The translations under genes were made by a program, and so were the position numbers. The notes under the pieces are model-generated. The model made no database searches. It saw nothing but the letters and a program-made list of their open reading frames with translations, and had not been told where the DNA came from. Positions 1 to 34,834 of a stretch of DNA of 34,834 bases are shown here, piece by piece (position 1 is the first letter of the stretch; each line of letters starts with the position of its first letter). The DNA lies in NCBI GenBank assembly GCA_003232725.1, contig QIJH01000200.1, forward strand, positions 1 to 34,834. Direction: 5' to 3'. Source of the stretch: Chromatiaceae bacterium (lineage in GTDB: Bacteria > Pseudomonadota > Gammaproteobacteria > SZUA-140).

Positions 1-1313
1 ACCACATCCGTAACAGTGGTCAGCATCACGCCACCACCCAACGCAGGATCAGCCCCCATTCTTTTAAGGAACAGCGGAATGCAGGCTCCCGCGATTGAGG
101 CGACCAGCAGATTAACCATGATCGCAACACCAATGATCCAGCCAATCTGATAATTGCCAAACCACAAAATGGCCACAGCAGCCACTACCAGCGACCACAA
201 CACGCCATTCAATAGCCCAATGGTGATCTCTTTCATTAGCAGCTTGCGTGCATTGGCGCGCCCAATCTGCCCCAATGCGATACCACGGATCACTAGTGTC
301 AGAGTCTGGCTACCGGCGATACCACCCATGCTGGCAACGATCGGCATCAACACGGCCAGCGCCACCACCTGTTCAATCGTGGCATCAAAGAGCCCTATCA
401 CCCATGAGGCGAGCAGCGCTGTTGCAAGGTTGAGCCCCAACCACACACCGCGTTGGCGCGCACTGACCGTGGCGGGGGCAAACATATCACTCTCTTCATC
501 AAGACCGGCCATACTCATCATTGAGTGCTCGGCCTCATCACGGATCACATCAACCACGTCATCAATAGTGATACGGCCCAGCAGACGATGATTTTCATCG
601 AGTACCGGTGCCGATACCAGATCGCGATGTTCAAACAATCCAGCGACTTCCGTCGCAGGAGTACCAGCAAGAATAATCTCGCCCTCGCTCAACATCACAT
701 CACGCACCATCTTTACCGGTAACTGTGTCAGCAGTACCGTCAATGGTAATTGGCCCAGATAGTGATCATCACGATCAACGACAAACAAGGCATCCGTCGT
801 CTGCGGTATCTCGCCGCGCAGACGCAGGTAACGCAACACCACATCTAGCGTCACATCTGGACGCACCGTAATGGCATCAACATTCATCAGGCCACCAGCA
901 GTATCTTCAGGGTAGGACATTACCGACTGCAGACGATGGCGATTCTGCTCATCCATCGCCTGCAGTACTTCATCGATCACTGCAGCCGGTAAATCTAACA
1001 GAATATCCGCGAGGTCATCGGTCTCCAGCCCTTCCGCCGCGGCCACCAGTTCATCGGCATCCATCTCACCAATCAGTGAAGTACGTAGATCATCATTAAC
1101 ATGCGTTAGTACTTCACCACTAATATCAGCTTCGAGTAGCTCCCATAACAACGAGCGCTCATGATGAGGTAGAGATTCTAATAGGTGAGCGACTTCAGCG
1201 GGATGCAGATTAGTAAGCATACCTCGCACATTGGCTAGCGTATCGAGTTCCAATGCACGACTAAAGACCTCTAGCCGTTGCTGACGTTTCTCCCGCTCTT
1301 GTGTATTTGGCAT
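1..1313 (-). CDS. mgtE: Magnesium transporter MgtE (3' end cut by window edge)
   Basis: MgtE is an inner-membrane Mg2+ channel/transporter gated by cytoplasmic Mg2+. The reverse strand reads open from an ATG at 1313 to the window edge, giving about 437 residues of a family usually near 450. It shows the acidic N-terminal helical domain (many LxxLP-type repeats, about residues 20-125), a CBS pair (about 130-260; SYPEDTAGGLM marks its start) and the membrane domain with the family signature MPIVASMGGIAGSQTLT, followed by GADPALGGGVMLTTVTDV at the edge. An in-frame TAA lies nine codons upstream of the next possible start, so the ATG at 1313 is secure, although the ribosome-binding site is weak. 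It lies 136 bp downstream of the EI gene on the same strand and may have its own promoter. Identity is near certain; only the C-terminus is missing. Confidence 0.95.
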   Translation of the reverse strand, partial: MPNTQEREKRQQRLEVFSRALELDTLANVRGMLTNLHPAEVAHLLESLPHHERSLLWELLEADISGEVLTHVNDDLRTSLIGEMDADELVAAAEGLETDDLADILLDLPAAVIDEVLQAMDEQNRHRLQSVMSYPEDTAGGLMNVDAITVRPDVTLDVVLRYLRLRGEIPQTTDALFVVDRDDHYLGQLPLTVLLTQLPVKMVRDVMLSEGEIILAGTPATEVAGLFEHRDLVSAPVLDENHRLLGRITIDDVVDVIRDEAEHSMMSMAGLDEESDMFAPATVSARQRGVWLGLNLATALLASWVIGLFDATIEQVVALAVLMPIVASMGGIAGSQTLTLVIRGIALGQIGRANARKLLMKEITIGLLNGVLWSLVVAAVAILWFGNYQIGWIIGVAIMVNLLVASIAGACIPLFLKRMGADPALGGGVMLTTVTDV

Positions 1314-1401
1314 TTCCCGACTCTGTTCACTTTCAACTTAAAACAGTGTAAGGAAAAGTAGTGCAAAATGGAAAATATTTTTATTACTTAGAAACATTTG
1401 C

Positions 1402-1419
1402 ACGAGAACTAGTTTTCGT
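1402..1419. promoter_or_regulatory. 18-bp near-perfect dyad in the mgtE leader
   Basis: ACGAGAACT/AGTTTTCGT pairs at eight of nine positions. It sits between a TATAAT-like hexamer (1436-1441) and the mgtE start, so it could be a repressor site or a short leader hairpin. No Mg2+ riboswitch fold is recognisable by eye. Confidence 0.3.
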
Positions 1420-1435
1420 TCCAGCAATACAACCT

Positions 1436-1441
1436 ATTATA
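1436..1441 (-). promoter_or_regulatory. Candidate -10 box for mgtE
   Basis: On the minus strand this reads TATAAT, 123 bases upstream of the mgtE ATG and just after the EI stop codon. No good -35 hexamer is seen at the right spacing, so it is a weak candidate for a separate mgtE promoter. Confidence 0.3.
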
Positions 1442-1449
1442 GCGCCAGA

Positions 1450-3189
1450 TTAATGTGTCCCTAGCGCATCCATGGCGGCTACAATATCATCGGGGTTATC
1501 AAGCGCCAGTAGTGCATCGGCCTGCCTGGATAACAGTGACACATCACTATCATTAATAATCCCTTTCACCTCCAGCAACATAGAAGCCGACATGCTGAAC
1601 TCCCGCAATCCCATACCCAATAACAAAGCAGTGTATTGGGGATCTCCCGCCATTTCGCCACACATCGACACTGGTGTGTCATTTTGTTTACCCGCTAAAA
1701 TTACCATCTGAATTAAATGCAGTACAGCAGGGTGCAGTGGGTCATAAAGGTGGCCAACAGCGGCATCCATGCGATCTGTGGCGAGTGTGTACTGGATTAA
1801 ATCATTCGTACCAATCGACAAAAAATCAAATTGACGAGCAAAGGCATCCGCCGTAAGAGCCGCAGCGGGCACTTCGATCATTGCGCCAACCTTCATTGCC
1901 GTATCAAATGACTGCCCCTTTTCTTGCAACACAGCCTTGCTCATTTTAATTAGGAGATGGAGCTGCTGTACTTCGCGCATACTCGATAACATTGGTACCA
2001 TCATACGTAGCTCGCCCAATGCAGAGGCCCTCAAGATCGCGCGTAATTGCGGCAAAAACAGCTGAGGCTCTTTAAGAGAGAGGCGTATCGCGCGCAACCC
2101 AAGCGCTGGATTTGAGCCATAATAATCATTCAACGGATTAACATTAATATTCTTGTCAGCACCAACATCAAGCGTACGAATTGTGACGGAACACCCCTTA
2201 AATACACGCATTAATTTCGCGTAGACCTGATACTGCTCCTCTTCGCCAGGTAGTTCTTCACGATTCATAAAGAGCATCTCCGTACGAAACAAGCCGACCC
2301 CATCCGCATCCATTTTTTTACTTAACGCGACCTCATCTGCCAATTCAATATTCATCATTAAATTAACAACGCAGCCATCACGGCTAACAGCAGGTAGGTC
2401 TTTAAGTATTTTCAGAGCAGCAACTCGTGACTGATCGTGTTTAATGCAACGCCGATAAAACCTTAGTGCATTATCATCTGCTGAAGCGATCGCAGCACCA
2501 TAACGACTATCGACGATTAACTGCTCATTCTGAAGAACATACCGACAAGCATGAGGCACCCCCACCACGGCAGGTATGCCAAGGCTTCGCGCTAAAATAG
2601 CAGTATGTGAATTAGGCGCGCCATCTTCAGAAATAAAACCCGCCACACCACGTTGATACATCAATAACATATCAGCCGGTGATAGCTCATCAGCGACAAC
2701 AACACACCCCCTGGCCCGCTGAAAAACGGCATCATCAACCTGTTCTTGATGGCTTAACAAGATCCTTTGGATACGCGTCACCACATAATCCACATCATCG
2801 CGACGCGTTTTCAGATAAGGGTCATCCATCACATCAAAAACAGTCACCAGCGCATCACGTTGTAACTTCAATGCCCATTCAGCATTATATTGCTGGCGAC
2901 GGATCAAGTTAATGGGCACACGGCATAACGCCTCATCTTCAATCATTAACAGATGGGTATCGATAAAGGCACTGATTTCTGGTGAGGTATTAGCGGGGAT
3001 TTGTTGCCGCACCTGATTAAGCTGTTGTTGTGCTTTTTTGATTGCCGCTTCAAAACGCGCAACTTCATCATCTATTAATGCGCGAGGGATGGCGTACTCA
3101 AGCACCTCAAGTTCACCACGACGAATCACCAGACACGGTCCGATCGCAATCCCTCTTGAAACGCCAGCACCGTTGAGCATTAACGCCAT
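1450..3189 (-). CDS. ptsI: PTS enzyme I (phosphoenolpyruvate-protein phosphotransferase)
   Basis: Enzyme I takes phosphate from PEP onto a histidine and passes it to HPr; it is cytoplasmic. The 579-residue protein has the HPr-binding/phosphohistidine domain with the active His at about 195 (PNSHTAILARSLGIPAVVG) and the PEP-binding barrel with RTLDVGADK, the GLRAIR segment and the catalytic cysteine in SMCGEMAGD. It lacks the N-terminal GAF domain of PtsP (EI-Ntr), so it is the plain EI type. The ATG at 3189 is preceded by CAGGAG at suitable spacing. It lies 77 bp after the HPr gene and is the last PTS gene before mgtE. No EIIB/EIIC permease is present, so the chain probably serves regulation. 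Some annotations would name such genes ptsP; function is the same. Confidence 0.93.
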   Translation of the reverse strand: MALMLNGAGVSRGIAIGPCLVIRRGELEVLEYAIPRALIDDEVARFEAAIKKAQQQLNQVRQQIPANTSPEISAFIDTHLLMIEDEALCRVPINLIRRQQYNAEWALKLQRDALVTVFDVMDDPYLKTRRDDVDYVVTRIQRILLSHQEQVDDAVFQRARGCVVVADELSPADMLLMYQRGVAGFISEDGAPNSHTAILARSLGIPAVVGVPHACRYVLQNEQLIVDSRYGAAIASADDNALRFYRRCIKHDQSRVAALKILKDLPAVSRDGCVVNLMMNIELADEVALSKKMDADGVGLFRTEMLFMNREELPGEEEQYQVYAKLMRVFKGCSVTIRTLDVGADKNINVNPLNDYYGSNPALGLRAIRLSLKEPQLFLPQLRAILRASALGELRMMVPMLSSMREVQQLHLLIKMSKAVLQEKGQSFDTAMKVGAMIEVPAAALTADAFARQFDFLSIGTNDLIQYTLATDRMDAAVGHLYDPLHPAVLHLIQMVILAGKQNDTPVSMCGEMAGDPQYTALLLGMGLREFSMSASMLLEVKGIINDSDVSLLSRQADALLALDNPDDIVAAMDALGTH

Positions 3190-3266
3190 AAAAAAGAGAC
3201 TCCTGATTATTCGATGGTCACTATTTCTCTACTGGCTGTTTTCAACAAAAAAACAAGGCTAAATCG

Positions 3267-3536
3267 CTACTCTTCTTCACCAAAACGCTGCGCGACTAAC
3301 TGCTGCAGCTGCTCGATTGCCACTGTCTCATCATTACCATCAGCCGTCACTTCAATCTGCATTCCTTTGCCTGCCGCCAGCATCATCACCCCCATAATGC
3401 TTTTGCCATTCACACAGCGACTACCACGTGCCACCTTAATCTCACTATCAAAGCTGGAGGCTAAAGTCACAAACCTGGCGGCAGCCCTCGCGTGCAGCCC
3501 CAGCTTATTGACAATATCAATTTCCACGACAACCAT
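3267..3536 (-). CDS. ptsH: HPr phosphocarrier protein
   Basis: HPr carries phosphate between EI and EIIA proteins. The 89-residue protein has His15 in NKLGLHARAAARF (phosphorylated by EI) and Ser46 in VNGKSIMGVMM (the site used by HprK). A longer reading exists upstream, but the ATG at 3536 is chosen because residues from MVVVEIDIV match the family start and the gene then begins 7 bp after the EIIA stop. Conservation of both phosphorylation sites, together with hprK in the same operon, argues for dual control of HPr here rather than for a simple NPr. Confidence 0.93.
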   Translation of the reverse strand: MVVVEIDIVNKLGLHARAAARFVTLASSFDSEIKVARGSRCVNGKSIMGVMMLAAGKGMQIEVTADGNDETVAIEQLQQLVAQRFGEEE

Positions 3537-3543
3537 GTGAGCG

Positions 3544-3945
3544 CTACAGCTCTTCACGCCTACAACGAAAAACACCATCACAACCACCACTCAGCGCCTT
3601 TTCCAGCAACTGTTCGACACTTAAATCAGGATAGTTAAGCACACGAATCAACATCGGCAGGTTAATACCCGACGCCACCATCACCTGTGCGCTGTCATCC
3701 TGAAACTTCATCGCGATATTACTGGGTGTTGCGCCATAGATATCCGTGAGTAACAACACACCATCTTTTTTATGTAACGTGGATATGGCGGCAGCAACCT
3801 CTTTGACCACTTCATCCGGATCACTGCCATTGGAGACAGAGACCAGAGCCACTTGCAATACCGTGCCACCGAGCATAGCGTATGCTGAATCAAGCAGTGC
3901 TTGCCCAACCTCTCCATGAGTGATGATCAGCAGCCCGACACTCAT
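3544..3945 (-). CDS. PTS EIIA component, mannose/fructose family
   Basis: This 133-residue protein matches the EIIA-Man fold. It begins MSVGLLIITHGEVGQALL with the phosphorylatable His10, then has LLLTDIYGATPSN, the family's second signature. Its ATG overlaps the rapZ stop (ATGA), so translation is probably coupled. With no IIB, IIC or IID partner in the window it most likely acts as a regulatory acceptor of phosphate from HPr, as proposed for similar stand-alone EIIA-Man proteins in other proteobacterial hprK clusters. The partner it regulates cannot be seen from the sequence. Confidence 0.9.
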   Translation of the reverse strand: MSVGLLIITHGEVGQALLDSAYAMLGGTVLQVALVSVSNGSDPDEVVKEVAAAISTLHKKDGVLLLTDIYGATPSNIAMKFQDDSAQVMVASGINLPMLIRVLNYPDLSVEQLLEKALSGGCDGVFRCRREEL

Positions 3946-4805
3946 ATAATTTCACGATGGCGAATCAATACCCGCTCACGTTGCTGTTTAAAATAAACCC
4001 CAAGTGTCTCGGTCATATAAACAGAGCGATGTTGACCACCGGTACAACCGATCGCCACTGTCAGGTAGCTACGATTATTCGCCTCAAAGTTAGGTACCCA
4101 GCGCTCAACAAACGCGGTGATATCAGCCTGCATCTCTTTTACAATCACCTGCTGTTCCAAGAATTTTATAACATCATCATCGCGTCCGGTTTGCAGGCGT
4201 AAAGCCGGATCCCAGTGTGGATTAGGTAAACAACGCACATCAAAAACAAAATCTGCATCAATCGGATGACCATGTTTAAAACCAAATGAGAGAAATTGTA
4301 GCGACAACACCGAACTCGCATCTCGACCCACGCGATCACGAATTTGGTCGCGCAATTGATGTACATTGGTTTGACTCGTATCGATATGGAGATCGGAACA
4401 ATCCGCAATTGGATTCAACAAGTTCCGCTCAGCCGCAATCGCTTCGATCAAAGGAACATCATCATTTGTCAGCGGATGTTTACGTCGTGTTTCACTAAAG
4501 CGCTTTATCAGTGCATTATCATTGGCAACGATAAAAATCACCTCGCAATCCATCCCCTGCTCTTTAATATTGTCGAGGATAGGGCGAAAGTCCTGCAAAT
4601 CATCGATCATATTACGCGCATCAATCCCTACCGCAATATCATTCACCTGGCGCTTGCCCAACATCAGCTTCATCTGCACAACAAAGCCAGGCAACAAGGC
4701 GATAGGCAAATTGTCAACACAGTAATAACCGAGATCCTCTAGCGCCTGCAATGCAATACTTTTCCCGGCACCAGACAGTCCACTTAGCACCAACAATCTC
4801 ATCAT
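3942..4805 (-). CDS. rapZ: RNase adapter / nucleotide-binding protein RapZ
   Basis: RapZ is an ATP-binding regulator; in E. coli it guides RNase E to the sRNA GlmZ and so controls amino-sugar synthesis. The 287-residue protein has Walker A GLSGAGKS (residues 9-16), the LEDLGYYCVDNLP segment after it, and the conserved C-terminal IGCTGGQHRSVY motif. It is full length. Its ATG overlaps the hprK stop and its TGA overlaps the EIIA start, both as ATGA, so hprK-rapZ-EIIA are tightly coupled. Whether GlmZ exists here cannot be told from this window, so the E. coli role is a family inference. Confidence 0.95.
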   Translation of the reverse strand: MMRLLVLSGLSGAGKSIALQALEDLGYYCVDNLPIALLPGFVVQMKLMLGKRQVNDIAVGIDARNMIDDLQDFRPILDNIKEQGMDCEVIFIVANDNALIKRFSETRRKHPLTNDDVPLIEAIAAERNLLNPIADCSDLHIDTSQTNVHQLRDQIRDRVGRDASSVLSLQFLSFGFKHGHPIDADFVFDVRCLPNPHWDPALRLQTGRDDDVIKFLEQQVIVKEMQADITAFVERWVPNFEANNRSYLTVAIGCTGGQHRSVYMTETLGVYFKQQRERVLIRHREII

Positions 4806-5761
4806 TCACCCCTGGTTAACAAACGACTTTGTCGCTCAATAAAATCTTGTGCCGCATCATAGCCACCCAAACGAAGAATATGATTTCGCACGGCCGCCTC
4901 TATTAGTAACGCAAGATCCCGTCCCGGCGCAACGGGCAGAGTGACACAGGGTATCCCAACCTCCAGTACCATTTCATCCTGCTGACTGCCTACTAACCGA
5001 TCAATGTTACGTACATCCTCATCATCAATCGGTTTGAGATGAATGATCAGGCGCAGATTTTTATCTTTTTTGATCGCACTATCACCATACATCGCACGGA
5101 CATTCAGCACCCCCAGCCCTCGTACCTCAATAAAACCTTGCAATAACCCAGGACATGCCCCTCGAATAGCATCCGGCGCAATCCGCGAGAACTCAGGCGC
5201 ATCATCAGCAATCAAACGATGCCCTCGTGTTAGCAACTCTAGTGCCAGCTCACTCTTGCCAACACCGCTCTCACCAGTCAGCAAAACCCCCAGACCTCTC
5301 ACCTCCATAAAAACACCATGCAGCGTTTTTGTTTCGGCCAGCAGCCCGGTCAAATAGTAACTGAGATGATCAATTAATTTATCGCTTTTAAGGCGCGATG
5401 AGAGCAATGCTATTGAGGCCTGTTGCGCACGCTGCTGAAGGTCGGACGTTGCCGTAGCACCATCGGCCACCACAACAAAAGCGGGCTTTTCTTCAAATAA
5501 TTTTATGAGTGTATCGTGGTATGAATTTTTACCCAACGACTCAAGATATCGCAATTCAGTCTTTCCCATCACCTGAATTCGATTAGGCTGAATTAAGTTA
5601 AGATGCCCCACCATCGGCATCTCGGCATGACCATGCTCATCAACGACATCGATTGAAAATTGAATATCACATAATCCACCAGACTGACCAGCCACCCATT
5701 CTAATGCCAGCTTTTCAGCATGACTCTCAAACAGTTGATTGACAGTCAGCGATTTAGCCAT
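4802..5761 (-). CDS. hprK: HPr kinase/phosphorylase
   Basis: HprK phosphorylates HPr on Ser46 using ATP or PPi and can remove the phosphate. The protein is 319 residues from the ATG at 5761 and is the full-length type, with the N-terminal domain as well as the catalytic one. It contains Walker A GESGVGKSELALELL and the HprK signature EVRGLGVLNVRAMYG. A longer reading to 5815 would overlap ptsN. The start at 5761 gives MAKSLTVNQLFE, typical of the family, six bases after the ptsN stop. Enteric bacteria lack this gene; it sits where they have rapZ directly after ptsN. Its substrate HPr lies three genes downstream. Confidence 0.95.
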   Translation of the reverse strand: MAKSLTVNQLFESHAEKLALEWVAGQSGGLCDIQFSIDVVDEHGHAEMPMVGHLNLIQPNRIQVMGKTELRYLESLGKNSYHDTLIKLFEEKPAFVVVADGATATSDLQQRAQQASIALLSSRLKSDKLIDHLSYYLTGLLAETKTLHGVFMEVRGLGVLLTGESGVGKSELALELLTRGHRLIADDAPEFSRIAPDAIRGACPGLLQGFIEVRGLGVLNVRAMYGDSAIKKDKNLRLIIHLKPIDDEDVRNIDRLVGSQQDEMVLEVGIPCVTLPVAPGRDLALLIEAAVRNHILRLGGYDAAQDFIERQSRLLTRGE

Positions 5762-5766
5762 CGAAA

Positions 5767-6258
5767 TTATGCGCAGGGTCGCGCTTGCTGGTCGGAAGAA
5801 AAACTTGTTTGCCACTGCATCAACAATTGATACAAAACGTCATCGCTGGTCGCCGCACGCAGTTGCATACAAAAGTGTTCATCACCAAAAATTTCAGCTA
5901 GCATCGAGAGCAACTCTAAATGCTCACTGGTTGCCTCTTCCGGCACTAACAGTGCACAAATCAAATCTACCGCTTGATTATCAACCGCATCGAAATCCAC
6001 ACCTTCCTGTAACTGCAAAAAAGCACAAACAGGCTTACCAACACCCTTAAGACGACCATGAGGAATCGCCGCCCCATGCCCCAATCCAGTACTTCCCAGG
6101 CGCTCACGGCCAACCAGGCCCTCAAACACTTCTAACCGAGTTGGGCCAGGAGAAGCAAAAACAAGCAGCTCACTGAGCTGCTCGAGTACGCGCTTTTTAC
6201 TACCAATTTTCCGCTGAGCAACAACGCTTTCAGGCAGAAAAAACTCTTCTATTTGCAT
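5767..6258 (-). CDS. ptsN: PTS nitrogen-type EIIA (EIIA-Ntr)
   Basis: PtsN is a cytoplasmic regulatory EIIA protein that in its unphosphorylated form controls potassium transport and other targets. The 163-residue protein begins MQIEEFFLPE and carries the phosphorylated His67 in GHGAAIPHGRL. It lies 41 bp after hpf and just before hprK, the conserved rpoN-hpf-ptsN order. With the mannose-type EIIA downstream, the operon holds two possible phosphate acceptors for one HPr. Confidence 0.95.
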   Translation of the reverse strand: MQIEEFFLPESVVAQRKIGSKKRVLEQLSELLVFASPGPTRLEVFEGLVGRERLGSTGLGHGAAIPHGRLKGVGKPVCAFLQLQEGVDFDAVDNQAVDLICALLVPEEATSEHLELLSMLAEIFGDEHFCMQLRAATSDDVLYQLLMQWQTSFSSDQQARPCA

Positions 6259-6299
6259 GCTTAATTATTTCCAGGCACCCATTAATTCTGAAACAAATA

Positions 6300-6659
6300 C
6301 TAATCAGGGTCGATAGCGTCTTGAACAGAATCAAGTGCCTCTTCCTGAATCGGAAATCCTTTATTACGCCCACGATGATCTTTGCGCTTCTCTTTGTGCT
6401 TAATCACCTGACGATCAAGCTTATCAGCCAGCGCATCAATCGCCGCGTACATATTTTCATTTTCAGCATCCGCAAACAGATCAGCACCACTGACATGAAC
6501 CTTGGCTTCAGCCTTTTGCACCATTTTTTCTACTGCCAGCACAACATGAACATTACCCACACCATCAAAATGACGCGCAAGTTTATCCAGCTTTTCGTTC
6601 ACATAGTTACGCAGTGCAGGAGTGATATCAATATGGTGACCTGTCAGATTTATTTGCAT
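6300..6659 (-). CDS. hpf: Ribosome hibernation promoting factor (short type)
   Basis: HPF binds the 30S decoding region and dimerises ribosomes in slow growth. The 119-residue protein begins MQINLTGHHIDITPALRNYV and has the DLFADAENENMYAAIDALADKLDRQVIKHKEK core of the S30AE domain (abbreviated here only to locate it at about residues 60-92). It lacks the C-terminal domain of long HPF, so it is the short form expected of gammaproteobacteria. It lies 14 bp after rpoN. Confidence 0.94.
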   Translation of the reverse strand: MQINLTGHHIDITPALRNYVNEKLDKLARHFDGVGNVHVVLAVEKMVQKAEAKVHVSGADLFADAENENMYAAIDALADKLDRQVIKHKEKRKDHRGRNKGFPIQEEALDSVQDAIDPD

Positions 6660-6673
6660 TTTAATACCTCATG

Positions 6674-8173
6674 TTATGTCAAACGTTTACGCTCACTTGA
6701 TGAAAGGATCGATATTGACTCACGATATTTCGCAATTGTGCGACGAGCAACATTGATCCCCTGCTCCTCAAGAATTTGTGAAATTTTACTATCACTCAAT
6801 GGCTTCGCTGGATTTTCAGCCGCCACCAATTTTTTAATTAATGCACGAATGGCTGTCGCAGAGCATTCACCACCACTCGCGGTTCCAACATGACTTGAAA
6901 AGAAATACTTCAATTCAAAAACACCACGTGGCGTGTGCATATATTTTTGCGTGGTAACACGAGAAATTGTCGATTCATGCATCTCGACCACTTCTGCCAC
7001 ATCATGCAACACCAATGCCTTCATCGCCTCTTCGCCATGCTCAAGAAAGCCTCGCTGGCGCTCAACGATGCAGGTTGCTACTTTCAGTAACGTTTCATTA
7101 CGGCTTTGCAGGCTCTTAATAAACCACTTGGCCTCTTGCAAATGATTTTTCAGATAGGTGTTGTCCGCGCTATTATCAGCGCGCTTAACCAATCCCGCGT
7201 AACCATTGTTAACGCGTACTTTGGGCAACGCCTCGCCATTCAACTCAACCTTCCAGGCTCCGTTATGCTTTCTAACCATCACGTCCGGCACCACGTACTC
7301 GGCGAGCTTGGGAGAGATCAATGCACCAGGACGCGGGTTAAGGGTTTGCACCAGCGCCATCATCTCTTTTAACTCTTCCTGCGTGCACTTCATGCGCCGC
7401 ATAATCTGAGTGTAATCACGCGCGCCTAATAATTTAAGATGATCAGTAATAAGTTTACATGCCTCTGCCAGCCACGGCGTTTCAGGGCTGACGTGCTTCA
7501 GTTGAATCTGCATACACTCTTGCAGATCACGACAGCCAACACCAATTGGATCAAAGTGATGAATACGATGTAACACTGCCTCTACTTCATCGAGTTCGCT
7601 CTCTAGCTCTTCACGCAGACCTGAAAAAATCTCTTCTAACGAACAGGTAAGGTAGCCCTGGTCATCAATCGCATCGATGATCGCAGCGGCGATTTCCATA
7701 TCTTTATCAGTAAAAGAGGTTAGCCTCATCTGCCATAAGAGATGCTCCTGAAGCGATTCGGATGATGCATCCTGACTTTCATAATCACTGTTCTCAGGTA
7801 TTGCTGCGGAAGAAGTCTGCGGCATCACGCTGTCATAGGTATCTTCCCATGAGCTATCAACCGGCAGTTCATCGGGTAGTGCATCGGAAAGTTGTGAAAC
7901 AACATCGCCATCAGCTGCAATGCCTGCATCGACAGAACTCACTTCATCAACTAACACATCAGGGGAAAGCTCGCTGACATCAGACGCCTCGTCTTTAGCA
8001 GATGAATCGTCACCACTCTCTTCAGTGAGTTCCAACATAGGATTCGATTCAAGTGCCTCCTGAATCTCCGCCTGGAGATCAAGAGTCGACAACTGTAACA
8101 GGCGTATCGCCTGCTGCAGTTGCGGCGTCATCGTTAACTGTTGTCCAAGCCGGAGCTGTAGGGATTGCTTCAT
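6674..8173 (-). CDS. rpoN: RNA polymerase sigma-54 factor
   Basis: Sigma-54 directs RNA polymerase to -24/-12 promoters and needs enhancer-binding ATPases. The 499-residue protein has the glutamine-rich region I ([19 protein letters not shown]), an acidic region II (about residues 50-130), the core-binding region, and the C-terminal RpoN box [10 protein letters not shown]. The start MKQSLQLRL is canonical. It follows lptB after 94 bp that contain a stem-loop, and leads hpf and the PTS genes, so those genes may be co-transcribed with it. Confidence 0.97.
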
Positions 8174-8235
8174 ATATCGCCGTCCTGATTCGGCATCACC
8201 TTCTTGCTTAACTTATCGACTATTATTTTATCGTA

Positions 8236-8260
8236 ATTGGCACTTTTTTTCAGTGCCAAT
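8236..8260 (-). other. Perfect 9-bp stem-loop between lptB and rpoN
   Basis: ATTGGCACT and AGTGCCAAT form a perfect inverted repeat around a 7-base loop. Read on the minus strand it lies after lptB and before rpoN, but is followed by TACGATAAAATAATA instead of a U-run. It is therefore more likely an RNA-processing or attenuation hairpin than a strong intrinsic terminator. Confidence 0.5.
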
Positions 8261-8267
8261 CGTGACA

Positions 8268-8993
8268 TTAGAGTCGAAAATCCTGTCCGAGGTAAACATC
8301 TCGCACTTGCTTATTCTCTAAAATCGCGTCAGGTGGGCCTTCTGCGAGCACTACCCCCTCGCTCATAATATATGCACGTTCACATATTCCTAGCGTCTCT
8401 CTGACATTATGATCAGTAATCAGCACGCCAATCCCCTTATCCGTCAAAAAACGAATAATGCGCTGAATATCGATCACAGAAATTGGGTCAACCCCTGCAA
8501 ATGGCTCATCCAGCAGGATAAAACGTGGACTTGTCGCCAATGTGCGTGCAATTTCAACACGCCGGCGCTCACCACCCGAAAGGCTCATTCCTAAGTTATC
8601 ACGTAGATGAGTAATATGAAGTTCACCCATCAGTTCATCCAGCTGAGCCAGTTGCTGCGCACGATTCAGATCACCACGTATCTCCAGTATCGCCAGAATA
8701 TTTTGCGCCACCGTTAATTTGCGAAAAATAGAGGCCTCCTGAGGCAGGTAACCGACCCCCATCCTGGCACGAACATGCATCGGATAGCTCGCCATATCCT
8801 GATCATCGAGCACAATACTGCCTTTATCACATCCAACCAGACCAACAATCATATAGAAGCAGGTCGTTTTACCCGCGCCATTTGGTCCCAACAGCCCAAT
8901 CACTTCACCGCTATTCACCTCCAGCGAGACATCTTTGACCACTTCACGGGATTTATAGCTTTTGGCAAGATTCGACGCGATTAGTGCATGCAT
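8268..8993 (-). CDS. lptB: LPS export ABC transporter ATP-binding protein LptB
   Basis: LptB is the ATPase that powers LptFG to extract lipopolysaccharide from the inner membrane. The 241-residue protein has Walker [12 protein letters not shown], the signature [13 protein letters not shown], Walker [15 protein letters not shown] and the switch histidine in [10 protein letters not shown]. It is full length. It lies 30 bp after lptA in the standard lptC-lptA-lptB order and leads into rpoN. Confidence 0.97.
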
Positions 8994-9023
8994 CAGTGGT
9001 GCCTGCCCATCATTTTTTTCAAC

Positions 9024-9527
9024 TTATTCCACCTTCTCTTTTTCTCGCGGCTGAATCACTACCTGTACCCGTTCGCCACCATTCGCCGCCTTTCGCGCAT
9101 TGATAATATCCTTATCCGCATCATATTCGATATGACTTCCCGAGAACTCATCATCGCCTCGCGTCACATGGGCATTCCCTTTTAATAAGATATTCCCCGG
9201 AGCTGCGTGATAATCGATCAAACGCGCCTTTGCCTTTAGCTCGCCTTTACCATCATCGAGCATTTGCTGATAAATCACCCGCTCACCCTCAGCGGAAAAG
9301 CGCTGAAACTCGCCTCCAACACTGTATATAGTCACCTTATCAGCCGTCATCTTAACCGTTCCCTGGACATAACTCACACTGCCCTGGTAGATACTGACCC
9401 CCTTGCCTTCATCAACCACCATGCTATCGGCTTCGATCTGAATCGGCTCATCTCGATCACTGCTCAGTGCCTGTGCGATACCAGGCAAGCACACCAGCAA
9501 CAATAAGCTAATGACTTTGTGGTTCAT
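9024..9527 (-). CDS. lptA: LPS transport periplasmic protein LptA
   Basis: LptA forms the periplasmic bridge that carries LPS from LptC to LptD. The 167-residue protein starts with a signal peptide (KVISLLLLVCLPGIAQA, cleavage after AQA at about residue 20) and continues with the beta-jellyroll repeats of the OstA family (DEPIQIEADSMVVDEGKGVSIYQG at about 26-49, shown by position). Its start overlaps the end of lptC by 20 bases, which suggests coupled translation. Confidence 0.93.
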   Translation of the reverse strand: MNHKVISLLLLVCLPGIAQALSSDRDEPIQIEADSMVVDEGKGVSIYQGSVSYVQGTVKMTADKVTIYSVGGEFQRFSAEGERVIYQQMLDDGKGELKAKARLIDYHAAPGNILLKGNAHVTRGDDEFSGSHIEYDADKDIINARKAANGGERVQVVIQPREKEKVE

Positions 9528-10074
9528 AGATCCCCCGCACTTCTGATAATAGCGCTACTCGACGCTGACTGAGGTCAGCCTTCATACCGATTGCCGTCGT
9601 TCTTCCGCGGCCATCCTTAATGCTGACGACCGCTGCCGTCTCCATATATTTAGCATGCGGGCGCACAGTTAAATCGGCAGTATAAATCTGTAGTGCCTCG
9701 GCACCCGTTGAGGTAATACGCAAAATAATCACCTCCCCTTGCAACAACACCGTTTCGCCACCATTCAGCATCTGCCCGGATTCAGCGCGAATATCCCAAA
9801 ATTCATCCTCATTACGAAACACCATCAGATGCGGGCGTGCAAGCGTCGCACTATCATCATTGGCATAATGCTTCATATTATCAGCATAAAGCTTATGCGC
9901 AGGTTTACCCGCTAAATTGAGCGATGTTAATTCAAACTCATCCATATAGTAATCAGGCTCATGCTGCATCTGCTCAAAAACTTGCTGCGACGCTGGCTCA
10001 GCACTACGCTGCAACCACCAACTCAACGCCGCCACCGCTATCAACAGTAACGCAATCCAGCGTCTCTTGCTCAA
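9508..10074 (-). CDS. lptC: LPS export protein LptC
   Basis: LptC is a bitopic inner-membrane protein linking LptBFG to LptA. The 188-residue protein has an N-terminal membrane anchor (RWIALLLIAVAALSWWL, about residues 5-21) and a periplasmic OstA-like domain (EFELTSLNLAGKPAHKLYAD region). The start appears to be TTG at 10074: an in-frame TAG lies nine codons upstream, no ATG or GTG lies between, and GGTGG precedes at good spacing. In E. coli kdsD and kdsC precede lptC; here a small HMA protein does. Confidence 0.9.
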   Translation of the reverse strand: MSKRRWIALLLIAVAALSWWLQRSAEPASQQVFEQMQHEPDYYMDEFELTSLNLAGKPAHKLYADNMKHYANDDSATLARPHLMVFRNEDEFWDIRAESGQMLNGGETVLLQGEVIILRITSTGAEALQIYTADLTVRPHAKYMETAAVVSIKDGRGRTTAIGMKADLSQRRVALLSEVRGIYEPQSH

Positions 10075-10118
10075 TGAAAAACACCACCAGAAGTCAGCGG
10101 GCTATTCAACATACCTGA

Positions 10119-10316
10119 CTAACGACTCACCTGCGGATAACCGAGCGCAGCTAATCGTGCGGCCAGCACGTCCTGCGCAAGCGTATCACCTTGCACCTCA
10201 ACTTCACCACTGGCGACATCGACTGAGACCTGTGACACCCCCTCAACGTTAGCCAACCCGTCACGAATATTCGCCGCACAGCCATCACATTTCACATTGG
10301 CAACCCTAAATTTCAT
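10119..10316 (-). CDS. Small heavy-metal-associated (HMA) domain protein, CopZ-like
   Basis: The 65-residue protein starts MKFRVANVKCDGCAANI, a beta-alpha-beta HMA domain with the CxxC metal site (Cys10 and Cys13), and fits the copper-chaperone family in length. The ATG at 10316 has GAGGGA eight bases upstream; a longer reading would run back into the antiporter gene. It begins 20 bp after the antiporter stop and ends 44 bp before lptC. The family binds Cu(I) or similar soft metals, but the usual P-type ATPase is not nearby, so its partner and metal are unknown. Metal-site spacing is normal, but the leading residue is Val-Lys rather than the common Met-x. Confidence 0.85.
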   Translation of the reverse strand: MKFRVANVKCDGCAANIRDGLANVEGVSQVSVDVASGEVEVQGDTLAQDVLAARLAALGYPQVSR

Positions 10317-10336
10317 CGCCTGTATCCCTCGTATAT

Positions 10337-11308
10337 TTACACTGCCGTCAGATAAAGCCAATACATGTAGCCACAAAAAGCACTTAACAACAACCCGCCT
10401 TCAACACGGTTGATCTTGCCATCTTTACCACGAAAACCATAGGCCATCAGAAATAATGCAATCGTCAAACCAATCATTACCGGATAGTCACGGCTCAATA
10501 CCCCATCAGGCACCGTTGATGGGTATATCAAGCCTGGTAACGCCAGCACCCCAAGGATATTAAACATATTGGAACCAATGATGTTACCAATCGCAAGTTC
10601 ATGCTCTTTCTTCAGCGCACTCGCCACCGTGGCCGCCAGTTCAGGCAAGCTAGTACCGATCGCAATGATCGTCAACCCAATAATCAGGTCACTCACACCA
10701 AAGGCCTTAGCGATATTCACCGCGCCCCACACCAGAGCTTGAGAGCTGACAAACAGCACCACCATACCGACCACTAACCAGAACGTCGCTTTTGATACCG
10801 GCATCCCCTCTGGGATTTCAGCATCAAACTCGCTCGACATCAGGTCGCCACTATCACGCTCTTTCAGCCCCAGTCGAACAACCCAGAAAATCATCAGAAA
10901 CATGCCTAACAAGAGAAACAGACCATCGCCCTGACTAAGATAGCCATCCATCAGCAGCAGCAGTGCCAGCACCATCACCAATAATAAGATCGGCAGCTCA
11001 CGCTTGATAATACCCGAATGAACAGTGAGCGGCACGATCAATGCCGTAATACCCAGCACCAGCGCAATATTGGTGATATTGGATCCCAGCGCGTTACCAA
11101 TAGAAATCCCCGGATTGCCCTGGTAAGCGGCCATGCCCGACACCAGCATCTCAGGCGCAGAAGTGCCAAAACCAACAATAGTCAAGCCGACAATAAGTGG
11201 TGAAATACCAAAATTACGCGCGGTAGCTGAGGCCCCCAACACAAAACGGTCCGCCCCCCATACCAAAAAAATAAAGCCAGCAACAACAGCAACAGATGAA
11301 AGCAACAT
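10337..11308 (-). CDS. yrbG: Calcium/sodium antiporter, CaxA/YrbG family
   Basis: The 323-residue membrane protein has the two inverted alpha-repeats of the Ca2+/cation antiporter family: GFGTSAPEMLVS (about residues 47-58) and AIGTSLPELAAT in the second half, each followed by GNALGSNITN or GNIIGSNMFN. About ten hydrophobic helices are visible with a charged loop at about 150-175. It is full length. Its place upstream of the lpt genes is the same as yrbG in E. coli. Ion specificity is inferred from the family. Confidence 0.93.
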   Translation of the reverse strand: MLLSSVAVVAGFIFLVWGADRFVLGASATARNFGISPLIVGLTIVGFGTSAPEMLVSGMAAYQGNPGISIGNALGSNITNIALVLGITALIVPLTVHSGIIKRELPILLLVMVLALLLLMDGYLSQGDGLFLLLGMFLMIFWVVRLGLKERDSGDLMSSEFDAEIPEGMPVSKATFWLVVGMVVLFVSSQALVWGAVNIAKAFGVSDLIIGLTIIAIGTSLPELAATVASALKKEHELAIGNIIGSNMFNILGVLALPGLIYPSTVPDGVLSRDYPVMIGLTIALFLMAYGFRGKDGKINRVEGGLLLSAFCGYMYWLYLTAV

Positions 11309-11352
11309 ACAATTAAACTTCTATTTAGTTCGATTCAAGAAAACAGTTACCA

Positions 11353-12216
11353 CTAATCATTTAGCGGTACTGCGTAATGCAGCGCGATGCCAATAAAGAT
11401 CACCGCACCAAATGTATTATTATTCAGGAAGGCACGAAAACAGAGCAGAATATCCCGCTCGCGCAGCAGGTATTGCTGATAGCAGGCAAACAAGCCAGCC
11501 ACAGCTAAACCGCCATAATAAAACAACCCTAACCCCAGCTGCTGGCCAATAATCAGCAACACCACAAAAAAGAGCGCCTGTATGATACCAATAATCACGC
11601 GGTCACCGTCACCAAACAGGATTGCGGTCGATTTCATTCCAATCCGCAGGTCATCAGCCCGATCGACCATCGCATACATCGTGTCATACGCTGTCGCCCA
11701 TAAAACCGTCGCAATAAACAATAACCAGGCCTCATTCGGCACTGCACCGGTCTGCGCTGCAAATACCATTGGCACCGCCCAGCCAAAGGAGGCCCCCATG
11801 TAGACCTGGGGCAAATGGGTATAACGCTTCATAAACGGATAAGTACCCGCCAAAAATACGGCAACAAATGACATCATAATCGTCAGCGTATTCATCGTCA
11901 GCACCAGCGCAAAGGCCATCAGACAGAGCACTACAAATAGAATCAATGCCGATTTAGGAGCAATCTTGCCAGATGTAATGGGTCGATCGCGGGTGCGTCG
12001 CACCTTTGAATCAATATCGCGATCCGCGTAGTCATTAATCACACAACCCGCCGCGCGCATCAACACCACGCCGGCAACAAAGACGATCAGCACATTACTA
12101 TCCGGCACCCCTTGCGCCGCGATCCACAGCGCCCACATCGTTGGCCACAGCAGTAAAAAGGTACCGACAGGCTTATCAAAACGCATCAACCGCCAATATT
12201 GTTGCAGCCGTTCCAT
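11353..12216 (-). CDS. ubiA: 4-hydroxybenzoate polyprenyltransferase UbiA
   Basis: UbiA is an inner-membrane enzyme that attaches the polyprenyl tail to 4-hydroxybenzoate in ubiquinone synthesis. From the ATG at 12216 the protein is 287 residues, the usual length, and starts [19 protein letters not shown]. It has the first Asp-rich motif [12 protein letters not shown] and the second, [14 protein letters not shown] longer reading to 12315 exists but would overlap ubiC and adds a non-family tail; TGGAG lies 11 bases before the chosen start. It follows ubiC, which makes its substrate. Confidence 0.94.
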
Positions 12217-12280
12217 TAGCGCAATGACTCCACTATATTTGCCAATACCAGCACCGTTAACATCGCCAACCTCTGAAAAA

Positions 12281-12847
12281 CTATCGCGCCGGAATAGACG
12301 GTAAAAAAAACTCACTCACTAACAACGGTTTCTGCTTAAAACGAAAAACCGAACGCCGCCCCCACACTCTCTGCTGCTTAAGCCCTAATCCGACCACTGC
12401 GTCATCATAAATCATCTCATTGGGATATACGCAGGCGATCTCCATCGGTTCTCGCACCACACCATTATTGGCAAACAAAAAAGCGCCTAACGGGCGATTC
12501 CCCAACATCGCCAGTTGCCAACCCGTGCCTCTCATGGTACGCGTCGGTATCACGCTACGCGCATAGACCCACGGCTCGCCCTTACAAATCAACAACACCT
12601 GCCGCACCATGCCATATTCATGATGTCCCATCGCGAGTGCCAGCCGCTCGTTCAACAGCGGCCGTTGCCACCCTTGCGATAACACCTGCACTCGGAAATC
12701 ACCACCACTTGCCTGTTGCAGACGCAACGTGAGCGAAGCCGGGTCATACAGCCATGGCAACAGCCGCCTGGGAAGTGTCGCACGCAGTACATTACCCGCC
12801 GCTCGCCATACCGGCTCCTGCCAAACGCCCTGCCGCTTAACCTTCAA
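12281..12847 (-). CDS. ubiC: Chorismate lyase UbiC
   Basis: UbiC converts chorismate to 4-hydroxybenzoate and pyruvate, the first step of the ubiquinone ring pathway. The 188-residue protein has the family motifs [20 protein letters not shown], and the C-terminal [10 protein letters not shown]. Its length is normal. It sits 64 bp upstream of ubiA. The region upstream of it, towards recG, holds a palindromic repeat element, so its promoter probably lies between 12848 and 12942, which is AT-rich. Confidence 0.9.
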
Positions 12848-12942
12848 CTTTTATTGTTCCGCATTAAAAAACAACAGACAAGAAAAACCACACATAATCA
12901 TATGAAATATCCCCGTTAAATTTAAATTAAATCATATTAAAT

Positions 12943-13097
12943 TGTAACTACTCAGCGAGTAGTCAAAATTAACAGTGACTGCTCAGATCACCCATGAAAT
13001 CTGCCAGTTCAAGGCGAAAAATGTGAGTTTACACGTGTAAATGATCACTTTTTAACGCTGAACGGGTGGATTTCATGGGTTTAGCTGAGTAGTTACA
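12943..13097. repeat. 155-bp palindromic MITE-like element between recG and ubiC
   Basis: Ends TGTAACTACTCAGC (12943-12956) and GCTGAGTAGTTACA (13084-13097) are perfect inverted repeats. Inside, ACCCATGAAATC (12990-13001) pairs with GATTTCATGGGT (13069-13080), and the centre is TTTACACGTGTAAA (13028-13041), so most of the element can fold into one long imperfect stem. A six-base TTAAAT lies directly outside both ends (12937-12942 and 13098-13103), which looks like a target-site duplication. The left end is partly doubled: a second end-like block, GTGACTGCTCAG, occurs at about 12975-12985. No protein is encoded. It lies 16 bp after the recG stop and could also act as a terminator. Confidence 0.75.
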
Positions 13098-13113
13098 TTA
13101 AATTAATCGCACA

Positions 13114-15276
13114 TCATACATCGCCATAACGCGCGGCACCCCCCAACCAGCGCCGAATAATCGGCTCCACCCGCTGCGGATACTGCTTCATTAACAGCGC
13201 CGCCGTGCGATTAACCTCAGGGATCATCGCCTGGTCACGCACAATATCAGCGATGCGAAACTGCAATTCACCCGTTTGACGTGTACCGAGAATCTCGCCT
13301 GGGCCGCGCAGTGCCAAGTCTCGGCGCGCGATCTCAAAGCCGTCATTGGTCTCTCGCATCGCCGCCAGGCGCGCCTTACTCTGCTGCGACAGGGGGGCAT
13401 GATACAGCAAAACGCAGTTACTTTTTTCACTGCCACGCCCCACTCGGCCCCGTAGCTGATGCAGCTGCGCCAACCCCAGTCGCTCGGCATTTTCAATCAC
13501 CATCAGGCTCGCATTGGGCACATCGACCCCCACTTCGATCACCGTCGTCGCCACCATCAGGTCAATCTCGCCCGCCTTAAAAGAGGCCATCACTGCCGAT
13601 TTTTCCTGCGCTTTCAAGCGCCCATGGATCAACCCAACGTTCAGATCAGGCAGTGCCTCTGCCAGCTGCTCAACGGTATCTTCCGCTGCCTGACACTGCA
13701 GCGTCTCCGACTCCTCTATCAGCGTGCAGACCCAATAGGCCTGGCAACCACTGCGGCACGCCTGATGAACACGCTGCACCACCTCGTCACGCCGCCCATC
13801 CTGCAACACCACCGTCTCGACCGGCTTGCGCCCCGGCGGCAGCTCATCGATCACCGAGCTATCGAGATCAGCGTAGGCAGTCATCGCCAATGTACGCGGA
13901 ATCGGTGTCGCGGTCATGATTAACTGGTGCGGAAACATATTCCCCTGCTGCCGCCCTTTTTCGCGCAGTGCCAGACGCTGGTGCACCCCAAAACGGTGCT
14001 GTTCATCCACCACTACAAAGCCGAGCTTCGAAAACACCACCTCTTCCTGAAACAGTGCGTGCGTACCGACCACCACCTGTGCCTCACCGCTGCGAATGCG
14101 CGCTAGCGCAGCAGTACGCACCTTGCCCTTTGATTTACCGGAAAGCCATTCCATCTCAATATTGAGCGGTGCCAGCCACTGTGCAAAGTTCTGGCGGTGC
14201 TGCTCGGCCAGCAACGCTGTTGGGGCCATCACCAGCGCTTGATAACCTGCCTCCACCGCTTGCAACACCGCCAGTGCTGCAACCACTGTTTTGCCACAAC
14301 CGACATCCCCCTGCACCAGACGCTGCATCGGAGAGGCCTGCCGCACATCGCGAATCACCTCATCCACCACCCGCTGCTGTGCACCGGTCAACTTAAAGGG
14401 GAGTTGGTCGAGCAGTTGCTGACGCAGCTCACCCGCTACGTCCAGGCGCGGCGCACGCTGCGCACGACTCTTTTCCCGCAATTGCTGCATGCTCAACTGT
14501 TGCGCCAACAGCTCTTCAAAGGCGAGGCGCTGCTGCGCAGGGTGCTTGCCGTCGGCAAGATCGTATTGCGCCGCCTCAAGCGGAGGACGATGCACATAAT
14601 GAATCGCCTCAGCGAGCGCTGGCATCCCCAGTTGCGTCAACACCTCTTCAGGCAGTAACTCCTGCAGCGCATTCTCATCAGCTGAACCGCTGGCGTGATG
14701 CAGTAACAGTTGCTGTAACGCCTGATCAGTCAGCGCCCGCATACTCGCCTGGCGCAGCCCTTCGGTGGTGGGATAGATCGGCGTCAGGCGCGCATCCTCA
14801 GGCAGCGATTGATTCGGTTCGATTTCATGATATTCCGGATGCACCAGCTCCAGCGTTACCTGACCATGACGCACTTCACCATAACAACGCACCCAGGTGC
14901 CCGGCTTAAGCCCTGACTGTTGGCGCGCAGTAAAATGAAAAAAACGCAACGTGAGGGAACCGGTGCCATCGCTGATGCGAGTCAATAACATGCGACGACG
15001 GCCAAAGCGCACATCAGAGGCCTGCACCACGCCCTGCATCAGTACCTCCTCACCGACAACCAACGCACCAATTGGTACCACCTGGGTACGATCCTGGTAA
15101 CGCAATGGCAGGTGAAAAAAGAGATCCCAGACGTGATGGATGCCGAGCTTAGCCAGCTTTTCAACCGTTTGTGGCCCCACCCCTTTGAGGTATCGAACCG
15201 ATGACGATAGCCCATTCGCAGTTTGCTTGGCTTTGGCTTGCGCTGCCTTTTTCATCGCCAGTATTTCATTGGCCAT
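13114..15276 (-). CDS. recG: ATP-dependent DNA helicase RecG
   Basis: RecG is a double-stranded DNA translocase that remodels stalled replication forks and branched DNA. The 720-residue protein has the N-terminal wedge (OB-fold, about 55-170), Walker A GDVGCGKTVVA, the DEQH box VVDEQHRFG, motif III TATPIPRTLAM, motif V IEVGVDVPNA and motif VI QLRGRVGRG. Its N-terminus has about 20 extra lysine/alanine-rich residues before YLKGVGP; the true start might be the internal ATG at 15255. It follows ridA by 38 bp in the gmk-rpoZ-spoT-recG block. Confidence 0.96.
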   Translation of the reverse strand: MANEILAMKKAAQAKAKQTANGLSSSVRYLKGVGPQTVEKLAKLGIHHVWDLFFHLPLRYQDRTQVVPIGALVVGEEVLMQGVVQASDVRFGRRRMLLTRISDGTGSLTLRFFHFTARQQSGLKPGTWVRCYGEVRHGQVTLELVHPEYHEIEPNQSLPEDARLTPIYPTTEGLRQASMRALTDQALQQLLLHHASGSADENALQELLPEEVLTQLGMPALAEAIHYVHRPPLEAAQYDLADGKHPAQQRLAFEELLAQQLSMQQLREKSRAQRAPRLDVAGELRQQLLDQLPFKLTGAQQRVVDEVIRDVRQASPMQRLVQGDVGCGKTVVAALAVLQAVEAGYQALVMAPTALLAEQHRQNFAQWLAPLNIEMEWLSGKSKGKVRTAALARIRSGEAQVVVGTHALFQEEVVFSKLGFVVVDEQHRFGVHQRLALREKGRQQGNMFPHQLIMTATPIPRTLAMTAYADLDSSVIDELPPGRKPVETVVLQDGRRDEVVQRVHQACRSGCQAYWVCTLIEESETLQCQAAEDTVEQLAEALPDLNVGLIHGRLKAQEKSAVMASFKAGEIDLMVATTVIEVGVDVPNASLMVIENAERLGLAQLHQLRGRVGRGSEKSNCVLLYHAPLSQQSKARLAAMRETNDGFEIARRDLALRGPGEILGTRQTGELQFRIADIVRDQAMIPEVNRTAALLMKQYPQRVEPIIRRWLGGAARYGDV

Positions 15277-15314
15277 GCGCCAGCGCGATTAAAACAGCCG
15301 CAAGCAAACCCCTG

Positions 15315-15707
15315 TCAGGCGCGTGCGCCAAGGTGCATCACCGCATCCATTTCAACTTCTGCACCACGTGGCAATGCAGCAACCTGTACCGCTGCACGCG
15401 CAGGGAATGGCGCTTCAAAATAGCGCGCCATCACTTCATTTACCGTTGCAAAACAACCCAGGTCAGTCAGAAAAATATTGAGCTTTACGATATCCGCCAT
15501 ATCACCGCCCGCAGCCTGCGCCACCGCACGCAGGTTTTCAAAAACCCGTACGATTTGAGCTTCGGTATCACCATCGACCATCTCCATTACCTCCGGTAGC
15601 AGTGGAATCTGTCCAGAAAGATAAACGACATCGCCCACTTTCACTGCCTGCGAATAGGTGCCAATCGCGCTCGGGGCCTGCTCTGTATTAATAATTTCAC
15701 GCACCAT
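15315..15707 (-). CDS. ridA: 2-iminobutanoate/2-iminopropanoate deaminase RidA
   Basis: RidA hydrolyses reactive enamine/imine intermediates made by PLP enzymes. From ATG 15707, which has a strong GAGGAG ribosome site, the protein is 130 residues, the usual size. It starts [20 protein letters not shown] and has the substrate-binding arginine in [20 protein letters not shown]. It lies 22 bp after spoT, in the place where enterics have trmH, and is probably co-transcribed with spoT and recG. Confidence 0.94.
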
Positions 15708-15729
15708 ATCCCCTCTCCTCAAAAAATGA

Positions 15730-17973
15730 TCAGCCCTTAAGTCGCACAATCCGAGACACCATCTCGATCGCCTTCACATGCCTCATTACACGCGCGAGAT
15801 GAACACGCCCCCGCACCGAGATCGAGATGGTCAATGCGCTGTATTTGCCATCACGACCATCGATCGACACGTTGTTAATATTGGCATCCATCGCCGCAAT
15901 CCCAGATGCAATCGTCGCCAGCACACCGCGACGATTGATCACATCCACCCGAATATCGACAGGAAACTCACCTTCAGTGTGTGCTTCCCAGCGCACATCG
16001 ACCCATTTTTCAGGGCTATTGCGAAAGTCTGCCACATTTTTACATGATTCGGTATGCACCACGATACCACGCCCGGCAGAGACAAATCCCTGAATCGAGT
16101 CACCCGGTATCGGATGGCAACAGCGCGCAAACGTCACCACCATTCCCTCAGTGCCAGAAATCGCCAGTGGCCGCATTTTACTACCGCCCAACCACGCAGG
16201 CATATAGCGACTAAAGGCATGTTTCAATGTTTGCGAGCGAGTCTGAGCATCACCCTTAAAGACAGGGGCCTCGGCAATACGACGCGCTACCAGTGGTGCC
16301 GGACGATTACCCAGCCCAATGTCTTCAAAAACACCTTCTAATTTATCGCAACGAAACTCATCGATAATCATCTGCAGATAGCCTGGCGACAACGCATTGA
16401 GCGACAGTGAATACCCCTTGAGTGCCTGCTCCAGCATACGCCGTCCTAATTCAATCGATTCATCACGCTGCAGGTGTTTCAGATAGTAGCGAATATTGGT
16501 GCGCGCTTTGCCCGTCACCACAAAATTGAGCCAGGTTGGGTTCGGCTGTGCTGCCGGGGCAGTGATGATTCGCACCGTCTGCCCATTCATCAACGGCGTG
16601 CTGAGTGGCCCCAGACGGCGATCGATCTTCGCCGCCACACAACGATTTCCCACATCAGTATGCACCGCATAGGCAAAATCGACCGCTGTTGAACCTCGTG
16701 GCAGTTCCATAATCGTCCCTTTCGGGGTGAAAACGTAGACCTCTTCCGGAAAGAGATCGATTTTGACATTCTCAAGAAATTCCAACGAATCACCCGAACT
16801 CTTCTGCATCTCCAACAGACTGAGCATCCATTCACGCACTCGTCGATGAGAGCGCCCTTCAGCAAAAGAGCCCTCTTCGTCACCCTGTTTATAGAACCAA
16901 TGCGCCGCGACACCGGCCTCCGCAAGACGATCCATATCCTGTGTACGAATCTGCACCTCTATCGGTACCCCGTACGGACCAAATAAAATGGTATGCAGTG
17001 ATTGATAACCATTCGCCTTTGGGATCGCGATATAGTCCTTAAACTTACCGGGCAGCGGTTTATAGAGGTTATGTACCGCCCCCAGGACACGGTAACAGCT
17101 GTCCACCGAATCCACTATGATGCGAAAGGCGTAGACATCAAACACCTCGGAAAAGGAGAGCTGCTTATTTTGCATTTTCATATAAATGCTATAGAGCAAC
17201 TTTTCACGGCCATCAACAGCACCATCAAGACCATCTTGCTGCAGACAATTTTCAATCGCATCCTGCACCTTATTAACAATCTCTTTGCGATTGCCACGCG
17301 CCTTGCGTACCGACTCCACAATCACCCGGTGGCGCATCGGAAAGTACTCTGAAAAACCAAGCTCCTGCAGCTCGGTACGCATCCCATTCATCCCCAGGCG
17401 ATTGGCGATTGGGGCGTAGATATCAAGCGTTTCACGTGCGATACGGCGACGTTTATCACTGCGCATCGCGCCCAGCGTGCGCATATTATGCAGTCGATCG
17501 GCCAGCTTGATAATGATGACGCGAATATCCTCCACCATCGCCAGCAACATTTTGCGGAAGTTCTCCGCCTGCGCTTCAACCTTGCTTTCAAATTCAATCT
17601 GGGTCAGTTTGCTGACGCCATCCACTAACGAGGCAACATCGTCACCAAAGAGTTCAGCAACCTGCTCTTTTCCAGTGGGGGTATCTTCGATCACATCGTG
17701 CAAAATGGCCGCAATGATGCTGTCAGCATCCATCCGCATCTCTGCCAGAATAGTGGCCACCGCGAGTGGGTGGGTAATATAAGGATCGCCAGATTTGCGC
17801 ATTTGCCCCTGATGGGCCTTTGCGCCAAAAAGATAGGCGTGGTAAATATTAGCTAACTGCTCCTCATCAAGATAATCACCCAGCGCTAGGCATAGAGCCT
17901 CATACGCGTCATCCGCGCGCGCTTCGCTGGGGAGTGTAATCTCGGGGAATTCAAGCGGAGCAGAGTTGCTCAA
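15730..17973 (-). CDS. spoT: Bifunctional (p)ppGpp synthase/hydrolase SpoT/Rel
   Basis: This enzyme makes and breaks (p)ppGpp in the stringent response. The 747-residue protein has the HD hydrolase domain with His92-Asp93 and Glu96-Asp97 in LHDVIEDT, the synthetase domain with GYQSLHT and [14 protein letters not shown], a TGS domain ([18 protein letters not shown], about 410-430), and a C-terminal ACT domain. The intact HD motif shows that hydrolase activity is kept. Only three bases separate it from rpoZ upstream, the standard arrangement. Confidence 0.96.
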
Positions 17974-17976
17974 GGT

Positions 17977-18267
17977 TTAGCTCGTGGCTGTAGACCAATC
18001 ACCTTTCGCTTCTGTAGAAGCCGCATCCTGGTCACCCAGCAACGCATCTTCATCAATAAGACTAACCGGTTTATCGACCAAAATAGAGGCATTCACCTTA
18101 TTTTCTGCAATCTCGCGTAGCGCCAAAACAGTCGGCTTGTCGTTTTCCCATTCCAGCTCAGATTCAGCACCGTTCGCCAGTTGACGCGCACGTTTGCTGG
18201 CAACCAGTACCAGTTCAAAACGGTTGTCTACATTTTCCAAGCAATCTTCTACGGTTACGCGCGCCAT
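17977..18267 (-). CDS. rpoZ: RNA polymerase omega subunit
   Basis: Omega aids assembly of RNA polymerase and helps form a (p)ppGpp site. The 96-residue protein begins [29 protein letters not shown], a near-invariant start (given as residues 1-29), with [15 protein letters not shown] further on. AGGAG precedes the ATG. It lies three bases before spoT. A candidate promoter is upstream at 18323-18328. Confidence 0.96.
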
Positions 18268-18322
18268 CGTTATACTCCTACAATTAACACTCTGAATTTT
18301 TTATCGGGGGAAACAATCGCGA

Positions 18323-18328
18323 AGTATA
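18323..18328 (-). promoter_or_regulatory. Candidate -10 box of rpoZ-spoT operon
   Basis: The minus strand reads TATACT 56 bases upstream of the rpoZ ATG, in the 119-bp gap after gmk. The -35 region is weak (TTATGC-like). This suggests rpoZ-spoT-ridA-recG can be transcribed separately from gmk. Confidence 0.4.
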
Positions 18329-18386
18329 GCGCCATTTTGCGCATTCGCATAACCCCGGCATGTTTTACCTGCGCCGCACGGCGGCA

Positions 18387-19007
<621 letters not shown>

Positions 19008-19038
19008 TTAAACGACTGATAACACTTTCACACGCTAC

Positions 19039-19882
19039 TTACTCGATATTCTGCACCTGTTCGCGCATCTGCTCAATCAACACCTTCATCTCCACCGCCA
19101 CCGACGTACTTTCGGTTGAGATCGATTTTGAACCGAGCGTATTAGACTCACGATTCAACTCCTGCATCAGGAAATCGAGGCGACGGCCCACCGGCTCACG
19201 CTGCCCCAATACCCGCCGCACCTCTTCCAGGTGCACCTCGATGCGATCCAGCTCTTCCGCCACATCACTCTTCTGAGTGATCATCGCAATCTCCTGCGCA
19301 AGGCGTTCCGGCTCCAGTTGACATAATTTTTTCACGCTGCGCGGTGAGAATATCGGGCATTACTGCGCGAACCTTAACTACCTCAGCCATCATCGCATCA
19401 CAACGCTGCAGTATCATCCCTTTCATCCCGGCGCCCTCACGCTCACGCGTCTCGATCATGTCGTCCAGCGCGCAGTCCAGTAATGCCAGCGTCTCTTTTT
19501 TAAGTTCACTCAGATCGGTCTCAGCCGCCTGCAACACCCCCGGCCAGCGCAGGATGTCAAGCGGGCCAGTGCGCGCCGGGTTTTCCATTAACGCTTCGAC
19601 CTCCTCGTTCGCCTGCAACAGCGAGGTGATCAAACCACGATTAAGCTGCAATCCCGTTGATACAGCCTCAACTGGCTGAAAACGCAAAAAACCATCAACC
19701 TTGCCTCGCTTAAGGCGTTTTGAAATACGCTCCCGCGCCACCATCTCCAGCGCACGCAGCTCTTCCGGCATACGCAGTGTGGCCTCCAGATAACGGTGAT
19801 TGACCGAACGCAGCTCCCAGCTCAGCACACCCCACTGCGCCTCATTTGTCTGGCGAGTAAAGGCCGTCATACTTCGGATCAT
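19039..19882 (-). pseudogene. yicC: YicC-family endoribonuclease, frameshifted
   Basis: The N-terminal YicC domain reads from ATG 19882 (MIRSMTAFTRQTNEAQWG) to QREK near 19333, then runs out of frame and stops at 19265. The conserved C-terminal part (LEPERLAQEIAMITQKSDVA, EPVGRRLDFLMQE, EQMREQVQNIE at the end) continues in another frame down to 19039. Compared with E. coli YicC as I recall it, the stretch between QRE and RLxQE is about 23 bases short, so a small out-of-frame deletion lies at about 19315-19340, beside a six-A run. Both halves look otherwise well conserved. It may be a true inactivation, a recent mutation, or an assembly error. It lies 40 bp upstream of gmk. Confidence 0.8.
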
Positions 19883-19991
19883 AGTCGTCTCGTCTTTTGA
19901 ATCAGTTGCAAAGCGCACATCATAGTGCATCAACGTGCCAATCAACAGGCCAGCCCCAACAAACCAACCCCAATCAAGCGTCGATCCGAGG

Positions 19992-19997
19992 TATAAT
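19992..19997 (+). promoter_or_regulatory. Candidate -10 box for rph
   Basis: A perfect TATAAT lies 40 bases upstream of the rph ATG in the divergent gap between yicC and rph. No clear -35 hexamer is visible. The rph ribosome site is AGAGGA just before the start. Confidence 0.5.
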
Positions 19998-20037
19998 ACG
20001 CGCCGAAATTAAAAAAACATCAAGAGGATCCATCTTT

Positions 20038-20723
20038 ATGCGCCCGAGCGGTCGAGCCCCTGACGAACTCAGAACCATCAACATCACCCGCAACTACACC
20101 ATGCACGCCGAAGGCTCTGTACTGGTTGAGTTTGGCAATACCAAAGTGCTGTGCACCGCATCAGTCGAAAACCGCGTGCCCGGACAGCGGAGTACGGCAT
20201 GCTGCCTCGCTCGACTGGTTCACGCATGGGCCGTGAAGCGGCACGTGGCAAACAAGGCGGGCGCACACTGGAGATTCAACGCTTAATCGGTCGTTCACTG
20301 CGCGCGGTGATTGACCTTGATGCCCTCGGCGAAAACAGCATCACTATCGACTGCGACGTGATCCAGGCCGACGGCGGCACCCGCACTGCCTCGATTACCG
20401 GCGGCTATGTGGCACTGGTTGATGCGGTCAATCACATGCTAGAAAAGAAAATCATCAACAAAAACCCGCTGCACGGCCAGCTCGCATCTGTATCGGTCGG
20501 CATCTATCAGGGCACACCGGTACTCGATCTCGATTATCCGGAAGACTCCAACGCCGAGACCGACATGAACGTGGTGATGAACGAAGCCGGTGCCTTTATC
20601 GAAATTCAGGGCACCGCTGAAGGCCATGCCTTCCGTGAAGATGAGCTCAATGCAATGCTGGCGCTGGCCAAAAAAGGGATTGGCGAGCTGGTCATCAAAC
20701 AACAGGAAGCGCTCGGGGCCTAA
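20038..20723 (+). pseudogene. rph: RNase PH, broken by an internal deletion
   Basis: RNase PH trims tRNA 3' ends with phosphate. The N-terminus reads [20 protein letters not shown] up to [12 protein letters not shown]; at 20179-20189 the frame changes, and from 20190 [20 protein letters not shown] continues to the normal end QQEALGA. The family has about 14 residues between V and E here (VPRFLKGQGQGWVTAE); only 11 bases are left, so about 31 bases are missing and the frame is lost. The remaining text, CCCGGACAGCG, keeps the GQ core, as if two small deletions flank it. Without the deletion the gene would be about 238 residues. Promoter and ribosome site look intact. Confidence 0.85.
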
Positions 20724-20727
20724 ACGG

Positions 20728-21336
20728 GTGCCAAAATTAACACGTAAGAAAATCGTCCTTGCCAGCGGTAACCGCGGCAAAGTACGTGAAATCGGTGCAC
20801 TGCTGGCCGACCTCGATTGCGAGGTCGCGCCGCAGTCCGATTTTGATATTACAGAAGCGGAAGAAACCGGCCTCACCTTTGTCGAAAATGCAATTATCAA
20901 AGCACGCCACGCTGCCCATCATACTGGCCTGGCGGCGATTGCTGATGACTCAGGACTTGAAGTCGATGCGCTCAACGGCGCGCCGGGAATCTATTCATCA
21001 CGCTTTGCCGGAACTGATGCCACTAGCGAGCAAAACCTCGAAAAATTGCTAATCGACCTAAGTGATATCCCAAAAGCAGAACGCACTGCGCGCTTTCAGT
21101 GCGTTATCGTCTATCTGGCGCATGAGGCCGACCCCACCCCGATCATCTGCCAGGGGAGCTGGGAGGGGCGAATTTTATTTGAACCGCACGGCACTCATGG
21201 CTTTGGATATGATCCAGTATTTTATCTGCCAGACCACAACTGCGCCGCTGCGGAATTGCCGCCCGAGGTAAAAAATGGCCTGAGCCATCGAGGAAAGGCG
21301 CTGAAGCAGCTTCTGGCTACACTACAACCTAACTAA
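20728..21336 (+). CDS. rdgB: XTP/dITP pyrophosphatase RdgB
   Basis: RdgB removes non-canonical purine nucleotides such as dITP and XTP from the pool. The start is taken as GTG 20728, four bases after the rph stop, giving 202 residues beginning [21 protein letters not shown]; upstream reading is only rph overlap. Motifs: [43 protein letters not shown], and [11 protein letters not shown]. It is full length. The order rph-rdgB-hemW is common in the class, and rdgB translation may be coupled to rph, so the rph frameshift could also affect it. Confidence 0.93.
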
Positions 21337-21393
21337 CACACCGCTATATAGACGTTGAGGGGTTTTCTTTCTCGGCAAAGCACATCACTATAG

Positions 21394-21399
21394 TATAAT
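21394..21399 (+). promoter_or_regulatory. Candidate -10 box for the small secreted protein gene
   Basis: A TATAAT lies 50 bases upstream of the ATG at 21450, in the 113-bp gap after rdgB. No good -35 is seen. It suggests the small secreted protein and perhaps hemW are transcribed apart from rdgB. Confidence 0.4.
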
Positions 21400-21449
21400 A
21401 GCCTAAAATTAATCGGCATCAGCATCGGCTTTAGCTAAGGAGACAAATC

Positions 21450-21773
21450 ATGGTCATTAGAAAAAAAACCACACTAGTTGGCTTTACACTGGCGGCACTG
21501 CTGGCCAGTAGCAGCGCACTCGCATGCAGCGCAATGGGTCCGAAGACCCATGTTGGCAACATCACCGAGATTGACCGCAATCAACACACCCTAACCATCA
21601 TGGATGCCGAAACCCAGCAGCCAATCACCTTTAGTGTCGATAACAAACAGCTGATGGCACTCAATAGCAGCGCTGGCCAGGTGATTGTGCGTTACCGTGA
21701 TGGCGATGATGGCATATTGATTGCCACCATAATTTTCACCCCTTTCCTCCACTGCGAGGAAAGGGGTCTGTAA
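21450..21773 (+). CDS. Small secreted protein of unknown function
   Basis: The 107-residue product begins with a clear signal peptide (RKKTTLVGFTLAALLASSSA, positively charged start then a hydrophobic core), with likely cleavage after ALA at about residue 25. AAGGAG lies seven bases before the ATG. The mature part is a small beta-rich domain (VGNITEIDRNQHTLTIMDAE, then VIVRYRDGDDGILIATI), which resembles small OB/DUF-type periplasmic proteins, but I do not recognise a family. The last residues (about 96-107) are encoded by a perfect hairpin and look unrelated to the domain, so the gene may once have ended differently. Confidence 0.7.
   Translation: MVIRKKTTLVGFTLAALLASSSALACSAMGPKTHVGNITEIDRNQHTLTIMDAETQQPITFSVDNKQLMALNSSAGQVIVRYRDGDDGILIATIIFTPFLHCEERGL
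21738..21767. other. Perfect 12-bp stem-loop at gene end, before hemW
   Basis: ACCCCTTTCCTC and GAGGAAAGGGGT form a perfect inverted repeat with a six-base loop (CACTGC). It overlaps the last codons of the secreted-protein gene and ends 28 bases before the proposed hemW start. It is strong enough to be a terminator stem but has no U-run on either strand. It may limit read-through or control hemW translation. Confidence 0.6.
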
Positions 21774-21795
21774 AACCGATACAAGGCAGCTTCCC

Positions 21796-22965
21796 ATTTT
21801 TAACTTCAGCGCCCTCCCGCCTCTCGCCCTCTATATTCATATTCCGTGGTGTGTGCGCAAATGCCCCTACTGTGATTTCAATTCACATGAGGCAAAACAG
21901 ACGATCCCTGAGCGTGACTACATCAGCGCATTGATCAGCGACCTCGACCAGTGCCTGCCGAGCGTGTGGGGGCGCACCGTTGATACCATCTTTATCGGCG
22001 GCGGCACGCCGAGCCTCTTTTCAAGCGAGGGGATGGATCGCCTGCTCTCCGAGATTCGTGCGCGCCTGCCACTTGCGCCGGGAATCGAGATCACCATGGA
22101 AGCGAATCCCGGCGCAATCGAGCAGGCAAAATTTGCCGAGTTTCGCAGCGTAGGCATCAACCGTCTGTCGATCGGCATCCAAAGCCTCAATGATGACCTG
22201 TTGCAAAACATCGGTCGCGTGCATAGTGCGCGCGAAGCGTATCGCGCGGTAGAACATGCACATGACGCAGGCTTCGAGCTAATCAATCTCGACCTGATGT
22301 ATGCCCTGCCCACACAGACACTGCCGCAGGCGCTGCAAGATCTGGATAATGCACTGGCACTGGAACCGACACATCTATCGCACTACCAGATGACAATCGA
22401 GCCCAACACCTGGTTCCATAAACATCCGCCGACCACACCTGGCGACGACCTTAGCTGGGCGATGCAGTCACAGTGTCAGGAGAGATTACGCGACGCCGGT
22501 TTTGAACATTACGAAGTATCCGCTTACGCTAAACCAGACAAGCAGTGTCGTCACAATATCAACTACTGGCAGTATGGTGACTATCTCGGCATCGGTGCCG
22601 GTGCCCACGCCAAGATTACCGACGCAATGCAACAGAACATCACCCGTACTGCAGTAGTAAAACACCCTAACGATTATTTACAACTCGCCTCCACGGAACA
22701 GCGCCATGCAACCAGAGAGGTGCTGTCACGCAGCGAAGTGCCGTTTGAGTTTATGATGAATGCATTGCGTCTCACTGAAGGTTTCCCGAACAGTCTCTTT
22801 TTTGAACATACCGGCCTGCCACTCAGCACCATCGATGGCGCACTGCAACGCGCCGAAGAAGAGGGGCTACTGGAATACGGCGTCCAGCTAATACGCCCAA
22901 CCGACAAAGGGCAACGCTTTCTCAATACATTGCTAGAGCTGTTTCTGCCAGCGGATAAGCGATAG
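21796..22965 (+). CDS. hemW: Radical SAM protein HemW (heme chaperone), probable ATT start
   Basis: HemW is a radical-SAM-fold heme chaperone related to HemN. The protein has the cluster motif CVRKCPYC (CX3CX2C), TIFIGGGTPSLFS, EANPG, GINRLSIGIQS and the C-terminal winged-helix region. The first usual start codon in frame is GTG 21853, but this would drop the first cluster cysteine and the conserved LYIHIPWC stretch. The frame is open back to 21733 with no ATG, GTG or TTG before that motif. An ATT at 21796, nine bases after AAGG, gives (M)FNFSALPPLALYIHIPWC, which matches family N-termini well, and 389 residues. A point error or mutation of ATG to ATT is the other reading. Confidence 0.85.
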   Translation: MFNFSALPPLALYIHIPWCVRKCPYCDFNSHEAKQTIPERDYISALISDLDQCLPSVWGRTVDTIFIGGGTPSLFSSEGMDRLLSEIRARLPLAPGIEITMEANPGAIEQAKFAEFRSVGINRLSIGIQSLNDDLLQNIGRVHSAREAYRAVEHAHDAGFELINLDLMYALPTQTLPQALQDLDNALALEPTHLSHYQMTIEPNTWFHKHPPTTPGDDLSWAMQSQCQERLRDAGFEHYEVSAYAKPDKQCRHNINYWQYGDYLGIGAGAHAKITDAMQQNITRTAVVKHPNDYLQLASTEQRHATREVLSRSEVPFEFMMNALRLTEGFPNSLFFEHTGLPLSTIDGALQRAEEEGLLEYGVQLIRPTDKGQRFLNTLLELFLPADKR

Positions 22966-23023
22966 ATAAATCGGTTATCCTATAGCGCCTTTTTAATCTC
23001 AACATTTAAAGACAAGATCATTC

Positions 23024-23863
23024 ATGACCACTATTATTCTGCAAGGCCCAAATCTCAACAGTGACAAGGCTAATGCAATCGTACAACGCACCGGCGGCTC
23101 ACTTGCAAAACACACTCATCACTACAAGATCAGTGGCGCCAACAACATCAGCACTAAGCAACTCGCCGCACTGCGCAAAATTGCTGACTTCGACATCAAT
23201 CGCCTGCCCGATGGCTTTGACCCTGCGCAGGTAAAACTACTCATCACCGACATGGACTCTACCTTTATCAGCATTGAATGCATCGATGAGATTGCAGACT
23301 TTGCCAACCTTAAACCACAGGTCGCTGCGATTACTGAGTCCACCATGCGTGGTGAAATCGGTTTTGAGACATCACTGACCAAACGTGTCGCACTGCTAAC
23401 CAATCTTGATAACAGCGCGCTACAGAAGGTTTACGATGAAAGACTCACACTTAATCCCGGTGTCGATCTGATGCTAGCCACGCTTAGGGCCAAAGGAATT
23501 AAAATCGCACTGGTCTCCGGTGGTTTTACTTTTTTCACCAGCCGCCTCAAAGAGCGCTGCCAGCTCGACTATGCCCACGCCAATGTACTGGAAGAGCGCG
23601 ACGGCAAGCTCACCGGCAAGGTTATTGGCAGCATCGTCGGCGCAGAGGCAAAAGAGACCTTCCTGCGTAAAATATGCGCTGAACTTGGTATCGGACTCAA
23701 TCAGGCAATCGCAATGGGCGACGGTGCCAATGATCTCAAAATGATGAAACCGGCGGGACTTAGTATCGCCTATCACGCCAAACCAGCGGTACAGGCACAG
23801 GCCGATATCGCCTTTAATTACTGTGGATTGGATGGCATGCTTGGCGTGCTTGATTGCGAGTAA
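23024..23863 (+). CDS. serB: Phosphoserine phosphatase SerB
   Basis: SerB removes phosphate from phosphoserine in the last step of serine synthesis. The 279-residue protein has a short N-terminal domain (about 1-70), then the HAD motif I DMDSTFISIECIDE, motif II LVSGGFT, and motif III/IV GDGANDLKMM. The cap region has EIGFETSLTKRVALL. It is intact. A truncated second copy of its last part is found at 26708-26788, on the far side of the fic insert, so this copy is the functional one at the left junction. Confidence 0.95.
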   Translation: MTTIILQGPNLNSDKANAIVQRTGGSLAKHTHHYKISGANNISTKQLAALRKIADFDINRLPDGFDPAQVKLLITDMDSTFISIECIDEIADFANLKPQVAAITESTMRGEIGFETSLTKRVALLTNLDNSALQKVYDERLTLNPGVDLMLATLRAKGIKIALVSGGFTFFTSRLKERCQLDYAHANVLEERDGKLTGKVIGSIVGAEAKETFLRKICAELGIGLNQAIAMGDGANDLKMMKPAGLSIAYHAKPAVQAQADIAFNYCGLDGMLGVLDCE

Positions 23864-23960
23864 GAACTGCTGGCCTACCGGATCGTTATATGAAAAGGCC
23901 GGTATCTTGTGGTCAAAGCACTCTCCGCGGCGGCAGCTAAAGCAACCGCTCACGCAATAT
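23864..23960 (+). pseudogene. Decayed copy of the serB-greB junction (greB-like fragment)
   Basis: Directly after the serB stop the sequence TAAGAAC matches that after the second serB tail (26786-26792), then TACCGGATC resembles the start of the small membrane gene there. From about 23899 to 23957 it matches greB codons around 27027-27085: GTGGTCAAAGCACTCTCCGC against GTGGTCGAAGCACTCTCCGC, with further matches after it. The middle is deleted and the frame is ruined. This is the left half of a duplication that brackets the insert. Confidence 0.75.
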
Positions 23961-24330
23961 TATGATCAATCCTCAATGACAAAGCGATTGTTCATGAAAG
24001 TATCATTTGAGAAAACGGATAGGCTTGTCTCTCATCGGCTCAAAGCAATAATGTTATAATCGCCGTGTGGAGTCGGTGTGATTACCTTCCAGTTCAAGAA
24101 CAAACAGACAGTGCCCTTCTGTATTTTCCCCCCAATGCAAGAGAATAGATAATTGCCGCTCCACCTGACGCATACTGTAATCAGTTTTATATTGAAAGGA
24201 CGTTGTTTACTTGTTGACTAAATATTATTCTCTTGGTTATTTTTCAGTCAGAATGATGCGGCCTCTCCTTTAAATCTTGGGCTTTATCAGAGCGGTGTTT
24301 GGTGCAAAGTTAATTTCTCACGACTGGATT
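23961..24330. other. Non-coding stretch left of the DUF3883 gene
   Basis: I see no reading frame with a start, ribosome site and codon pattern that persuades me. A lone TATAAT lies at 24055-24060, with no fitting -35 and no gene after it. The stretch is downstream of the DUF3883 gene and may hold decayed remains of the duplicated greB region or of the insert's edge. Confidence 0.5.
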
Positions 24331-25179
24331 TCATGCTGGCCTCGCTGAATACTGGGATGGCTTCAGTATGCACTGGCCCTCTAAATGCCCGTGTAAGGCA
24401 AACAGACGTGGAGCTACACGAAACTTGAAGATGCGATATAGAAAGTAACGAGCCGCATTTTCCCGTGAGAATTCCAACTCATTCGGCGTGACAAAAAATG
24501 GCGTACTTTTACCGTATTTTGTTGTCTTTGCCTCGATAAACCTATCTGTTCCATTTTCCTCAAATGAACGAATATCGAAACCTGCTGATGGGCCAACTGT
24601 AACTGATATTTGCTCAATGCGCTCGGCAAGTGCCTCTTTTCCGGCGCGAATGAGTCTGGCTCGCTCAAAATTGATGACAAACTGCTCCCCAGCATCCCCG
24701 AGAGTTTGATTTTGCGCCTCCCTTTCCAGGTAGTTCACACCTGCTGGATTATAGATTGATAGAGATTCGGCAACGACAGGCACCTCTTTTACATCCCGCT
24801 TTGGTGGAGCCTCCATTGCAGCTAGAAAATCGCCAACTGCTGGAACCGAAGGAACAGCTTCTGAGTCTGTCTGGAACAATGATTCAAGCATGGGGTTATT
24901 CGCAAGGTAATCAGATACCGCTGCGGGCAATAGCGTCCGCTGGTAATTTGACTGGGGCTTGTAACCATCAATGTATGGGACACCCATTTCAATCAGCACT
25001 GCACTGATATTTTGATGCTTCAGTTCAACCGAACCATCTGATCGATTATCTAGGCGCTCCATCAATGCGCGACGATGCTCAGTCTTGTTATACTTCCGTC
25101 CTGACAACTCTATCCGAAGCATGCTGAAGTAATCCTCAACAGCCTCCTCGACTTCAGGTTTTGACCAATTCTTTGGCAT
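24331..25179 (-). CDS. DUF3883 domain protein, putative PD-(D/E)XK-like nuclease
   Basis: The 282-residue protein has two parts. The N-terminal part (about 1-100) is helical, with KPEVEEAVEDYFSMLRIELSG. The C-terminal DUF3883-like part has LGDAGEQFVINFER (161-174), then GFDIRSFEENGTDRFIEAKT with Asp202 and the E216-x-K218 pair, then FFVTPNELEFSREN and YFLYRIF. Asp...ExK is the layout of PD-(D/E)XK nucleases, a fold proposed for this family, and such proteins are often found in restriction or phage-defence loci. The ATG at 25179 is the first in frame. It is the last gene of the leftward fic block. Nuclease activity and a defence role are inferred. Confidence 0.75.
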   Translation of the reverse strand: MPKNWSKPEVEEAVEDYFSMLRIELSGRKYNKTEHRRALMERLDNRSDGSVELKHQNISAVLIEMGVPYIDGYKPQSNYQRTLLPAAVSDYLANNPMLESLFQTDSEAVPSVPAVGDFLAAMEAPPKRDVKEVPVVAESLSIYNPAGVNYLEREAQNQTLGDAGEQFVINFERARLIRAGKEALAERIEQISVTVGPSAGFDIRSFEENGTDRFIEAKTTKYGKSTPFFVTPNELEFSRENAARYFLYRIFKFRVAPRLFALHGHLEGQCILKPSQYSARPA

Positions 25180-25308
25180 TGTTATTTATGAAATCTATCG
25201 ATTCGCACCACTGGCAACAACAAACAGAGAGTTTTGCTGTCCGAGCGCATGTGATTGATTATTGGACGAGGCCCTTTCGCGGAAAAAGGTAAACATTCTG
25301 TGGCGTAT

Positions 25309-25455
25309 TTATGGAAGACCATATTCTTCAGATTCAACGATGAAGTCTTTTCGAACAATTTTTCCATTAAGCTCCTCATTTTGCAACAATGAAAAAAAGC
25401 GGTATGAAATACCACTTGCCTTACATGTAACTATCTTGTTATATGCTTTACTCAT
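25309..25455 (-). CDS. Possible 48-residue protein between fic and the DUF3883 gene
   Basis: An ATG at 25455 opens a short frame (MSKAYNKIVTCKASG to SEEYGLP) preceded by AAAGG at good spacing and starting 30 bases after the fic stop. It is positively charged at the start and acidic near the end. I do not recognise it. It could be an antitoxin-like or linker protein of the block, or a remnant of a longer gene, since about 129 bases without a frame of note lie between it and the DUF3883 start. Confidence 0.4.
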   Translation of the reverse strand: MSKAYNKIVTCKASGISYRFFSLLQNEELNGKIVRKDFIVESEEYGLP

Positions 25456-25485
25456 TTCACAACCTTTTACTATTTTTTATCTCTG

Positions 25486-26610
25486 CTATTGAAAATATGT
25501 TTTAAATTCGTTGCTGTCCTGTGTTAGCAGACGCATCAGCCTGGGATGAATAAACAGTTTTTCACGTCCTGCTTTCACTTCTTCTAACACTCCCGCCTCA
25601 CATAATTGTTTTAAGTAGACGGATGCAGTTTGTCGCTTGGCAATATCAGCATCGACAAGGTTAGCAATTCGGCAGTAGGGTTGTACAAAAATCAACTCTA
25701 CCAGTTCACGACTATAAATGGATGGCAGTTTTTCGCGGACATAATCCGCTGTGTGCTCCATAAGTTGTCGAATAGCGACTATCTTGTCTCGTGTCCATAT
25801 TGAGGTTTTCTCAACGGCATCCAGTATATAAAGTATCCATTGTTCCCATTGTTGATCTGTGGTGACATCCAGTAAATATTGATAATAGGCCGTCTTGTTC
25901 TGGATAATGTAGCGACTGAGGTAAAGAACGGGTATTTCCAGCAGGCCTTGCTCTATCAGAAACAGCAGATTGATAACCCTGCCGGTACGGCCATTACCAT
26001 CGGTAAAAGGGTGAATAGCTTCAAACTGGTAGTGGCAGACGGCCATACGCACCAGTGGCTCTATATCGGGATGGTTGTGAATAAACCTTTCCCAGTTGGC
26101 CATGAGTTCCCGCAGCCGGGTTTCCTCTTCGGGCGGGGTATAGATGGTGTTTCCGGTGGCATCATTGGCCAGGGCTGTGCCGGGAACCCGGCGAATGTCC
26201 ATATTGATACCCTTGATAGTAGTGCAAATTTCTACAGCAGTGGCCGTACACAAGGGACGGTTTTCGAGTGCCTGATAACCCTGATAGAGCGCGGTGCGGT
26301 ATCGAAGCGCTTCCTTGGTGGCCGGGTCGGCTGTGGAATTGAACAGATCACCTTGCTGCTCGGCAAACTGGAACAGCTCGTCAGTAGTGGTGACAATATT
26401 TTCGATTTCTGAGCTGTCTCGTGCTTCCAGTATAGGAATGGTGTTGATAAGCACGGCCTGATTAGGGATAAGCCCGCCAGCCTGTTTCAGCTCCGCCAAT
26501 GCGGCCTGTGCAGTCACGCATTTTTTGAGGATCGCTTTGCTTTCAATATCTGCTATGGGTGGAAGCTGAGGCAAATCATTATAGGGTTTTGCTGGATTAA
26601 ATTGCGCCAT
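25486..26610 (-). CDS. Fic family protein with inhibitory helix and C-terminal winged helix
   Basis: Fic enzymes transfer AMP (or other groups) from nucleotides to target proteins. The 374-residue protein has the N-terminal Fic_N-type region, with an autoinhibitory motif S66-S-E-I-E70-N71 (the [S/T]xxxE[G/N] pattern), and the complete catalytic motif [12 protein letters not shown] from His200. The C-terminus (about 300-374) looks like a winged helix ([20 protein letters not shown]), which could bind DNA. An inhibitory helix in the same chain makes it a class II Fic by the usual scheme. Upstream lies an array of inverted half-sites, consistent with self-regulation. Target protein unknown. Confidence 0.9.
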
Positions 26611-26632
26611 ATGTTTATGTTTTCCAAATTTA

Positions 26633-26708
26633 TCGACACATCCTTATCTTATGTCGAAGCCATCGACACATCAACAAAAAATGTCGAAAATTAGCATAAT
26701 TATCGACA
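26633..26708. promoter_or_regulatory. Array of five TCGACA/TGTCGA half-sites upstream of fic
   Basis: Half-sites alternate in direction: TCGACA at 26633, TGTCGA at 26652, TCGACA at 26663, TGTCGA at 26682 and TCGACA at 26703. The first four form two 25-base units of the form TCGACACATC...ATGTCGA, repeated with a 30-bp period. TGTCGA-N5-TCGACA at 26652-26668 is a tidy dyad. The array starts 22 bases upstream of the fic ATG and ends at the insert's right junction, so it most likely is the operator of the fic block, perhaps bound by the Fic protein's winged helix. Confidence 0.65.
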
Positions 26709-26788
26709 TGATGAAACCGGCGGGGCTCAGTATCGCCTTTAATTACTGTGGACTGGACGGTATGCTTGGTATGCTTGATTGTGAGTAA
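26708..26788 (+). pseudogene. Truncated second copy of the serB 3' end
   Basis: The stretch matches the last part of serB (from ATGATGAAACCGGCGGG to the stop), but lacks an internal 42 bases that lie between two ATCGCCT repeats in serB, so the deletion is in frame. Over the shared codons I count eight base differences, seven of them synonymous and one Val/Met. That pattern shows the copy diverged while under selection as a working serB, and was truncated later. No start remains. Confidence 0.85.
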
Positions 26789-26793
26789 GAACG

Positions 26794-26925
26794 ATGGAAT
26801 ACCTGATCTTTACAGCGTGCCCCCTGGGTATTGAGCTGGGGCTGTTTGCGATCATTGCCGGTATCATCTATGAGGTGGTACGTAACATCAAAAATAAAAA
26901 AGCCCACGAAGAGAAACAAAATTAG
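26794..26925 (+). CDS. 43-residue single-pass membrane protein
   Basis: ATG 26794 to TAG 26925 encodes MEYLIFTACPLGIELGLFAI and on to a lysine-rich tail (VVRNIKNKKAHEEKQN). Residues about 9-27 form one hydrophobic helix, followed by a positively charged tail, so it is probably an inner-membrane microprotein with its tail in the cytoplasm. It lies five bases after the serB-tail stop and three bases before greB. A trace of the same start follows the intact serB, so the ancestral order was serB, this gene, greB. Function unknown. Confidence 0.65.
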   Translation: MEYLIFTACPLGIELGLFAIIAGIIYEVVRNIKNKKAHEEKQN

Positions 26926-26928
26926 ACC

Positions 26929-27405
26929 ATGTCACGTTATCGCCCTCCTCAACCGCCGTCATCACTGTACATCACGCCCGCAGGTTACACCGCCCTTGAT
27001 GATGAATTAAAGGCGCTATGGAAACGCCGGCACCTCGTGGTCGAAGCACTCTCCGCAGCGGCGGCCGAAGGCGACCGCTCCGAAAATGCCGAATATATTT
27101 ATCGTAAAAAAGAGCTGCGCGGCATCGACCGCCGCATTCGTTATCTGCAAAAACGACTGCCCAATTTTAAAGTGGTGCATGACAAACCATCCACATCAGA
27201 GCGTATATTTTTTGGTGCGTGGGTCACGCTGGAAGATGATGATGGCAAAGAGATAATCTATCGCATCGTCGGCGCGGATGAGACCGACCCCCAACTCGGT
27301 TTCATCAGTATCGATTCACCGATGGCAAAGGCGCTGCTCAAAAAAGAGATTGATGAAACACCTGATGGCGATCAATGTTTATACGTCTGTGCGATACGCT
27401 ACTAA
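26929..27405 (+). CDS. greB: Transcription elongation factor GreB
   Basis: GreB enters the secondary channel of RNA polymerase and stimulates cleavage of backtracked RNA. The 158-residue protein has the N-terminal coiled coil with the acidic tip EGDRSENAEY (about 47-56) and the C-terminal globular domain with IIYRIVGADETDPQLGFISI. A long basic patch (KRRHLVVEA, RKKELRGIDRRIRYLQKR) fits GreB better than GreA. It is intact; a decayed fragment of the same gene lies at 23899-23957. Confidence 0.94.
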   Translation: MSRYRPPQPPSSLYITPAGYTALDDELKALWKRRHLVVEALSAAAAEGDRSENAEYIYRKKELRGIDRRIRYLQKRLPNFKVVHDKPSTSERIFFGAWVTLEDDDGKEIIYRIVGADETDPQLGFISIDSPMAKALLKKEIDETPDGDQCLYVCAIRY

Positions 27406-27433
27406 AAAGTAGCTCAAGCCAGCTAAGGGATGA

Positions 27434-27476
27434 AAATTAAATAATTTGTGTGTCACTTGCATAAGTTATTTAATTT
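27434..27476. terminator. AT-rich inverted repeat between convergent greB and hxlR-type genes
   Basis: AAATTAAATAA (27434-27444) pairs perfectly with TTATTTAATTT (27466-27476) around a 21-base loop, and ends right at the regulator's stop codon. Lying between converging genes it may stop transcription from both sides, though an AT-rich stem is not a typical intrinsic terminator. Confidence 0.4.
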
Positions 27477-27809
27477 CTAAACCAGTTTGTTTTTGTATTT
27501 TTCTCGAAGTATCAAGCTCACATCAGAAAACAAATCAAGCACAGGGATCAACTCGCTTCCCATTTCAGACAGGCTATATTCAACATTAGGAGGCGTACCG
27601 TGAATAACACGTCGCACCACCACTCCTTGCTCTTCCATCCCACGCAAGCGGGCAGACAGCACCTTGGCAGAGACGCCATCCAGAATCCGTCGTAAATCAC
27701 CAAAACAAAATGGCTTATCTTTAAGATAAAAAATGATTTCCAACGTCCAGGCTCCAGCAAGCAATTTAACACATGGACTTAATGCACAATTTTTTGAAGG
27801 TTCTAACAC
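27477..27809 (-). CDS. HxlR (DUF24) family transcriptional regulator
   Basis: The 110-residue winged-helix protein has the HxlR pattern: CALSPCVKLLAGAWTLEIIF at the start, FGDLRRILDGVSAKVLSARL as the recognition region and GTPPNVEYSLSEMGSEL as the wing. Cys8 and Cys13 lie near the N-terminus, where family members such as YodB and HypR of Bacillus have the cysteine that senses quinones or disulfide stress. It is divergent from a nitroreductase, the same pairing as hypR-hypO. Redox sensing is an inference from these features. Confidence 0.88.
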   Translation of the reverse strand: MLEPSKNCALSPCVKLLAGAWTLEIIFYLKDKPFCFGDLRRILDGVSAKVLSARLRGMEEQGVVVRRVIHGTPPNVEYSLSEMGSELIPVLDLFSDVSLILREKYKNKLV

Positions 27810-27826
27810 AGATGATCTCTCCAGCC

Positions 27827-27848
27827 GGTTACCACTTGGTTACTACTT
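27827..27848. promoter_or_regulatory. Tandem 11-bp repeat, candidate operator of the HxlR-type regulator
   Basis: GGTTACCACTT and GGTTACTACTT lie head to tail in the gap between the regulator and the nitroreductase gene, differing at one base. An 11-bp step places both on nearly the same face of the helix. The TACTAC-like core resembles HxlR-family sites, but no protein binding is shown. Confidence 0.4.
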
Positions 27849-27903
27849 ATATTCACATGAATTTAAGATTAGACTACAGAAAACTATAACAGCCGTTGCT
27901 AAA

Positions 27904-28491
27904 ATGAACAAACGAAGCTCTCCTCATAAAAGACTCTCAACACAGTTTCTTGATCGCTGGTCTCCTCGCGCCTTTTTGCCCGACTCACTCTCTGATGATG
28001 AAATAGCCACACTATTTGAGGCAGCACGCTGGAGCCCTTCCTGCTATAACGAACAGCCGTGGCGTTTTGTGTTTGCGAGAACAGAGAATGATCGAAATAA
28101 CTTTCTATCAACATTCGTAAAAGCCAACCAGTCCTGGACCGATAAAGCGCCGCTGCTGGTGCTTGTTATCGCCTCAAACAGGTTTAGCAAAAATGACCAA
28201 CCAAACCGCTGGGCTGAATTCGACACCGGTACCGCCTGGATGTCACTAGCAATCCAGGCAGAAAATCTCGGGCTTGCCTGTCACGCCATGGGCGGTTTTG
28301 ATGCTGAAAAATCACTATCACTATGGCAGGCCGACCCAGAAAAACACACGGCACTGTGCATGGTTGCGATTGGTCGGCAAGCACCCGCATCGATGCTAGA
28401 AGCAACACTGGCCGAACGCGAACTGCCCAGCGATAGACAGCCACAATCATTTTTTGTATTCGAATCAAAACTCGCGACAGAAGAAAAATAA
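27904..28491 (+). CDS. Nitroreductase family protein
   Basis: The 195-residue FMN-dependent oxidoreductase has LFEAARWSPSCYNEQPWRFV near the start (FMN-binding Arg/Ser pattern), then WMSLAIQAENLGLACHAMGG and the GRQAPASML end segment. The start at ATG 27904 matches family N-termini; the frame is open further upstream but that part would overlap the divergent regulator. Ribosome site is weak. Members reduce nitro compounds, quinones or enones with NAD(P)H; the substrate here is unknown. Divergence from an HxlR-type regulator suggests induction by electrophiles. Confidence 0.88.
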   Translation: MNKRSSPHKRLSTQFLDRWSPRAFLPDSLSDDEIATLFEAARWSPSCYNEQPWRFVFARTENDRNNFLSTFVKANQSWTDKAPLLVLVIASNRFSKNDQPNRWAEFDTGTAWMSLAIQAENLGLACHAMGGFDAEKSLSLWQADPEKHTALCMVAIGRQAPASMLEATLAERELPSDRQPQSFFVFESKLATEEK

Positions 28492-28542
28492 AGTACACCG
28501 CCATTGTGATCAACAACACTAACGGCCAGATGAACCATCATT

Positions 28543-29307
28543 ATGGATAGATGCTTGATGGAGAGCATCGAACGGCTTCAGTCATGTAAAGAGTTACTGG
28601 AGGTCAAAGAGGCGCTTATTTCAATCAAGGAAAAGCTCGACTTTGATAATGTTCTGTATGCGATCAAACTGCCCAGTACCTTTACGCGCAGCTCTGCCTT
28701 TATTGTCAGTGATTATCCTCGAAAGTGGTTAGAACGTTACGCCAATGAGGGCTACGTCAATATTGACCCTGTCGCAAGGCATTGCTTTAGCTCCCCCGAA
28801 CCCTACCACTGGAATTGTTTTAAAACATTTGATCAAAAAGAGATAAAGGTATTTGCACAGGAGGCACGTGACTTCAGGCTTCGCGATGGCATTAGCATCG
28901 GTATGTCTGGCTTTCATGGTGAAACAGCCCTACTGAGCCTCGCCTCAGAAACAGCGCTTGACCCCAATAGCGATAAATTCCAGTACACCATTGCGTACAT
29001 GAGCGCGATACAAACACACATCCATACCAGTATTCGCAAGGTATCGATCCCCCCTCAAGAACAAGCACCGGAGGTTAATCTAACTGAACGAGAAAGAAGT
29101 TGCCTGTTATGGGTGGCAGAGGGCAAAACAGCACAGGACATTGCCTTGATACTATCGATCTCTGAAGCGACCGTCACCTTCCACATTAAGAACTGCATCA
29201 AGAAATTAAAGGTTGCTAACCGCAGCCAGGCCATTGCTAAAGCGGTATTACTCGGTTTAATTACCCCTCAATTCACCCGCGATGCCGTTCCCACCTATCA
29301 TTTTTGA
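28543..29307 (+). CDS. LuxR-type regulator with autoinducer-binding domain (solo)
   Basis: The 254-residue protein has an N-terminal autoinducer-binding domain and a C-terminal LuxR helix-turn-helix (LTERERSCLLWVAEGKTAQD, about 180-199, and VTFHIKNCIKKLKVANRSQA). The six residues typical of acyl-homoserine-lactone receptors all seem present: Trp62, Tyr66, Asp75, Pro76, Trp90 and Gly116. No luxI-like synthase is in the window, so it may be a solo listening to other cells' signals. The start may be ATG 28543 or ATG 28558; neither has a strong ribosome site. It lies 51 bp after the nitroreductase gene and 119 bp before pirin. Confidence 0.88.
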   Translation: MDRCLMESIERLQSCKELLEVKEALISIKEKLDFDNVLYAIKLPSTFTRSSAFIVSDYPRKWLERYANEGYVNIDPVARHCFSSPEPYHWNCFKTFDQKEIKVFAQEARDFRLRDGISIGMSGFHGETALLSLASETALDPNSDKFQYTIAYMSAIQTHIHTSIRKVSIPPQEQAPEVNLTERERSCLLWVAEGKTAQDIALILSISEATVTFHIKNCIKKLKVANRSQAIAKAVLLGLITPQFTRDAVPTYHF

Positions 29308-29426
29308 TAGTTACATCGGCTCAATCAAAAGCGCATGATACTTCCACTTTAATCTGGGCGGCACAGCTAGCGCGGTGAATATTCCTCTGCTACGCCCTCG
29401 ACAGTAGTACAACAAGGGACATGCTC

Positions 29427-30131
29427 ATGATCAAAGTTCGATCAGCAGAAAAACGAGGCCGTACACAACTCGACTGGCTTGATAGCTTTCATACCTTTTC
29501 ATTTTCATCTTATTACCACCCGGATGAAAATGGGTTTTCAGAACTCCTAGTCATCAATGAAGATCATGTTATCCCCGGTGGTGGTTTCGCCACCCACTCC
29601 CATCGTGATATGGAAATTGTGACCTACGTACTCGATGGCGCACTCGAACATAAAGATAGCATGGGTAACACGTCGATTATCCAACCGGGTGATACACAAC
29701 GGATGAGTGCGGGCAAAGGTGTCACACACAGCGAGTACAACGCATCGAATAGTGAGCCTGTTCATTTTTTACAGGTCTGGATTAAACCCAATCAACCTGG
29801 CATTACTCCGGGATACGAACAAAAACATGTACCGTGTGAAGAGAAGCAGGGAAAACTGCGCCTGATTGCCTCACCAAAAGGTAACCATAACTCAGTGGTT
29901 ATTCATCAAGACGTCAACCTCTACGCCGCCGTTTTAAACCACAGTGATTCAATTGAATACCCACTGCCGAGCGGGCGAAAATTTTACCTCCATGTCTGTC
30001 GCGGTAGTATCAACATCAACAATAAACCGTTATCGGCAGGCGATGGTGCAAGGATAACGGATGAAAAAATTCTGTTAATTAGCAACGATGCTGAGACTGA
30101 GTCCGAATTTTTACTTTTTGATCTTCCTTAA
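29427..30131 (+). CDS. Pirin family protein (YhhW-like, possible quercetinase)
   Basis: Pirins are two-domain cupins; bacterial YhhW has quercetin dioxygenase activity. The protein shows the metal-binding set THSHRDMEIV and GVTHSEYN (two His, then His and Glu), preceded by RGRTQLDWLDSFHTFSFSSY. The ATG at 29427 is chosen because AGGG lies eight bases before it, whereas it is too close to the ATG at 29421. Length of 234 residues is normal. It is the first of four plus-strand genes that may form an operon with the YcaC-like hydrolase. Confidence 0.92.
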   Translation: MIKVRSAEKRGRTQLDWLDSFHTFSFSSYYHPDENGFSELLVINEDHVIPGGGFATHSHRDMEIVTYVLDGALEHKDSMGNTSIIQPGDTQRMSAGKGVTHSEYNASNSEPVHFLQVWIKPNQPGITPGYEQKHVPCEEKQGKLRLIASPKGNHNSVVIHQDVNLYAAVLNHSDSIEYPLPSGRKFYLHVCRGSININNKPLSAGDGARITDEKILLISNDAETESEFLLFDLP

Positions 30132-30166
30132 TCATCAATTTTAATTTAAAAAAAAGGTGCTCTTCC

Positions 30167-30829
30167 ATGTCAACACTCGAACTATTAAACGCAGAAAATT
30201 GCACCGTTATCTTTATTGACCACCAGCCACAGATGGCATTTGGTGTGGCGTCGATTGACCGCCAACTACTGCTCAACAACACCCTTGGCCTTGCCAAGGC
30301 TGCCCGTACCTTCAACGTACCCACCATATTCACCACGGTTGAGACCGCCAGCTTTAGCGGCGAGATGTGGCCGCAACTGCTGGATATCTTTCCACAACAG
30401 ACACCGATTGAACGCACCTCGATGAATTCATGGGAGGATGAAAAATTTGTAAGTGAAGTTGAAAAAGCGGGTAAAAAGAAATTAGTGATCGCCGCACTCT
30501 GGACTGAAGTCTGCCTTACCTTTCCTGCGCTGGAAGCGTTGGCGGCCGGTTATGAAGTCTATGCGGTGATTGATGCCTCAGGTGGTACGTCAACGGTTGC
30601 ACATGAGATGGCGATTCAACGCATGACACAAGCGGGTGTTATCCCCGTCACCTGGCAACAGGTGATGTTGGAGTTCCAGCGCGACTGGGCCAACAAAGCG
30701 ACCTACGATGACGTTATTGATATTGCCAAAGAACATGGCGGCGCTTACGGCATGGGCATCGAATATGCCTACACCATGGTGCATGGCCAACCGGCCAGTC
30801 GTCAACGCGACGAAAGTAAGCGGCCATGA
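30167..30829 (+). CDS. Isochorismatase-family cysteine hydrolase, YcaC-like
   Basis: The 220-residue protein has the isochorismatase-like fold with the Asp of VIFIDHQPQMAF, the lysine-rich strand KKLVIAALWTEVCL, and the catalytic Cys in TEVCLTFPALEA. It is most like YcaC, whose substrate is uncertain. AAGGTG precedes the ATG. Its stop overlaps the amidohydrolase start as ATGA, so the two are translated together and may act on one substrate. Confidence 0.88.
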   Translation: MSTLELLNAENCTVIFIDHQPQMAFGVASIDRQLLLNNTLGLAKAARTFNVPTIFTTVETASFSGEMWPQLLDIFPQQTPIERTSMNSWEDEKFVSEVEKAGKKKLVIAALWTEVCLTFPALEALAAGYEVYAVIDASGGTSTVAHEMAIQRMTQAGVIPVTWQQVMLEFQRDWANKATYDDVIDIAKEHGGAYGMGIEYAYTMVHGQPASRQRDESKRP

Positions 30830-32736
30830 ACTCCCGACGAGAATTCTTGCTGTCGATGTTGGCAGCAAGCACCACCATGCTAGCAGGAGGCTGCACCATG
30901 CAGCGGATCAATCAGAACGATCATGAGGCAGATGCCGAATTAATTTTATTCAATGGCCATATTGCAACCATGGAGAGACAAAAACCCTTTGTCTCGGCCG
31001 TTGCAATCAAGCAAGGACGTTTCATCGCCACCGGCACAGACAAAGAGATTATGGTCTGGCGTGCTGACAATACACAGATGATCGACCTCGATAAAAAAAC
31101 AGTGATCCCCGGACTCAACGATTCACACACACATTTGATTCGTGGTGGTCTGAATTACAACATGGAGCTGCGCTGGGACGGCGTACCATCGTTAGCCGAT
31201 GGCCTGCGCATGTTACGTGAACAGGCACTGCGCACTCCCAGCGGTCAGTGGGTGCGAGTCATCGGTGGCTGGTCTGAATTCCAGTTTGCAGAACGTCGTA
31301 TGCCGACACTGCAAGAGGTCAATGCAGCCGCACCCGATACCCCGGTGATGATTTTGCACCTCTATGCACGTGCCATCCTGAATAACGCAGCGCTACGCGC
31401 ACTCGGCTATACACGTGACACCCCTAATCCACCCGGTGGTGAAATCCAGCGTGATAAAGCGGGGCACCCTACCGGACTACTGATCGCACGTCCAAACGCC
31501 TATATTCTTTATTCATCGCTTGCCAAAGCACCCATGCTACCACGCGAACATCAGGTTAATTCAACTCGCCAATTCATGCGTGAACTTAACCGCCTCGGTA
31601 TTACCAGTGTGATTGATGCCGGAGGTGGTTTTCAAAACTATCCCGACGATTATGAAATCATCGACCAACTTCATAAAGATAATCAACTCACAGTACGCAT
31701 CGCCTATAATCTTTTCACACAGAAACCCGGTGAAGAGCTTGATGATTTCACTCGCTGGACCAACATGACCCAAGCCGGAGCCGGTGATGACTTTTATCGC
31801 ATGAACGGTGCAGGTGAGATGCTGATCTTCTCCGCCGTCGATTTTGAAGATTTTCTGGAACCGCGCCCAGAGTTATCGGGTGAAATGGAACCCCAGCTTC
31901 ATGAAGTGGTATCACTACTCGCAGAAAAACGCTGGCCCTTTAGAATCCATGCCACTTATAATGAATCGATCACCCGTATTCTTGATGTTTATGAAGCGAT
32001 CAACAGAGAAATTCCATTTGATGGACTGCACTGGACCATCGACCATGCCGAGACTATATCGGAACACAATATCGAACGTGTTAGAGAACTGGGCGGCGGC
32101 ATTGCGATTCAGCATCGCATGGCCTTTCAGGGCGAATATTTTGTCGACCGCTACGGCGCAGCCATGGCTGAACAGACACCACCCATCGCCAAAATGATTG
32201 AGATGGGGGTACCGGTCGGTGCCGGTACCGATGCTACCCGTGTCGCTAGCTACAACCCTTTTGTAGCGCTCTATTGGTTAGTCTCAGGTAAGACCGTCGG
32301 TGGCATGCGATTATACCCAGATCACAACTGCCTCGACCGCATGGAAGCACTTCGACTATGGACTGTGGGCAGTAGTTGGTTCTCAGATGAAACAGAAAAA
32401 AAAGGAAAAATTGCCCCTGGCCAACTAGCAGACCTTGCGGTATTGACGGCAAATTATTTCGAGATGCCCGAAGCCGAGATCCGAGGACTCGAGTCACAAC
32501 TCACCATGGTGGGCGGAAAAATTGTCTACGGTAATGGGGCCTTTAGTGACCTGGCACCAGCACCACTAGCGGTCAGCCCCGACTGGTCTCCCGTCGCGGT
32601 CTACGGTGGCTATGCTCATTTTAGCGCGCCCAATGCCGTCATCCATACCTGTTGTGGACATTCACACAAACCAGCGACACCAACCCAACGAGACCCTTTT
32701 GGCTGGGATGGCGGCTGCGCCTGCTTCGCGTTCTAA
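30826..32736 (+). CDS. Exported amidohydrolase (YtcJ/NfdA-like amidohydrolase_3)
   Basis: The 636-residue protein starts with a twin-arginine motif SRREFLLSM (residues 3-11) and a hydrophobic stretch ending AGGC at Cys23, so it may be a Tat-exported lipoprotein. The metal site includes HxH at 101-103 (NDSHTHLIRGG), then FRIHATYNES, WTIDHAET and the Asp of GAGTDATR. The C-terminal 35 residues hold four cysteines (about 609, 610, 631, 633) with His between them, which resembles a metal-binding tail. Family members hydrolyse N-substituted formamides and related amides; the substrate is unknown. It overlaps the YcaC-like gene by four bases. Confidence 0.88.
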   Translation: MNSRREFLLSMLAASTTMLAGGCTMQRINQNDHEADAELILFNGHIATMERQKPFVSAVAIKQGRFIATGTDKEIMVWRADNTQMIDLDKKTVIPGLNDSHTHLIRGGLNYNMELRWDGVPSLADGLRMLREQALRTPSGQWVRVIGGWSEFQFAERRMPTLQEVNAAAPDTPVMILHLYARAILNNAALRALGYTRDTPNPPGGEIQRDKAGHPTGLLIARPNAYILYSSLAKAPMLPREHQVNSTRQFMRELNRLGITSVIDAGGGFQNYPDDYEIIDQLHKDNQLTVRIAYNLFTQKPGEELDDFTRWTNMTQAGAGDDFYRMNGAGEMLIFSAVDFEDFLEPRPELSGEMEPQLHEVVSLLAEKRWPFRIHATYNESITRILDVYEAINREIPFDGLHWTIDHAETISEHNIERVRELGGGIAIQHRMAFQGEYFVDRYGAAMAEQTPPIAKMIEMGVPVGAGTDATRVASYNPFVALYWLVSGKTVGGMRLYPDHNCLDRMEALRLWTVGSSWFSDETEKKGKIAPGQLADLAVLTANYFEMPEAEIRGLESQLTMVGGKIVYGNGAFSDLAPAPLAVSPDWSPVAVYGGYAHFSAPNAVIHTCCGHSHKPATPTQRDPFGWDGGCACFAF

Positions 32737-32742
32737 ATAACC

Positions 32743-34311
32743 ATGACCACATCCACCTGGGCACCATTAAGCCACCGAACGTTCCGGACGCTGTGGATTG
32801 TCACCATCGCATCCAATATCGGTACCTGGATGCACGAGGTTGGCGCGGCATGGCTGATGACCACACTCACCTCAGACCCACTCTTGATTGCTGCTATTCA
32901 ACTGGCAACCTCGCTGCCTATCTTTATCTTCGCGCTACCCGCAGGTGCACTAGCAGATATCATCGACCGCCGCCGTTATCTGCTCACGGTGCAGGCGATG
33001 ATGTTGATCACCACCACGCTACTGGCCACCTGCGCACTGCTTGGTATTCTTTCACCCTGGATGCTATTAGCATTCACCTTTGTGCTCGGCTGTGGTGCCG
33101 CCTTCAACGCACCCGCCTGGCAAGCAATCACACCCGAACTGGTACCCGCAGAGCAACTCGGCAATGCCATTGCACTGAATAGCCTGGGCATCAATATATC
33201 GCGTGCGATTGGCCCCGCACTAGGCGGCCTGTTAATTGCCATTTATGAACCATCACTGGTTTTTGTACTCAATGCGATTAGTTTTGTTGGCATACTGTTT
33301 GTGCTCTACCGTTGGCAACGTACCACTAACACTGATACCCTACCGGCCGAGCACTTTTTTGCATCAATACGCACCGGCATTCGTTATGCGCGGCAAACAG
33401 ATGAAATTAAATTGGTGGCCATTCGTGCCATCGCCTTTTTTCTCTTTGCCAGTGTCATCTGGGCACTGTTACCTTTGATTGCAAGCACACAACTCAACCT
33501 TGATGCCGCGGGCTTTGGCCTATTGATGGCGACGATCGGTATCGGCGCAGTCATCGGTGCAATACTGCTGCCCCACCTAACCAGACGAATTAATAATAAC
33601 CATATGGTGTCATCGGCCACCGCCCTGATCGCTAGTTGCGCCATTGGTCTATCGTTTACCAGCTCATTTTCTGTCGCGTTAATCATCATGAGTATCGTTG
33701 GCATCGCCTGGATCACCACCCTGTCGCTGCTTAATGTGGCAATACAAAAATCGACACCCAACTGGGTTCGCGCGCGCATTCTCTCCATTTATTTAGTCTG
33801 CTTCTTTGGAAGCATGGCCACCGGCAGCGCACTATGGGGCGGCATTGCCAAATACTCTGATATCGAAACCGCACTATTCACAGCAGGCATTGCACAAATC
33901 ATCGCACTTATCTTAACGCACCGTTTTCGGATTCCAACCAATGATTACCCCAACCTGACACCATCAGGTCACTGGCCAGAACCACTCGTAGATAAAATAC
34001 CTGAACACAACCAGGGCCCCGTCTTAATTACAATTGAGTACGTCGTAACACCATCCAACAGAAAGGCATTTACTCTCTTCATTAATAAACTTGGTGAGAT
34101 AAGAAGACGTAACGGCGCGTATCTATGGCATGTATTTCATAATACAGATAACCCAACAAAGATCATTGAAATCTTTATGGTTGAATCATGGCTAGAACAT
34201 TTAAGGCAACATCAACGTACCACCCAGGATGAGCAAGCACTACAACAACAGATTGAAACAATCACCACAAACATGGAACGAAAAATTTCTCACTACCTGC
34301 CATTTCAGTAA
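32743..34311 (+). CDS. MFS exporter, MFS_3 (EntS-like) with C-terminal ABM-like domain
   Basis: The 522-residue protein has about 12 membrane helices (residues 20-400) with the MFS motif DIIDRRRYLL after helix 2 and AFNAPAWQAITPELVP, typical of the EntS/MFS_3 group. The last 110 residues form a soluble domain (VLITIEYVVTPSNRKAFTLF, HVFHNTDNPTKIIEIFMVES, WLEHLRQHQRTT) like an antibiotic-biosynthesis-monooxygenase ferredoxin-like fold, known to follow this transporter type. It starts six bases after the amidohydrolase stop, so it probably exports a substrate or product of that operon. Confidence 0.9.
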   Translation: MTTSTWAPLSHRTFRTLWIVTIASNIGTWMHEVGAAWLMTTLTSDPLLIAAIQLATSLPIFIFALPAGALADIIDRRRYLLTVQAMMLITTTLLATCALLGILSPWMLLAFTFVLGCGAAFNAPAWQAITPELVPAEQLGNAIALNSLGINISRAIGPALGGLLIAIYEPSLVFVLNAISFVGILFVLYRWQRTTNTDTLPAEHFFASIRTGIRYARQTDEIKLVAIRAIAFFLFASVIWALLPLIASTQLNLDAAGFGLLMATIGIGAVIGAILLPHLTRRINNNHMVSSATALIASCAIGLSFTSSFSVALIIMSIVGIAWITTLSLLNVAIQKSTPNWVRARILSIYLVCFFGSMATGSALWGGIAKYSDIETALFTAGIAQIIALILTHRFRIPTNDYPNLTPSGHWPEPLVDKIPEHNQGPVLITIEYVVTPSNRKAFTLFINKLGEIRRRNGAYLWHVFHNTDNPTKIIEIFMVESWLEHLRQHQRTTQDEQALQQQIETITTNMERKISHYLPFQ

Positions 34312-34330
34312 TAAACAGATCATGATGATG

Positions 34331-34356
34331 AAAAAGTGACTACCCTCTTGCGGGTA
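34331..34356 (-). terminator. Possible terminator of the edge gene
   Basis: TACCC (34341-34345) pairs with GGGTA (34352-34356) around a six-base loop. Read on the minus strand it is followed by GTCAC and then five T (34335-34331). The stem is short. It lies between converging genes and could serve both. Confidence 0.35.
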
Positions 34357-34367
34357 CGACTATTTAT

Positions 34368-34834
34368 TCAGCCCTCTAACCATTCAATGACATGTACACC
34401 AATCTCTTCGACATCACGGTAGTGACATAGCGTCACCAACTCGGGGTAGTCCAGAGCCAACTGCATCACATTGTGAATGTTATACCCCTCATGACAACGC
34501 GCCGGATTATAAAAACCGAGTACCGGTTTACCCGCTTGAATAAAACGCATTGCATTCACCCCGGAACCAAAGCCCGCCTCATCAAAACCAAAAATAGCAA
34601 CCTGCGCCTCTGCCTGGAAGGCTCGATCTCGCTCAAGAAAAAAAGCAGTGATTAACAGATCCTCATTTTCAAAACTATTTTTATGCGCTAGCTGCCAGTC
34701 AGGCCAATCCTTGTCATAATATTCAATCGGGTCACACACCATACGAGAGAATTCATCATCAGGCATCGCTGGAAATTGTTTTCGATAATAATGGTGGCGC
34801 GTATCGTAACCCAGGCCACTCGACTGCAACAGAG
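34368..34834 (-). CDS. Unrecognised protein, N-terminus beyond window edge
   Basis: The frame is open to the right edge, so at least 155 residues of a longer protein are seen. Possible TTG (34829) is only an in-frame Leu. Features: YDTRHHYYRKQFPAMPDDEF, a strand-helix pattern with ITAFFLERDRAFQAEAQVA, then IFGFDEAGFGSGVNAMRFIQAGKPVLGFYN. The last part, with an acidic/glycine-rich turn and 'AGKPVLGF', resembles nucleoside 2-deoxyribosyltransferase-like or SLOG-like folds, but I cannot assign a family. It converges on the MFS exporter gene. Confidence 0.6.
   Translation of the reverse strand, partial: LLQSSGLGYDTRHHYYRKQFPAMPDDEFSRMVCDPIEYYDKDWPDWQLAHKNSFENEDLLITAFFLERDRAFQAEAQVAIFGFDEAGFGSGVNAMRFIQAGKPVLGFYNPARCHEGYNIHNVMQLALDYPELVTLCHYRDVEEIGVHVIEWLEG

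Follow-up and report, generated by a model that had tools for sequence, protein, structure and literature searches.

The hemW gene in the window (the whole 34,834-nt stretch of DNA that was analyzed) raises the question of where its translation begins. By profile and motifs, the product is a radical SAM heme chaperone. It scored 374.3 bits against the TIGR00539 profile, compared to a cut-off of 205.4, which places it among the HemW proteins, and it contains the Pfam domains Radical_SAM and HemN_C. The CX3CX2C [4Fe-4S] motif is present as CVRKCPYC at residue 19 (nt 21850, with the cysteine codons at 21850, 21862, and 21871), a GGGTP motif is found at residue 68, and the sequence HNINYW at residue 253 (nt 22552) matches HNxxYW, given as the heme-binding motif of HemW in one report (PMC10320005). 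A search of solved structures with HemW returned only NocN and HemN relatives. The difficulty lies at the 5′ end of the gene. From the in-frame TAA at 21730 up to the CX3CX2C motif, the hemW frame contains no ATG, GTG, or TTG. The first canonical start, picked by the mechanical ORF caller, is a GTG that adjoins the codon of the first cluster cysteine (TGT, 21850-21852) on its 3′ side. Since this GTG sits past the first cysteine, a protein made from it would be without one ligand of the [4Fe-4S] cluster. An earlier note on this DNA had proposed instead that hemW starts at an ATT at 21796 with an AAGG sequence nine bases before it; these coordinates proved correct, and re-reading of the sequence agreed with its statement that no canonical start lies upstream of the motif back to the stop. 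Reading from this ATT yields (M)FNFSALPPLALYIHIPWC, with MFNFSALPPL as the predicted N-terminal residues. The features of the region are collected in Table 1.

TABLE 1 Features of the hemW start region and its leader, in coordinates of the window
Feature	Position	Strand	Remarks
Small upstream ORF, 107 aa	21450..21773	+	No Pfam or NCBIfam match
TAA, in-frame upstream bound of the hemW frame	21730..21732	+	
Perfect 12-bp inverted repeat (hairpin)	21738..21767	+	Between upstream ORF and Shine-Dalgarno sequence
Shine-Dalgarno-like AAGG	21783..21786	+	9 nt before start
hemW CDS read from ATT	21796..22965	+	389 aa, TIGR00539 radical SAM heme chaperone
Putative near-cognate start codon ATT	21796..21798	+	From genus comparison; outgroups have ATG/GTG/TTG at the same codon
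Invariant 13 nt directly 3′ of start codon	21799..21811	+	All 8 species
GTG, first canonical in-frame start, codon 20	21853..21855	+	Pick of the mechanical ORF caller

A total of 94 genomes were searched for hemW, of which 10, including the genome of the window, belong to the genus. A hemW-level match was found in eight of these ten (G000, G002, and G004 to G009), and in an oriented alignment the start codon is ATT in seven of the eight and ATC in the remaining one (G006). The DNA of the eight genes differs by up to 23% pairwise, and conservation at the protein level starts at the ATT/ATC codon. A check of close relatives for an ATG at this codon, suggested by the earlier note, found none among the eight hemW genes, and a check for an upstream start joined to the hemW frame found none that is shared within the genus. 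The conserved N-terminus is left without a common canonical start, and the near-cognate codon is kept in close relatives. The other two genus genomes (G001 and G003, 78% and 91% complete, respectively) showed no hemW-level match but only a distant HemN-like one, which reflects either loss of the gene or an assembly gap.

Substitution patterns within the genus point to the same codon. Codons 2 to 19 of hemW show 156.5 synonymous pairwise differences compared to 24.5 nonsynonymous ones among the eight species. The dN/dS ratio of hemW in the genus is 0.03 to 0.16, and dS exceeds 1 between the main lineages. An ATG could be restored by a single base change, yet none of the eight genes has one in spite of this divergence. 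The 13 nt that follow the start codon are invariant, and this is the longest invariant run in hemW, the next longest being 8 nt. When codon columns were shuffled, only 2 of 5000 shuffles placed a 13-nt run directly after the start codon, whereas 658 of 5000 had one anywhere in hemW. Sequence constraint near starts is also common in bacteria. For these two reasons, the invariant run was taken as supporting evidence only. The first codons of serB, which lies downstream of hemW, vary at synonymous sites across the eight loci. The simplest reading of these alignments is that the protein begins at the ATT/ATC codon.

Comparison with more distant genomes suggests the direction of the change. HemW proteins of other Gammaproteobacteria belong to the same TIGR00539 family, and many share the N-terminus MFxFxxLPPLxLYxHxPWC; where the N-terminus is similar, their genes have ATG, GTG, or TTG at this codon, whereas those of the genus have ATT or ATC. 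For instance, the outgroups L010, L011, L012, and L058 combine an MFNF/MFRF-type N-terminus with ATG at this codon, and ATG also occurs there in L018 and in L015, the latter from the same family as the window organism. Another member of that family (L016) has GTG, and L013 has TTG plus an ATG two codons upstream. The near-cognate codon thus stands where orthologs have ATG. The remaining family members have longer or different HemW N-termini. The N-terminal pattern was also sought in a sample of 369 genomes of the class. Its ATH form was found in three, which are the three members of the genus that were drawn, and its form with ATG, GTG, or TTG was found in 34, none of them from this genus. Because only one kind of HemW N-terminus is captured in this way (37 of the 369 genomes together), most genomes of the class are uninformative on this point. 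Among 105 hemW rows, eight from outside the genus (L044, L047, L056, L069, L070, L099, L104, and L106) also lack a canonical start in the 30 codons next to the motif histidine; theirs lies 32 to 57 codons upstream, and their N-termini are longer, so a near-cognate start is not needed there. These comparisons support the view that the ATT/ATC start of hemW is restricted to this genus in the sample. ATG is probably the ancestral codon, and ATT/ATC probably arose no later than the common ancestor of these species and has been kept since. A separate observation concerns the hemW gene of G018, from another genus of the family, which has no in-frame ATG, GTG, or TTG nearby (L027:1440-1510); initiation at CTG or a frame error of one base may account for this.

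In the leader upstream of hemW, the Shine-Dalgarno sequence is AAGG in six species and GAGG in two (L007 and L008). Four species have 9 nt between it and the start codon and the other four have 10 nt, which is a workable distance. This difference in distance means that the frame upstream of hemW is not common to the species. In judging this site the standard anti-Shine-Dalgarno sequence was assumed; the 3′ end of the 16S rRNA was looked for in the genus but not found. The hemW site may be very weak because AAGG is moderate compared to the GGAGG of infC in the genus and to the extended Shine-Dalgarno sequences of the near-cognate starts in Staphylococcus aureus. A moderate sequence of this kind suggests either a low output or an additional helper.

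Further upstream, a hairpin is predicted at this leader position in all eight species. Folding of the whole 85-nt leader was clearly better than that of shuffled sequences in five species (z scores of −3.67 to −1.89, with the window at −3.67), compared to z scores of +0.72, −0.72, and −0.81 for L007, L008, and L009, respectively. The hairpin was considered as a conserved regulator and set aside, as the leader clearly beats the shuffles in only five of the eight species. In L007 and L008, six or seven U residues stand behind the hairpin in the manner of an intrinsic terminator, about 28 to 55 nt upstream of hemW; the roughly 28 nt between the U-tract and the start codon leave room for a hemW leader or promoter. 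A promoter and terminator scan gave one promoter-like match (0.7 expected by chance) and two terminator-like matches (0.8 expected) and was not used. The small ORF in front of hemW has a relative at seven of the eight genus loci, the eighth (L003) being cut by a contig end. In the window this ORF stops 22 nt before the ATT, whereas in the relatives it stops further upstream with the hairpin in between. In L003 and L004 it terminates with CAGTAA; compared to L003, the genome of the window is without a stretch of about 23 nt that holds this stop, so the small-ORF frame continues through the hairpin to the TAA at 21771.

A near-cognate start could also reflect an unusual initiation machinery or a general habit of the genus. 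Eight full-length copies of the initiator tRNA from the genus (L230 to L237) are 99 to 100% identical and have the anticodon CAU throughout, and a changed initiator tRNA was therefore rejected as the cause of the ATT start. The copy in the genome of the window (L243, G000:C232, near 2540-2598) also reads CAT; it matches over 59 of 77 nt, diverges after that, and was passed over in tRNA gene calling; an assembly fault may be the reason. No initiator tRNA match was found in G009. The end mismatch of the genus initiator tRNA (L230 to L237) seems to be U1-U72 rather than C1-A72, the latter being the mismatch of the Escherichia coli initiator tRNA.

The census for near-cognate starts covered part of G005 (1,172,256 bases) and part of G004 (793,480 bases), with G000 left out. 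It gave 445 reciprocal best ORF pairs of at least 60% identity, or 220 after overlapping shadow ORFs were removed. In 176 of these pairs, both members have the same canonical start close to where the alignment begins, and 6 others touch contig ends, leaving 38. For two of the 24 remaining pairs without a close canonical start, hemW and infC, a near-cognate start was judged necessary. The other 22 comprise 14 pairs with a common canonical start further inside the frame, 1 with separate ATGs just upstream, 6 that look like shadow ORFs, and 1 that is ambiguous (G005 C6:87276). In the other 14 of the 38 pairs, at least one of the two genomes has a canonical start no more than three codons away; the pair-by-pair reading covered the 24. 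The recovery of infC, the gene for IF3, serves as an internal positive control; it was found in 5 of the 10 genus assemblies (L112 to L116), and in all five it has ATC after GGAGG. General use of ATT/ATC starts in the genus was rejected on the basis of this partial census. Together with the CAU initiator, the census indicates that the machinery looks ordinary and that hemW is exceptional in this sample.

Several other explanations of the missing ATG were weighed. The window comes from a draft genome (257 contigs, 91.7% complete), and a true ATG might be hidden by an error in sequencing or assembly or by a mutation private to this genome, or a missing base might disconnect hemW from an upstream start. 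However, ATT or ATC was found in all eight genus genomes with hemW in spite of their divergence in DNA, which rejects an error in a single assembly and leaves this explanation with a negligible chance. Alternatively, translation may begin at some other codon, with species-specific upstream GTG or TTG codons or an internal GTG producing differing N-termini. Candidates for such starts do exist: an in-frame TTG at −32 in L003 and L004, a GTG at −11 in L006 and at −7 in L007, and a GTG at codon 14 in L009 would all retain the cluster cysteines, and the GTG at 21853 is what the ORF caller picks in the window. Yet these codons do not fall at one place across the eight genes, and in G000, L005 (= G002), and L008 (= G007) no canonical start, whether upstream or downstream, retains the first cluster cysteine; in L005 a TAG even stands in frame three codons 5′ of the start codon. 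Moreover, the frame 5′ of the Shine-Dalgarno sequence varies by species, whereas codons 2 to 19 are under protein-level constraint. We therefore consider initiation at another codon quite unlikely.

The proximity of the small upstream ORF in the window suggests a further route, in which hemW is reached from that ORF by frameshifting or by stop-to-start reinitiation and the ATT has no special role. Non-canonical codons have been described as supporting reinitiation in E. coli reporters (PMC2268962). Against this route, the ORF ends further upstream in the relatives with the hairpin in between, and in two species with the U-tract behind it; the frame shifts between the Shine-Dalgarno sequence and the start across species, and reinitiation would itself use the ATT/ATC codon. 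This explanation appears very unlikely. The start at ATT put forward in the earlier note is thus borne out by ATT/ATC in all eight genus genes, ATG in the outgroups, the boundary of conservation, and an upstream frame that is not shared, and judging from these sequence comparisons hemW of this genus very probably starts at a near-cognate AUU (AUC in one species).

What such a start would do for the cell is less certain. In the mechanism that we propose, the ordinary initiator tRNA (anticodon CAU) would decode AUU or AUC downstream of the AAGG/GAGG sequence, the ancestral ATG having changed to ATT/ATC and then been kept within the genus. The weak start codon would most likely limit the synthesis of HemW, and by analogy with infC and pcnB the translation of hemW would be sensitive to IF3; extra IF3 is described as inhibiting initiation at non-canonical starts (PMC2268962). 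The earlier note had likewise raised a dependence on IF3, which is plausible in view of these two genes. We infer that selection favored a low level of HemW, and surplus HemW would presumably be harmful. That the weak start keeps HemW low and IF3-sensitive is the reading that we favor, with reservation, as it draws on analogy. The start may also be real and yet have no regulatory meaning, being a slightly harmful change that was fixed once and tolerated where the need for HemW is low. The change does fit a single ancestral event in one genus, the reduced yield is itself argued from analogy, and the length of the invariant 13-nt run is unremarkable when the whole gene is considered. However, ATG is one base away and absent from all eight genes despite the dS between the main lineages, and at that place such a run is rare among the shuffles. 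A start without regulation thus seems somewhat unlikely; this estimate overlaps with the one for the start site itself, and the odds are not exclusive. In E. coli, HemW is reported to hand heme to NarI of nitrate reductase (PMC10320005). A bolder version of the regulatory reading, which we regard as rather doubtful, would tie heme trafficking to initiation fidelity: HemW would join infC in an IF3-sensitive set, its output would track the IF3/ribosome balance and thereby the growth state, and selection would disfavor ATG, since HemW in excess would retain heme or send it astray.

Conserved near-cognate starts are already known as a kind, and hemW would add a gene to them. An AUU/ATT start of hemW was not recognized among the literature matches listed. 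To our knowledge, conserved AUU/AUC starts have been described for only a few chromosomal genes. Such genes readily escape notice, as the start codons that gene callers accept are ATG, GTG, and TTG; a good example of this is the window, where a caller of canonical starts yields a HemW without the first [4Fe-4S] cysteine. With a metabolic gene in which such a start extends across a genus, one can test directly whether selection maintains weak start codons as a limit on expression, and also whether the IF3 level governs genes besides infC.

A close precedent for the proposed limitation, apart from infC, is pcnB of E. coli (poly(A) polymerase I); Binns and Masters reportedly found from experiment in 2002 that its AUU start limits its expression. 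It differs from hemW in gene and function, and the limitation is experimental in pcnB whereas we infer it in hemW. E. coli infC, which encodes IF3, likewise has a near-cognate start (AUU) with a Shine-Dalgarno sequence upstream. However, infC is autoregulated via its own product, and hemW is without such a link; the Shine-Dalgarno sequence of hemW is weaker, and within the sample only one genus shows the hemW codon change. Both infC and pcnB are given as AUU genes of E. coli (PMC4245954, PMC1780047). The lepA genes of Borrelia burgdorferi and Bacillus licheniformis resemble hemW in that their AUU start was deduced from sequence, as the sole codon restoring the full-length protein according to one account (PMC1780047), in another gene and other phyla. 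In S. aureus, cvfC1 (AUU) and ccpN (AUA) are described as having conserved non-canonical starts that lower expression; the near-cognate starts of cvfC1, ccpN, and citZ are reported to give about 10% of the AUG level in poor medium, with ccpN reaching as much as 30% when the medium is rich (PMC13009471). According to the same report, the S. aureus sites have extended Shine-Dalgarno sequences and were mapped by ribosome profiling, whereas hemW has AAGG or GAGG and a start predicted from sequence comparison.
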